Program-made: the position numbers and the translations under genes
Assembly (NCBI GenBank): GCA_018663505.1
Contig: JABJQG010000066.1
Span: 1-49,067, forward strand
Reading direction: 5' to 3'
DNA length: 49,067 nt
Source of the DNA: Pseudobdellovibrionaceae bacterium
GTDB lineage: Bacteria; Bdellovibrionota; Bdellovibrionia; Bdellovibrionales; UBA1609
Notes under the pieces: model-generated
Told to the model about the DNA's origin: nothing
Database searches by the model: none
What the model saw: the letters and a program-made list of their open reading frames with translations, nothing else
In this document: piece after piece, positions 1-49,067 of the stretch
Numbering within the stretch: the stretch's first letter is position 1
Layout of the letters: every line of letters starts with the position of its first letter

Positions 1-278
1 AAAAAGAAGTGGGTATGGATATCGAAATATGCATTATTTCAAGCTTAAAATACTCCAAATGTGCGGTTATCTAAACTCAAAGTATATTACAGATCCTCAA
101 ATGCTATAGCTTTCAGTATAAACTTAAATGCAGAAGAGACAGTGAAGTGTCTATATTTAGATCTAGAGTGTAAGATCTTCTATATAAATTACAAAAAATA
201 AGATATTTTTTTAATCAAAGTAAAGCTGTGGTATTATCTGTTGATTGATAATCATTAGAATTATTCTAGGAGAACCAT
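1..278. other. Left edge, no supported gene
   Basis: No frame stays open for more than a few dozen codons, so I call no gene here. The last part is the leader of the gene at 279: a TATTAT hexamer at 232-237 could be a -10 box, and GATAATCATTA at 247-257 resembles half of a Fur box. An AGGAG Shine-Dalgarno lies just before the ATG. The 3' end of a gene starting outside the window cannot be excluded. Confidence 0.4.
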
Positions 279-731
279 ATGATAAAATTAATATTTGGAC
301 TTACTTTTTTACTACCCATTTCGCTTTTAGCCAGACCTTATTATGGGGGTGATTTATCTCCATCTCCAAGCGAAGAAGGAAGGGTAGAAGTGTACACGGC
401 GTCCATTGATGAAGATTTTTTTCTAAGATGTATAGATAATATGGTAAAATTTGTGGCAAATGGTGAGACCTCGTATAAGTGTGTCACTTTTAAATACCCA
501 GATAATTCTAGAATTTTTGGTCGTTCAAGCTATGTAGCGGCTCTAGATCAGCTTTCAGAGCTATCAGAGAACAAGAAAATTTGTGATCATAAAGCCTGGT
601 TAGCATATCAAGATAATAACGAGATTGCTTTATATTTTGAAGCTTTAGGTTGTATGGAATCTATGATTCTTTACTATGAAAAAAAGAAGTTTTACCGATA
701 CGACAAAACTATGTATATAAAATATAATTAG
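279..731 (+). CDS. Small exported protein of unknown function
   Basis: A 150-aa protein that I do not recognise. Residues 1-18 form a typical signal peptide (short basic start, hydrophobic core ending in LLARP), so it is probably periplasmic or secreted. The mature part is mixed polar, with four cysteines (in RCIDN, YKCV, KICD and GCME) that could form two disulfides. The ATG is preceded by AGGAGAACC at good spacing. It is monocistronic: about 130 bp of non-coding DNA separates it from the phosphoesterase gene on the same strand. A Fur-like half site lies just upstream, but the match is partial. Confidence 0.6.
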   Translation: MIKLIFGLTFLLPISLLARPYYGGDLSPSPSEEGRVEVYTASIDEDFFLRCIDNMVKFVANGETSYKCVTFKYPDNSRIFGRSSYVAALDQLSELSENKKICDHKAWLAYQDNNEIALYFEALGCMESMILYYEKKKFYRYDKTMYIKYN

Positions 732-864
732 TTTTAAGTAATATCATTACTGATTAGAATTTGCTTTTTTATAGTATGAGGCTCCAACTATAGTCCAGAA
801 GATCCCTAGACAAGCTAATATGTTTTACAATTAAGATCTATCATTAACCCTTACGGGGGAATTT

Positions 865-1773
865 ATGAATAGATTTAAAATTGTATTAGTGATTGTTTTA
901 GGCTTAGTTCTCAACTCATGTTACGGCGATGCAGAGAATGTGCTTCTGAGTGACCAGGCTTTGCCAGATGGATTTAAAATTTGCTACATGGGTGATGCTG
1001 GAAGTGGAAAAGCGGCACAATATAGAGTAGCGAAGGCTCTAGAAAAAGAAGGCTGTGATCAGGTTCGTTACACTGGTGATGTTATATATAACCACGGTTT
1101 AAAATCAGCTGATGATAAAGATTTTCAGAATAAATTCTACAAGCCTTACAAAAACTTATTGGAAGAGCAGGATGTTCCTTTTTTCATGGTGATGGGTAAT
1201 CATGATCATCATAGAAGCGTAGATCCATGGTATGAGATTGCAGAAAAATATAAAAATATTATTTTTCCGCATGCTTATTATGCAGAAGCTTATAAGGATA
1301 TTTGCTTTTTAAATTTAGATACTAACTTCAAACGTTCTGAACAAAAAAAATGGCTTAAACAGTTTTTTAGCCAAGAAGCCTTCGTGAACACTTGCCGATT
1401 AAAGTTTGCAATGGGACACCACCCATATCGAAGTGTGGGCCGTCATGGAAACGCCAAATTTTTCATAAAAAGCTTTTTGAAGAAAAGTCTTATGGGTAAC
1501 GTAGATGCTTACTTTGCTGGACACGATCATAATCTCTCTTATGATGGGACATACAAAGGCACACATTTATTTGTGTCCGGAGCTGGTGGTAAACTAAGAG
1601 ACCTTAAGAAAGAGCCTAAAGAGGGTAATTACGCAATTTCTCAATACGGCTATATCTCTCTAACAATTCTAAGAGAAGGCACCAGCCTGGCTGCACAATA
1701 CGATTTTAGAGTATTAGCTGATGGAGCAGAGGATTTTGAAACTACTTTTACGGGTGTGATTGCCGCTCAATAA
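865..1773 (+). CDS. Metallophosphoesterase lipoprotein (acid-phosphatase-like)
   Basis: A 302-aa calcineurin-like phosphoesterase. The motifs appear in family order: GDAGSG (Asp44), GDVIYNHG, GNHDHH, GHHPY and GHDHN, which supply the ligands of a two-metal centre. The spacing and the GHHPY/GHDH pair resemble the purple/tartrate-resistant acid phosphatase branch more than nucleases or cAMP phosphodiesterases. The N-terminus is a lipoprotein signal with lipobox LNSC (Cys19), so the enzyme is probably membrane-anchored and faces the periplasm. A strong GGGGG stretch precedes the ATG. The likely role is hydrolysis of phosphomonoesters outside the cytoplasm; the substrate cannot be read from sequence. 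Confidence 0.85.
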   Translation: MNRFKIVLVIVLGLVLNSCYGDAENVLLSDQALPDGFKICYMGDAGSGKAAQYRVAKALEKEGCDQVRYTGDVIYNHGLKSADDKDFQNKFYKPYKNLLEEQDVPFFMVMGNHDHHRSVDPWYEIAEKYKNIIFPHAYYAEAYKDICFLNLDTNFKRSEQKKWLKQFFSQEAFVNTCRLKFAMGHHPYRSVGRHGNAKFFIKSFLKKSLMGNVDAYFAGHDHNLSYDGTYKGTHLFVSGAGGKLRDLKKEPKEGNYAISQYGYISLTILREGTSLAAQYDFRVLADGAEDFETTFTGVIAAQ

Positions 1774-1787
1774 TCAAAGAAGTATTT

Positions 1788-2384
1788 TTAGTTGCATAGT
1801 ACTCTCAGGGAGGCAAGGGCTTTGGTACCCTCTTTTTTGAATACAAAATTAAATCTTACATTGCCATTAAATTTCATAACTCCTTCTCGCAAACTTTCTA
1901 TAGATATAGTTATTTCTCCAATTTCTTCATTGGGTGTCAATTTATCAACTTCATCAAGAGTCATTATGAGATCAGCAAATTTTGAATTAGAAACAGAGTA
2001 TAATTCTTTGTGAAGTTCTGATAACAAGATTATGCTACTTGAATTAACGGGGGTGAGTTCCATATTATTATTGTGTTTGTAGGGGAATGTTATCCGGCTA
2101 ATTCTGTCACCTACACCAGAGATGTTTCCTGTAGAGATAGTTCTTTCTCCTAACTTATTGGTGATATCTCTTACCGAATCATAGCCCTGCACGATAGTAT
2201 CAAGCCTTATTTCTAGAGAGGAATCTAAATCTTCTAAATAGCCTTGTCGGAAACGGTCGACTCTGATCTCTAATGCAGCATTGTCGGACAGGCCAGTGAG
2301 TGACTCATAGTTAAGACAGGAGCTATTATCAGCTAGGGAAGATACTGTAAAGAATAGAGCTAGTCCCGATAGTAGTGTTTTCAT
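1788..2384 (-). CDS. Exported protein of unknown function
   Basis: A 198-aa protein with a signal peptide at residues 1-18 (cleavage near SLADNSS). I recognise no domain. The mature part is rich in Ile/Leu/Asp/Arg with alternating hydrophobic residues and only two cysteines, one near each end (SSCLNY and VLCN), which could close the fold. The ATG has AAGGA about 8 nt upstream on the minus strand. It converges on the phosphoesterase gene with a 14-bp gap. Confidence 0.65.
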   Translation of the reverse strand: MKTLLSGLALFFTVSSLADNSSCLNYESLTGLSDNAALEIRVDRFRQGYLEDLDSSLEIRLDTIVQGYDSVRDITNKLGERTISTGNISGVGDRISRITFPYKHNNNMELTPVNSSSIILLSELHKELYSVSNSKFADLIMTLDEVDKLTPNEEIGEITISIESLREGVMKFNGNVRFNFVFKKEGTKALASLRVLCN

Positions 2385-2726
2385 TATAACATCCTTTGAA
2401 TAAATTTTTCTAATGATTCTTATGGTTTCATCAGCAATGAGTTGTTATCTTTAGTGAGTATGTTTATACCACATTTGCAGCACATAATGTTACAATAAGT
2501 ATTTTTTGAAAAAATGAAAAGTGTGATAAAAAGTTCGACGATTTTATGACTATATCAATGAGCCATACCTATTTTTGGTTTGAGATGAAAAAAAATTAGT
2601 TAAAATCTGGTTTTATAACTCATTTAAAGGTGAAAGATAAATTATTAATGTTTAGTATATTTACTTGATCTATATTTTTTACAACGCTATAGAAAATATA
2701 ATTATACTTACGGGCCTCATGATATC
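2385..2726. other. Divergent intergenic region
   Basis: About 340 bp between the leftward gene ending at 2384 and the rightward gene at 2727. It is very AT-rich and has no open frame. Positions 2521-2540 contain AAGTTCGACG, part of which recurs upstream of the protease gene (26082-26102). No strong -35/-10 pair stands out. Confidence 0.4.
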
Positions 2727-3992
2727 ATGGATAAAAAAATCTTTAAGGGTCGTTCTGTGCAAAGTTCCTATTTAAATTTGAGAAGCCTCTTTAGAGGTTG
2801 TGCAGCTAAAACAACATTAGTTTTAATTTTGTTAACTAGTTTCAATTTAAATGCAATGTCTTGTTCGCAGCTTTTTAGTTCAAAGAGAGTTTCTAATTCT
2901 TGGGATCAAACTCTAGTTGGAAATTTATCAAAACCCTTGCATGAAAATAGGATGCTAAGTTCAAAATTAAGTAGTGCACAGAGGTTTAAAGAGCAAGAAA
3001 TTTTTTTTAAAATGGCTTTGAATGCACTTGTAGTGAGTAAAGACCAGTTAAAATTTAAAAGATTAATTGGAAATATTATAGATAAAGAATTTAATGATCG
3101 AACCATCACGTTGTTTAGCCAAGCAGAAAAATATATAAAGAAAATTCGTGTTTTAAATTTTAGTAAGAATTCTGATTTTACTTTGAGAAAAAGTAGTTAT
3201 AGTTCACTATATTTAATTCTAGAAATTTTAAAGCTACGTCAAGATAATGAAAACACGTTTCCAATTATAGCTGTGGCCCAGGGTAAGATCATGCAAAAAT
3301 TGAGTGACAGCTTAATTTTGATTCCATCGAAAGATAGTTTTCTGTTCAAGGAGCTCTCTGGTGATTACATTCTTATTGAAAAAGAAGAGGTCATTGCACA
3401 AACTATTTTTCATAATTTAAAGACGCTTGCATTATTAAAACAGTTTCAGCTCACTAAAGATGTTCTAAGAAAGGCAAAGTATGATGGTTTTGCACAAGTC
3501 TCTTTGGATTTAGCTAGAAACTATCTAAGGCTGCATGAATTTGAAAAATTAGAGGAGTTGTTAGATAGCTTCCCTCATGATTTTGATGGAAATACCAAAA
3601 TGACATTTTATGCCCAACTCTTTAGGCTAAAAAAATTCTCACCAGATATAACGTTACTTATTAAGGAAGGAGACTTTGTTGGAGCAGAAAAATTAATCAA
3701 TGATGTTTCTACTGCTACTGTTAAGTTTTATAAAAAGTTTTTAAAAAGTATTCATGTTAACTCGCTCTCAAATTTTAAAGAGCCACTTTATGAACTATTT
3801 GACTACAGAATTCAATTACTTAAGCTACGGAAAAACATATATCTTGCATCACCAGAGAACTCCATTGCTAAATCACAACGCAGAGATAAGGTCTGGCGAA
3901 ATATAAATAAACAAATAGAAAAGTTAAATAAATTAATGAAGGGCATTCTAAAGGGTAATTTGGATAAGCTTCAAAGAAATGATTTTAAATAA
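2727..3992 (+). CDS. Membrane-anchored or exported protein of unknown function
   Basis: A 421-aa protein that I do not recognise. Residues 1-25 are polar and basic, followed by a hydrophobic stretch at about 28-44 (TTLVLILLTSFNLNA), consistent with an uncleaved anchor or a late signal peptide. The remainder is Lys/Leu/Phe-rich and looks mostly helical, with segments such as LEELLDSF and RLHEFEKLEELL that could be degenerate TPR-like helical hairpins; this is weak inference. The ATG at 2727 lacks a good Shine-Dalgarno sequence, so the true start may be later. The lysine-rich C-terminus ends without a known sorting signal. Confidence 0.55.
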   Translation: MDKKIFKGRSVQSSYLNLRSLFRGCAAKTTLVLILLTSFNLNAMSCSQLFSSKRVSNSWDQTLVGNLSKPLHENRMLSSKLSSAQRFKEQEIFFKMALNALVVSKDQLKFKRLIGNIIDKEFNDRTITLFSQAEKYIKKIRVLNFSKNSDFTLRKSSYSSLYLILEILKLRQDNENTFPIIAVAQGKIMQKLSDSLILIPSKDSFLFKELSGDYILIEKEEVIAQTIFHNLKTLALLKQFQLTKDVLRKAKYDGFAQVSLDLARNYLRLHEFEKLEELLDSFPHDFDGNTKMTFYAQLFRLKKFSPDITLLIKEGDFVGAEKLINDVSTATVKFYKKFLKSIHVNSLSNFKEPLYELFDYRIQLLKLRKNIYLASPENSIAKSQRRDKVWRNINKQIEKLNKLMKGILKGNLDKLQRNDFK

Positions 3993-4044
3993 GTTTTCTA
4001 GTTACAGGCTCACAATCTTAACAAATATAACCTCTTCGGTAATA

Positions 4045-4138
4045 CTAGTTTTTAAAAATCAACTCTACAGATTGAGGTAATTATTCTTTGGTTATTTTTT
4101 GGGTTTTTTCTGCCAGTTTTTCGGCTGAAGGATTACTT
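4045..4138 (-). pseudogene. Decayed 3' end of a penicillin-binding protein gene
   Basis: Read on the minus strand, this stretch encodes SAEKLAEKTQKITKE-stop-LPQSVELIFKN-stop. It aligns with the last residues of the intact PBP gene next door (EELAEKIQGVAKEKLPKSVELIFKN). The lysine codon after KE has become TAA, and a 2-nt difference breaks the frame further upstream. The first 18 bases (4045-4062, CTAGTTTTTAAAAATCAA) are identical to 5498-5515. It is a displaced or duplicated copy of the PBP 3' end; the DUF4143 ATPase gene lies between the two copies. Confidence 0.8.
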
Positions 4139-4317
4139 ATAGTGCTTTAATTTTATGGGAGGATAGAGCATTGGTTTCATCAGCATATGATGACATCTTC
4201 AATAGAAATTTTGAATGTTTTCAGTGTGTATTTTTAGATCGAGCATTGTGAGAAGAAGCAGGACCTGACAGCCATTATCGGGAAAAATCATTGACAGGAT
4301 ACTCAAATTCCTGGAAA

Positions 4318-5490
4318 ATGACACACATGGTACGCAGAATTCTAAGCAATCTCATTGAGAAACTCCCTAAGGGGTTAATATTACTAGGACCACGCCAGGT
4401 TGGTAAAAGCACCTTAGCAAAGGGTTTAGGGGCAGATTTGCAGATAAATTTAGCCGATGAGGAAACTTATCAAAAGCACCTTAAGGATCCTGGGCTCATT
4501 AAAAGAATTGTGAACGCTGAAGATAAAAAAGCTCTGGTTGTTTTTATAGATGAGATTCAACGGATTCCATCTATGCTAAATACAATTCAGGCGCTAATTG
4601 ATGAGAATAAATCGCGACGTTTTGTGCTCACAGGTTCATCAGCAAGGAAGTTGAAGAGGGGGCAAGCGAATCTTTTACCTGGAAGAATTTTTTGGAAGCA
4701 CCTGTCTCCTTTTTTATTCTGGGAGATTGAAGATCAGTTTGATTTAAAAAAGGCTTTAATTACAGGAACTCTTCCTGAGGTATATCTTGAAGACTATGGC
4801 AGGGAATTATTAAAGTCATATACATCTACTTATTTAAGAGAAGAAATTCAAGCAGAGGCTTTAACTAAGGATTTAGCTTCTTATGCTAGATTCTTAGATT
4901 TGGCAGCTGAGTTAAGTGGGCAATATATTAATTATTCTAAAATTGCGAGTGATTCAGAAATAAATAAGGAAACTATTCGTCGATATTTTGATATTTTAGT
5001 TGATACCTTAATTGTGGAAAAAGTAAAAAGTTATACGCAAGTATCCAAAGAAAGAAAGGCGCGACAAAAAGAACGTTTTATTTTTTTTGATTTAGGAGTT
5101 AGAAATGCTATCTTAAAAAGAGAAACTTCAAATTTTTCAAAAGAAGAGATGGGCTTTCTATTTGAACAATGGATCACTCTACAGGTGATTTACTTAAATA
5201 GAACTATGGACCTTGATTGGGAAATAACATCATATCGTGATGATAGAGGCTTAGAGGTAGATTTAATTATAGAAGATAAAATCGAACTTACAAGCGTAGA
5301 AATTAAGTCATCTCAAAGAGTTGATGTAAAAATGACCAAAAACCTTGTTCGTTTCGAAAAAATCATTGGCAAAAAAACATCAAAAATAATTGTATATCAA
5401 GGAGATGAAACACAAAATTTTGATAATGGTTGTAAAGTTTTTCCTTATAAAAAATTTCTAAATGATCTACTAACAAAAGCGAAAAGCTAA
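4318..5490 (+). CDS. AAA-family ATPase with C-terminal DUF4143 domain
   Basis: An ATPase of the AAA_14/DUF4143 family, common in bacteria and archaea, often on mobile DNA, with unknown cellular role. The N-terminal half carries Walker A GPRQVGKST, Walker B FIDEIQ, and a sensor-like LTGSSARKL. The C-terminal half includes the DUF4143 nuclease-like segment (LFEQWITLQ..., EVDLIIEDK, VEIKSSQ), resembling a PD-(D/E)XK core with D, E and K in order. The frame is open back to a TTG at 4291; ATG codons at 4318 and 4327 better fit the usual start just before the RRI-helix. No Shine-Dalgarno is decisive. It is flanked on both sides by copies of a PBP 3' end and stops 7 bp from the convergent PBP gene, suggesting acquisition. 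Confidence 0.85.
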   Translation: MTHMVRRILSNLIEKLPKGLILLGPRQVGKSTLAKGLGADLQINLADEETYQKHLKDPGLIKRIVNAEDKKALVVFIDEIQRIPSMLNTIQALIDENKSRRFVLTGSSARKLKRGQANLLPGRIFWKHLSPFLFWEIEDQFDLKKALITGTLPEVYLEDYGRELLKSYTSTYLREEIQAEALTKDLASYARFLDLAAELSGQYINYSKIASDSEINKETIRRYFDILVDTLIVEKVKSYTQVSKERKARQKERFIFFDLGVRNAILKRETSNFSKEEMGFLFEQWITLQVIYLNRTMDLDWEITSYRDDRGLEVDLIIEDKIELTSVEIKSSQRVDVKMTKNLVRFEKIIGKKTSKIIVYQGDETQNFDNGCKVFPYKKFLNDLLTKAKS

Positions 5491-5497
5491 TGAACTT

Positions 5498-7774
5498 CTA
5501 GTTTTTAAAAATCAATTCAACAGATTTAGGAAGCTTTTCTTTAGCAACACCTTGAATTTTTTCTGCAAGCTCTTCTTGGCTGAAGCTTTCTTTTCTAACG
5601 TAGTCTGGCCAAGGGAAATCTTCTGCAGGGTATTGAGTGGCATAGGATTTCATAAATTGAGTCCATATGGGCACAGCTCCTGATGCACCGGTGAGTTTGT
5701 GGCTGGTGTTGTCGTCGTAGCCTACCCATACTAGGGTGACCACGTGAGGTGTGAAGCCCACAAACCATGCGTCTCTAAAACCAGTGGTGGTTCCTGTTTT
5801 TCCTGCCGCGGGATGCAGAAATCCACGGGATCGTACTCCTCGGCCGGTTCCGTTTTCGACCGTGTTTTTCATGATGCCAACCAAAACGCTAGTGGTGTCT
5901 TCTGATAAACTGTGTGTTAATTTTTTTTGATGTTCAAATAAAGTGTTTCCCTTGAGGCTCTCCACTCTTTCCAAAAGATGTAATGGAATGTTCTTTCCCA
6001 GACGGGCAATGGTAGAGTAGGCCTGAAGCACTTCTATTGCACCCAGTTCGAAGGCCCCAAGTGCAATGGACGGATAGGGTTTGAGTTCCGCGGTAATGCC
6101 CAACCGTTTTGCAGTATCTATAATGGCCGAAGCACCAATTTGAACGGCAATTTTTGCGGTAGGAACGTTGAGGGAGTTTTTTAGTGCATAAAATAAAGGA
6201 ACTTCTCCGCGGAATTTTTTATCATAGTTTTTGGGACTCCAAGCTTGCTTTTCAAACTTATGAGTAAATGGGCTGTCGTCGATGGGGGAAAGTGGGGTAA
6301 ATTCATTGCCGTTTTCGTCCAAAGATTCTAAGGCAGTGAGGTAAACTATGGGCTTCATTATGGAACCCACTTGTCTTTTTGCATTAAGTATTCTGTTGTA
6401 CTGTGTTTGATTAAAACCACGCCCACCAACAAGGGCTACTATATTTCCAGTGGTGAGATTGGCAGAGATTAAACTAGCTTGTAGTTTTTTATTTTCATCT
6501 TTTGCTAAAGACTGAATAAGTTTAAAGCGTGACTCAAGGTTTTTTAATCCTTGCCGCACAGCCACCTGTGCCGATTTCTGGGCTAAAGGGTCTAGAGTTG
6601 TATAAACGCGTAAGCCTTTTGAAACATCAATATTTAAGTCTTTTAATTTCTGATTAATGGTTTGTATAAAATATGGGGCAGGTTCTTTTAATAATGAGGG
6701 AGGTCGATTTGGAAGTTTTTTGTTCAGAGCTTGTGAGTAAGCCTCATTGTCTATCATATTGTACTTTTTCATATCATTAAGTACTTTATTGCGTCGAACA
6801 AGGGCTCGATCAGGGTGTCTAAATGGATTAAAGCCTCCAGGGCTATTTACGATGGCGGCCAAAAGTGCACACTCGTTGAGAGATAACTTTCTTAATGGTT
6901 TAGAAAAGTAATGCTCTGAGGCGGAGGAAAATCCTCTAATTTCAAAAGGGCCATTTTGTCCCATGTAAATTACATTTAAATAATTATTGAGTATTTCATC
7001 TTTAGGAATTTTATACTCTAGAAGTAAGGCGATAAAGATCTCTTTAATCTTTCTTTTGTAAGTTCGTTCTGCAGTTAAAAAATAGTTCTTAACCAGTTGC
7101 TGAGTAATGGTGCTACCACCTTGAGATTTTCGTCCTTTTAAAATATTTTGAAAAAATGCTCTCAATATACCAGTGGGACTGATTCCCTGATGTTCTAAAA
7201 AATCATGATCTTCGATGGCCGTAATAGCTTGTAAACAAAATAAGGGAGTTTCATCTAGTTTAACGGCTTTGCGCAACATGGGTTTGTTGCCGACAAATTG
7301 AGCAAATAATAAGGGGGGTAATGCAATATTTTGAGATACAGTTGCTCTCTCGCCTAGAAATGTTTGAATCACCTTACTGTCAAAATTTAAAGCCACAAAA
7401 TGAAGCTGTTCATTTGAATTTGGTATAAATACAATGCAGCTTTCCAGTTCTTGATCTAAATCATCTTCTTTTATGTGGTTAAGGCATCTCTGCTTTTTCC
7501 AAACACTATAATCCATGGGCCAAAGTTTTTGCTGTGGATCTCTTTTGCGAAACAGTCTTTTTTGAAATTGAAAATCTAAGTTTTTAAGGGGGATATGAGT
7601 GTTTTTGATAAATCTTTTTGCAGAGGTATAGTACTCCACTGGAGGTAAAAACCAGCCTTCTTTTCTTCTTAGATCGATGTCTTTATTTATGGTGTACAGC
7701 CATGTACTTAATAAAATGATTGTGAGCGTCAGCAGGGCCAAGGAACCAGCAAATATGATTTTGAAAAGCTTCAT
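5498..7774 (-). CDS. Bifunctional penicillin-binding protein (PBP1B-like)
   Basis: A 758-aa class A PBP that polymerises lipid II and cross-links peptidoglycan at the outer face of the inner membrane. It has one N-terminal membrane segment (about 7-29). A glycosyltransferase 51 domain spans about 165-340, with EDHDFLEHQG (catalytic Glu188) and KSQGGSTITQQLVKN. A transpeptidase domain follows with SIMK (Ser471), SLN (534-536) and KTGTT. A region at about 85-160 is likely the UB2H-like/linker segment of PBP1B. All catalytic motifs are intact. The last ~90 bp exist as a second, decayed copy at 4045-4138, so this 3' end may be a replacement. It is divergent from the DUF507 pair. Confidence 0.93.
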   Translation of the reverse strand: MKLFKIIFAGSLALLTLTIILLSTWLYTINKDIDLRRKEGWFLPPVEYYTSAKRFIKNTHIPLKNLDFQFQKRLFRKRDPQQKLWPMDYSVWKKQRCLNHIKEDDLDQELESCIVFIPNSNEQLHFVALNFDSKVIQTFLGERATVSQNIALPPLLFAQFVGNKPMLRKAVKLDETPLFCLQAITAIEDHDFLEHQGISPTGILRAFFQNILKGRKSQGGSTITQQLVKNYFLTAERTYKRKIKEIFIALLLEYKIPKDEILNNYLNVIYMGQNGPFEIRGFSSASEHYFSKPLRKLSLNECALLAAIVNSPGGFNPFRHPDRALVRRNKVLNDMKKYNMIDNEAYSQALNKKLPNRPPSLLKEPAPYFIQTINQKLKDLNIDVSKGLRVYTTLDPLAQKSAQVAVRQGLKNLESRFKLIQSLAKDENKKLQASLISANLTTGNIVALVGGRGFNQTQYNRILNAKRQVGSIMKPIVYLTALESLDENGNEFTPLSPIDDSPFTHKFEKQAWSPKNYDKKFRGEVPLFYALKNSLNVPTAKIAVQIGASAIIDTAKRLGITAELKPYPSIALGAFELGAIEVLQAYSTIARLGKNIPLHLLERVESLKGNTLFEHQKKLTHSLSEDTTSVLVGIMKNTVENGTGRGVRSRGFLHPAAGKTGTTTGFRDAWFVGFTPHVVTLVWVGYDDNTSHKLTGASGAVPIWTQFMKSYATQYPAEDFPWPDYVRKESFSQEELAEKIQGVAKEKLPKSVELIFKN

Positions 7775-7908
7775 AGTTATACATAGGCTTTAATTATGAA
7801 TGTGTGCAACAATCATCATAAAAAAATGGCATTTTTTTGCTTAAAGTCAGTTTTGAAATGCAGGGCGAAAGTCTTGACTTTAAAGGTCAGAGAAAGTCTA
7901 GTTACGGT

Positions 7909-8187
7909 ATGAGAATTACAGAGAAACAAATGAAAAGAATGGCTCAATTTATGATTGAGGAATTGAAAAGTGAAGACTTTGTGCAATTTAAACAAAAAGA
8001 AGACATTGCTTTAAGTAGAGCAGTTGCCATCATAAAAAAGAACTTCAATGATGAGAAGCTTCTGGATCAAGAAGTGAATCAGATGATGGATGATCTAGAG
8101 AGACAAAACGCGGGTGAATTCCAGCGTTATAAAATGTTTCCTATGTTAAAAAAGAAAATCGCAGAACAAAAAGGGTTTGTCTTATGA
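7909..8187 (+). CDS. DUF507 family protein (first of a pair)
   Basis: The frame opens at a TTG (7837), but the ATG at 7909 (MRITEKQMKRMAQFMIEELK) gives 92 aa, the usual DUF507 length and the usual N-terminus (MR-hydrophobic-SE/TE-x-Q). DUF507 proteins are small, highly helical, cytoplasmic and of unknown function. The C-terminus (RYKMFPMLKKKIAEQKGFVL) is typical. The stop overlaps the start of the next DUF507 gene by 4 bp (ATGA), so the pair is translationally coupled. Confidence 0.75.
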   Translation: MRITEKQMKRMAQFMIEELKSEDFVQFKQKEDIALSRAVAIIKKNFNDEKLLDQEVNQMMDDLERQNAGEFQRYKMFPMLKKKIAEQKGFVL

Positions 8188-8456
8188 TTTCAGAAGATAG
8201 AGCAAGTCATCTTACACATTTGGTCATTGACGGTATTTGGAATGATGACCTGGTAGAATACAAGGATGAAGAAAAAGCTGTAGGTATAGCAAAACGTGGA
8301 ATGAACAAATGTTTAAAAGAATTTTCTGAGGTAGATCGTGCGGCAAAAGCCACTGTTCAATCTCTTAAAAGAGGCGTTTTAGAAGGAACCCGTGAATGGG
8401 ACATTCTTTACAATAAATATTATGAACAAGAGATGCAAAAAAAAGGCATTTCTTAG
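8184..8456 (+). CDS. DUF507 family protein (second of a pair)
   Basis: A 90-aa helical protein paralogous to the gene just upstream: both have an N-terminal helix, a middle (V/A)-x-x-(A)-(R/K) segment and a C-terminal tract followed by KKG. The start overlaps the upstream stop (ATGA). Function is unknown; the fixed pairing suggests the two products act together, perhaps as a heterodimer, which is inference. Confidence 0.75.
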   Translation: MISEDRASHLTHLVIDGIWNDDLVEYKDEEKAVGIAKRGMNKCLKEFSEVDRAAKATVQSLKRGVLEGTREWDILYNKYYEQEMQKKGIS

Positions 8457-8508
8457 ATCTAGTTGAGTGCATTGGATGAATACATTGGAAAACCCAAGGA
8501 GAGAAAAA

Positions 8509-9927
8509 GTGAACAAAAAGGTTTTAATATTAGTTTTAGCATGTGCAACTTACCTATCTAGTTTTGCAGGTGATTTTGAATGGTCCGGTTTATACCGTTT
8601 TGAAGCTAACCACATTGAGAACTCAGAGTTAGATAGCTCAAAAAATAATTTTAAGGATTATGGCCTTCACCATTTAATACTTAAACCAAAAATAGTGGCC
8701 GCAGATGGGCTAACTATATTTGGTCGCTTTGATATTATGAATTCGGGAAATTATTTTCATGGTCAACTTTTTGGTGGAGCCAATAGAACAATAAGTACTT
8801 CGAATATAGAAGAAACAGACTCTGTTGGAAATAACATGGGCACAGATTCTCTATTGATTTCTCAGCTTTATGCAGAGCTTTCTCATGAGTTTGGCTTACT
8901 TAAAGTAGGACGTGCGCCATTGCATTTTGGTTTAGGTTTAAATTTAAATGCAGGCGCAGGTGACTTTGACCATTACTCTGATACTCGTGACCTGCTTTCT
9001 TATGAAATAGCTATGGGTAACTATAGTTTTATTACTACAGTGGGCAAGGTTGTTGAAAACACCATAGAGAAAAATACAGATGATGTTAATGAATATATCT
9101 TTAATTTAAATTATGACAATAGTGATGCAAAACTAAAAATGGGTGTACTTTATCAAATGCGAAGAGCGGCAGGCGGCATTAAAGACGTTCCTTTTGGTAC
9201 AGGAAAAGTAGGTGGTGCTGGTGCAACTAGACCAGCCTCTTCTGAAAAATTTGAATTTAACAATATTAGTATTTACTTTGAACGTACGGAAGAAACACAT
9301 CGTTGGGCATTAGAGACAGCTTTTATTGATGGAAAAACAGGAATATTAGACGCCAGTGACAACAATGTTGGCTTAAAATCATATTTGATTGGTTTTGAAT
9401 TTGATTACTTACCTACGGCATCTGATTTTAAATATGGATTTAAATTTGGTAGTGTGAGTGGCGACAACCCTAACACAACAAATACTTATGAAGGTGCAGC
9501 TTTTGATGCTAACTATGATGTTGCTATGCTTTTGTTTAATCATCAGTTAGGATCAAGTGATATATTAAACTCTACTATTTACGGTGGAGGAGCTGGTACT
9601 ACTAATGTTCAGTTAGATGTTGAACGCGTAACAAACACCACTTACCTTTCTCCAAACATTAGTTACCAATGGAGAGAACGCTGGAACTTGGGTGCCTCAT
9701 TTACTTTAGCAAATTTAAATCAAGTAAATGTATCTGGAAGTGACATGTCCAAGAGTTTAGGTTCTGAATTAGACCTTGCATTAACCTATAAACCGAATGA
9801 CAATTTAACCTGGGTGAATACAGTGGGCTACTTAATGGCAGGTGAAGCATTTAAGGGAAGTACTACTGATAATTTTAATAACGATTCAGCCATTGGATAT
9901 ATGAGTAAGATTGCTATCCGCTTTTAA
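8509..9927 (+). CDS. Outer-membrane beta-barrel protein (porin-like)
   Basis: Start chosen at the GTG at 8509, 7 nt after AAGGAG; the open frame extends 14 codons further upstream but without a ribosome site. This gives 472 aa with a signal peptide (KKVLILVLACATYLSSFAG) and a mature part beginning DFEWSGLYRFEAN. Alternating hydrophobic/polar strands run throughout, and the chain ends IGYMSKIAIRF; a terminal Phe is the classical outer-membrane barrel signature. The overall pattern resembles porin-type barrels with 14-18 strands; substrate unknown. A strong terminator follows at 10002-10028. Confidence 0.8.
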   Translation: MNKKVLILVLACATYLSSFAGDFEWSGLYRFEANHIENSELDSSKNNFKDYGLHHLILKPKIVAADGLTIFGRFDIMNSGNYFHGQLFGGANRTISTSNIEETDSVGNNMGTDSLLISQLYAELSHEFGLLKVGRAPLHFGLGLNLNAGAGDFDHYSDTRDLLSYEIAMGNYSFITTVGKVVENTIEKNTDDVNEYIFNLNYDNSDAKLKMGVLYQMRRAAGGIKDVPFGTGKVGGAGATRPASSEKFEFNNISIYFERTEETHRWALETAFIDGKTGILDASDNNVGLKSYLIGFEFDYLPTASDFKYGFKFGSVSGDNPNTTNTYEGAAFDANYDVAMLLFNHQLGSSDILNSTIYGGGAGTTNVQLDVERVTNTTYLSPNISYQWRERWNLGASFTLANLNQVNVSGSDMSKSLGSELDLALTYKPNDNLTWVNTVGYLMAGEAFKGSTTDNFNNDSAIGYMSKIAIRF

Positions 9928-10001
9928 GAGTACAACTAGAATGCAGCTTAGATATACATCGAAGAATACAATTTAAATTCAGCTTGGGATAGTAAGCAGG
10001 G

Positions 10002-10028
10002 CCCAGGGGGCAACCCCTGGGTTTTTTT
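10002..10028 (+). terminator. Rho-independent terminator of the outer-membrane protein gene
   Basis: An 8-bp perfect GC-rich stem (CCCAGGGG at 10002-10009, CCCCTGGG at 10014-10021) with a GCAA tetraloop, followed directly by seven T. A textbook intrinsic terminator; it lies 75 bp after the upstream stop and 4 bp before the next gene's GTG. Confidence 0.95.
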
Positions 10029-10032
10029 TAGG

Positions 10033-10932
10033 GTGAAGGTCATGTTTAAAAAATTACAGTTTAAAGTATTTATTCTACTTCTTCTTACATTTTCATTTAT
10101 AAACCTAGCATTAGCTTCAGATAAACAACGTGGGGCAATGACTGTGAAGAACCTAAATAGTCACAGTAAAAAAGGAGAGCCATTTTATGGTTTTATTCCC
10201 TATGTTCCACAAAAAAGAGAATACGGTTTCGAGCTTGGAGCAATGTGGGAGCAGCAAAATTTATATTGGATTGGAGCCTATGCTGGTTTTCATTTAGGCA
10301 CATGTATGCTTTCAGAAAGTCAAAGTTGTCAGCAATACTTTGATGTTATAGGCGGTGCTGGAGGTCGTGAAGGTCTTACAGAAGGCTTAGTTTTAGGTGC
10401 TATTCGATGGCAGTTCGTTAGCTTTCCTAAATTTATTTCTCCATCAGCAAGGCTGTTTGCAGGAGCTATGAATATTAGAGGAGATGGTAATGATCGCAAC
10501 ATACCTGTATTTGGCGTTGGTTACGGGCTGAGTGCAGCTGTACATGAAGCTATTGATTTGAAATTAAATTTTAGAGTGGGTGGTGGTGAAAAAACATGGA
10601 GCCAAACATTTTTTACTGTTTCAGTAAAGTTTGATACAGTGATTAATTACTTTGCTGCTCGTTTAACAGCTTTTGGAGATAAGGCTGTTAATGTCACAGG
10701 GAAGGTTATTGATGGCACAGGAACTGTGCTTAAGGGCACAAAAAATGTAATTAAAAAAGGTGTAAAGGCAACAGGTGGAGCTATTGTCACAGGTGCAGGA
10801 GCTTTAAAAAAGGGCGCCCAGGCCACTGGCGGTGCCCTAATGGATGGTGCTGAAGTGATTAAAAAGGGTGTTGAAAAAACTGGAGAAGTAATATCTGCTC
10901 CATTAAAGCCTGCTAAGAAATCAGATAAATAG
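10033..10932 (+). CDS. Exported protein with barrel-like domain and 18-residue C-terminal repeats
   Basis: A 299-aa protein starting at GTG 10033 or ATG 10042. The signal peptide runs to about residue 28 (LINLALAS). Residues 50-205 have the aromatic/glycine alternation of a small outer-membrane barrel (YGFELGAMWEQQNLYWIGAYAGFHLG; FTVSVKF). Residues 205-295 are a Gly/Lys/Ala-rich helical tail with an 18-residue repeat: KKGVKATGGAIVTGAGAL, then KKGAQATGGALMDGAEVI, then a partial KKGVEKTGEVIS; two weaker units precede them. Eighteen residues are five helical turns, so the tail probably forms amphipathic helices that lie on a membrane or another surface. I do not recognise the family. The start sits immediately after a terminator, so its promoter is unclear. 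Confidence 0.7.
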   Translation: MKVMFKKLQFKVFILLLLTFSFINLALASDKQRGAMTVKNLNSHSKKGEPFYGFIPYVPQKREYGFELGAMWEQQNLYWIGAYAGFHLGTCMLSESQSCQQYFDVIGGAGGREGLTEGLVLGAIRWQFVSFPKFISPSARLFAGAMNIRGDGNDRNIPVFGVGYGLSAAVHEAIDLKLNFRVGGGEKTWSQTFFTVSVKFDTVINYFAARLTAFGDKAVNVTGKVIDGTGTVLKGTKNVIKKGVKATGGAIVTGAGALKKGAQATGGALMDGAEVIKKGVEKTGEVISAPLKPAKKSDK

Positions 10933-11056
10933 TGCCTGCATTATAGTGCTTTTTACAGCCAGAAGTGTAATGACATTCAATAATATGAATATAGTTACTG
11001 TTCACATATCCTAACAATTAGAATTTTTAAGTCTTATTTAAATTAATTACAGGGTT

Positions 11057-12199
11057 GTGAAATACCGTTGTATGAATTGTTTGTATTATATTAAATGCGC
11101 TATGCAATTTTTATTTTTTAAGCTTCATTACTATATTCTGATTCTCTTTTTTTACTCATCTGTGGCATTAGCTCAAAGTCAGTGTTTGGTTTTTTTTAAA
11201 GAAATGTCTATTGGTAAGCCTGTGGAGCAAAGTACGACCATCAACGGAGAGAAGTCTTTTTTGATCCCATACCAGATAGAGGGGAGTACTGATTTTATTT
11301 TCTCACTATATGATGCTCAAACATCTAGATGGGTTCAACACAAAGTGGATTACCCTCAGGGTACTAAAAATAGAGGCTATAAAAGAGGCCTGAGGGCACA
11401 AACTGAACATGTAATTTGGCTAAATTTTAATGGAAGTTATGCTATTCGTGCTAATATTAAAATTGGAACTTTAAAAAAGAAAAAAAACGAAGTGCTATTG
11501 GTATTTAGTAAAAGAAATAAATTAAAAGCCGTTGTTGGGCTTCGTTTGGATTCTGATTACCAAATTGGTGAAATTTTTCAGGATAAACTAAATCCACAGA
11601 TTATGGATGTGAACTTTCATCATAAAAAGTATTTAGACACAGTTGTAGAACGTTGGGATTTAAATCAGTATTTAAAAGTGGCAGAAAAATCATTGTATGA
11701 AACATATGTGGCTCCAAAAGATTTTCATAGAATTTCCTTTAACCAAAATTCGGTAAAAGTGTCTGCCGAGAAGTCAGATTTTGGAAAAGCTCATGAAATA
11801 AAAAGCCCCAACGGGAAGTACACCTTAAGAATGACCTTAGCTCATTCCGGAGACTCAATTGTGGGGGAAGCCAATGCATGGGCCATAGATATAGTAAGAG
11901 TTTTTAGAGAATCGAATAGCAAGAGGCCCGTTCGATATGCACTATTAGAAAGTTTACCTATGGAGGTGGACTTTTCTAAACTACAAATTTATTGGCATAA
12001 TCGTGGTGAATCAGTAGTTATTCAAACCAATGGATCCCAAGTGTGGCTATGGAACAGCGTAACTAAAGAAGCAGAAGTTTTCATAGCAGATAGTTTTCAA
12101 GTGGAAAACGGAAACTTAGTTTTAATTAACAAAGTGCCTTCCGAAGAAAAATCAAAGAAAAAAATATTCAGCCTTTTGAATAATGACTTTATCAATTAA
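11057..12199 (+). CDS. Exported protein of unknown function
   Basis: A 380-aa frame beginning at GTG 11057; in-frame ATG codons at codons 6 and 16 (11102) are possible starts. The signal sequence is the segment FFKLHYYILILFFYSSVALAQS. The mature part has many beta-type segments (WVQHKVDYPQG, VIWLNFNGSYAIRAN, SPNGKYTLRMTLAH, VVIQTNGSQVWLWN) reminiscent of propeller-like blades; 'SPNGKYTLRMTLA' resembles the start of a TolB/WD-like blade. This is structural guesswork. No catalytic motif is visible. It is followed by about 195 bp with no gene and converges on the next gene. Confidence 0.6.
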   Translation: MKYRCMNCLYYIKCAMQFLFFKLHYYILILFFYSSVALAQSQCLVFFKEMSIGKPVEQSTTINGEKSFLIPYQIEGSTDFIFSLYDAQTSRWVQHKVDYPQGTKNRGYKRGLRAQTEHVIWLNFNGSYAIRANIKIGTLKKKKNEVLLVFSKRNKLKAVVGLRLDSDYQIGEIFQDKLNPQIMDVNFHHKKYLDTVVERWDLNQYLKVAEKSLYETYVAPKDFHRISFNQNSVKVSAEKSDFGKAHEIKSPNGKYTLRMTLAHSGDSIVGEANAWAIDIVRVFRESNSKRPVRYALLESLPMEVDFSKLQIYWHNRGESVVIQTNGSQVWLWNSVTKEAEVFIADSFQVENGNLVLINKVPSEEKSKKKIFSLLNNDFIN

Positions 12200-12394
12200 A
12201 TTGTGCCGAAACAGTAACTACAATACTCCACATAGTTATCTTCATCACAGTGTCCTCCTGAGCGAAGGATCTGTATAGTAATTAACATCCAGATACAAGT
12301 TCTTAGCTACGTTCAGTATACATGACCACTAAGTTAAAATACATTCACGAAGAGAATATAAGCTTGTTCTCTTGTGGAAGTAATACTAGTGCTC

Positions 12395-12916
12395 TTAAAA
12401 TTTAGTATTGTGGCATTCTGAATATTTGACAATATAGTTATCTTCAAGAACATAAGGATCTTGATTCTCTAGCTTTTTTTTAAATATCATTACATTGCAA
12501 GTTTGTGATTTTATTTTACTTGTTTTAAATACAACTCGAAATAAATTGTAAGGCCTAAATGCTAAATTATTATTTTCTTCATCCAAACTGATAAGATCCA
12601 CAGTCTTAATTTCGGAAATTTCAACCTCAAGGGTTTCGTCATCATTTGGAATACTAAATTTAGGTAATTCTAGAATTTCTTGAGCTTTATCAGGGGCACC
12701 AGTTAAATTTAAGTAATTATATCTAAAAACTAGAACATAAGCATCTTTAAGTAGAGGCTGTGGAATAATCTCCTGATTTATTCGTATATTTTGTTCTACA
12801 ATGTGAAGAGCGAGATTAATATCCAGAGTAGTTTTTTCTTTTGAATAACTATCCTGCTCCATGGAAAAGGATAGTGATGAATACAATATCAATAATATAA
12901 CCGTAGTAATTTTCAT
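12395..12916 (-). CDS. Small exported protein of unknown function
   Basis: A 173-aa protein with a signal peptide (residues 1-18, LYSSLSFSM) and a mature domain with two cysteines near the C-terminus (QTCNVMIF, SECHN), possibly one disulfide. AAGGAG lies 7-8 nt before the ATG. I recognise no family. Its upstream region shares about 150 bp of sequence and spacing with that of the unrelated gene at 38146-38586. Confidence 0.65.
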   Translation of the reverse strand: MKITTVILLILYSSLSFSMEQDSYSKEKTTLDINLALHIVEQNIRINQEIIPQPLLKDAYVLVFRYNYLNLTGAPDKAQEILELPKFSIPNDDETLEVEISEIKTVDLISLDEENNNLAFRPYNLFRVVFKTSKIKSQTCNVMIFKKKLENQDPYVLEDNYIVKYSECHNTKF

Positions 12917-12996
12917 ATTTTGTTACTCCTTATTTATAACAAATATTTACTAAACTCTCTAAACCTAATGATCAATATTCCTAAAAATCTGGTAAA

Positions 12997-13145
12997 GTCA
13001 GGACCTCCTCGGAGGCCACTCTTCGTTTAAACATCGTCTCTGTTTAACAATATAGAAATAGTATCATAGAAGTTTTCAAGTTTTGAAAAGATATGATGAG
13101 TTGAAAATAAGAAAAAAAACCGCCAAATCGTCTATAATTTAAACA
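12997..13145 (-). promoter_or_regulatory. Upstream region conserved with that of another exported-protein gene
   Basis: Two blocks match the region upstream of the gene at 38146-38586. Block 1 (12997-13033, containing CTCGGAG) matches 38605-38641 at 28 of 37 positions. Block 2 (13125-13145, AAATCGTCTATAAT...) matches 38735-38755 at 16 of 21. The gap between blocks is about 92 bp here and 94 bp there. The downstream genes are not homologous. It may be a promoter plus leader, or a dispersed repeat. The rest of 12917-13375 contains no gene that I can support; a 21-codon open frame at 13182-13247 is too short to call. Confidence 0.5.
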
Positions 13146-13375
13146 GGAAGAAATTACATAAATTAGAAGTTATAAAGAGCTCTAAGCTTTTCGAGTAAAA
13201 ACATTTAAAATAAGATATTCACGGCCTCGAAATAGAATAATGGCCATTCTCACGTTACTCTTTGAATAAGCTCGATGTGGTTATTTGACCAAATCGGCCC
13301 GTCGAAAGGTTCGTATTTTGTAAATGTGTTAATTGTTAAATCAAGAATAAACAATATTTTTCTACTTATGTTAAT

Positions 13376-13975
13376 TTAATCTTCCTGAGAGGATGGATAT
13401 ATAGAATATGGTCCAGGGAAATCTGGGAGATAATCCGAAAAGTCACAGTTTTCTTCGCTATCTTCTATCTCTATGGGTTCTATAGGAATTAATATTACTC
13501 TCCGCGTGTCTTCTAGCACAACCTTATTGAATCGATAGTGCTTATATGGACAACCACCTTTTATAGACATACTAATCGGCTCATTTGCAAAGTGTCCAAA
13601 GATTAGCGAATGAGTTTTACCAACTTTATAAGCCATAACTTCATAAAACATAACTTGATCATCAGGTGAGGGCGGTTGAAGAGTATCTTTGTAATACTCA
13701 GTTCCCACTGGAATTTCGACTTTTTCCTTTTCAGTTATATTTAGATAATAATTAATTTTCTCTAGAAAATTAGATTCATCATACATCTCTCCATACGAAA
13801 AGCGCTGAAGTGGATCGTTATGCTCACCAAATAAAGTAAAAGAACCAAGTGAAAGACTAGTGAAAATAAGCAAGTGACCGATGGTCAGATAGGGCAGAAT
13901 AGATTTTTTCATTTCTAATTTATGAAGGATGAGGAGGATAGCAAAAAGTGTCGCTATAGTTAAAAAGTTAATCAT
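13376..13975 (-). CDS. Small membrane protein of unknown function
   Basis: A 199-aa protein. The frame also has a TTG two codons earlier, but AGGAGG is 7 nt from the ATG at 13975 and only 1 nt from the TTG, so the ATG is the start. Two hydrophobic segments lie at about 3-18 and 29-50, followed by a ~150-residue, acidic, probably periplasmic domain (ending DYLPDFPGPYSIYPSSQED). I recognise no domain. It is flanked by long non-coding stretches on both sides. Confidence 0.6.
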   Translation of the reverse strand: MINFLTIATLFAILLILHKLEMKKSILPYLTIGHLLIFTSLSLGSFTLFGEHNDPLQRFSYGEMYDESNFLEKINYYLNITEKEKVEIPVGTEYYKDTLQPPSPDDQVMFYEVMAYKVGKTHSLIFGHFANEPISMSIKGGCPYKHYRFNKVVLEDTRRVILIPIEPIEIEDSEENCDFSDYLPDFPGPYSIYPSSQED

Positions 13976-13981
13976 AATCAA

Positions 13982-14361
13982 GCCTCCTAGGCTACTGTAA
14001 ATACTAGAATCTTAGCATTTAATAATTACTTAAATCAAATCTTGTGCCAGATGCTTTAGGAAACACTAAAAAAATTTTGAACGACTGAAGTATGCACACT
14101 CATGCGAATCTCTCTAACTTTCGAGTACTCGACTTTTCGAGATCTACACCATAAACAAGGGCTTTATATTAAAGCGAAAAAAGTGCCATTCCTTCATTTT
14201 GTATGACAATATGAAAACTTCAATTTAAAAATGTAAGGTTAAGTATGAGGCGTTACAATTAAATTGATCGGGGCCAATTATTGAGTTCTAATTAAAGAAA
14301 ACCGATTCAAATCCATGAACCGGCGGGGGTACTTTAGTTACTTAAAATTAATTATTATTGA
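13982..14361. other. Long intergenic region, no gene
   Basis: About 380 bp between two leftward genes. It holds the terminator of the upstream 635-aa gene (14294-14323) and a minus-strand sequence TGGCAC-N5-TCGC (14174-14188) that keeps the GG and GC of a sigma-54 site at the right spacing but has one core mismatch. I see no open frame. Confidence 0.45.
14294..14323 (-). terminator. Probable intrinsic terminator of the 635-aa exported-protein gene
   Basis: On the minus strand CCGGTTCA and TGAATCGG (one G-U pair) form an 8-bp stem around a 6-nt loop, followed by TTTTCTTT. It lies about 40 bp after the stop codon of the gene at 14362-16269. Confidence 0.7.
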
Positions 14362-16269
14362 TTAATGAACGCCTTGTCTGAAGCCGTTGCCTCGTCCATT
14401 ATTGCGTCCATTTCCATTGCGTGCGCTGGAGTTATTTCCGTTATTTCTATTGCCGTTTCTATTATTACCGATATAAGGCATCTGTCTTGATCCTGTATAT
14501 GAATTTCCTGAGCCTACAATATTTCTTCTTTGTCCATTCATATTGTTATTAGCTGTATTATTCACAAGTGGTTGTTCACTGTCAAAACTGAATGGGTATT
14601 GAACATATTTTCTGTTGTTGATGTCGGTTACAGATTTTAGACTGGAATCAATGGTTAGTTTATCAAAGTTGCTATACTTAAGTAAATCAGAAGAATAGTC
14701 ACCAATATTCACTCGGCTTCTTGCTTGTAGAGCATCACTGTATTTATCTTCTTTATTTGATCTTGAACGCCTTTTTGATTTTGACGATTTTGATTTTCTA
14801 AATGAAATTTTTGATAAGCTGTCTAAAGCTTTATCTCTATTTTTAAAGTTTTGGCTAGACTTACACATGGGGCTTCTGATGTATTTTTTTGTAAAACAGT
14901 TCATTGAATTTGAAATTTTAATATAATCAGACTCAATATCTGTAACATTTTTATAGTCAGATCTGTTAAGGTCGCTGGATTCCACACCTTCTGTCATTTT
15001 CAAAACTTTTTTATAGTGCTTTTGAAAATCTAGATTTAACGCAGTGGCCATTTTTAACTTTTTGTTCATATACTCTTTACGATTTTCTTCGAGCATAGCT
15101 GTAATGGCTCTCTTTTCTGTAAAAGGAACTCTTGGGTCGTACTGTAATTCTTGAATTTCTTTTTTAAATCGAGCGTTAGTTGAATTTATATCTTTTAAAA
15201 TATTATCTTCAAGATCTTTGTTTTCAGCTAGAAATTCTTTATGAGCATGTAAAGATTTGGCCTTTGCTTTTAATGTATTGATGGCATTGTAAAACGGTTC
15301 ACTATCTTCTAGATCAAGGTCATTATCGTTGTCCTCATTAAACATAGATTCAAGTTCTTCAATATTATCATTAAAGTCGGATTGGTCTTTTTTAGCGGCA
15401 AGTTTTCTTAATCGAGTTAAGAGCCCTTTTTTCTTATTAGTAAATACTTGTTTTAAAAAAAGATCTTTATCGATGGTTTTATTATAAGGTTCATCTTCAA
15501 GAATACTGATAATATGATCAAAGCCGTTGTGAGCAAGTTTATCTACACAAGCCATAAGGTCTTCCATAGATTTAATCTTTTTTAATTTTTTAGCTTCACC
15601 ATCAGCGCTCTGTTTTTGACAACGTAGTTGAGCCAATAAATTTTTGCGTGTGCTTTTGTATTTTTTATCGGATTTTTTAGTGGCTACATTTGATGTCTCA
15701 GTATCATCAGTGGTCTGTAGTTTTAATGTAGCATTTAGGGCGTCCTGAATATTGTTAATATTATTTTCACCTACTTTAAAGGTATGCTCTGATTTACAGT
15801 TACCTGTGGTGCAGTGCTTGCCCTCTATATCCACGCGGATATATTTATTGTTTTTCTTTAACTTAGACAGTACATTTTTAGGTGAATCAACAGGGTCAAA
15901 TCCACCATATCCATCAGTTGTATATACTTTTGATTTTTTCATATGTTTTGATGGATCGAAGGCGATCATATTATGTTCGTTAACACCTTTTCTCTTATCA
16001 TTCACAACCAGAAAGCCTTTATTTTTAATCAGTTGTTTATTTGTCTTTGTTGCAGTGTATCCTGTTAAATCGTAATCATCTGTGGATTTTTTTTCTTCCT
16101 TTGCAAACACATGCTTTGTAAGTTCCACCTTTTCTGATTCTTCAGAATCGCTAGATGCCATGTCTGTGCTGCCGTATTCCACACTGTAATTGGACCACGA
16201 TGATGTGGCAGCTAGTAAACAGAATAGTCCTGCTATAAGTAGCTTGTTCTTTTTAGTTATTGTTTTCAT
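14362..16269 (-). CDS. Large exported low-complexity protein with Asn/Gly-rich tail
   Basis: The frame is open back to 16509, but GGAGGG lies 8 nt before the ATG at 16269, and the signal peptide begins there (KKNKLLIAGLFCLLAATSSWS). This gives 635 aa. The mature protein is Lys/Asp/Ser-rich with long predicted helices in the middle (about 210-430), a strongly basic RKSKSSKSKRRSRS patch near residue 505, and a C-terminal tail of about 50 residues made mostly of Asn, Gly and Arg. Six or so cysteines occur in mature regions (GKHCTTGNC, QLRCQ, MACVDK, NCFTK, PMCKSS). I recognise no family. Low-complexity tails of this kind are probably disordered; a surface or secreted role is inference. Confidence 0.65.
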   Translation of the reverse strand: MKTITKKNKLLIAGLFCLLAATSSWSNYSVEYGSTDMASSDSEESEKVELTKHVFAKEEKKSTDDYDLTGYTATKTNKQLIKNKGFLVVNDKRKGVNEHNMIAFDPSKHMKKSKVYTTDGYGGFDPVDSPKNVLSKLKKNNKYIRVDIEGKHCTTGNCKSEHTFKVGENNINNIQDALNATLKLQTTDDTETSNVATKKSDKKYKSTRKNLLAQLRCQKQSADGEAKKLKKIKSMEDLMACVDKLAHNGFDHIISILEDEPYNKTIDKDLFLKQVFTNKKKGLLTRLRKLAAKKDQSDFNDNIEELESMFNEDNDNDLDLEDSEPFYNAINTLKAKAKSLHAHKEFLAENKDLEDNILKDINSTNARFKKEIQELQYDPRVPFTEKRAITAMLEENRKEYMNKKLKMATALNLDFQKHYKKVLKMTEGVESSDLNRSDYKNVTDIESDYIKISNSMNCFTKKYIRSPMCKSSQNFKNRDKALDSLSKISFRKSKSSKSKRRSRSNKEDKYSDALQARSRVNIGDYSSDLLKYSNFDKLTIDSSLKSVTDINNRKYVQYPFSFDSEQPLVNNTANNNMNGQRRNIVGSGNSYTGSRQMPYIGNNRNGNRNNGNNSSARNGNGRNNGRGNGFRQGVH

Positions 16270-16528
16270 ATTAATACCCTCCATTAATACCTGGATCCAT
16301 CCAGGGGTTTCACTGTTTGAAAGTTCAATTCCTGGGCCTAAAGTGCCAGTTTGTAAGATTATGAAAACATTGGTCTTTTTAAATACTAGACAGTTGTAAA
16401 AAGTTTGACCGGGTGTAAAGGAATTGAAAGATGAGTGGGATATTTCATGGAAAACGGCCTTATATTGGCTGTTTAAAAGTTTGATGGATGAAATTGCCCA
16501 AAGTAACAAAATTTGTTAGAAAGGGGGG

Positions 16529-17647
16529 GTGTTAGAGCCTGGAATCATGGGGAATCCCACTAAATTAGAGCCAAATAAGCAGTTGGACTGGAAATGGCAA
16601 AGCCGTAAATCCTTACGTTCTTTAAGTGATTTTGAGCAATATTTTGATCTTTCAGTAGATGAAAAGAAGGCATTTGCCTATAACCAGGATCTTTTTCAAG
16701 TAAGAGCCACCCCATATTATGCAAGTTTAGCTCATAAGACGGATATAAACTGCCCCATACGCCAAATATTAGTGCCTCAGTTTAAAGAAGTGGAGGCTTA
16801 TAAAACGCAAAGCTTAAAAGACCCCTTGGCCGAAAGGCAGAATAACCCTGTACCCAGAATCATACATCGTTATAAAGATCGGGTCCTTTTGTTAGTTACA
16901 GATTTTTGTAGTGTGTATTGTCGTTACTGCACAAGAAAACATTTTACTGCCACTGGCCAGGCCGTAATTTCTAAAAAAGATTTTCACTTAGCTCTGGATT
17001 ACATTTATAAACACAGCGAGATAAAAGAGGTGATTTTGTCAGGTGGTGACCCTCTGACATTATCTGATGAAAAGTTAGATGAGCTTTTGTATGCAATTAA
17101 AGGGATTCCCCATGTGGAACTAATTAGGATTGGTACTCGAGTACCTACGGTTATGCCCATGCGTGTGACGGAGAAGCTAGTTAAAATTTTAAGAAAACAT
17201 AAGCCCGTATTTTTAATGAGCCATTTTAATCACAGAAAGGAAATCACGGATTTGTCATCGCAGGCCTTAGAACTATTTGTAGACCATGGCATTCCTGTAA
17301 TGAATCAAATGGTTTTGTTAAAAAATATAAATGATTCTGCAGATGCTGTTTATGAGCTTTCTCGGGCTTTGTTGCGCTTAAGAGTAAAGCCCTATTATAT
17401 GTTTCAGTGTGACCCTGTGGTAGGTACAGAGCATTTAAAAGTATCCCTGGAGAAATCAAAATCTATTCAAAGAGAACTATGGGGGCATAGTTCTGGACTG
17501 GCTATGCCGAACCTTTCTTTAGATATTCCGGACGGCGGAGGCAAAGTAGGTATAGTTCCAGATTTTTACCAAGGATCTGAAGCTGGAACCCATTTTTTTG
17601 TTGGGTTTGACGGGGTAAAAGGGGTATATAAAGACCCGGTGGAATAA
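16529..17647 (+). CDS. kamA: KamA-type lysine 2,3-aminomutase (radical SAM, PLP)
   Basis: A 372-aa radical-SAM enzyme that would interconvert L-lysine and L-beta-lysine. The iron-sulfur cluster motif is CSVYCRYC (Cys127, 131, 134). PLP-binding Lys339 lies in PDGGGK, and the acidic residues expected to hold the substrate are present in FQCDPVVG and LSLDIPD, which favours KamA over the translation-factor modifier EpmB. The start is a GTG directly after a G-rich Shine-Dalgarno; an ATG six codons later is an alternative. It is shorter at the ends than clostridial KamA. No beta-lysine acetyltransferase gene is adjacent, so an osmolyte role is not shown. The gene is divergent from the 635-aa gene and its stop is followed immediately by a long inverted repeat. 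Confidence 0.85.
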   Translation: MLEPGIMGNPTKLEPNKQLDWKWQSRKSLRSLSDFEQYFDLSVDEKKAFAYNQDLFQVRATPYYASLAHKTDINCPIRQILVPQFKEVEAYKTQSLKDPLAERQNNPVPRIIHRYKDRVLLLVTDFCSVYCRYCTRKHFTATGQAVISKKDFHLALDYIYKHSEIKEVILSGGDPLTLSDEKLDELLYAIKGIPHVELIRIGTRVPTVMPMRVTEKLVKILRKHKPVFLMSHFNHRKEITDLSSQALELFVDHGIPVMNQMVLLKNINDSADAVYELSRALLRLRVKPYYMFQCDPVVGTEHLKVSLEKSKSIQRELWGHSSGLAMPNLSLDIPDGGGKVGIVPDFYQGSEAGTHFFVGFDGVKGVYKDPVE

Positions 17648-17794
17648 CAAAGTTCTTAGAAGTAGATTCTTGGCGGTGCGAAGACCTATCCCAAAAAGGC
17701 TCAGACATGCGGTTCTCGCCCTTCGGGCTGCGATCCGAACTCGCTTTTTGTGCTAGGTCTTCGCACCGCCAAGAATCTACTTCTAAGAACTTTG
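17648..17794. repeat. Long perfect inverted repeat (41-bp arms) after kamA
   Basis: Arms 17648-17688 and 17754-17794 are perfect reverse complements over 41 bp. The 65-nt spacer contains a further 7-bp pair (CAAAAAG/CTTTTTG) and a small GCCC-TTC-GGGC hairpin. The left arm begins at the base after the kamA stop; the right arm ends 34 bp before the pcrA start. There is no T-tract. It could act as a transcript end or mRNA-stabilising structure, or be a non-autonomous repeat element. Confidence 0.97.
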
Positions 17795-17828
17795 TACAAA
17801 ATTTGGTTTAAGCAACTGGAGTCAATGT

Positions 17829-20126
17829 ATGAGTGAGTTACTTTTTTCGAATGAATTAAACGATGTGCAGTTAAAAGCTGTTCATCAAACTGATGGTCCT
17901 TTGCTGATTCTTGCAGGAGCTGGATCGGGTAAAACGCGTGTGCTCACTTATCGTTTTGCTAATATTATTGCTCAGGGGCATGCTGCCAGTTCGCAGATTC
18001 TTTGCATGACTTTTACTAATAAAGCAGCATCTGAGATGCAACTGCGTATTAATTCATTATTGCGAAAGCTAGAAATTTACTCTAGAGAGCCTTTGTGGAT
18101 ATCTACTTTTCACTCATTTTGTGTTCGTATTTTGAGAAATGAAATTCATTATTTAGGCTATGATAATTATTTTGCTATTTACGATCAATCAGATCAGTTA
18201 AGCCAAATAAAAAGAATAATGAAGTCCTTTGATATAGCTGATAAGTCCCATCCGGCAAAAAACTTTCAAGGGGTGATCAATCGTGCAAAAATGAATGTGC
18301 AGTCGCCAGAGGATTTAGAAATCCAAACAGACACTTATGTGGATGATTTGTCTATTCAAGTTTATCGTCAGTATGAGATTGAACTTAAAAAATCTAATGC
18401 TTTAGATTTTTCCGATTTATTACTTAAAACGCACTTGTTATTTAAGCAGTTTCCGGACGTTTTGTTTAAGTATAATCAACAGTTTAAATATATCATGGTG
18501 GATGAGTATCAGGATACCAACTTTATTCAATACTCTTTAATTCAACAGCTCACTAAAACTCATCATAACCTATGTGTTGTGGGGGACGAGGATCAGTCTA
18601 TTTATTCTTGGCGTGGGGCGGATATTACTAATATTTTAAATTTTGAAAAAGATAACCCGTCGGCACATGTGGTAAAACTAGAGGAGAATTATAGATCTTC
18701 AAAGAATATAGTTTTAGCGGCATCGGCGGTTATTGCCAATAATACAGAACGAAAATCTAAAACTCTGTTTACCTCAAACCCTGAGGGAGAGCTGATTTCT
18801 ATTCAAGAGCAAGAGACTGAGTATGATGAAGCTCGATTTATTTCTCATAAGATTGAATCTCTAGTTTCTCAAGATCAATGTATGCACTCAGAAATCGCGG
18901 TGTTTTATAGAACCAATGCTCAGTCTAGGGTCATAGAGGATCAGCTAAGATCTCTGTCTATTCCTTATAAATTAATAGGTGGGGTTAAGTTCTATGATCG
19001 TTTAGAGATTAAGGATATATTGGGATATTTGAAATTAGTTTTAAACCCTAAGGACAATGTTGCTTTTCGTAGAGTGATCAATGTTCCCACAAGAGGCATT
19101 GGTAAAACCACAGTAGAGAAACTAGAGCATATTGCCACCGAGCAGGGGTTATCTTTATTAGATAGTATTCAAGTGGCTATTGATAATAAAGTAGTGCACT
19201 CGGGAGCTGCGAGAAAACTGAAAAGTTTTTACGAATTAATGCAAACTCTGATGGGTGATTATAAACGTTTAATTTTATCCGAACTCTATATGGAAGTTGT
19301 GGAAAAATCAGAATATATTCGGCGTCTAGAGCTAGATAACAGTGTTGAGGCGTTGTCAAGAATTGACAATTTAGAGGAATTTCAAAACGCAATTGTGCAG
19401 TTTGAGTCCGAACGTGGAGACGAGTCTAATTTACAAAACTTTCTAGAGGAAATGGCTTTAGTGTCCGATGTTGATGATGTGGATGCTAACGAAAACTGTG
19501 TGACCTTAATGACACTACATTCCTCTAAAGGCCTAGAGTACCCCATAGTTTTTGTTGTGGGATTAGAGGAAGGTTTATTTCCTTCAGGCATATCAGTAGA
19601 CGACGGGGAGTCAGCTGTAGAGGAAGAGCGACGTCTTTGTTATGTGGGCATGACAAGAGCCATGAAAAAGCTATTTCTTTCTTATGCACGACAAAGAAGA
19701 GTGTGGGGAGTGGAGCAAATGAACCCACCCAGTCGTTTTCTCAAAGAAATTCCACCGGAGTTTGTAAAAGAAGAGGGACAAAGAGTACGACCTAAGTTTA
19801 TGTCCAAATTTTCACAATCATCAAGTTCAGCAAAAAACAGCTATTCAAATTATAACCAGTCCAGCTCTACAGATGAGTACTCACAGGAAATAGGTTTTGA
19901 TGATGAGTTTAATCAAAGCACCGATTTTGATGATTTCTATTCTGACCCAACAGCATCCCTAAGTATGGATTTTAAAAAAGGTATGCGAGTACGTCATCCC
20001 ACCTTCGGAGTGGGGCATATTGCCTTTGCCGACGGCCAAGGGGAAAAGCAAAAAGTGGGAGTTGTGTTTCCAAATAAGGCTATGAAAACATTTGTGGTGA
20101 AGTATGCTCGTCTTGAGAAGTTGTAG
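17829..20126 (+). CDS. pcrA: UvrD/PcrA-type superfamily 1 DNA helicase
   Basis: A 765-aa 3'-5' helicase for repair and for clearing recombinase or stalled transcription complexes from DNA. All SF1 motifs are present: LAGAGSGKTR (Walker A), VDEYQDTN (motif II), GDEDQSIYSWRGAD (III), ENYRSS (IV), TLHSSKGLEYPIVFVVGLEEGLFP (V) and EERRLCYVGMTRA (VI). The C-terminal ~55 residues (GMRVRHPTFGVGHI...VVKYARLEKL) match the Tudor-like PcrA C-terminal domain that contacts RNA polymerase. A Ser/Asn-rich linker precedes it. CTGGAG lies 8 nt before the ATG. It converges on the next gene with a 2-bp gap. Confidence 0.95.
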   Translation: MSELLFSNELNDVQLKAVHQTDGPLLILAGAGSGKTRVLTYRFANIIAQGHAASSQILCMTFTNKAASEMQLRINSLLRKLEIYSREPLWISTFHSFCVRILRNEIHYLGYDNYFAIYDQSDQLSQIKRIMKSFDIADKSHPAKNFQGVINRAKMNVQSPEDLEIQTDTYVDDLSIQVYRQYEIELKKSNALDFSDLLLKTHLLFKQFPDVLFKYNQQFKYIMVDEYQDTNFIQYSLIQQLTKTHHNLCVVGDEDQSIYSWRGADITNILNFEKDNPSAHVVKLEENYRSSKNIVLAASAVIANNTERKSKTLFTSNPEGELISIQEQETEYDEARFISHKIESLVSQDQCMHSEIAVFYRTNAQSRVIEDQLRSLSIPYKLIGGVKFYDRLEIKDILGYLKLVLNPKDNVAFRRVINVPTRGIGKTTVEKLEHIATEQGLSLLDSIQVAIDNKVVHSGAARKLKSFYELMQTLMGDYKRLILSELYMEVVEKSEYIRRLELDNSVEALSRIDNLEEFQNAIVQFESERGDESNLQNFLEEMALVSDVDDVDANENCVTLMTLHSSKGLEYPIVFVVGLEEGLFPSGISVDDGESAVEEERRLCYVGMTRAMKKLFLSYARQRRVWGVEQMNPPSRFLKEIPPEFVKEEGQRVRPKFMSKFSQSSSSAKNSYSNYNQSSSTDEYSQEIGFDDEFNQSTDFDDFYSDPTASLSMDFKKGMRVRHPTFGVGHIAFADGQGEKQKVGVVFPNKAMKTFVVKYARLEKL

Positions 20127-20128
20127 TA

Positions 20129-20452
20129 CTAGTTTGTTTGTTTTGTCTTTGAGTGAAGATCTTCTAGCACTGACATTGCGCAATAAAACTCAGGGTCAAT
20201 ATTGTTACCATTAGGTGACCCAAAAAATTTAACCCCCATAATACAAGCGTCATAGAGTAGGTCTATATAAACGGTACCATATTTTTTTTCAACTTCCTTA
20301 AGAGCTTCCATTACACCGTCTGGCTTTTGAGTACCTTGTGCTACGATCACGGGATTTTTCATTTCTGTTTCATTTACTGACCCAGTAGGGTTTGCAGCTA
20401 AAGCAACACTTCCTGTAAATAGTATTGCAGTCATTAAATTTATCCATTTCAT
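20129..20452 (-). CDS. Small exported protein of unknown function
   Basis: The frame is open to 20500, but the ATG at 20452 has GGAG 7-8 nt upstream and starts the signal peptide MKWINLMTAILFTGSVALAA; this gives 107 aa. The mature part (about 88 residues) is helical, with a pair of cysteines (DACIMG, YCAMSV). I recognise no domain. Confidence 0.65.
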   Translation of the reverse strand: MKWINLMTAILFTGSVALAANPTGSVNETEMKNPVIVAQGTQKPDGVMEALKEVEKKYGTVYIDLLYDACIMGVKFFGSPNGNNIDPEFYCAMSVLEDLHSKTKQTN

Positions 20453-20550
20453 TTGAAAGCTCCTTTTTAGAAAAACATATTTAATTTGAATTTGAAACAC
20501 TACCAGATAACTGTAGTGTAGGATTACAAAATACGTTGTTTGTAAAAATG

Positions 20551-20583
20551 AAAATGACTATCAACTATAGTTATAGTCATTTT
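20551..20583 (-). terminator. Inverted repeat, probable terminator downstream of the PAD operon
   Basis: AAAATGACTAT (20551-20561) and ATAGTCATTTT (20573-20583) are perfect 11-bp arms; between them is a C plus AACTATAGTT, itself a palindrome, so the hairpin extends further with one bulge. On the minus strand it is followed by CATTTTTAC. It lies about 65 bp after the stop of the 159-aa gene. The stem is AT-rich, so termination strength is uncertain. Confidence 0.6.
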
Positions 20584-20647
20584 ATCTTATATATTAATTT
20601 TTTTGGAAATAATTATATCATATATGAAGATTAGAATAAAAAAATAC

Positions 20648-21127
20648 TTACTGGTTTGCTGTTGCTCGATTTAATCGTTGCTTTAACCATCTCTTTGCAT
20701 TCAGTTTGATTTCTGTCAGTCTAAACTTAGTAATTTTGCAGGAGTCAGGTTGAGACTTCTTAAGCCATTGTATGCGGCCGCGTGGTTTTTTTTTGTCGCG
20801 GAGTTCAATTATAAGGTTAACTGTTTCAAAAAGTTCCTCAGAAATTAGTGAAGATTTAGGAAAACATTCCCCTCTATTGAAGTCGACTATAATAGAGGGG
20901 GAGACTCCGCCTAAACTATCTTGAAGAAAAGTGAGTCCTAGTGGACAGGTAAAATCTTTCTTTGACTTTAAATGTTTAACTTTGAGAAGGCCTAGTCCTA
21001 CCCCATCTAAGGAAAGAGTGGCTGTCCAATGTGGATTTTTAATGTTACATTTTATTATAGGAGTATTTGCCAAGATTAATTTTGTGGAAAATATCATAAA
21101 AATTAGAATGATTTTATTTATGTTCAT
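20648..21127 (-). CDS. Small exported protein translationally coupled to the PAD gene
   Basis: A 159-aa protein with a signal peptide (residues 1-20, IFMIFSTKLILAN). The mature part has four cysteines (IKCNIK, FTCPLG, GECFP, DSCKI), strand-like segments, and a very basic C-terminus (RWLKQRLNRATANQ). I recognise no family. Its ATG overlaps the PAD stop by 4 bp (ATGA), so both are made from one transcript in a coupled way. An accessory, partner or inhibitor of the PAD is a reasonable guess only. Confidence 0.65.
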   Translation of the reverse strand: MNINKIILIFMIFSTKLILANTPIIKCNIKNPHWTATLSLDGVGLGLLKVKHLKSKKDFTCPLGLTFLQDSLGGVSPSIIVDFNRGECFPKSSLISEELFETVNLIIELRDKKKPRGRIQWLKKSQPDSCKITKFRLTEIKLNAKRWLKQRLNRATANQ

Positions 21128-22686
21128 TCAGGGCTCCTAGGATTACAAATATGCAGGGTATGGGTAGCGCAATGTAGGTTTCCACCGCCCATATGTGCAT
21201 AATCAAAAGTATCTATAAAATCGGACTCTAGGCCTCTTTTTTTGTATTCTGATTTTATATATTTTTCAAATATTTGACTTCCAGATATTGGAGCGATGAT
21301 CGTGTTATCAACAGAAACTGAATTTGTTGAATTTGGTAAGAGTGATTCGCCAAATCGTTTAGAAAGTTCTAGAGTGCCATCTTTCTTTTGAATAGCTTGC
21401 CCTCCGAAAAAAATATCTGGAACATCAATAAAATCAGGTGTGCAACTTGGCAGCCTTTTTTTGAGCTTGGCTGTTAATTGCTTCTTAAGGTCATCCATTT
21501 TCTGTTGAATGAGTTCGTTGTATTTTTTTAATAGTGTATTATTTGATGTTAAAACTTTTAAAATATGTTTGTTAGTCATGTTATGGCAATCGGTCAATTC
21601 TTTTAAAGGTTTAGCAAAGGAGAGGGTTACACCCGCATAGGCTCTATTAATAAAAAAATTAATGAGCTTAAAGTCAATCTTACTTGTGTTTGGTGATTTT
21701 TTTTCAGTGATAACTTCATCCTCAATAAGATCTAAGGCCGCATTGCAAAAATGTGAAATTCCCCTATGGTAATATGCGCGGGTGGAGAGGAGTTCTTCGT
21801 TTTGTGGAAAAAATAAAAATGGTTTTTCTTGGTTATTTCTTAAGAGCTCTATGGCTTTTTTTGGGCTAGATATTGCAATTGAAAAATTACAAGGTTCCTT
21901 TTTATTATTATTTTTAATAACTTTCATTATTTCATCTGTATGGCCTATACTTAACCAAGAAGTTGGTACTTTAATTTTATTCTCAGGATCTTTTCCACAA
22001 AATTGATCAGAATAGAATTCCCAATGTTTATCTTTTTCAATAGCGTCATCACCAAATAAGCAAAACCCACCGGGAAGGCCTTCAATATTTCCACCACGGT
22101 ATCCCCCTTTTGGTTCACCTAGATTCTTTAGAGGTGATCCTGTTTTAAAGCCACATTCTCTCACAGCTTTAGAAATTTCCTTAAAGGATTTTTCAGAGTC
22201 AAATTTATTAATATTAAATTTGTAACTATCTACTATTCGCAAAACAACCTCACCTTTTTTATTAAAAAAAGATTCGAAATAATCCTGTTGCCATGTATAG
22301 CTAGGTGCAGGGACCCTAATAAGTGCAGACTTCCATTTTTGTTTTTTAGCTATATCAACTGGTAATGCATCTATATTTCTAACAACAGTATCAAAAGTAC
22401 CCTTTGATACTGTTAATAACATAAGTGGTGGGTTATCATTTGATGCATTTAAAACTTTATTAACAAATGACGAAGTAAAAGCTGAATCAATTCCCCACCC
22501 GGTTGAGCCATCTGAAACAATTACGGCAGATGTGGGGAATGTTTCGGGTAGGATTGTATTGTCACCTTTTGGACAAAGAGGTATGGTGTCTGCTCGGTTT
22601 TTTATCCAGTCTGGGCAGCTACTAAAAGCTGCTTCTGAAAAAAATACTAAAGTAGTTAAAAGGACAATATTTCTAAGCCATGACAT
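21124..22686 (-). CDS. Secreted protein-arginine deiminase (PAD catalytic domain)
   Basis: A 520-aa protein with a signal peptide (residues 1-22). It matches the catalytic domain of animal-type peptidylarginine deiminases, which convert protein arginine to citrulline using calcium. Matching segments occur in family order: TWQQDYFES (Asp135), GGNIEGLPGG, LFGDD, SWLSIGHTDEIM (His249, Asp251), FIDVPDIFF, the SVDNTIIAP region, and GGGNLHCATH (Cys506). These correspond to human PAD4 Asp350, His471, Asp473 and Cys645, so the catalytic set is complete. The two N-terminal immunoglobulin-like domains of animal PADs are absent. Eleven cysteines suggest an oxidising location. It is distinct from the agmatine-deiminase-like Porphyromonas enzyme. 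A TATAAT promoter lies upstream and a coupled small gene downstream. Confidence 0.9.
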   Translation of the reverse strand: MSWLRNIVLLTTLVFFSEAAFSSCPDWIKNRADTIPLCPKGDNTILPETFPTSAVIVSDGSTGWGIDSAFTSSFVNKVLNASNDNPPLMLLTVSKGTFDTVVRNIDALPVDIAKKQKWKSALIRVPAPSYTWQQDYFESFFNKKGEVVLRIVDSYKFNINKFDSEKSFKEISKAVRECGFKTGSPLKNLGEPKGGYRGGNIEGLPGGFCLFGDDAIEKDKHWEFYSDQFCGKDPENKIKVPTSWLSIGHTDEIMKVIKNNNKKEPCNFSIAISSPKKAIELLRNNQEKPFLFFPQNEELLSTRAYYHRGISHFCNAALDLIEDEVITEKKSPNTSKIDFKLINFFINRAYAGVTLSFAKPLKELTDCHNMTNKHILKVLTSNNTLLKKYNELIQQKMDDLKKQLTAKLKKRLPSCTPDFIDVPDIFFGGQAIQKKDGTLELSKRFGESLLPNSTNSVSVDNTIIAPISGSQIFEKYIKSEYKKRGLESDFIDTFDYAHMGGGNLHCATHTLHICNPRSPE

Positions 22687-22751
22687 ACTCAGTTATCGGT
22701 TTAAACCTTATATACACGATGGCTTTCAGCAAACCTTGTATTTAGTCGAGT

Positions 22752-22779
22752 ATTATAGACAAATTAACAATTTTGATAA
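22752..22779 (-). promoter_or_regulatory. Candidate sigma-70 promoter for the PAD gene
   Basis: On the minus strand TTATCA (22779-22774), a 16-bp spacer and a perfect TATAAT (22757-22752). It lies about 65 bp before the PAD start and overlaps the 3' end of suhB. Confidence 0.5.
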
Positions 22780-23579
22780 AAGTCTGTAATTTCCTGCTTT
22801 GCTTCTGCGAAAATATTTTTACTAGAAGCTAAAATGGAATTGTGGTTTGGGTGGTAGTCCTTACCTTCATAATTGCACACTTCTCCGCCGGCTTCTTTAA
22901 CTAGTAAAAAACCTGCAGCAGTATCCCACGGTTTTAGGTTTTTTTCCCAAAAAATATCGAATACGCCCTCTGCTACCATGCATAGGTCATAAGCTGCGGC
23001 CCCAGGTCTACGAATGGCTCGGGTTTTATTAAGGATTTTTGCAAATAGCATGAGCTCATTCTCAATATCATTACTTTCCGAGTAAAAACCCGTGGCTACT
23101 AAAGACTCTCGTAATGATTTTCGTTGGCTTACATTTATAGATTTGCCGTTTTTATAAGCACCACTGCCTTTGGTGGCCCAATACACATCACCCATGGAAG
23201 GCGCGTCAACAACAGCCACTTGAATTTCGCCGTTAATTTCTAAGCCGATTGAGATACAGTAAATGGGAAATTTGTGAACATAGTTTGTAGTGCCATCAAG
23301 GGGGTCTACAATCCAGCAAGCTTTTCCAGAGGATTGGGAGATATTATCTTTGAAAGCACCTTCTTCTCCCAAGAAATCAATTTCGGGGGCGTGGGCTTTT
23401 AGGTACTCTTCTATACACTTTTCGCTGGCAAGATCAGCTTCACTCACTAGGCCTGCTTTTTCCTTTTCGGAAACATTGGATAAACGTCCAAAATATTGCA
23501 AAAGAATGGCTCGTGATTTTTCAGCTGCCTTTAAGGCTAGATCTAAGTAAAACTCATTGTTTTTTATAGTGTTTTTCAA
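22764..23579 (-). CDS. suhB: Inositol monophosphatase family protein (SuhB-like)
   Basis: A 271-aa magnesium-dependent phosphatase of the inositol monophosphatase family. It has GEEG (71-74), VDPLDGTTNYVHKFP (metal ligands Asp92 and Asp95) and WDTAAGFLLVKEAGG near the C-terminus; these are the complete family signatures. SuhB homologues also act in rRNA transcription in Proteobacteria. The start is a TTG (23579) with AGGGGAT about 7 nt upstream. It is divergent from the SPOR protein gene. Confidence 0.9.
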   Translation of the reverse strand: MKNTIKNNEFYLDLALKAAEKSRAILLQYFGRLSNVSEKEKAGLVSEADLASEKCIEEYLKAHAPEIDFLGEEGAFKDNISQSSGKACWIVDPLDGTTNYVHKFPIYCISIGLEINGEIQVAVVDAPSMGDVYWATKGSGAYKNGKSINVSQRKSLRESLVATGFYSESNDIENELMLFAKILNKTRAIRRPGAAAYDLCMVAEGVFDIFWEKNLKPWDTAAGFLLVKEAGGEVCNYEGKDYHPNHNSILASSKNIFAEAKQEITDFYQNC

Positions 23580-23644
23580 GTTTAATATCCCCTGGAAGCC
23601 GCTATCTTCCTACATTCTTGTGTTTTGTCAATACTTTGACAGGA

Positions 23645-23671
23645 TTGACGAACGCAAAGATGTGCTAGAAT
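23645..23671 (+). promoter_or_regulatory. Candidate promoter of the SPOR protein gene
   Basis: TTGACG at 23645-23650 and TAGAAT at 23666-23671 with a short 15-bp spacer; a TG dinucleotide one base before the -10 (extended -10) supports it. The gene's ATG is 27 bp downstream, after a GGGGG Shine-Dalgarno. Confidence 0.45.
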
Positions 23672-23697
23672 ATAAATAGATCTCTAGGGGGAAAAGT

Positions 23698-24579
23698 ATG
23701 AATCAAAAAGGTGGATCAAAAACAGATATGATCGTTAAGTTAGCGCTTGTATTCTTTATTTCGTTATTTGCATTTTCAGTGGGCACGTTTGTTGGAAAAA
23801 GTGTGAGTGAGGCTGAGCGTAGAAACGCGGCTTTGAATGAAGAGGAATCTAACGTAAGAGATTTAGCTTCAATAGATCCAAAGGCCCTTGATGTGGAGCC
23901 GGAAAATGCTCTTACAGATAAAGAGGTGGCTCAACTGACCAAAGAGTTTATTAGTGAAGAAGAAGGCAGCCATAGAGAGGTAGCCAGCAATGATGCCCAT
24001 GCAAAGAAAGACGATGGTCACGGAAAAAAAGATGCTCATGCTAAAAAAGATGATGGTCACGGTGGCGGGCACGAAGTAGCTAAAACTAAGCACACTGAAA
24101 CCACAGATAAAGATGGCTATAAAAAAGTAGTAAGAAAAGAAGACGCTCATGGAAAAAAAGACGCTCACGCACCTAAAAAAGATGAGCATAAAGAAAAAAC
24201 TTCATCTCACAAAAAAACATCCGGCAAAGTGAGCAAAGCAGCAAAAAGAGTGCTTCATGGAAAGTCACCTGCTGCTGAACATAAAAGAAAGCCAAGTGCC
24301 ATTGCAAAAAAGTTACCTATAGTACCTAAAGCAGCTGTGGGTAAATACACTGTTCAGGTTTCTGCCTATGCCACAAAGACCGAAGCCAAGGCCCATGAAA
24401 AGCAATTAGATTCACATGGCTATGAAGCCTTCGTAATAAAAGCAAAGGTTAAAGGGAAAACTTGGTACCGCGTAAATATAGGAGCATTTCACAGCCTTAA
24501 AAACGCGAAAAACTTTAAATCCACCTTCCTAAAAGAAAACGCCAATCAAGCAGCAATAGTTAAAAAGGTTGTTAGATAA
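23698..24579 (+). CDS. SPOR-domain membrane protein with His/Lys/Asp-rich linker
   Basis: A 293-aa protein anchored by one membrane segment (about 12-33, KLALVFFISLFAFSVGTFVG) with the remainder in the periplasm. Residues 215-293 are a SPOR domain (GKYTVQVSAYATKTEAKAHEKQL..., WYRVNIGAF), which binds glycan strands lacking stem peptides and directs proteins to division sites. Between them is a linker of about 90 residues with repeated AHAKKDDGHGKKDAHAK-type units, very rich in His, Lys and Asp; metal or polyanion binding is possible. GGGGG precedes the ATG. A terminator follows. Confidence 0.88.
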   Translation: MNQKGGSKTDMIVKLALVFFISLFAFSVGTFVGKSVSEAERRNAALNEEESNVRDLASIDPKALDVEPENALTDKEVAQLTKEFISEEEGSHREVASNDAHAKKDDGHGKKDAHAKKDDGHGGGHEVAKTKHTETTDKDGYKKVVRKEDAHGKKDAHAPKKDEHKEKTSSHKKTSGKVSKAAKRVLHGKSPAAEHKRKPSAIAKKLPIVPKAAVGKYTVQVSAYATKTEAKAHEKQLDSHGYEAFVIKAKVKGKTWYRVNIGAFHSLKNAKNFKSTFLKENANQAAIVKKVVR

Positions 24580-24602
24580 ACCGTTAATCAATTTTAGTAA
24601 AT

Positions 24603-24639
24603 AAAAAAAGCCTACGCAGTGAAATCGTAGGCTTTTTTT
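24603..24639. terminator. Bidirectional intrinsic terminator after the SPOR gene
   Basis: GCCTACG (24610-24616) pairs with CGTAGGC (24626-24632) around a 9-nt loop; runs of A before and T after make it functional in both directions. It is 24 bp past the SPOR stop. Confidence 0.93.
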
Positions 24640-24757
24640 ATTATAAAACCAACAAATCTAAATTGTAGTCAGTTTCTGTAACGCTCCTTTGCACTAATAA
24701 GCATCCTGATTTATCAGGTGTATATGGCGTAGTCGTTGTACCCTAAAAATTTTATAG

Positions 24758-24997
24758 GCTCATAATGTTGTATATGTATTACTCTTTACCACAGGCGAAG
24801 ATCTTGATGACGATTGTGACGACCCAGGCTGTGCTAATATTTTAAAAATATCAGGTGTTATTTATCCAAAAATGGTGAGTGGTGTATGGATTCCACACCT
24901 AAAAGCCAATTACCTGTTTTCATGTGACTTCCCTGTAGATGAGGGTGACTGTGATGGTGAGGTAAAAACAGTATCTCGCATGAAGAAAATTAGATAG
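24758..24997 (+). pseudogene. C-terminal remnant of a cysteine/aspartate-rich protein
   Basis: An open frame of about 80 codons without a plausible start codon: it follows a TAG at 24755-24757, and the first ATG lies in its middle. The translation has GEDLDDDCDDPGCAN, later FSCDFPVDEGDCDGE, ending KKIR-stop. The D-x-D-C-x-D-P-x-C pattern resembles Asp/Cys-rich metal-binding repeats of large secreted proteins. It is probably the tail of a lost gene. No ribosome site. It explains most of the 24640-25032 gap. Confidence 0.45.
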
Positions 24998-25032
24998 ACT
25001 GATGATGCTGTTGATAACCAGATAGTACTATC

Positions 25033-25977
25033 TCAAAGTTCTGTTTTTAATAAACAATTTTTTAAACTTAAGTTGAAAGCGCCTGTTTTAGGTTCAAAGC
25101 AGTTTTGAATGCCTTCAATGGGCTGGTATAGACCTTTGTGCTTACCACCGCCGAAACTACCATCAGTATTGAACCGACATAGGTACCCATCGTCAGTACA
25201 GTGATCAAGATCTAAGAATCCAATACTTACACCCAGAACTTCCTTTTTCATATTAATAATTGGTCCGCCGCTAGTCCCTTGTAATCCCAAACAAGAGTGA
25301 CTTCCAGCGATAGGAATAATAGACTGGGATTTATTATGAGCTAAGGGGATAGGAAGTTCAGATTGGCAGGAATATTCAGAAATAAATCGGGAAGACATAG
25401 GTAAATCATTTAAAGGGATACCTAGTACATGAAGCGGTTTATTTAGGCCAGGGAAAGAGTGTGGAGCAATCTTTAATCCTTTAGTGCCTATGCTTTTCAT
25501 GTGACCAAAAGTTGCATCTAACTGCATAATTGATAAATCCATATCATCAAAATTAGCATAGAGAATTCGTTTAACATTTAATGTAGCTGTGAAGCTTGTT
25601 GTATCTGCGAATAAGCCAAAAGTAACTTTGAGCGGGCTTTTTGCATTGGTAATAATTTTTTTGTTTGATTTGAATACTTGATTGTTTTTAATTAAAAGAG
25701 AGCATTTGGCATGCGACACGGTTATGAAATATGCAGGGCTACTATCGTTATGTCCAAAATCTGGAACAAAACCACTACAGCCAAAGAAGCCATTTTTAGT
25801 TTCATATTTTATTTGTCCAACGGATTCATAATGGTTATTAGACTCCAGTTCGGAGCTAGAGACTAATCTTAAGTTGCGAGTAAAATCCTCGACATTAAGT
25901 TCATCAGCTTTTGCATTAAAGAGAATTGAGTAAAAGGCGACAGTATATAATGGCCAAATTAAAAAAATTTTGTTCAT
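25033..25977 (-). CDS. Secreted trypsin-like serine protease
   Basis: A 314-aa protein of the trypsin-like (S1/PA clan) fold with a signal peptide (residues 1-24, cleavage near NAKADE). The catalytic triad is visible: His89 (TVSHAKC), Asp147 (DDMDLSIMQL) and Ser236 (QGTSGGPII). Cys67/Cys92 are placed like the Cys pair that brackets the active-site His in the family, and further cysteines sit near the Ser loop (HSCLG). No PDZ domain is present, so it is not HtrA. It probably acts in the periplasm or outside the cell. A 21-bp motif shared with the gene at 38146-38586 lies about 105 bp upstream. Confidence 0.85.
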   Translation of the reverse strand: MNKIFLIWPLYTVAFYSILFNAKADELNVEDFTRNLRLVSSSELESNNHYESVGQIKYETKNGFFGCSGFVPDFGHNDSSPAYFITVSHAKCSLLIKNNQVFKSNKKIITNAKSPLKVTFGLFADTTSFTATLNVKRILYANFDDMDLSIMQLDATFGHMKSIGTKGLKIAPHSFPGLNKPLHVLGIPLNDLPMSSRFISEYSCQSELPIPLAHNKSQSIIPIAGSHSCLGLQGTSGGPIINMKKEVLGVSIGFLDLDHCTDDGYLCRFNTDGSFGGGKHKGLYQPIEGIQNCFEPKTGAFNLSLKNCLLKTEL

Positions 25978-26081
25978 TGAAGTTACCCTTAGTCACTGAA
26001 TTTAATTTAAAAAGATAATCTGGATTATATCATATTTGAGAAATGGGAAGTGTAAAAAAGCACATAGTGTAATAACTAAAA

Positions 26082-26102
26082 AAATTGTATAGAAGTTCGA
26101 CA
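26082..26102 (-). promoter_or_regulatory. Candidate promoter/operator motif of the protease gene
   Basis: Minus strand TGTCGAACTTCTATACAATTT matches 18 of 21 positions of the site at 38735-38755 upstream of another exported-protein gene and more weakly 13125-13145. Nothing else in the flanks is conserved, so a common DNA-binding factor or sigma factor is plausible. Confidence 0.4.
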
Positions 26103-26143
26103 AAAACAAGATAGGTGGGCTCTTCGAACGAGGAGGGTACTGC

Positions 26144-26510
26144 TCATTGCTCTAATTTGGTGTGTTGTACAATTAGATCAATAGAATAGCTTTCATTAAC
26201 TATATCAAGATAGAAGTGATGACCAAAATCAAAGGCAATAGCAGATATTGTCGGCGTACATCATATGTCTTTGTTATTGGCCATTACTAGGGTGATATCA
26301 GTTAAAGCAGAATTATCCCTTAATACTTTAAATCTACTCTTTGAAATATCTATAGTGACAAAAGTTTAACTCTTTCTATATGGGTAATTTTTGAATATAC
26401 CAAACTGTATAACAATTTCTAAATGGTGAAGTCACTAATCCAAAGTCCAGCCTCCACCATAGGCCTGTCAAATTCACAATTAGGATATTAGGTTTGTAGG
26501 AAAAATTGAC
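26144..26510 (-). pseudogene. Decayed leftward gene between the protease and the flagellar operon
   Basis: In one minus-strand frame the translation reads like protein for about 97 codons but has stops at 26366 and 26261. The last 38 codons (ending DLIVQHTKLEQ-stop at 26144) are uninterrupted, with segments such as AIAFDFGHHFYLDIVNE. Further upstream, protein-like stretches (YPNCEFDRPMVEAGLWISD) continue in the same or a neighbouring frame, implying frameshifts. No family was recognised. It accounts for much of the 700-bp gap 25978-26681. Confidence 0.4.
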
Positions 26511-26595
26511 CCTGGTACTTTGTCCAGTAACCGTTCATCTATAAACAGCTTTGTGGTGAAGGCTAATATTTGCCTATGGTCCTGCAATAAAGAAT

Positions 26596-26611
26596 TGGCA
26601 CTGTAGTTGCT
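26596..26611 (+). promoter_or_regulatory. Sigma-54 promoter of the flagellar operon
   Basis: TGGCAC-TGTAG-TTGCT matches the sigma-54 consensus (TGGCAC-N5-TTGCW), with GG and GC separated by 10 bp. Transcription would start near 26622, 60 bp before the fliL start. It implies RpoN plus an enhancer-binding protein drives the export/switch operon. Confidence 0.85.
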
Positions 26612-26681
26612 TTATAAATCTATGAAGGACTGGTCCGTTTATAGGTCTAGTTGAGTTAAGCCAATTTTCAAGGAGGAATAT

Positions 26682-27221
26682 GTGGCAGAAGATAATGCTG
26701 CAGAAAAAGAAGCAGCCGCAGCACCAGCACCAGCGGCCGCACCTGCACAGAAACCAACACTGTTTATAATACTTGCTGTATTTAATATGATTGTTGTAGT
26801 TGGAGTTGGAGCTATGATTTATATGGCTCAACAAAAAGCTGCCAATGAAGAAGGTGTGGAGAGTGTCATTCGTGGTGAACAAGAGGCTCAAAAAGAAGAG
26901 TCAGAAAAAGAAGACTTTATTGGTAAACTCATACCATTAGAGACTTTTCTAGTAAACCTTGCAGGGTCTAGAGGAAGAAAGCTCGCTAAGATAAATATGG
27001 AGCTGGAAGTTAATAATGATGAAGTACAAGGCGAAATTGATAAGTTAAAGCCAAAGATTCGAGACATTATAATTATCATTTTATCATCAAAATCTTATGC
27101 TCAAGTTTCTCAGAAAACAGGAAAAGATGTTTTAAGAGATGAGATTCGTGATCAAGTGAATTTGTTTTTAACTAAAGGGCAAATTAAAAGAGTTTATTTT
27201 ACTGAATTTATTTACCACTAG
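26682..27221 (+). CDS. fliL: Flagellar basal body-associated protein FliL
   Basis: A 179-aa single-pass inner-membrane protein near the stator. It has an Ala/Pro-rich cytoplasmic N-terminus (1-24), a membrane segment (26-48) and a periplasmic FliL domain from about 80 (LIPLETFLVNLAG, KINMELEVNN, RDIIIIILSSKSYAQV). The start is GTG with AAGGAGG 5-6 nt before it. First gene of the flagellar operon, 60 bp downstream of the sigma-54 start. Confidence 0.9.
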   Translation: MAEDNAAEKEAAAAPAPAAAPAQKPTLFIILAVFNMIVVVGVGAMIYMAQQKAANEEGVESVIRGEQEAQKEESEKEDFIGKLIPLETFLVNLAGSRGRKLAKINMELEVNNDEVQGEIDKLKPKIRDIIIIILSSKSYAQVSQKTGKDVLRDEIRDQVNLFLTKGQIKRVYFTEFIYH

Positions 27222-27244
27222 TAGAAATTTAAAGAAGGAAAAGT

Positions 27245-28243
27245 ATGAACCAGGTTTTATCACAAAGTGAAGTTGATGCACTACTGGCAGCGGTCTCAGA
27301 TGGAGATATGGATGAGAGTTCATCAGATTCTGGTGGGAAATCCGGTGGTGGTGCCGAGGAAAAGGTTGTTGTGGCCTATGACCTTACTAGCCAAGACAGA
27401 ATTGTAAGAGGCCGCCTACCACAACTTGATGTGATTTATGAAAAATTTATGCGTGCTTTTCGAGTTTCATTGTCTTCATCTTTAAGGAAAATTGCTACAT
27501 TAAATCATGCAAGTACAGACTTTCTAAAATTTGGAGAGTTTATTAATACATTACCAATGCCGACGTGTATGAGTGTGCTTCGTTTTAATTCATTAAGGGG
27601 GTCAGCCCTTTTTCTTATAGAATCAAAATTAGCCTACGCACTTGTGGATAGTTTTTTTGGCGGAGCCGATCAGCCATACACAAAAATTGAGGGAAAAGAT
27701 TTTACTCCTATAGAGTTACAGATTGTTAAAAAAGTAGTGAACTTAGCTGTTGATGATTTAGAAGACGCTTGGGCCTCTGTGGAAAAAATCGATTGTACTT
27801 TTGTTAGAACAGAGATTAATCCACAATTTGTTGGTATTGTCCCGCCCACAGATATAGTCATAGCTTCTACTTTTGATGTGGAGTTAGAAAATGCAAATGG
27901 AACCATTACAATAGTTGTTCCTTATTCTACCATTGAACCAATTAAGCAAAAGCTATCCACAGGTTTTCAGGTGGAGTCGGATCAAACAGATAAAAAACTA
28001 TGGACAGCAATTATTCAGGATCAACTATTAGAGACAGAAGTGAATTTAAAAGTAGATTTAGGAAATACACATATATCAGTGGAAGATCTAATGAAACTTC
28101 AAGTGGGAGATGTCATCCCATTAAATCAAGATTCAGGTGGGGAATTTGATGTTCAAGTAGAAGGAACTAAAAAGTTTAAAGCCTTTTATGGCGTTCATCA
28201 CGGTACAGTAGCTGTGCAAATAACAAAACAAATTACAAAGTGA
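27245..28243 (+). CDS. fliM: Flagellar motor switch protein FliM
   Basis: A 332-aa C-ring protein. The N-terminal LSQSEVDALLAAV is the CheY-P binding peptide, followed by an acidic/Ser/Gly linker, the CheC-like middle domain (about 45-230) and a C-terminal SpoA domain (about 250-330). Motor reversal and thus chemotaxis are implied. GAAGG precedes the ATG; 23 bp after fliL. Confidence 0.95.
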   Translation: MNQVLSQSEVDALLAAVSDGDMDESSSDSGGKSGGGAEEKVVVAYDLTSQDRIVRGRLPQLDVIYEKFMRAFRVSLSSSLRKIATLNHASTDFLKFGEFINTLPMPTCMSVLRFNSLRGSALFLIESKLAYALVDSFFGGADQPYTKIEGKDFTPIELQIVKKVVNLAVDDLEDAWASVEKIDCTFVRTEINPQFVGIVPPTDIVIASTFDVELENANGTITIVVPYSTIEPIKQKLSTGFQVESDQTDKKLWTAIIQDQLLETEVNLKVDLGNTHISVEDLMKLQVGDVIPLNQDSGGEFDVQVEGTKKFKAFYGVHHGTVAVQITKQITK

Positions 28244-28252
28244 GGATAGAAA

Positions 28253-28651
28253 ATGGCAGATGAGAATTTAGCTGAAAGTTTGGAGCAAGAAGTGGCGGAT
28301 TTAGCTGCAATTGGTGATGAATTAGCTACTGATGGAGGAGATGATAATGGTGATTCTGCTGCAGGTAGTGAACATGATGAAATCAGAGATAGAAATTTAG
28401 ATTTAATTCTAGATATTCCACTTAAGGTTACTGTAGAATTGGGCAGATCAAAAATGATAGTTAGTGAGCTATTAAATCTAGGACAGGGCAGTGTCATTGA
28501 GTTAACGAAACTCGCCGGAGAACCGATGGAAGTTTTGGTCAATGATAAAGTTGTAGCTAAAGGTGAGGCTGTTGTTGTTAACGAAAAATTTGGAGTTCGT
28601 TTAACGGATATTGTATCTCAAGCAGAAAGAGTAGAGCAGCTTAACGAATAA
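28253..28651 (+). CDS. fliN: Flagellar motor switch protein FliN
   Basis: A 132-aa C-ring protein with an acidic N-terminal tail (1-45) and the conserved SpoA domain (LILDIPLKVTVELGRSKMIV...GSVIELTKLAGEPMEVLVND...FGVRLTDI). It starts 9 bp after fliM. Confidence 0.95.
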   Translation: MADENLAESLEQEVADLAAIGDELATDGGDDNGDSAAGSEHDEIRDRNLDLILDIPLKVTVELGRSKMIVSELLNLGQGSVIELTKLAGEPMEVLVNDKVVAKGEAVVVNEKFGVRLTDIVSQAERVEQLNE

Positions 28652-28699
28652 AATTTTAATTGATAAAGGATTTGTCAATTAAGCTTCAAGGAGGAAGCA

Positions 28700-29911
28700 T
28701 TGAAACACTTAGTATTATTAATGTGTGCCATATTAAACTTTTCATACCTGTCGGCTAATATTTTAAAAAATATTAGTGTTGCTGATGAGAATAAGAGTTT
28801 TAAAGTTATTTATGAGTTTGATTCCAATGTAGATGCTAAAAATATTAACGTAGAATATATCAATCAAACAATACAGCTTAACTTGCAGAATGCTGAGTTT
28901 AAAAATGGGAAATCCAATATTAAGATTGGAAGATCTGATGTTAAATCTCTATATACATATCAGAACAAGAAGGATTTGTTAAGATCAAGAATCATTTATA
29001 ATAAACCTTTTAAAGCCAACGACTTTGAAGGTTATGTTGATATAAAAGTAGATGGTCGATTTGTAGAGCTTACTGTATTAGACCCGAAAATTGATTTGCC
29101 GGTAGTGTTGCCAGAAAAAGTTGTAACCTTAAAAGTAGAGCCTTCCGACATTAGCAAAATTGATGATAAAGTGCTCACTTTAGAAAAAAATCAGACAACA
29201 AAATCATTAGAAGACGAAGCTCTAAAAATTATAAATGATGAATTCAAAATTACGAGAACAAATAAGGATAAGGTAGATTCGGATAAAGTTGTTAATACAA
29301 AAGTTGTAGACAATAAAAAAAATAAAAATGCTTTGTCTTCAGCCTTAGGACTGAAAAATATTAATAATTTAAATGAAAATGAAATCCCAGTTTTTGGTAA
29401 AGCAAAAGAGAAAACATCATCAACAAATAGTGTGTATTCACGTATCTTTATCAGTCTAGGGGTGCTTTTAGCATTTGCTTTAGGTATGGTAGTTTATTCG
29501 AAAAAGATGCTGAATAAAAAAAGAACTCAATCTGACACCACTAAAATCAAGGTATTAACACAGCACTATCTAGGGCCAAAAAAATCACTCACAATGGTGA
29601 GTGTGGCTGGGGAAACAATGTTGTTGGGAGTTACTGATCAAAATATAAACTTTATTAAATCTATTTCACTCATTGATGATGAGTATGCATCAGATATGCC
29701 CAAAAATTTTAAATCAGAAATGGAGCAAGAGTTAAATCAAAAATTAGAAGCAGTGGTCGATCGAAATATGGTTCAAAGATCACCTGTAGAAAGCGTCTCA
29801 ATCAATAACACTGAACGAAATCAATTTTCAGAAGATATGGATGAAGAATTTTCAGTAAGTAAAATTGCAAATTTAGTAAGTTCTAAGCTTAAAAATATGA
29901 GGCAGATTTAA
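28700..29911 (+). CDS. fliO: FliO-like flagellar export protein with large periplasmic domain
   Basis: A 403-aa protein in the fliO position, much longer than typical FliO (100-140 aa). Residues 1-19 look like a signal peptide; 20-128 form a beta-rich domain (KNISVADENKSFKVIYEFDS) resembling AMIN-type periplasmic modules. A charged linker (about 140-245) precedes a membrane segment (248-267), then the FliO core (KIKVLTQHYLGPKKSLTMVSVAGETMLLGV, 282-311) and a C-terminal tail. The start is TTG, 5 nt after AAGGAGG. Its stop overlaps the fliP ATG (TAATG). FliO helps assemble the FliP ring. Confidence 0.8.
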   Translation: MKHLVLLMCAILNFSYLSANILKNISVADENKSFKVIYEFDSNVDAKNINVEYINQTIQLNLQNAEFKNGKSNIKIGRSDVKSLYTYQNKKDLLRSRIIYNKPFKANDFEGYVDIKVDGRFVELTVLDPKIDLPVVLPEKVVTLKVEPSDISKIDDKVLTLEKNQTTKSLEDEALKIINDEFKITRTNKDKVDSDKVVNTKVVDNKKNKNALSSALGLKNINNLNENEIPVFGKAKEKTSSTNSVYSRIFISLGVLLAFALGMVVYSKKMLNKKRTQSDTTKIKVLTQHYLGPKKSLTMVSVAGETMLLGVTDQNINFIKSISLIDDEYASDMPKNFKSEMEQELNQKLEAVVDRNMVQRSPVESVSINNTERNQFSEDMDEEFSVSKIANLVSSKLKNMRQI

Positions 29912-30669
29912 TGAATAAGAAAAATATTATTTTTTCATCATTTATACTACTTATGATTTCTTTATTTAGCTTGGATTTATTCGCCCAAGTGACACTTCCA
30001 AGTATAAATATGGGTTTAAAATCCACAGAAGACCCAAAAGAAATTGTTAGTGCAATTAAAATAATAATGGCTCTTACTGTTTTTACTTTAGCACCGGGTA
30101 TTCTTATTTTAATGACTTCGTTTACACGAATTATAATTGTTTTATCATTTGTTAGACAGGCACTGGGAACACAACAAATGCCTCCGAACCAGCTATTAGT
30201 TGGACTTGCTTTGTTTATTACCTTGTTTATTATGTCACCATTTTTTACAAAGGTGAATACCGATGCTTTGCAACCATTTTTAAATGGAAAAATATCACAA
30301 GATCTAGCTTTTGAACGTGGAATGGCACCTATGAGAAAGTTTATGTTTAATCAGACTCGACAGTCGGATTTACAGCTGTTCTTAAACTTATCTAATTCAC
30401 CACAACCAAAAACAAGAGCCGATGTGAGTTCTATGACATTGATACCTGCATTTGTTATTTCTGAACTAAAAACAGCATTTCAAATTGGATTTATTATTTA
30501 TCTGCCATTTTTAGTTATTGATATGGTTTCAGCCAGTGTTCTTATGGCTATGGGTATGATGATGTTACCACCAGTGATTATTTCTCTACCATTTAAAATT
30601 ATGCTTTTTGTTTTTGTGGATGGTTGGGCATTACTTGTAGGATCATTGGTCAAGAGTTTTGGATTATAA
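29911..30669 (+). CDS. fliP: Flagellar export gate protein FliP
   Basis: A 252-aa protein with a cleavable N-terminal signal (LLMISLFSLDLFAQ) and four membrane segments. Signature LAPGILILMTSFTRIIIVLSFVRQALGTQQMPPNQ is diagnostic. It is the main subunit of the type III export gate. The ATG overlaps the fliO stop. Confidence 0.96.
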   Translation: MNKKNIIFSSFILLMISLFSLDLFAQVTLPSINMGLKSTEDPKEIVSAIKIIMALTVFTLAPGILILMTSFTRIIIVLSFVRQALGTQQMPPNQLLVGLALFITLFIMSPFFTKVNTDALQPFLNGKISQDLAFERGMAPMRKFMFNQTRQSDLQLFLNLSNSPQPKTRADVSSMTLIPAFVISELKTAFQIGFIIYLPFLVIDMVSASVLMAMGMMMLPPVIISLPFKIMLFVFVDGWALLVGSLVKSFGL

Positions 30670-30682
30670 AAAGGATTAAGTT

Positions 30683-30955
30683 GTGAATGAGGCAGTAATT
30701 ATTGAGTTGGGAAAAAGTGCCATTGAAACTACGGCAATGTTGGCTGCACCGATGTTAGTAGGGGCCCTAGTTGTTGGTTTAATAATAAGTGTTATGCAGG
30801 CCATTACTCAAATCAATGAAGCCACATTAACCTTTATACCAAAGATGTTAATTGTAGGAATCATTTTTGTTGTTGCAGCACCATGGATGTTAGATCTAAT
30901 CAGCAATTACGCCATTCAATTATTTGAAAATATACCTTTGTATGTGAGGAACTAG
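30683..30955 (+). CDS. fliQ: Flagellar export gate protein FliQ
   Basis: A 90-aa protein with two membrane hairpin helices (MLAAPMLVGALVVGLIISVMQAITQINE...KMLIVGIIFVVAAPWMLDLI), part of the FliPQR gate. The start is GTG with AAGGATT upstream. Its TAG stop overlaps the GTG of fliR by one base. Confidence 0.95.
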   Translation: MNEAVIIELGKSAIETTAMLAAPMLVGALVVGLIISVMQAITQINEATLTFIPKMLIVGIIFVVAAPWMLDLISNYAIQLFENIPLYVRN

Positions 30956-31734
30956 TGAGCCAGTATTTTAATTTTAACTATTCTGAAATATTAGCTGCAT
31001 TTTTAGTGCTCATGCGTATTTCTGCATTTATAGTTTCATGGCCATTATTTGGGGAGAACAATGTACCTCGGCCTATTAAAATTTTCTTTGCTTTGTTGCT
31101 AACCATCATGCTGTTCCCGGTAGTACCCCGAGAAAATATAGCATTTTCAATGGGCACATATGAAATATTCTTTCGAGTTTTTAAAGAGGTATTGATTGGT
31201 CTTAGCTTAGGATTTCTTTCTCGTATGTTTTTTTACATCATGAGTATTGCTGGACAAATAATATCAGTAAGTATGGGACTTTCTGGAGCTCAGCTGATGA
31301 ACCCTGCCACAGGGGCAAGATCTACACCCATGAGTCAACTTCAGGTTATGTTAGCATCTTTATTTTTCCTGGCAATTCATGGTCACCATATGCTTTTGAT
31401 TGCGCTCACCGAGAGTTTTAAAATTATCAAGATATCAGAACTATATATTAGCTTTGAAGCCTTTGGTACATTTGGAGTTCTTGTCCAAAGAATAACTCTT
31501 ATAGGTGTGCAGCTTTCAGCTCCAGTTTTAATTTCAATTTTGATTATGAATGTGGTTATGGCTATTATCGGTCGAGCCGTACCTCAAATCAATGTTTTGA
31601 TTACAAGTTTACCAGTAAATATTTTAGTTGGTTTAATGGTTGTTTTGATTTCAATTCCTATGATTGTAGGGAAGATGCCCGTAATTTTGGATGAAACAAC
31701 TGTGAATATGATGAAACTTTTAAAAAGTTATTAA
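30955..31734 (+). CDS. fliR: Flagellar export gate protein FliR
   Basis: A 259-aa membrane protein with about six helices and the conserved FSMGLSGAQLMNP-like segment (SVSMGLSGAQLMNPATGARSTP). It completes the FliPQR gate. GTG start overlapping the fliQ stop (TAGTG). Confidence 0.95.
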   Translation: MSQYFNFNYSEILAAFLVLMRISAFIVSWPLFGENNVPRPIKIFFALLLTIMLFPVVPRENIAFSMGTYEIFFRVFKEVLIGLSLGFLSRMFFYIMSIAGQIISVSMGLSGAQLMNPATGARSTPMSQLQVMLASLFFLAIHGHHMLLIALTESFKIIKISELYISFEAFGTFGVLVQRITLIGVQLSAPVLISILIMNVVMAIIGRAVPQINVLITSLPVNILVGLMVVLISIPMIVGKMPVILDETTVNMMKLLKSY

Positions 31735-31754
31735 GAAAGAGAGTGAAAAAGTAA

Positions 31755-32819
31755 ATGGCTGACGATCAAGGTGAAAAAACAGAAGAACCCACCCAACAAC
31801 GAAGAGATGATTTTCGTAAAAGGGGACAGGTCACTCAAACAAAAGAGTTGGCCACTGTATTTTTATTATTTGGATCAGCTCTTGCTATGATGGCACTAGG
31901 CCGGTATTTCCTCCATAACATGATAGAGTTATTTTCATTTACATTTTCCGATTTTGTAGCTCAAGTTGCCAGAGGGGAAAATATGGCAACCATTTTTAGT
32001 TATATGCTAGAAATGACTTTTAAGTTAGTAGCCCCATTATTTGGATTATTCTGGGTACTTGCCTTCGCTTCTAATACTGTACAAGTTGGATTTTTAATTA
32101 ATGAAGAAGCTTTACAGTTTAAAATTGAAAAACTAAATCCCTTAGAAGGATTAAAAAGACTATTTAGTGCAAGATCGGTTGTTGAAGGGATTAAGGCCGT
32201 TTTAAAAGTTTCGGTTGTTATTGCTATTGTATATTTAATTATTAAAAGTGAGATTCATGTTATTTCAGCTTTAGTTGATTTTTCTATTCCTCAATTAATG
32301 ACATATGTGAGTGAGCTAACCATAAAACTGATATTTGGTGTTGGTTTGTTTATGACAGCACTTGCTGGATTTGATTATTTCTTTCAACGCTTTGATTTAG
32401 AAAAAAAAATGAGAATGACTAAGCAAGAAGTTAAAGAGGAGATGAAATCTCGTGAGGGAGACCCTTTAATTAAGTCCCGTATTCGTCGTGTGCAAAGGGA
32501 AATGGCTAATAAAAGGATGATGGAAGATGTGCCAAAGGCAGACGTTATAATTACAAATCCAACTCATATAGCTGTGGCAATTAAATATGATAGCACAGAT
32601 GTAGCTCCTACACTTGTCGCAAAAGGCGCTGAGCTTATTGCAGAGAATATTAAGAAAGTGGCTAAGGAACACAACATTCCAATAATAGAAAATAAACCCT
32701 TAGCTCGAACTATTTATAAAACACTAAAAATAGGTCAAGCCATTCCCCGTGAGTTATATACGGCTGTGGCAGAAGTATTATCATTTATCTTTAAGTTGAA
32801 AAGAAAGAGGAATCAATAG
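31755..32819 (+). CDS. flhB: Flagellar export switch protein FlhB
   Basis: A 354-aa protein with an N-terminal GEKTEEPTQQRRDDFRKRGQV signature, four membrane helices and a cytoplasmic domain with the self-cleaving NPTH motif (VIITNPTHIAVAIKYD, about residue 266). Cleavage there switches export from rod/hook to filament proteins. Its stop abuts the flhA start (TAGATG). Confidence 0.96.
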   Translation: MADDQGEKTEEPTQQRRDDFRKRGQVTQTKELATVFLLFGSALAMMALGRYFLHNMIELFSFTFSDFVAQVARGENMATIFSYMLEMTFKLVAPLFGLFWVLAFASNTVQVGFLINEEALQFKIEKLNPLEGLKRLFSARSVVEGIKAVLKVSVVIAIVYLIIKSEIHVISALVDFSIPQLMTYVSELTIKLIFGVGLFMTALAGFDYFFQRFDLEKKMRMTKQEVKEEMKSREGDPLIKSRIRRVQREMANKRMMEDVPKADVIITNPTHIAVAIKYDSTDVAPTLVAKGAELIAENIKKVAKEHNIPIIENKPLARTIYKTLKIGQAIPRELYTAVAEVLSFIFKLKRKRNQ

Positions 32820-34913
32820 ATGGACGGTATATTCGAATTTTTAAAACGTCATGATAAATACGCCAAAAATGTAGATATGCTAGTGGCTTTGGCCCTTATA
32901 TTTACTTTGGCTTTGATGATTCTTCCATTGCCAACAATAGTTATGGATTTTGCTTTAGCTATGTCTATCTCCTCGGCTCTACTTATTTTACTAGTAGCAA
33001 TTTACACAGAGAAGTCCTTAGATTTTTCCGTATTTCCATCTTTACTACTAATGACTACACTGTTTCGTCTTTCTCTAAACGTGGCTTCAACGAGATTAAT
33101 TTTATCTGAAGGGCATAATGGAGAAGGTTCCGTTGGACAAGTTATCTCAGCCTTTGGACATTTTATTGTGGGAAATAATTATGTGATTGGTTTAATCGTG
33201 TTCATAATTTTAGTAATTATCAACTTTGTTGTTATTACCAAGGGTTCTGGTCGAGTTGCAGAGGTTGCAGCCAGATTTACCTTAGATGCCATGCCAGGTA
33301 AACAAATGTCCATAGATGCAGATTTAAATTCTGGTATTATAACAGAAAAAGAAGCTAGAACTCGTCGTAAAGAAATCGAAGAAGAAGCTGATTTTTATGG
33401 GTCTATGGACGGTGCCAGTAAATTTGTGCGTGGAGATGCTATTGCTGGAATTATTATTACCGTAGTTAATATCGTGGGAGGACTTCTAGTTGGTGTACTG
33501 CAAAAAGATTTAGATATTGCAACTGCAGCTCAAAATTACACAATGTTGACCATAGGGGATGGTTTAGTTTCTCAAATTCCAGCATTAATTATATCCACTG
33601 CGGCTGGTATTGTTGTCACTCGAAGTTCTAATAAAAATATGTCTAAGGCTTTGGTTGGACAGCTTTTAATTAAGCCAAAGGCTTTGTATGTATTGTCAGC
33701 CATAATGTTTTTATTCGGTATGGTCCCGGGATTACCCTTTATGGTTTTTGGTCTCATTGGATCTGTAGTGGCAACACTAGCTTGGTTTGTTACAAAAAAT
33801 GAAGAAGATAAAGTGACTAAGAAGCGACAAAACGAAGAAGAGGAGCTAAGAAAACCACAAAAAGAAAGTATTGAGAATATGTTGCCCTTGGATGTTGTAG
33901 AGCTTGAGGTTGGTTATGGTCTAATCAACATTGTGGAATCTAATGAGCCTGGAGATTTATTAGAAAGAATAGTGAGTATTCGAAAGCAATTTGCTATGGA
34001 TTTAGGGATTATTGTTCCAAGTATCCATTTAAGAGATAATTTACAGTTAGAGCCTGGTGAGTATCGTATTATGGTAAAGGGTAACAAGGTTGCGGGTGGA
34101 TTTCTAAGAACAGACTGTATGTTAGCCATGGACCCTGGAAATGTAATTCAAAATATTGATGGAATTCCAACTACTGAACCGGCATTTGGATTGGACGCCC
34201 TATGGATAGGGGCTTCCTCTAGGGAAGATGCAGAACTTGCAGGCTACACAGTTGTTGATCTCCCTACTGTTATGGCCACACACTTAACTGAAGTAGTTAG
34301 AACTCATGCGCACGAGTTGGTTGGACGTCAAGAAGCAGATACACTTATTGAAAACTTTAAAAAACAATATCCAAAAGTAGTAGATGAAGTTATTCCAGAC
34401 AAAGTTCCCTTTGGAGTTGTGGTTAAAGTCTTACAAAATCTTTTAAAAGAGCAAGTTTCCATTAGGGATTTACTAACAATTTTTGAAAGTCTTGCTGATG
34501 AGTCTTATAAGAGCAAAGATCCAGAAATTCTAACAGAAGCAGCACGTAAATCACTCGCTCGTGGAATTACTAGTAAGTATATGTCTGATGAAGGTCAGGT
34601 GAACGTTCTTAATCTCTCTGCAAATGTGGAAGAAGCGGTTTCCAATGGTTTGTTACAAACTGAGCAAGGTGTGCAATTAGTTATGGACCCACAAGTGGCG
34701 CAGCAAATTATTACGGATATTTCTGATAAAATTCAGTCTAATCCAGCTATTGCTGCACAGCCGTTACTGCTAACAAGCCCCACTTCTCGGCGTCATTTAT
34801 TTAAGTTAATTAATAGATTTATTCCTCAGCTGGTAATTTTATCTCATAGTGAGTTATCCGCTGAAGCACAAGTTAATTCTGTAGGTATTGTGGAGGTTGC
34901 AAATGCAAGTTAA
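32820..34913 (+). CDS. flhA: Flagellar export apparatus protein FlhA
   Basis: A 697-aa protein with about eight membrane helices in residues 1-320, the FHIPEP-family loop (KGSGRVAEVAARFTLDAMPGKQMSIDADLNSG) and a C-terminal cytoplasmic domain (about 350-697) that docks export chaperones. Length and motifs are normal. It overlaps the flhF start by 11 bp. Confidence 0.97.
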   Translation: MDGIFEFLKRHDKYAKNVDMLVALALIFTLALMILPLPTIVMDFALAMSISSALLILLVAIYTEKSLDFSVFPSLLLMTTLFRLSLNVASTRLILSEGHNGEGSVGQVISAFGHFIVGNNYVIGLIVFIILVIINFVVITKGSGRVAEVAARFTLDAMPGKQMSIDADLNSGIITEKEARTRRKEIEEEADFYGSMDGASKFVRGDAIAGIIITVVNIVGGLLVGVLQKDLDIATAAQNYTMLTIGDGLVSQIPALIISTAAGIVVTRSSNKNMSKALVGQLLIKPKALYVLSAIMFLFGMVPGLPFMVFGLIGSVVATLAWFVTKNEEDKVTKKRQNEEEELRKPQKESIENMLPLDVVELEVGYGLINIVESNEPGDLLERIVSIRKQFAMDLGIIVPSIHLRDNLQLEPGEYRIMVKGNKVAGGFLRTDCMLAMDPGNVIQNIDGIPTTEPAFGLDALWIGASSREDAELAGYTVVDLPTVMATHLTEVVRTHAHELVGRQEADTLIENFKKQYPKVVDEVIPDKVPFGVVVKVLQNLLKEQVSIRDLLTIFESLADESYKSKDPEILTEAARKSLARGITSKYMSDEGQVNVLNLSANVEEAVSNGLLQTEQGVQLVMDPQVAQQIITDISDKIQSNPAIAAQPLLLTSPTSRRHLFKLINRFIPQLVILSHSELSAEAQVNSVGIVEVANAS

Positions 34914-36438
34914 AAAATATGAAGCTAAGACAATGAGGGAAGCTTTGTTAATGATCAAGTCCGAGTTGGGACCTGAAGCAGTGATTTTATCTGCTAAAAA
35001 CAATGCCAAACGCTATGGATTGTCCGGAGAAAATAGCGTGGAAGTTACAGCAGCTGTATCCGAAGAAAGTTTAAGAAAGAAAAACTTTGCTGTTAAAAAA
35101 TTAAATAATGACAAACAAAAAGTATTCCAAGATTACGGTGCTAAAGAGCAAAAAGTATTCATAGAGCAAGCTATTGAAAATAAAAGACGTAAAGTTGTTG
35201 AAGATGTACAGCCTGTCGCTGAGGTAACTGCTGTGCCATATATACATATTCAAGATGAAGCGCCAGTGTATGGCCGGTCACAAATTCAAGCAACAACACA
35301 AGTTCCAACAGTGGCTACACAAACAAATGTTGACGGTCGATTGATTGCAAGTCAGATGGCTCCAGGTAACACTTATTCTGAACAAAAAGTCACAAGTGTA
35401 TTATCTAATGCAAAAAAAGCATTTGGTGAACTCTCTGAAGAAGAAAAATCCATACAACAAAATGCCCTAGTACCAGTGGCATCGACTCTAGCTACTTATG
35501 ACACTAATGGGGATCAAAGAGAGGAAGAGATTGGACGATTAAAACAAGAAGTGGAGTCTCTTAAACTTATCATAAATAAGTTTAATCAAGTCCCTCAGTC
35601 TTTTGTAAGCCTGCACCCTGGAGCTCATGAAGGTGTTCCTTTTGAGTTAAGTTTTATGTTCGAAAAACTGAAAAAAACAGGTGTGAACTCCAACAATGCG
35701 TTAGAGATAATTAAACATATACAAGAGGGGCTGCCTAAAGATAAGCAGTTGAAAAAACCTTATGTAGATGCTTTTGTGGCGCAGTTTATATTGAAAAATA
35801 CTGATGTGGTTACAGATCCTTTTGCTGGAAAGTATCATGTGTTTTATGGATCAGCTGGGGAAGGAAAAACAACCACTCTTGTTAAGTTTGCCAGTGAACT
35901 ATCAGTAAGAAAACGTAAGAATATTGCTGTTTTAACAACCGATACAAAAAAAGTAGGTTCAGTTGATCAGTTAAAAGTTTATTGTCAGATTTTAAATGTT
36001 CCATTTGCTGTTATACGAAGACCTTCAGATTGGGATATAGTAAAAGATAAATTTAGTCAATATGATCATATTCTTGTAGATACACCTGATATTAATTTTA
36101 AGAATATAGTTAATGATCCAGAGAGTGTAGAGAACTTACCACCTTCTGATTTTTTACCTAGAAATCATTTTGTCCAGTCTATGCTTTCTAAAGATGAGCG
36201 CGCTTTTGAAAAAGTGAATCATTATAAAAAATTAAATCTTGCCGATGTTATCTTCACGAAACTAGATGAAACCTCGGAACATGGATTAATATATAATTTT
36301 CAAAAACAGTTTAATTTACCTATTCACTCATTCTCCATAGGGGATAGCATTCCCGAGGACTACGAGTTTGCAACAAAAGAACGAGTTGTGGATTTATTAT
36401 TTAAGTTAACTAAAATGACCAATAAGAAGGGAATATAA
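34903..36438 (+). CDS. flhF: FlhF, SRP-type GTPase with divergent nucleotide motifs
   Basis: A 511-aa protein starting at ATG 34903 (TGGAGG 6 nt upstream; MQVKKYEAKTMREALLMIK is the classical FlhF N-terminus). It sets the site and number of polar flagella. G1 is intact (GSAGEGKTTT, from Gly316), but the usual DTYR of G2 reads DTKK (347) and the DTAGR of G3 reads DTPDI (393), losing the DxxG glycine and the arginine. G4-like TKLD (about 452) is intact. GTP hydrolysis or dimer activation may be altered. Residues 60-230 are a low-conservation linker. Overlaps flhA by 11 bp and flhG by 1 bp (TAATG). Confidence 0.9.
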   Translation: MQVKKYEAKTMREALLMIKSELGPEAVILSAKNNAKRYGLSGENSVEVTAAVSEESLRKKNFAVKKLNNDKQKVFQDYGAKEQKVFIEQAIENKRRKVVEDVQPVAEVTAVPYIHIQDEAPVYGRSQIQATTQVPTVATQTNVDGRLIASQMAPGNTYSEQKVTSVLSNAKKAFGELSEEEKSIQQNALVPVASTLATYDTNGDQREEEIGRLKQEVESLKLIINKFNQVPQSFVSLHPGAHEGVPFELSFMFEKLKKTGVNSNNALEIIKHIQEGLPKDKQLKKPYVDAFVAQFILKNTDVVTDPFAGKYHVFYGSAGEGKTTTLVKFASELSVRKRKNIAVLTTDTKKVGSVDQLKVYCQILNVPFAVIRRPSDWDIVKDKFSQYDHILVDTPDINFKNIVNDPESVENLPPSDFLPRNHFVQSMLSKDERAFEKVNHYKKLNLADVIFTKLDETSEHGLIYNFQKQFNLPIHSFSIGDSIPEDYEFATKERVVDLLFKLTKMTNKKGI

Positions 36439-37286
36439 TGAATAATGTGAAGATGTACCAACCGACTCCCATAACATCTAGAAGGCCTACGCAAAGTATA
36501 TCAATCACCTCTGGTAAGGGTGGTGTTGGCAAATCAACTTTAGTTTCAAATATTGCAGTTCGCTTAGCTGAGCTTGGAAACCGTGTGTTAATTTTAGATG
36601 GTGATTTGGGTATGGCAAACATAGATATTATGTTTGACGTAAAATCCAAATACTCAATTTACGACGTGATTACTGGTGAGAAAAGAATGGCCGATGTGAT
36701 TGTTCCCTTGGGTGATAATATTTCACTTATACCCGGTGGATCTGGAGTTTATGGACTTCAAACTTTGGATATGATTCAGAAATGGTCTCTCATGGAGCAG
36801 ATAAATCAGCTTGGTGGACACTATGACTATTTATTAATAGATACAGCTCCCGGTATAGATGACAAGGTTTTGTATCTAAATGCAGCGGCTGAGGATGTAT
36901 CCATCGTTGTAACACCCGATCCTTCTAGTATAACAGATAGCTATGCTCTCATTAAGCTGATGAATCAAAAGTACAAAAAAAATAAATTTTCTATTATTTG
37001 CAATATGGTTCAAGACGAAAGAGAGGCCTTGAGTACCTATGAAAGACTAAGTCGAGTGGCCCAGGACTTCCTTTGTGTACGCCTAGACTACTTAGGCTTT
37101 GTACCAAATGATCTCAATTTGAGACAATCTAATATAAAACAACAACTTATATTAAAGCAGCCCATAGAGACAGCTGCCGTTCAGTCAATTAAGAAAATCA
37201 CTGAAAAATTAGGGGCTTACGAACATCATCCTGAATTGCATGGTGGTCTACAGTTTTTTTGGGAAAATTTAGTTGGTGTAGCTTAA
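36438..37286 (+). CDS. flhG: FlhG, MinD-like flagellar number ATPase
   Basis: A 282-aa ParA/MinD-family ATPase with the deviant Walker A SGKGGVGKST (residues 25-34), GDLGMANIDI (55-64) and LLIDTAPGI (Walker B/switch II). It works with FlhF to limit flagellar number. The start overlaps the flhF stop. Confidence 0.95.
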   Translation: MNNVKMYQPTPITSRRPTQSISITSGKGGVGKSTLVSNIAVRLAELGNRVLILDGDLGMANIDIMFDVKSKYSIYDVITGEKRMADVIVPLGDNISLIPGGSGVYGLQTLDMIQKWSLMEQINQLGGHYDYLLIDTAPGIDDKVLYLNAAAEDVSIVVTPDPSSITDSYALIKLMNQKYKKNKFSIICNMVQDEREALSTYERLSRVAQDFLCVRLDYLGFVPNDLNLRQSNIKQQLILKQPIETAAVQSIKKITEKLGAYEHHPELHGGLQFFWENLVGVA

Positions 37287-37349
37287 GAATCAGGACTTTT
37301 TGTTCCGCTCTCAATTTGATAAAATATAAGGACAGGGGAAAATTTTAAT

Positions 37350-38126
37350 ATGTCAAACGCAAGTGCTTTATTAAAAAAATACAAAGAAGAACCTAATAAG
37401 CTTACATCTGAGCAAAAGGATCGTTTAATCATGGAGTATGCTCCATTAATTAAATTTATCGCTCAGAAAATTGCTATTAGATTGCCTTCAAACATTGAAC
37501 TGGATGATTTAATTTCTAGTGGTGTTATTGGCTTAATGGATGCTATTGAAAAGTATGATCCCACTCGAGATAATAAGTTTAAAACTTATGCTGAGTTTAG
37601 AATTAGAGGTTCCATATTAGATGATCTTAGAGCTCAAGATTGGGTGCCAAGATCTGTTCGTGATAAAGCAAAGATGTTAGATAGAGCTCAAATTAAACTA
37701 GAGTCCGAGCTTGGTCGAATGGTTACCATAGAAGAGATTACTGACAAGTTAGATATCTCTGTAGAAGAGTATCATGATTTAGTGAACCAAGTGCGCCCAG
37801 TAAGTGTGCTTTCTGTGGACGACACTACGACCTATTCAAATATGGATAAAAAATCCATATTGAATATTTTAGAAGGCTGTCAGCTTAATGATCCTTTAAA
37901 TCAATTAAATGTAAAAGCTATGAAGGATGTTGTGGCTAAGGCCATTGAAGATCTTCCTGAGAGACAACGTTTGGTTTTATCTTTGTATTATTATGAAGAT
38001 TTGAATCTTAAGGAAATTGGTCAAGTGTTAAGAGTGACTGAGTCTCGAGTTTCCCAGCTACATGCTCAGGCAATTTCTAGGTTGAGAGCTAAGTTGAATG
38101 CTTTCTTTGATGAAAATCAGGCTTAG
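37350..38126 (+). CDS. fliA: RNA polymerase sigma factor FliA (sigma-28)
   Basis: A 258-aa sigma-28 family protein with regions 2 (PLIKFIAQKIAIRLPSNIELDDLISSGVIGLMDAIEKYDP...FKTYAEFRIRGSILDDLRAQDWVPRSVR), 3 and 4 (LPERQRLVLSLYYYEDLNLKEIGQVLRVTESRVSQLHAQA). It should read late flagellar and motility genes. Last gene of the operon, 63 bp after flhG. No FlgM-like anti-sigma gene is visible nearby. The gene at 43712 carries a good match to its promoter. Confidence 0.95.
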   Translation: MSNASALLKKYKEEPNKLTSEQKDRLIMEYAPLIKFIAQKIAIRLPSNIELDDLISSGVIGLMDAIEKYDPTRDNKFKTYAEFRIRGSILDDLRAQDWVPRSVRDKAKMLDRAQIKLESELGRMVTIEEITDKLDISVEEYHDLVNQVRPVSVLSVDDTTTYSNMDKKSILNILEGCQLNDPLNQLNVKAMKDVVAKAIEDLPERQRLVLSLYYYEDLNLKEIGQVLRVTESRVSQLHAQAISRLRAKLNAFFDENQA

Positions 38127-38145
38127 GATAATATTTTTGTGTAAA

Positions 38146-38586
38146 CTACTTAAGAGTAAATAGCTTGCTCAAGTTATCAAAAGTAAGTTCACGATATTCG
38201 TTATCTTTGACCATACAATTAAAATTGAAGGACACTTTTTGCTGACTAGCTTTTGCATCTTTGATGAGTGTTCTAAGATTATTAATTATTATATTTAGGT
38301 CCTCTGTTGAAGCGCTTGAATAATTAGCGGTGACATGGGCCTTAAAGAGCATGCCAGAGTCTTCGACTTCAATAATAATTGCTGTAGGAAGCATTTCTTT
38401 TAACATCTTACTCATTTGAGCTGTAATTGTAAGGTTTGGGAAGGTTTTTTTAACAGCCTGATAAGTTTCAGTTAATGTGATATTTATAGGATCAATAAGA
38501 TGGTTACAGCTAGTTGTACTTGCAAGAGATATGTTTGAATTTAATAGAATTATTGAGAAGAAGATGATGGTAGATAATTTTCTCAC
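38146..38586 (-). CDS. Small exported protein of unknown function
   Basis: The frame is open to an ATG at 38634, but AAGGAAG lies about 7 nt before a GTG at 38586 that begins the signal peptide VRKLSTIIFFSIILLNSNISLAS; this gives 146 aa. Mature residues are polar with two cysteines (TTSCNHL, FNCMVK). I recognise no family. It converges on fliA with a 19-bp gap. The first 16 codons of the longer frame overlap the conserved CTCGGAG block. Confidence 0.6.
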   Translation of the reverse strand: MRKLSTIIFFSIILLNSNISLASTTSCNHLIDPINITLTETYQAVKKTFPNLTITAQMSKMLKEMLPTAIIIEVEDSGMLFKAHVTANYSSASTEDLNIIINNLRTLIKDAKASQQKVSFNFNCMVKDNEYRELTFDNLSKLFTLK

Positions 38587-38604
38587 TATAGCTTCCTTGG
38601 TAAC

Positions 38605-38755
38605 GTCCGGAATCCCTCGGAGACCATTCTCCATTTAAGCACCAAACTTATTTGATAATGTAGTTAGGATATCATTAAATTTTAATTAACTGTTGATAAA
38701 CCTTGAATTTGAAAAGAAGTTAAAAAATACAATTAAATCGTATAGAATATCGACA
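38605..38755 (-). promoter_or_regulatory. Upstream region conserved with that of the gene at 12395-12916
   Basis: Block 1 (38605-38641) matches 12997-13033 at 28/37 and block 2 (38735-38755) matches 13125-13145 at 16/21; block 2 also matches 26082-26102 at 18/21. The blocks are 94 bp apart here, 92 bp there. This suggests a shared promoter plus leader, or two copies of a degenerate repeat. Block 1 starts 19 bp from the GTG here but about 80 bp from the ATG at the other locus. Confidence 0.5.
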
Positions 38756-38825
38756 TCAGTGAGTCTCTATTTCATTTTTGTTTCATCTCAAAGCTACAGC
38801 ATATAAGGGTCACTGATGAGACTTA

Positions 38826-38902
38826 GGTACGGACCGACTTATGGTAGCGCTATAGCGTCGCTGCGTCTAACGCTATAGCGCTACCATAAGTCGGTCCGTA
38901 CC
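38826..38902. repeat. Long perfect inverted repeat (33-bp arms) after nnrS
   Basis: Arms 38826-38858 and 38870-38902 are perfect reverse complements with an 11-nt loop (CGCTGCGTCTA). Each arm contains CGCTATAGCG, itself a perfect palindrome, so alternative hairpins can form within each arm. It begins 15 bp after the nnrS stop codon on the minus strand. It lacks a T-tract. Confidence 0.97.
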
Positions 38903-38917
38903 CTGGATTCCCCTGGA

Positions 38918-40066
38918 TTAGGCTAATTGATTTATTCTTGGCTGTGTGAGTATTTTGTAAAATTTGATTACAAACAGTAGTGCTGCTGCCATCCATAGGC
39001 CACCTGAAATAAGTATACTTGAGTTGTAGAAATCTACTGAAATTATAGGCGCAAATACTCTTGTAATTGCACCTAGATTAATAAATAGGATGATCATTAT
39101 AATCATGGGGGAGGCGTGGATCACTCGTCCTGTGTGGCCAAGGGAGACTCTGGTTACCATGCTAAATATAAATCCACCAAGAGCTCCTACTGTTTGTGCA
39201 TGTAGGGCAACGCCTACGGGTAGCTCTAGCCAAGTTCTTAGGGCCATAAATACTAGGCCAAGAATTAGCCATAAATAGGAAATATACAGTGTTAAAAGTA
39301 TGGGTTTTTTAATGGTTTCATGAGGTTTCCATAGTAGCCACCTTGTAAAGTGTAGGGCTGCTGATAATAGCGTTACGCCAACGAAATAATTACTTGCGGG
39401 ACCTTTTGCGCTGACAATGAGGATTAAAAAAAGTGAAGCTGTACAAGCGGCATCTAATTTTGGAATTTTAACCAATGTGGAATTGTGAATCACATTTTTA
39501 GTAAAAAATGGCAGTACTCGCCCTGTGATAATGGAAATGTATATCAGGATTAAATTAAGACCAACGTGGAGGCCCATCATTATTAAAAAAGTTTTATCAA
39601 ATATAAAGCCTAAATGTGAAGACACATTTGTTAAAAGGAACAGTAATGTTACAATGAGAAATAAGTGATTTCGTTTTTGCGACTTAATAAATAATATTTT
39701 AGAGAGATAATACAGGAATAGAGAGAAAAATATGAGATCAAAAAAGAGATAGGCATATTGGAAGGGTGTTAGGCTAAGGATTCGAGCCAGGGCCCAAGCG
39801 GAAAATAGAGACTGAAGCTTGCCATCAGAAAGTGGCGGAGTTCCTGTCCAGTTGCTACTGGCTGTAAATAAAAAACCAGCAAGTATTGCGCCCATAACGC
39901 CAAAGATCATTTCGTGACCATGCCAGTAACTTGCCGGAGTGGATAAATTAACAAATGCATAGCCTTGATTTGTGCTTGTCCAAATTAAAAGAACAAGGAA
40001 TGACCAAGCTATAGAAAATAAGAAAAAGGGACGGAAGGCTATGGACCAAAATGTTTTAGAAAGCAT
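38918..40066 (-). CDS. nnrS: NnrS family membrane protein
   Basis: A 382-aa protein with about 12 membrane helices and the NnrS signature near the N-terminus (AFRPFFLFSIAWSF; ASYWHGHEMIFGVMGAILAGFLFTASSNWTG). NnrS proteins are haem/copper-containing membrane proteins linked to nitric-oxide stress; they protect iron-sulfur enzymes in Vibrio. GHEMIFG histidines and the following NW are retained. It lies 18 bp after rpoH on the same strand. No nitrate/nitrite reductase genes are near. Confidence 0.88.
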   Translation of the reverse strand: MLSKTFWSIAFRPFFLFSIAWSFLVLLIWTSTNQGYAFVNLSTPASYWHGHEMIFGVMGAILAGFLFTASSNWTGTPPLSDGKLQSLFSAWALARILSLTPFQYAYLFFDLIFFSLFLYYLSKILFIKSQKRNHLFLIVTLLFLLTNVSSHLGFIFDKTFLIMMGLHVGLNLILIYISIITGRVLPFFTKNVIHNSTLVKIPKLDAACTASLFLILIVSAKGPASNYFVGVTLLSAALHFTRWLLWKPHETIKKPILLTLYISYLWLILGLVFMALRTWLELPVGVALHAQTVGALGGFIFSMVTRVSLGHTGRVIHASPMIIMIILFINLGAITRVFAPIISVDFYNSSILISGGLWMAAALLFVIKFYKILTQPRINQLA

Positions 40067-40084
40067 ATTCTTATTTAATTTGAA

Positions 40085-41053
40085 TTACTCTTGAAGTCTA
40101 TCTTTAATTTTCTTTAAGACTCGCACTTCCATTTGGCGAACAGCTTCTCGGCTAACACCTCGTTTTTTTCCTATTTCTTGAAGTGTTAGAGGGTCCTCAG
40201 AAAGTAATCTTTCTTCTAAGAGAAAGAGCTCTTTTTCGTTAAGCTCTGATTTTAGACTTTCTATTTTATTTTTTAGATGAGATATCTCCTCATAATGTGT
40301 GAGGATATTGTCCACAGACTCTTCCTCTTTGGATGATTGAAAGTCCATAAGAGTGCCACTATCAGAGTTATTTAGAGGTTGGCTTAGGCTCACATCGTTT
40401 CCGCCCAAGCGCTTAGACATCTCTCTGACCTCTTTTTCGTCAATACCTAGATCTCCACTGAGTTGCTTTAGTGTTTCGGGGTCATTGAGATCTGAGAGAT
40501 CTTGCTTTTTTAATTTGTAATACAATTTTTTTTGATTTTGTGTGGTTCCAATTTTAACAAGAGATTGTTGCTTCATAAGATACTCTTGAATATAACCACG
40601 GATCCACCAGACGGCATAAGTGATTAACTTTACCCCTTTGTATGGGTTGAATTCTTTCACCGCATGCATTAAACCCACGTTTCCTTCTTGAATAAGGTCT
40701 AAGAGTTTGCCACCAAATTTATTATATTCTGAGGCTACTTTTACCACAAAACGCAAGTTGGCTGTCACTAAGCGTTCGGCGTACTCAGAATCTCCGGTTT
40801 CTTTATATTTAATTGCGATTTCTTTTTCTTCCTCGGCAGTGAGGAGCTTGTATTTTTTAATTTCTATAAGGTACTGAGCTAAGGGGTCTGTGGGGGAGAG
40901 GGCTTTGGTTTGTGCTTTTATGATTGCATTTGTTTTTTTTACAAGACTGCTTTTTAAGCTCTCCTTTTCTTTTGAAATATCAATAGGGGCTACGTCAACG
41001 ATTTCTGGCGTAACCTCTTTAATTTTTTCTGAAGAACCTTTTAGTTTTGACAT
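40085..41053 (-). CDS. rpoH: Heat-shock sigma factor RpoH-like
   Basis: A 322-aa sigma-70 family protein of the RpoH (sigma-32) type: DPLAQYLIEIKKYKLLTAEEE at region 1.2, RLVTANLRFVVKVASEYNKFGGKLLDLIQEGNVGLMHAVKEFNPYKGVKLITYAVWWIRGYIQEYLM (region 2), and LTLQEIGKKRGVSREAVRQMEVRVLKKI (region 4.2). The QKKLYYKL segment corresponds to the RpoH box. It carries an N-terminal extension of about 50 residues. Middle gene of a leftward operon. Confidence 0.9.
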   Translation of the reverse strand: MSKLKGSSEKIKEVTPEIVDVAPIDISKEKESLKSSLVKKTNAIIKAQTKALSPTDPLAQYLIEIKKYKLLTAEEEKEIAIKYKETGDSEYAERLVTANLRFVVKVASEYNKFGGKLLDLIQEGNVGLMHAVKEFNPYKGVKLITYAVWWIRGYIQEYLMKQQSLVKIGTTQNQKKLYYKLKKQDLSDLNDPETLKQLSGDLGIDEKEVREMSKRLGGNDVSLSQPLNNSDSGTLMDFQSSKEEESVDNILTHYEEISHLKNKIESLKSELNEKELFLLEERLLSEDPLTLQEIGKKRGVSREAVRQMEVRVLKKIKDRLQE

Positions 41054-41065
41054 AAAATAATATAG

Positions 41066-41371
41066 TTACCCTAATATTTTTATAAGTTTCTTTTCTAGAG
41101 TGCTTTTTACCATACCCTTGGCAAGAGCAAATTTTAGAGGAAGGTCCACTATGATCTCCACAGAAGAGCCGCTGCCTTTTTCAGACACTTTCATTGCCGC
41201 TTTAAACATTTTACCATTGGCATTTCCTGACAGACTGGCATCGTCAAAATCACAGGCATACTTTGGGTCTAATTTTTTCAATCCGGCATCGTTATTGAGA
41301 AGGTCTTTTACCTTTTCGTAGGCTTCTTGAGCAGATAAGTTGGTTTCGGACTGAATGTTCACTTTTGGCAT
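41066..41371 (-). CDS. PHA-granule-region (polyhydroxyalkanoic acid system) family-like protein
   Basis: The frame is open to 41446, but GGAG lies 7 nt before the ATG at 41371 (MPKVNIQSETNLSAQEAYEKV); this gives 101 aa. The layout (early helix with EAYEKVKDLL, two strand pairs, a strand ending LPLKFALAKGMVKSTLEKKL) resembles the small PHA_gran_rgn/polyhydroxyalkanoic acid system family, which has a POTRA-like or SRPBCC-like small fold. No PHA synthase is nearby, so function is open. It is 12 bp upstream of rpoH, likely in the same operon. Confidence 0.6.
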   Translation of the reverse strand: MPKVNIQSETNLSAQEAYEKVKDLLNNDAGLKKLDPKYACDFDDASLSGNANGKMFKAAMKVSEKGSGSSVEIIVDLPLKFALAKGMVKSTLEKKLIKILG

Positions 41372-41632
41372 ATATGACTCCTTTGCATTGCATGGAAGAA
41401 AATAGTCTGTTTTAAGGAGATTGTCCATAAAATGGAGGGGGATCATGGAATTTTTAGTCTCAATTTTTGACTTCTAAGGCATTTCTAATTTCACATTAGT
41501 GCTTTAGCCAGATTATATTGTAAGTATTTGCTGAGAGAGGCTGAAACATACTGAAATTCTTATATGGTCCCTTTCCACATTGACTTTGTGCACGTGGGAT
41601 TTCATTATGGTGAGCTTAACATAGAGGATATT

Positions 41633-43414
41633 ATGGCATTTATTACGGAACAAAAGAGAACTCATTATTGTACAGATTTAAATATTTCTAATAAAGGCGA
41701 AGAAGTGGTCCTTATGGGCTGGATAGAAACTCGCCGAGATTTAGGAAGTATGATTTTTGTAGATTTAAGAGATCGCACAGGCATTGCTCAAGTGGTATTT
41801 GACCCAAAATTAGAAGGTTTGGCTGATAGTAAAGATCTTCGTAATGAGTTTGTAGTGGCTCTCTCTGGAATTGTTAATCCACGTCCAGAAGGTATGACAA
41901 ATAAATCCATGAAAACTGGTGAAATTGAAATCATCGTAAATAAGTTTGAGATATTATCAAAAGCTCAGACGCCCCCTTTTAAAATATCTGATGAAAAAGT
42001 GGGAGAAAACTTACGTTTAAAGTACCGATATTTAGATTTACGATCCAAGCGATTACAAGATAATTTAAAGTTACGGCATAAAGTGACGTCCTCTGTTCGT
42101 AATTATTTGGATGCTCAGGGGTTTTTAGATGTAGAAACGCCAATCCTGTATAAGAGTACCCCCGAGGGCGCTCGTGATTATCTTGTTCCCTCTAGAATTA
42201 GTGAAGGTGAATTTTATGCTTTACCTCAGTCACCACAAACCTTAAAGCAACTTTTAATGATTGCTGGTTACGATAAGTACTATCAAATTGCCAGATGTTT
42301 TAGAGATGAAGATTTAAGAGCGGATCGTCAGCCAGAGTTTAGTCAAATAGATATTGAGATGTCTTTTGTGGACCAGTCTGATATTCAAAAAATGACAGAA
42401 GGCTTGGTGAAAACTCTATGGAAAGAATTTAGAGGCATTGAGGATGTTCCCATAGCAAGTATGACTTATCATGAGGCCATGGAGCGTTTTGGTTGTGATA
42501 AGCCAGACTTGCGGGTGGACATTGAGCTGGTGGATTTAGCAAATGTTGTGAAAGGTTCTGGTTTTAAAGTTTTTGATGATGCTCTAGCTGCAGATGGTGC
42601 TGTAAAGGCCATTGCTGTTTCTGGCTGTGGAGAATACTCACGTGGTAAACTAGATAAGCTCACCACGTTAGCCAAACATCATGGTGCTAAAGGGTTGGTT
42701 TGGATTAAATCAAATAAAGATTCTGGAGAGCTCACTTCAAGTGTTTCAAAATTTTTTAATGCAGAAAAATTAGAAGAAATTTTTAATACTGTAGGCGCAA
42801 AAAAAGGTGATGGTGTATTTATCGTTGCTGATGAATATGCAAAAACTTGTGCAACTTTGTCCGCCCTAAGATTACACTTGGCAAAAGAACTCAATTTGCT
42901 AAACGCTTCTGAGGATAGGTTTTTATGGGTCACAGATTTTCCTTTATTAGATTATGACGAGGATGAGGACCGGTGGATTGCCATGCATCATCCATTCACA
43001 GCCCCTAGTGATGGTGACATGGACAAAATGCTTTCTGGTAGTTTTAATGACATTCGTAAACTAAAAGCCAAAGCTTACGACTTAGTATGCAATGGTCATG
43101 AGATTGCTGGCGGCAGTGTGCGTATTCATAGGGATGAAGTTCAACAGGCCATGTTTAATTTATTAGGTATGAGTGCTGAGGAAATCAAATCAAGATTTGG
43201 ATTTTTTATCGAAGCCCTACAGTATGGCACGCCACCTCACGGCGGTATAGCCTGGGGATTGGATCGCTTAATTATGATTTTAGCAAGCACAGACGCAATT
43301 AGAGACGTCATAGCTTTCCCTAAAACCACAAAAGCCACCGACCTAATGGCATCAGCCCCAAGTCCAGTGGACACAAAGCAACTAGACGAACTACACATCA
43401 CCTTAAAATCATAA
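41633..43414 (+). CDS. aspS: Aspartyl-tRNA synthetase
   Basis: A 593-aa class II synthetase; the start is ATG 41633 (GAGG upstream), 23 codons into the open frame, giving the bacterial AspRS length. An N-terminal OB-fold anticodon domain (VVLMGWIETRRDLGSMIFVDLRDRTG) is followed by motif 2 (FRDEDLRADRQPEFSQIDIEMSF), the bacterial GAD insertion and motif 3 (GGIAWGLDRLIMIL). Whether it is discriminating or charges tRNA-Asn as well is not decided from sequence here. Divergent from the operon at 41371; a long inverted repeat begins 1 bp after its stop. Confidence 0.96.
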   Translation: MAFITEQKRTHYCTDLNISNKGEEVVLMGWIETRRDLGSMIFVDLRDRTGIAQVVFDPKLEGLADSKDLRNEFVVALSGIVNPRPEGMTNKSMKTGEIEIIVNKFEILSKAQTPPFKISDEKVGENLRLKYRYLDLRSKRLQDNLKLRHKVTSSVRNYLDAQGFLDVETPILYKSTPEGARDYLVPSRISEGEFYALPQSPQTLKQLLMIAGYDKYYQIARCFRDEDLRADRQPEFSQIDIEMSFVDQSDIQKMTEGLVKTLWKEFRGIEDVPIASMTYHEAMERFGCDKPDLRVDIELVDLANVVKGSGFKVFDDALAADGAVKAIAVSGCGEYSRGKLDKLTTLAKHHGAKGLVWIKSNKDSGELTSSVSKFFNAEKLEEIFNTVGAKKGDGVFIVADEYAKTCATLSALRLHLAKELNLLNASEDRFLWVTDFPLLDYDEDEDRWIAMHHPFTAPSDGDMDKMLSGSFNDIRKLKAKAYDLVCNGHEIAGGSVRIHRDEVQQAMFNLLGMSAEEIKSRFGFFIEALQYGTPPHGGIAWGLDRLIMILASTDAIRDVIAFPKTTKATDLMASAPSPVDTKQLDELHITLKS

Positions 43415-43415
43415 A

Positions 43416-43613
43416 GTGCCAGGCATCTTTTGCGGATGCGGCACATTATTAAATGGTTGTGAATTTTATCTTTACCCATGTTCTGTAATTTGCATTTTTT
43501 ATTCAGTATTCAGTATTCAGTATTCAGTATTTTATTCTGAGCTGTGCATTCTGAATTGGGATACCTTTGTTATGTGGTGATGATGTGCTGCATCCGCAAA
43601 AGATGCCTGGCAC
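43416..43613. repeat. Long inverted repeat (29-bp arms) after aspS
   Basis: Arms 43416-43444 and 43585-43613 pair over 29 bp with one G-T (G-U in RNA) position. The 140-nt spacer includes four tandem ATTCAGT heptamers. The left arm starts 1 bp after the aspS stop; the right arm ends 26 bp before a sigma-28-like promoter. Confidence 0.95.
43501..43528. repeat. Tandem heptamer repeat (ATTCAGT x4)
   Basis: Four perfect copies of ATTCAGT inside the loop of the long inverted repeat. Slipped-strand expansion is likely between strains. Confidence 0.95.
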
Positions 43614-43639
43614 CTTGTGGAATCTGTACTATTGTCCTG

Positions 43640-43666
43640 TATAATTTTGAGATGGTCTGCCGATAG
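43640..43666 (+). promoter_or_regulatory. Sigma-28 (FliA) promoter
   Basis: TATAATTT at 43640-43647, an 11-bp spacer and GCCGATAG at 43659-43666; the consensus is TAAAGTTT-N11-GCCGATAA. The core TA...TTT and GCCGATA match with the right spacing. A transcript would start about 40 bp before the ATG at 43712. Confidence 0.75.
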
Positions 43667-43711
43667 GGGTTATGTAAAAGATAATCGCATGACAAACACA
43701 GGAGGTGTTTT

Positions 43712-44176
43712 ATGCAAAAGATTAGCGGTATCATCCCAAACTCAGAAAGAGTGGCCAAGGTTGATTTTAGAGAGAGCGGATCTCTTCGTCCAGGAACGGT
43801 ATCCTTTGGTAGACCTCAGGGATCAACAGCAGTTTCAGAGCGACGTTATTTATCCTCTGCAGACTTAGGTATGAATGCAATCACTGATAGAGATCGTGAT
43901 AATGCAAACAGAGCAGCCATTGTAAACAGGGTTTCTTCTGGATTTTTCATGCATAAAGCTTTACCTGAATTACCAAAAGCATATGATCGTAGCATGGAGC
44001 TATCTAACATTAATACCGAGCCACAGGTTTACTCACAAAGAGCAGATGGTGTGAATTATTCGAATTTTTCTGATGATTCTCTAGATATGCCAGGACTGAG
44101 TGAAACAGCGGTAGAGTCTATGGGAGAAGATCTCGACTACAGCCATCATGGTGAATATTTGGATGTGGAAGCCTAG
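43712..44176 (+). CDS. Putative late flagellar/motility protein of unknown function
   Basis: A 154-aa, Ser/Asp/Arg-rich soluble protein without signal peptide or membrane segment. Notable parts: an N-terminal IPNSERVAKVDFRESG..RPGTVSFGRPQG block and an acidic C-terminus (MGEDLDYSHHGEYLDVEA). I recognise no family; it is not an obvious FlgM. AGGAGG lies 6-7 nt before the ATG. It is preceded by a good sigma-28 promoter, so FliA control and a late flagellar role are inferred. No co-directional gene follows within the next 220 bp. Confidence 0.7.
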   Translation: MQKISGIIPNSERVAKVDFRESGSLRPGTVSFGRPQGSTAVSERRYLSSADLGMNAITDRDRDNANRAAIVNRVSSGFFMHKALPELPKAYDRSMELSNINTEPQVYSQRADGVNYSNFSDDSLDMPGLSETAVESMGEDLDYSHHGEYLDVEA

Positions 44177-44396
44177 AGTTAGAGTTTTAAATTATTCGCT
44201 TCGAGTTAGTGATGAAAGTTGCGTGCTTTAAGATTTCCATTTTAGGTAAAACAATAACAAGTAACAAAATTAACAGTAGTCCAATAGATACTTTTAACAG
44301 GCAAATATTAGCAGAATCGAAATTATAACTATGATGGATTTCAGTAGAACTGCCTCGCTATAAGTTCTAAGTTAAGACGTTTACTAATTAATAAGT

Positions 44397-45551
44397 TCAA
44401 TAAGGGCCAATATCATATTGATCAGTGCAGGTTATTTTTTCTAATAGAAACCCAAAATCCTCTAATGAGGATATTTTATAAACACCCTCTAGTGCTCTTT
44501 TTCTGTTTTTATTTTCTAAGACAATAATATGACTTAAACTCAATTTAATTAAACTACGGATTGCATGTAAGTTCCAGTAGGGGGCTCCCATTTGGATGAG
44601 CATCTCTAGTCGCCATAAAGCTTGTTTTGCATTTTCGGCATGCAGTGTGGCTAAGCCACCGCTGTGGCCAGTGGACAGTGCCATCAATAGATCTTTCGCC
44701 TCTGGTCCCCTGACTTCTCCCATCACTATTCTTTGAGGTCGCATTCTTAAAGCTTCGACCACAAGGTGTTGTTGTTGGTAATCCTTAAATTGTTGAGTGG
44801 GGTCTACTCGAGTTAATAATTTAGTACTCAATGGGTTGGGCAGCTTTATTTCACTGGTATCCTCTATGCAAATAATCCTTTCATTATTAGGGACTTCCTG
44901 CAAAAGGGCATTAAGTACAGATGTTTTTCCTGAACCCGTGGGGCCAATAATTAAAATATTCTTTTTACTTTCCAGAAGAGACTGAATCAGTTGAGTTTCC
45001 CTGGGCGAGGCCCAGCTGTTTTTTTGTAAAAGCTCCAGAGTCCATGGGGATTCTGGATGTTTTCTAAGAGTGACGCAGGTTTCACCTTCAGCCAGAGGAT
45101 TACTAATAATATGTACTCGAAAATTCTTATATGAAAGATTCACACAAGGGGTTTCTATGCTTATTTGTGCGTTAGATTTATTTAAAATTTTTTGAACATA
45201 ATTGTTAAAGGTCATTTTTGACAGAAATTGATCATTATGCATAATGAACTTACCATTAACCTCATACCAGATATTTTGAGGTCCGTTTACTATTATTTCA
45301 GTTAGTGATTCCATATTTAATAATTCATTAAGGGGGCCATCTCCAATGAATTCCTGAAGAATCCTATCCTTAATCATATCATTATGTTCAGATAAAACTT
45401 CATCCACTATTTCAACAATCCATTGGCTGTCCAAAGTACTTGGTTGAATGTCGTTGACTTGGGTAATGTCAAACAGTTGAGTTTTTTGTACTTGTCGTTC
45501 TACGCTTTTATAAGCAAAGGTTAAATCATTGGAAAGTGCTGTTGTATTCAT
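44397..45551 (-). CDS. cpaF: Tad pilus secretion ATPase CpaF/TadA
   Basis: A 384-aa hexameric secretion ATPase that powers assembly or retraction of Flp/Tad pili. Walker A GPTGSGKT (203-210), CIEDTSEIKL (Asp box), RMRPQRIVMGEVRGPEA (Walker B region), STGHSGGLATLHA (His box). The N-terminal domain has ESLTEIIVNGPQNIWYEVNGK, typical of CpaF. AAGGAGC 7 nt before the ATG. Overlaps the 3' end of cpaC by 26 bp. None of the expected partners (tadB, tadC, flp, cpaB, tadZ) is adjacent. Confidence 0.92.
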   Translation of the reverse strand: MNTTALSNDLTFAYKSVERQVQKTQLFDITQVNDIQPSTLDSQWIVEIVDEVLSEHNDMIKDRILQEFIGDGPLNELLNMESLTEIIVNGPQNIWYEVNGKFIMHNDQFLSKMTFNNYVQKILNKSNAQISIETPCVNLSYKNFRVHIISNPLAEGETCVTLRKHPESPWTLELLQKNSWASPRETQLIQSLLESKKNILIIGPTGSGKTSVLNALLQEVPNNERIICIEDTSEIKLPNPLSTKLLTRVDPTQQFKDYQQQHLVVEALRMRPQRIVMGEVRGPEAKDLLMALSTGHSGGLATLHAENAKQALWRLEMLIQMGAPYWNLHAIRSLIKLSLSHIIVLENKNRKRALEGVYKISSLEDFGFLLEKITCTDQYDIGPY

Positions 45552-46878
45552 GCTGAAGCTCCTTTTGTATTGGTGGAGTAATAGAATCCGAAGTTTGACT
45601 TGGCTTAATTATTTCTGGTGTGACAAAAATGAGAAGTTCAGTCTCGTCATTCTGGTAATCATTGCTTGAAAATAGATGTCCAAGAATGGGGATGCTTTTT
45701 AGCACAGGAAGTTGTTCCGCAGATTTCCCCCATTGTTTTCTGATTAAACCAGATAACAATATAGTTTGAGGTTTTTTAAGATTGAAGTGGGTTTTAATTC
45801 GATTTGTTTTTAAACCAGGGACACCTTCCACTGATTGTGAATGATCAATTATGGAAATTTCAACACTGAGGTTTAAATCTAAGTGACCTAATGAGTCGGC
45901 TATAGGCTTAACATTGAGTAATATGCCATGTCTTTTCCAAATAATTCGAGAGACTTTATTATAACCTACTACCTTTATAGGGAACTCACCACCAGCTAAA
46001 AACTCCGCCCTCTCACCACTTTTTGCCAGAAGATTTGGCGATGCCAGAATTTTTCCCAGTCCATTTTCTTCTAAAGCGCGAATTTGTGGTGTAACACGAG
46101 ATAAATTGATAAACTCGGGGATAATCTGCGCTTTAACATCTTGGTTCCAAGAGACCCCCCACTGTTTAGATAGTTTCTTGCTTACTTCGGCAATAACAAT
46201 ATGCACTCTTATAAGTGGTTTAATGGAGATATGTGTGTTAGAAAAATGAGCTTGAACACCATAAGGTTCAAGCAGCTGATTAATGAACTTTTTTTGATCC
46301 TTAAGAGATCCTGAGAAACTAATTTGAAAAAAAGGGCTGTATCTTAAAAGGGGCTGTTCAAATTGGTAGCTACTTAGCAGATTATGAAAATGAATAGAAA
46401 TTCTGTCTTTTAAATCATCATCTATTTCCGCTTGAAAGTAATAAAGTGCACCGGGATGAAAAGCACTAATAGTCTTAATATTTAACCAGTCTTCAAAACG
46501 GTGGAGTTGTCCATAAACCAAAATTCTTTTTTTATCAATTTTTAGCTTTAACCCTAGGGTATTTTTTATTTTTTCAGCCAGTTTTTTATAGAAATTTAAT
46601 TGAGTTTCGTAGACAACAATAATTTTATATTTTTTTAGACCAATTTTTAAGTAGCTTGAACCTAATGTTTTGGGAATCACTTGAATATGAGAATCGTGGT
46701 CAATAATTTTTAATATTTTTCCATCACCAATATGAACTTTTGAGTATGAACTAGCAGTAAAATTTTTAGATTGTCCCAAGGCTAGTACCAGTTCCTCAGT
46801 GGTAGAACTGGCTTGTCCGAACACCGGAAGAAAAAGAAAAATAAGGAAAAATAAGACTAAATGTTTAATAATATCCAT
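45526..46878 (-). CDS. cpaC: Tad pilus secretin CpaC/RcpA
   Basis: Start chosen at ATG 46878 (AAGGTGG upstream); the frame begins 14 codons earlier without a signal. This gives 450 aa: signal peptide (IIKHLVLFFLIFLFLPVFGQAS), an N-terminal pilus-assembly/N0-like domain, and a C-terminal secretin domain (VHIVIAEVSKKLSKQWGVSW, GERAEFLAGGEFPI, ETELLIFVTPEII). It would form the outer-membrane pore of the pilus. Shorter linkers and no clear lipobox. Co-transcribed with cpaF, which it overlaps. Confidence 0.88.
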   Translation of the reverse strand: MDIIKHLVLFFLIFLFLPVFGQASSTTEELVLALGQSKNFTASSYSKVHIGDGKILKIIDHDSHIQVIPKTLGSSYLKIGLKKYKIIVVYETQLNFYKKLAEKIKNTLGLKLKIDKKRILVYGQLHRFEDWLNIKTISAFHPGALYYFQAEIDDDLKDRISIHFHNLLSSYQFEQPLLRYSPFFQISFSGSLKDQKKFINQLLEPYGVQAHFSNTHISIKPLIRVHIVIAEVSKKLSKQWGVSWNQDVKAQIIPEFINLSRVTPQIRALEENGLGKILASPNLLAKSGERAEFLAGGEFPIKVVGYNKVSRIIWKRHGILLNVKPIADSLGHLDLNLSVEISIIDHSQSVEGVPGLKTNRIKTHFNLKKPQTILLSGLIRKQWGKSAEQLPVLKSIPILGHLFSSNDYQNDETELLIFVTPEIIKPSQTSDSITPPIQKELQHEYNSTFQ

Positions 46879-46992
46879 ACACACCACCTTGTAAGCTTTA
46901 GATGAGCAAGATGATTGCAAGCCTTAAGCCAGCTTAATTAAGGGGGGCACCGACCGTTTGTTTTTACAACAAAGACGGCCATTTTTTGTTGT

Positions 46993-48102
46993 CTACTTCA
47001 CCACATCTAAAAGGAATGATACCTCGGTGTGCTCATCCTGTGATTTAAACTCTAAGCTGGAATTTTGTGTTCCAAGAAGGGCCTGGCTAATGCTTAGACC
47101 CAAGCCAAAGCCTTTGGAGTGGTTCATGGTTTCTTCGTTTAACGTAAAAGGCTTTAATATTTTTTGAATAACCGTTTTGGAAATGGCTTCGCCCTCATTG
47201 GTTATGGAAACTTTGGCTTTATAGTTTTCCTGATCTACTAACTTTACTGATAGTTGAATTATTGAGTCTTTATTACAAAATTTTAAAGCATTGTCCATAA
47301 TTCTATCAATAATATTTAAAATAATTTTCTTATCAATAAGTAGTTTTATATCGTCAATATCTTGGGTCACTTGTACGTTTTTATATTTTGCCGGTTTGAT
47401 GTACTTAATATCTATGTCTTCAAACAACACCTTCGAAGAAATCTTTTGAAAATTAAGCTGCACTTGCCCGGTTTCTGCAGAGACTAATTCTAAAACTTCA
47501 TGAATTAAGTGATTTAACTTTTGCACACTTTTTGAAATACGTTGAGTGTAAAGCTCTTGTTCTTCATCTAAAGAAGTTTCCTTAAGAAGCTCCATAAAAC
47601 TTGTGATTACAGTGAGCGGTGTTTTGAGTTCGTGGTTCACTAAGAACATAAAATTATTTTTAGCTTCATCTAGGCTTTTCAGTTCCTCTAGGGCATCACT
47701 TAATGCAATATTTTTTTCCACAAGCTCTTTTCTTAACTCATATTTTTCAATGGCATTACCCACAGTATTGATAAAATCAACGGGGTCCCAGGGCTTAGTA
47801 ATATATCTATAGATTTCCCCTGTATTAATGGCTTTGATTACGGAGTCAATATCTGTATACCCAGTAAGTAAAATGCGAATGGGTTTTGGATTAACCTTGA
47901 TGGATGCTTTCAAAAACTCAACACCAGTCATTTGAGGCATTTTTTGATCACTAATAATAATGGAGACTTCATTGTTACGCAGTAACTCTAGCCCTTCTTT
48001 TGCAGAATTAGCAGTAATCACGTTATATTTTTTTCTAAATACACGTTCCAAAGCAGAAAGAATGTCTTTTTCGTCATCAACACAAAGTAGGGTATGTTTC
48101 AT
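46993..48102 (-). CDS. Response regulator fused to histidine kinase
   Basis: A 369-aa cytoplasmic protein: a receiver domain (VDD 9-11, phosphoacceptor Asp52 in ISDQKMP, Lys103 in TKPWDP), a short coiled coil (about 118-147), HisKA with His157 (FLVNHELKTPLT) and a HATPase domain (N-box DNALKFCNK, G-boxes GFGLGLSISQA). The receiver is at the N-terminus, so phosphorylation there probably controls kinase output. No membrane segment or separate output partner is adjacent. The ATG has no strong Shine-Dalgarno. Confidence 0.9.
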   Translation of the reverse strand: MKHTLLCVDDEKDILSALERVFRKKYNVITANSAKEGLELLRNNEVSIIISDQKMPQMTGVEFLKASIKVNPKPIRILLTGYTDIDSVIKAINTGEIYRYITKPWDPVDFINTVGNAIEKYELRKELVEKNIALSDALEELKSLDEAKNNFMFLVNHELKTPLTVITSFMELLKETSLDEEQELYTQRISKSVQKLNHLIHEVLELVSAETGQVQLNFQKISSKVLFEDIDIKYIKPAKYKNVQVTQDIDDIKLLIDKKIILNIIDRIMDNALKFCNKDSIIQLSVKLVDQENYKAKVSITNEGEAISKTVIQKILKPFTLNEETMNHSKGFGLGLSISQALLGTQNSSLEFKSQDEHTEVSFLLDVVK

Positions 48103-48198
48103 ATAAAGATTATTTTAATGTGATTTAGTTAAAATGTACTAATACAATATTTAAAGTCTAGGACAGTGGTCCTTAAGTCGAGTTTCCGTGGGTTTAAT

Positions 48199-48247
48199 AA
48201 AGAGTTTCTTAATTTAGGACGAAATAGCTTAAGACAAGAAACTCTTT
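48199..48247 (+). promoter_or_regulatory. 12-bp inverted repeat in the leader of the last gene
   Basis: AAAGAGTTTCTT (48199-48210) and AAGAAACTCTTT (48236-48247) are perfect complements; CTTAA/TTAAG inside extends the stem. The right arm ends with TTTT and lies 1 nt before the AGGAG of the gene at 48259. Such placement suggests an attenuator or ribosome-site control rather than an ordinary terminator. Confidence 0.6.
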
Positions 48248-48258
48248 TAGGAGCTTAT

Positions 48259-49067
48259 ATGAAGAAGCAGTTTGGCTTATATAAAATTTACTTTCTGATG
48301 ACGGCACTCATCTGGCTTTTTGCTGGTAATGCACATGCCCAAGCACAGTACCAGATGAATGGATTTGGTGGAAGTAGAGGCGGACAACCCTATTGTGGCG
48401 CTCAAACAGCACAAGCATTGGCTGTCAATTCTAAAGGTGTAAAAAGAAAAGCTGGTGTAGTTGAGGAAGCATTGAAAAAAGAAGAAAGATATAAGAATAA
48501 AAAGTCAGCTCTTTGGAAAGAAATTAAAGCTAGAAAAAAGTTATTAAAGAATAAAAAACATTTAAAGAGTGCTGTTGTGGATCAAATTTTCGATTTTTAT
48601 GCAAATGAGAGAGCGGCATCAGACTATGACCCAGCCTGTGCGAATTCAACAGGAAATGATACAAAAAAAACAAATACTGGTTCAGCAAAAATTGGTGGCT
48701 CCTCAACTGTGTCGGAAGGTGCCCCTGGGTTTACTCCTGTTGATGAACTTTTTTGCTATGAAGAAGATGGAGTAAAAAAGAATGAGTTTCATAATAGAGC
48801 AAATTTAGATGATTTTTCTGCTTTTTGTGGCGTTGATCACTATAAAGGTAAAAAAGCAAAGGATAAACATAAAGAAGCTTGTCAATTAGCCATAGATGGA
48901 AATGGGGATGACGACAGAGATGATGAAGATGAGGACGATGAAGACGAAGAAGATGAGGATATTGATGAAGACGATGATGATGAAGATGAGGACGCCTACA
49001 AAGATTTAGGCTTAGAAGAGCTTTATGAAGACTATCGAGAATTCAAGGGCAAGTGGAAGAGAGTAGA
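48259..49067 (+). CDS. Partial exported protein with long Asp/Glu tract (runs off the window)
   Basis: An ATG after AGGAG opens a frame that stays open to the window end: at least 269 codons. A signal peptide (about 1-29, LMTALIWLFAGNAHAQA) is followed by QYQMNGFGGSRGGQPYCG, a lysine-rich helical part (about 60-110), a cysteine-containing middle (PACAN, LFCYEED, AFCGVD, EACQL), then a tract of about 36 residues made almost only of Asp and Glu (about 215-250). Acidic tracts often bind calcium or basic proteins. No family recognised. The 3' end is missing. Confidence 0.65.
   Translation, partial: MKKQFGLYKIYFLMTALIWLFAGNAHAQAQYQMNGFGGSRGGQPYCGAQTAQALAVNSKGVKRKAGVVEEALKKEERYKNKKSALWKEIKARKKLLKNKKHLKSAVVDQIFDFYANERAASDYDPACANSTGNDTKKTNTGSAKIGGSSTVSEGAPGFTPVDELFCYEEDGVKKNEFHNRANLDDFSAFCGVDHYKGKKAKDKHKEACQLAIDGNGDDDRDDEDEDDEDEEDEDIDEDDDDEDEDAYKDLGLEELYEDYREFKGKWKRV

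What the first reader, a model, noticed from the sequence alone, without database searches (positions are those of the whole stretch)
4045..5515. DUF4143 ATPase gene inserted at the 3' end of a PBP gene, leaving a decayed duplicate end
A 94-bp relic of the PBP C-terminus (with a stop in place of a lysine codon) lies on the far side of the ATPase gene from the intact PBP. The terminal 18 bp are identical in both copies. This resembles integration into the 3' end of a gene by an element carrying a replacement end.
Basis: partly seen in the sequence, partly recalled or inferred. Interest (0 to 1): 0.6.

Follow-up and report, generated by a model that had tools for sequence, protein, structure and literature searches.

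The report
Single-gene defence-like cassette displaced gene end
A lone ATPase-nuclease gene of a very common but untested "phage defence candidate" family has landed at the end of a cell-wall gene, leaving a decayed spare copy of that gene's end on its far side, and relatives elsewhere show the same pattern, as if this gene travels alone.

Summary
In detail: 4045-4138 is a relic of the PBP 3' end (score 44; best of 1000 shuffles 22), across a DUF4143 ATPase gene (ATG probably 4327) from the intact PBP. The ATPase is absent beside the PBP in 15 of 15 relatives, so it is the newcomer. The pattern recurs: direct repeats tightly bracket 9 of 163 DUF4143 genes and 0 of 192 control ORFs. Five of the nine are target-gene ends, two of them tRNAs, with no integrase between the copies. 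The clearest case is Ensifer dnaE2: the relic groups with dnaE2 of empty sites, while the intact gene has a native 5' body and an imported 3' end, with one crossover about 900 bp from the stop. Elsewhere the gene moves as a bare ~1.36-kb unit. The protein is PDC-S01, a common but unvalidated phage-defence candidate. For the PBP itself, which copy is native could not be tested. How the circle forms is unknown.

The parts
4045..4138 (-). relic of the PBP 3' end (displaced or donor-derived copy), in-frame stop at 4081-4083
4045..4062 (-). 18 bp identical to the end of the intact PBP, stop codon included
4131..5497 (+). inserted unit between the two copies, about 1.37 kb; the only ORF of 80 aa or more is the ATPase
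4291..4319 (+). promoter-like TTGACA-17-GAAAAT just before the ATG; homologues carry a palindrome here that is decayed on its left half in the window
   Evidence: assignment is inference
4327..5490 (+). AAA_14-DUF4143 ATPase, PDC-S01-like: Walker A/B AAA+, wHTH-like middle, C-terminal PD-(D/E)XK-like nuclease domain (E310, D312, E325, K327)
5498..5515 (-). 18-bp identical end of the intact PBP; its stop lies 7 bp from the ATPase stop (convergent)
5498..7774 (-). intact class A PBP (transglycosylase and transpeptidase)
7837..9927 (+). two DUF507 genes and a porin-like gene: conserved synteny upstream of the PBP in relatives

Best explanation
A compact single-gene cassette (promoter plus AAA-DUF4143/PDC-S01 gene, about 1.37 kb) entered the chromosome at the 3' end of the PBP gene. 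It most likely arrived as a circle that also carried a short PBP 3' end picked up at the same gene in a related donor. One crossover in that homology left an intact PBP, the cassette, and a second, now decayed PBP end. Shown: the duplication, the newcomer status of the ATPase, the recurrence, and the crossover anatomy in Ensifer dnaE2. Inferred: that the PBP event was of the same kind. Unknown: what forms the circle, and which of the two PBP ends is native.
For: Real repeat. ATPase absent beside the PBP in 15 of 15 relatives, upstream synteny kept. Same architecture at tRNA-Cys, tRNA-Tyr, GPx, prmA and an ORF, with 1226-1440 bp between the copies in the 5 cases measured and no integrase there. 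Tight bracketing in 9 of 163 genes against 0 of 192 controls, p 8e-4. dnaE2: relics cluster with empty-site dnaE2 (support 0.98), the relic's flank is 93% identical to the empty-site flank, and the 5' body is 94.6% identical to the empty-site gene. Polarised sites: 200-900 bp from the stop, relic=empty 50 and intact=empty 14; 900-1100 bp, 2 and 19 (p 2.6e-8). Unit mobility: only 1361 bp shared (92.6%) between pAt and pTi plasmids, and only 1.34-1.39 kb shared (86-88%) between L358 and three other Ensifer plasmids.
Against: Only 6 genes (7 with L304) of 171 show a target-end repeat (and reading); most DUF4143 genes show none. The target-end cases other than dnaE2 are not polarised by phylogeny. 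No congener of the window genome is held. Sites in the first 200 bp of the dnaE2 copies are mixed (intact=empty 12, relic=empty 7), so more than one exchange may have occurred. Four of the 11 statistical hits are not clear target ends (L211, L303, L313, L295). No circle was observed.
Confidence: 0.62

Rival explanations
1. Site-specific integration at gene 3' ends by a tyrosine recombinase acting in trans or since lost, as for tRNA-targeting islands.
For: Two clear tRNA targets, with the shared block starting in the anticodon-loop or D-arm region. In 4 of 4 loci with a tRNA near the ATPase, the tRNA 3' end faces the gene.
Against: No integrase between the repeats in 5 of 5 cases. Repeat lengths run from about 55 to 1242 bp. 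A 5' end is used at prmA. The dnaE2 crossover is about 900 bp inside the gene.
Confidence: 0.18
2. Autonomous transposition: the AAA-nuclease protein recognises its own ends (iterons or palindrome on the left, a conserved right end) and inserts the single gene at new sites.
For: The unit alone is shared between unrelated contexts. The right end TTATGGAACT is conserved, with abrupt divergence after it, in 6 of the 7 copies of that subfamily read. Iterons are 22 bp apart at fixed offsets from the ATG. Palindromes are enriched just before the start codon.
Against: No true empty site was found for the pAt, pTi or Ensifer L358 insertions; the supposed one (L350) appears to keep the right end. No constant target duplication or terminal inverted repeats. 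Operators are also expected for plain autoregulation.
Confidence: 0.12
3. Tandem PBP duplication with decay of one copy, and an unrelated ATPase gene later inserted between them.
For: The relic is in the same orientation as the PBP and diverged in a coding-like way.
Against: Only about 94 bp of PBP remains, with an abrupt edge. No tandem PBP in 15 of 15 relatives. The same layout recurs at unrelated genes.
Confidence: 0.06
4. Chance similarity or a shared intergenic repeat.
For: The region is AT-rich; some hits in the survey are REP-like (L313).
Against: Score 44 against a shuffle maximum of 22; the reading frame and the stop are shared; one genomic match only.
Confidence: 0.01

Closest known systems
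PDC-S01 (PADLOC phage defence candidate; AAA ATPase fused to PD-(D/E)XK)
   Same: The window protein matches 7 PDC-S01 models, best E 1e-60; single gene; AAA plus nuclease-like domain.
   Different: Described as a candidate defence system in the passages read of two papers; those passages do not mention the integration anatomy or unit mobility seen here. Antiphage activity untested here.
Integrative elements and genomic islands that integrate into gene or tRNA 3' ends with a replacement end (recalled)
   Same: Intact target plus a displaced native end on the far side, shown for dnaE2.
   Different: About 1.3-1.4 kb, one gene, no integrase; repeats of variable length; a 5' end also used.
Translocatable circles that integrate by homologous recombination (IS26-type units, recalled)
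   Same: A circle reintegrates by one crossover, giving direct repeats with a mosaic.
   Different: The homology here is a captured host gene end, not an IS copy.
Archaeal AAA+ ATPases SSO1545 (2fna) and PABY2304 (2qen)
   Same: Best solved-structure matches of the AAA-wHTH part, Z 15.4-15.5, rmsd 3.3-3.4, 241-245 residues.
   Different: The alignment covers residues 1-264 only; the DUF4143 nuclease-like domain lies outside it.

Membership tests
AAA_14-DUF4143 (Pfam PF13173 + PF13635) | both domains over the curated cut-offs | tested here: met
   86.7 bits (cut-off 27) and 91.1 bits (cut-off 28.1)
PDC-S01 | matches PADLOC PDC-S01 models | tested here: met
   7 models, best E 1.1e-60
PDC-S01 | ATPase fused to a PD-(D/E)XK nuclease domain | tested here: met
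   E310, D312, E325, K327 invariant in 22 of 22; the C-terminal domain alone matches McrC (Z 9.6, rmsd 3.4, 118 residues), Can2, FokI and Hjc; a shared fold does not show activity
PDC-S01 | protects against phage | not testable with these tools
   no experiment; [quoted passage not shown]
integrase-type integrative element | direct repeats of the target at both ends | tested here: met
integrase-type integrative element | target's functional end supplied by the element, native end displaced | tested here: inconclusive
   met for Ensifer dnaE2; not decidable for the PBP
integrase-type integrative element | site-specific recombinase gene within the element | tested here: not met
   window: the ATPase is the only ORF of 80 aa or more between the repeats
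DDE insertion sequence | terminal inverted repeats | tested here: not met
   flank inverted score 12.0, below the direct-repeat null maximum of 17.0, for the window
DDE insertion sequence | short target duplication of constant length | tested here: not met
   repeat lengths from about 55 to 1242 bp

The most novel reading that the evidence does not exclude
PDC-S01/DUF4143 genes, among the commonest candidate defence genes, are single-gene mobile elements. Each carries its own operator (promoter palindrome or iterons) and defined ends. The AAA-PD-(D/E)XK protein itself cuts at or near those ends and releases circles that often capture the adjoining gene end, which then serves as homology for integration into a new host.
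Probability: 0.2. Interest if true: 0.87.

Novelty: new variant of a known kind. Interest (0 to 1): 0.6.

Why it matters
PDC-S01 is reported as the fourth most common defence across prokaryotes, while validation is pending for most such candidates (PMC12988326, passages read). If the gene travels alone as a ~1.3-1.4 kb cassette and leaves displaced gene ends, that would help explain its patchy, multi-copy distribution (none to 38 matches per genome among those scored in full) and would make 'defence gene or selfish gene?' directly testable. The displaced ends are readable scars for dating and polarising insertions.

Tried and rejected
Polarising the PBP copies by relatives failed: the C-terminal tails are too variable and no congener is held. 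The one genome-contig scan gave only distant PBPs. L350 (pyc without ATPase) was first taken for an empty site and rejected, because it keeps an ATCACATAATC...TTATGGAACT stretch resembling the element's right end, next to an IS. The tRNAs of L070 and L312 gave no relic on the other side. L313 is a REP-like repeat beside a RAYT-like gene (label recalled); L211 is another ATPase end; L295 and L303 are short repeats that I could not assign. Of 17 plasmid DUF4143 loci tested for flank repeats, only L356 and L357 have long ones, L345, L346 and L360 have 19-30 bp matches, and 12 have none. The window has no strong promoter palindrome (score 5, null mean 5.3). Sequence search of solved structures found only general AAA proteins. 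NCBIfam gave no match over its cut-offs. The first control gave 6 of 110 DUF4143 genes against 3 of 148 ORFs, not strong on its own; the final one uses blastn and position, and its tight-bracket criterion was set after seeing the hits; without it the counts are 11 of 163 against 2 of 192 (Fisher 0.008).

Literature: DUF4143 is in 1 paper, COG1373 in 7 and PDC-S01 in 3 of the library (listings). Passages were read of PMC10782964, PMC12988326 and PMC13356809. I found no description of this integration anatomy in the searches, but most subscription papers are not held.

Full report
Observation. Differences over 26 codons fall 7/2/10 by codon position, so the two tails diverged at least partly as coding sequence. 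The ATPase (AAA_14 + DUF4143) most likely starts at ATG 4327; the listed TTG at 4291 is the -35 box of a TTGACA-17-GAAAAT promoter. It converges with the PBP, 7 bp between stops.

Which gene is the newcomer? In relatives, PBP-DUF507-DUF507-porin is conserved, but no DUF4143 gene lies downstream of the PBP in 15 of 15 loci with at least 1.8 kb of downstream sequence (a sixteenth, L039, has 34 bp). No tandem PBP is seen. So the ATPase was inserted at a native PBP locus. The relatives' tails are too variable to say which copy of the PBP end is native.

Is it general? I collected 180 non-duplicate DUF4143 genes from the own genome, order and phylum. Aligning 400 bp upstream with 250 bp downstream, 11 of 171 score 22 or more; mispaired flanks predict 0.10. 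With blastn and 1.3-kb flanks, 11 of 163 have a direct repeat against 2 of 192 control ORFs; repeats that bracket the gene tightly (nearest edge within 300 bp upstream and 150 bp downstream) are 9 of 163 against 0 of 192 (Fisher 8e-4; this criterion was set after seeing the hits). Reading them: target-gene ends in the window (PBP), L158 (tRNA-Cys), L169 (tRNA-Tyr), L196 (prmA 5' end, 182 bp, 91%) and L266 (ORF 3' end, 160 bp, 94%) are among those nine; L174 (glutathione peroxidase 3' end) was found by the alignment test only; L304 looks like a tRNA end but its contig stops there. L313 is REP-like, L211 another ATPase end, L303 and L295 short and unassigned. Between the copies lie 1226-1440 bp and no integrase in the 5 cases measured.

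Empty sites. For L169 the congener G017 has tRNA-Tyr without the ATPase, although the next gene is inverted there. For L174, none of 9 congener GPx loci has the ATPase; in two (L329, L332) GPx is followed by gene X as expected, and the relic in L174 runs into a similar native intergenic stretch (AAGACATGG) and gene X.

The decisive case is in Ensifer adhaerens plasmids L356 and L357. A 1.24-kb relic of dnaE2's 3' end, the ATPase and an intact convergent dnaE2 stand exactly as in the window. Four other E. adhaerens records match dnaE2 and its flank as one stretch. The two I fetched, L363 and L364, have no ATPase. The relic's downstream flank is 93% identical to that of L363, the relics cluster with the empty-site dnaE2 (support 0.98), and the intact gene is 94.6% identical to the empty-site gene in its 5' body but 88.6% in the duplicated 3' part. 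Polarised sites switch: 200-900 bp from the stop, relic=empty 50 and intact=empty 14; 900-1100 bp, 2 and 19 (p 2.6e-8). Below 200 bp they are mixed (7 and 12). One crossover about 900 bp from the stop between the native gene and an incoming circle (ATPase plus dnaE2 3' end) gives this: an intact gene with an imported end, and a relic that is donor-like at its inner edge and native beyond.

Unit mobility. Around the A. tumefaciens pAt gene, three plasmid records share only 1361 bp at 92.6% (79 bp before the ATPase to the end of pyc) and nothing beyond. The Ensifer L358 unit shares only 1.34-1.39 kb (86-88%) with three other contexts. Left of the ATG in this subfamily lie iterons TTTAAATTGGACGG at -58 and -36 (sometimes -14 or -80), 22 bp apart, with at least two in 11 of 12 loci; 0 of 2400 shuffles have three. 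The right end TTATGGAACT is followed by unrelated sequence in 6 of 7 copies. In the set from the window's own phylum, long palindromes sit over the start region: 43 in 66.5 kb upstream, against 8 in 134.6 kb of gene bodies and 10 in 65.8 kb downstream. I infer autoregulation by the ATPase's own wHTH. The window's own promoter keeps only the right half.

Protein. AlphaFold2 of the window ATPase with 21 viral-contig relatives: pLDDT 88.7, pTM 0.90. Residues 1-264 match archaeal AAA+ ATPases 2qen and 2fna (Z 15.5 and 15.4), then NLR and CED-4 proteins. The C-terminal domain alone (pLDDT 93.9) matches McrC (Z 9.6, 118 residues), Can2, FokI and Hjc; E310, D312, E325 and K327 are invariant in 22 of 22. 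It is PDC-S01 in PADLOC (E 1e-60). [quoted passage not shown]

Verdict. The likely mechanism is homologous single-crossover integration of a circle, shown for dnaE2 and inferred for the PBP. What makes the circle (the ATPase itself, or passive processes) is open.

Noticed in passing
L158 (G096:C49): The native tRNA-Cys is split in two: a 5' half (GGTGGCG) 166 bp from the intact tRNA-Cys and a 3' half (CGCCACC) on the far side of the ATPase, while the intact tRNA-Cys has a different, self-consistent acceptor stem.
   Followed up: partly
upstream of many DUF4143 genes, e.g. L206, L073, L130, L125: Perfect or near-perfect palindromes of about 30-74 bp over the promoter or start codon; L125 and L130, from different genera, share almost the same palindrome.
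   Followed up: partly
L348, L352-L362 upstream of the ATPase ATG: Iterons 22 bp apart at fixed distances from the start codon in rhizobial PDC-S01 genes.
   Followed up: partly
L070, L158, L169, L312: In all 4 loci with a tRNA within 300 bp of a DUF4143 gene, the tRNA's 3' end faces the gene.
   Followed up: partly
G111, G097, G040, G096, G083 and phylum survey: DUF4143 copy number varies widely among relatives: 208 of 368 genomes positive, 38 matches in G111.
   Followed up: no
several DUF4143 loci (e.g. L120, L123, L130, L145): MAG contigs often end within about 200 bp of the ATPase gene, hinting at repeated flanks.
   Followed up: no
L211, L303: DUF4143 genes beside other or broken DUF4143 genes, with repeats at the ATPase stop.
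   Followed up: no
viral contigs L367-L394 and 10 phage records: DUF4143 relatives on 28 viral contigs and in 10 of 50,697 phage records.
   Followed up: no

Follow-up and report, generated by a model that had tools for sequence, protein, structure and literature searches.

Secreted citrullination in bacteria has mainly been discussed for the Porphyromonas enzyme PPAD, which belongs to a family other than that of the animal protein-arginine deiminases (PADs), i.e., PADI1-4 and PADI6. Animal and some cyanobacterial PADs are three-domain proteins, and other bacterial as well as fungal PADs have been described as two-domain proteins made of a divergent PAD_M and PAD_C (Cummings et al. 2021, PMC8826395). 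In that survey, 69 proteobacterial species are grouped with the fungal and actinobacterial PAD type, and both pPAD and gADI fall outside the PADI clade; its text makes no mention of secretion, of an operon or of Bdellovibrio (PMC8826395). For secreted cysteine proteases of C10/C47, small inhibitors encoded beside the enzyme have been described, the staphostatins and the staphostatin-like Bfi, for which a role in protection of the producer has been proposed and of which Bfi1A is predicted to be periplasmic (PMC2873492).

The window considered here, i.e., the whole stretch of 49,067 nucleotides of DNA that was analysed, carries a gene for a secreted PAD that overlaps with a gene for a second secreted protein, its partner (Table 1). 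An earlier note on this DNA had recognised the enzyme class, the export and the catalytic residues, all of which stand, and had missed the minus-strand orientation, the coupled partner gene and a conserved loop motif. The assignment to the PAD family alone is fairly ordinary; the unexpected part is the conserved gene pair with a secreted partner of no Pfam family.

The PAD Gene and Its Family Assignment

The PAD is encoded by an intact open reading frame (22686..21124; ATG at 22686, TGA at 21126-21124), and the plus strand across 21124-22686 is full of stops. The Pfam profile PF03068, with which the earlier note had proposed to search, matches at 73.3 bits, far over the cut-off of 25 (E 2.4e-20), in support of the PAD catalytic domain that the note had claimed. 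Human PAD4 is recovered from the window PAD by single-sequence phmmer (E 2e-6), and a 12-member family profile run against the PDB brings up PADs only above noise (PAD3, E 2e-11; PAD4, E 1e-10). PF03068 matches all 12 members of the PAD set A1, in which no other Pfam family is matched. The same Pfam family contains the fungal, actinobacterial and proteobacterial PADs (PMC8826395). Neither the Pfam family of PPAD nor those of arginine deiminases match the window PAD; its likeness to Porphyromonas PPAD would lie at the level of function, i.e., secreted citrullination, with a different family. By family, the protein is thus a secreted bacterial counterpart of the animal PADs and presumably shares their activity, the conversion of protein arginine to citrulline.

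The residues Asp135, His249, Asp251 and Cys506 occupy exactly these positions in the minus-strand translation, and the segments GGNIEG, SWLSIGHTDE, FIDVPDIF and GGGNLHCATH, from which the family had originally been read, are all present. The predicted export signal was found by eye as the N-terminal signal peptide MSWLRNIVLLTTLVFFSEAAFSS, and what had been called many cysteines amounts to 11. Lipoprotein anchoring at Cys24 was considered and is unlikely, as Glu18 disrupts the lipobox context and Cys24 co-occurs with Cys38, which suggests a disulfide instead.

Elsewhere in the window, 16529-17647 encodes a KamA-family radical SAM protein that passes the KamA subfamily cut-off and no equivalog cut-off (lysine, arginine or glutamate aminomutase), 25033-25977 a secreted-looking trypsin-like protein slightly under the Pfam cut-offs, and 14362-16509 a long open reading frame of 715 amino acids with no Pfam match.

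Table 1. Features of the PAD locus, with positions in the window.
Feature	Position	Strand	Basis
Secreted PAD (PF03068), catalytic domain only, 520 aa	21124..22686	-	Pfam, phmmer, PDB profile search, AlphaFold2 model
Signal peptide (first 23 or so residues)	22618..22686	-	Read by eye
Catalytic Asp135 (PAD4 D350)	22282..22284	-	Kept in 71/71 relatives; aligned to PAD4 through relative L035
Catalytic His249 (PAD4 H471)	21940..21942	-	Direct PAD4 alignment; kept in 70/71 relatives
Catalytic Asp251 (PAD4 D473)	21934..21936	-	Direct PAD4 alignment; kept in 70/71 relatives
Loop with predicted disorder (residues 325-363, pLDDT below 50), bracketed by Cys314 and Cys367	21598..21714	-	AlphaFold2 model, cysteine conservation
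Segment FKLINFFINRAYAG conserved in the loop (residues 339-352), with a hydrophobic stretch that ends in Ala-x-Ala, signal-peptidase-like	21631..21672	-	Alignment of relatives
Nucleophile Cys506 (PAD4 C645)	21169..21171	-	Direct PAD4 alignment; kept in 69/71 relatives
ATGA overlap of PAD stop and partner start codons	21124..21127	-	Sequence
Partner, 159-aa secreted protein, C27/C61/C88/C130 conserved, predicted beta-barrel-like fold with C-terminal helix	20648..21127	-	ORF, profiles, AlphaFold2

Fold, Active Site and Calcium Site

An AlphaFold2 model of the window PAD built from 12 sequences (pLDDT 77, pTM 0.82) matches residues 294-661 of human PAD4 over 330 residues (Z 31, rmsd 3.0), i.e., it has the deiminase fold on which the earlier reading depended, at about 20% sequence identity to the animal PADI enzymes. 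The match begins 41 residues into the window PAD, at PAD4 residue 294, and neither the Pfam search nor the structural alignment yields a PAD_N or PAD_M domain, in agreement with the lack of Ig-like N-terminal domains noted before. After the signal peptide, the window PAD thus consists of the catalytic domain alone, from which the calcium sites of PAD_N and PAD_M are absent, and its architecture differs from both the three-domain and the two-domain accounts (PMC8826395). Other differences from the animal enzymes are its export, its operon partner, its conserved pairs of cysteines and its long loop of predicted disorder; the catalytic fold, the Asp/His/Asp/Cys set and the Ca1 positions are alike.

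In PAD4, we take D350, H471, D473 and C645 to be the catalytic residues, Q349, E353 and E411 to be Ca1 ligands, D369 to be the Ca2 switch, R372 and R374 to be the backbone-binding arginines and W347 to be the equivalent of Trp132 of the window PAD. The three Ca1 ligand positions correspond to Q134, E138 and E202 in a two-step alignment via the relative L035, and the window PAD is predicted most likely to have at least one Ca1-like calcium site. Trp132 is kept in 69/71 PADs; the region of D369, R372 and R374 is too divergent in the window PAD for residue-by-residue alignment. Among the cysteines, Cys266 and Cys415 are invariant in the PAD relatives and Cys209 and Cys230 co-occur perfectly (32/32), which suggests disulfides within an exported enzyme and fits an oxidising compartment.

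Distribution of PAD Relatives

The PAD family profile matches 76 of the 369 sampled Bdellovibrionota genomes (about a fifth) in a patchy manner, and the relatives with names belong to Bdellovibrionota, with one, L012, labelled only 'Proteobacteria'. Distribution as phage or plasmid cargo was rejected, given that the search of viral contigs yielded no relative and that the plasmid search returned one distant PAD only, from Streptomyces. The closest relative, L017 (43% identical), has no partner gene; in L017/L053 (G041), the catalytic four are kept and the Ca1 ligands are lost (Q to K, E to Q, E to G). A lipoprotein-like PAD, L028 (G004), has His/Asp/Cys replaced by M/N/S and is likely a pseudoenzyme. 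The loss of several catalytic residues in L028, together with the loss of the Ca1 ligands in L017, indicates that decayed PAD members exist; one further PAD, L140 (G225), is a decayed copy fragmented by several stops. In addition, there is a set of short-loop PADs without a partner (L014, L015, L016, L020, L023 and L021, L022, L043, L045, L048, L051, L078), the N-termini of which look membrane-anchored or lipoprotein-like.

The Partner Gene

The partner has a signal peptide of its own, and the PAD-partner arrangement recurs across the phylum and across families with a spacing of -9 to +26 nt. Partner homologues adjoin 38/71 collected PADs, in two cases upstream instead of downstream. In an independent partner scan of the 369 genomes (E<=1e-4), 24 of the 27 matches adjoin a PAD, and the three that do not are found in G160, G251 and G161. 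The partner-like genes of the first two genomes (L129 and L130, respectively), with no PAD nearby, are possible orphan guard genes. In one locus, L065 (G054:C26:1-13000), two PAD genes lie in tandem, and a separate partner-like gene goes with each of them. Profiles made in a leave-one-out manner, with the test sequence and its close relatives removed and the signal region cut off, recover the omitted partner with E<1e-5 in 25/29 cases, including that of the window at E 1.3e-17. As a rough control within the same loci, a coupled reading frame of similar size follows 16/214 other secreted genes versus 24/48 PADs.

No credible Pfam match was obtained for any of 11 partner members. Four cysteines are kept in the subgroup of window-type partners; for homology of this four-Cys subtype to a two-Cys subtype, comparison of profiles gives weak support (E 4e-4, probability 34%). 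In 404/406 pairs, divergence is faster for the partner than for the PAD. In the AlphaFold2 model of the partner (pLDDT 82), an all-beta fold that resembles small barrels is joined by a helix at the C-terminus, and a search with this fold returned a best Foldseek E of 0.04, with none <0.001, and a best Z of 7.8, which is the level of unrelated models. No clear structural family stands out, and absence from the match lists is no proof of a new fold.

The Disordered Loop

The loop of residues 325-363, disordered in the model, is hypervariable, yet most partner-bearing PADs hold in it a hydrophobic segment that ends in small-x-Ala (AYAG in the window PAD). In a non-redundant set, the segment is found in 19/25 partner-bearing PADs, versus 5.9 expected in shuffled loops, and in 2/30 other PADs; its strict small-x-Ala form occurs in 12 PADs versus 1.4 in shuffles. 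By sequence count, the association of segment and partner is strong (32/2/6/31); on the tree, it is not significant, resting on four to six independent changes. The idea that secreted proteins of this clade generally share a motif for internal cleavage was rejected, as there is no enrichment outside the PADs in the same loci. Within the hydrophobic stretch, many PADs have charged residues (K340 and R348 in the window PAD), which argues against an ordinary signal-peptidase site. The segment may serve either for docking of the partner or for processing.

The Gene Pair in Bdellovibrio bacteriovorus

The pair is present in genome G190, which was identified as B. bacteriovorus HD100 and which both published bd1934 primers (PMC3593177) match exactly. 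The gene bd1934 codes for a prey-induced nuclease and has its transcriptional maximum early in predation (PMC3593177, PMC7925074). In G190, the PAD and the partner sit between bd1934 and a gene for a cysteine desulfurase, which is the function given to Bd1938 (PMC2797640); by counting, the PAD should thus be bd1936 and the partner bd1935. Literature searches returned nothing relevant linking Bdellovibrio with PAD or citrullination, and none on bd1935/bd1936. Since markerless deletion is established in B. bacteriovorus HD100 (PMC3593177), a role of the pair in predation is directly testable. The description of the host as a possible predator is plausible, because the relatives are from Bdellovibrionota and one of the genomes with the gene pair is that of B. 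bacteriovorus.

Proposed Function of the PAD and Its Partner

The reading that we prefer, and to which we give an even chance of being right, is that of a secreted PAD used on prey or the surroundings together with a dedicated periplasmic binding partner, which would most likely be an inhibitor. The PAD would be exported via the Sec route as the catalytic domain alone, be stabilised by disulfides, have at least a Ca1-like calcium site and, most likely, hydrolyse protein or peptide arginine to citrulline outside the cytoplasm by Cys-His-Asp-Asp chemistry. The partner, a small exported beta-barrel co-made with the PAD, would bind it and, by analogy with staphostatin-like inhibitors (PMC2873492), most likely keep it inactive in the periplasm of the producer, either by way of the conserved loop segment or jointly with it, until release of the PAD into prey or the surroundings. 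Like the staphostatins and Bfi, the partner is small, predicted to be barrel-like, fast-diverging and encoded directly beside a secreted cysteine enzyme; however, no sequence relation to them was detected in the Pfam searches, and the enzyme that it accompanies is a deiminase instead of a protease. The weak match of its predicted fold, among the hits of which a lipocalin-like small barrel does not stand out, does not indicate inhibition, and a dedicated protein inhibitor of protein-arginine deiminase was not found in the literature searched. PADs resembling lipoproteins or membrane-anchored proteins are without a partner, which indicates that a periplasmic catalytic domain does not always need one.

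It is also because of these partner-less PADs that the main rival reading has the partner assist the disulfide-rich PAD in folding, export or maturation, e.g., by acting on the long loop, a tenable though rather unlikely role. The partner accompanies soluble PADs with a long loop, which carries the conserved Ala-x-Ala segment between Cys314 and Cys367, and is absent from the short-loop PADs of lipoprotein-like or anchored appearance. However, it matches no chaperone family, most partner-less relatives retain an intact catalytic set, and chaperones less typically diverge so fast.

A further possibility, which is unlikely but would fit both of these partner roles, is that cleavage occurs in the loop segment and that a one-chain zymogen would thereby be converted into a two-chain enzyme held together by a Cys314-Cys367 disulfide. 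This would account for a signal-peptidase-like motif in a variable, disordered loop bracketed by conserved cysteines, and is consistent with the excess of its strict form over shuffled loops and with the lack of enrichment in other secreted proteins of the loci; on the other hand, the charges at K340 and R348 are unlike true signal peptides, the segment could equally be a docking peptide, and the Cys314-Cys367 disulfide is itself putative.

Small beta-barrels often bind ligands, and both proteins are exported and co-made from overlapping genes, so that the PAD and the partner might act jointly outside the cell, with the partner as a targeting or substrate-binding subunit; neither the sequence nor the fold of the partner indicates a target, however, and we consider this distinctly improbable. 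Least probable is that the enzyme modifies the guanidine group of free arginine, agmatine or another small molecule instead of protein arginine, for although the equivalents of PAD4 R372 and R374, which grip the backbone, cannot be placed in the alignment and protein specificity is thereby not established, PF03068 is the sole Pfam family matched, Trp132 is conserved, the enzyme is exported, and the model matches PADs across the whole domain.

Returning to the preferred reading of an inhibited, secreted PAD, human PAD4 loosens histones in neutrophil traps, and by a doubtful extension of this analogy, a dedicated inhibitor might control a predator-released PAD that, possibly together with the nuclease (bd1934 in HD100), loosens prey nucleoid proteins.

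The animal-type fold is present as a stand-alone exported enzyme in about one-fifth of the sampled Bdellovibrionota genomes, often with a partner gene. Should inhibition be its role, the partner would represent a naturally occurring protein inhibitor of the PAD fold, which would be of relevance to PAD biology in inflammation.
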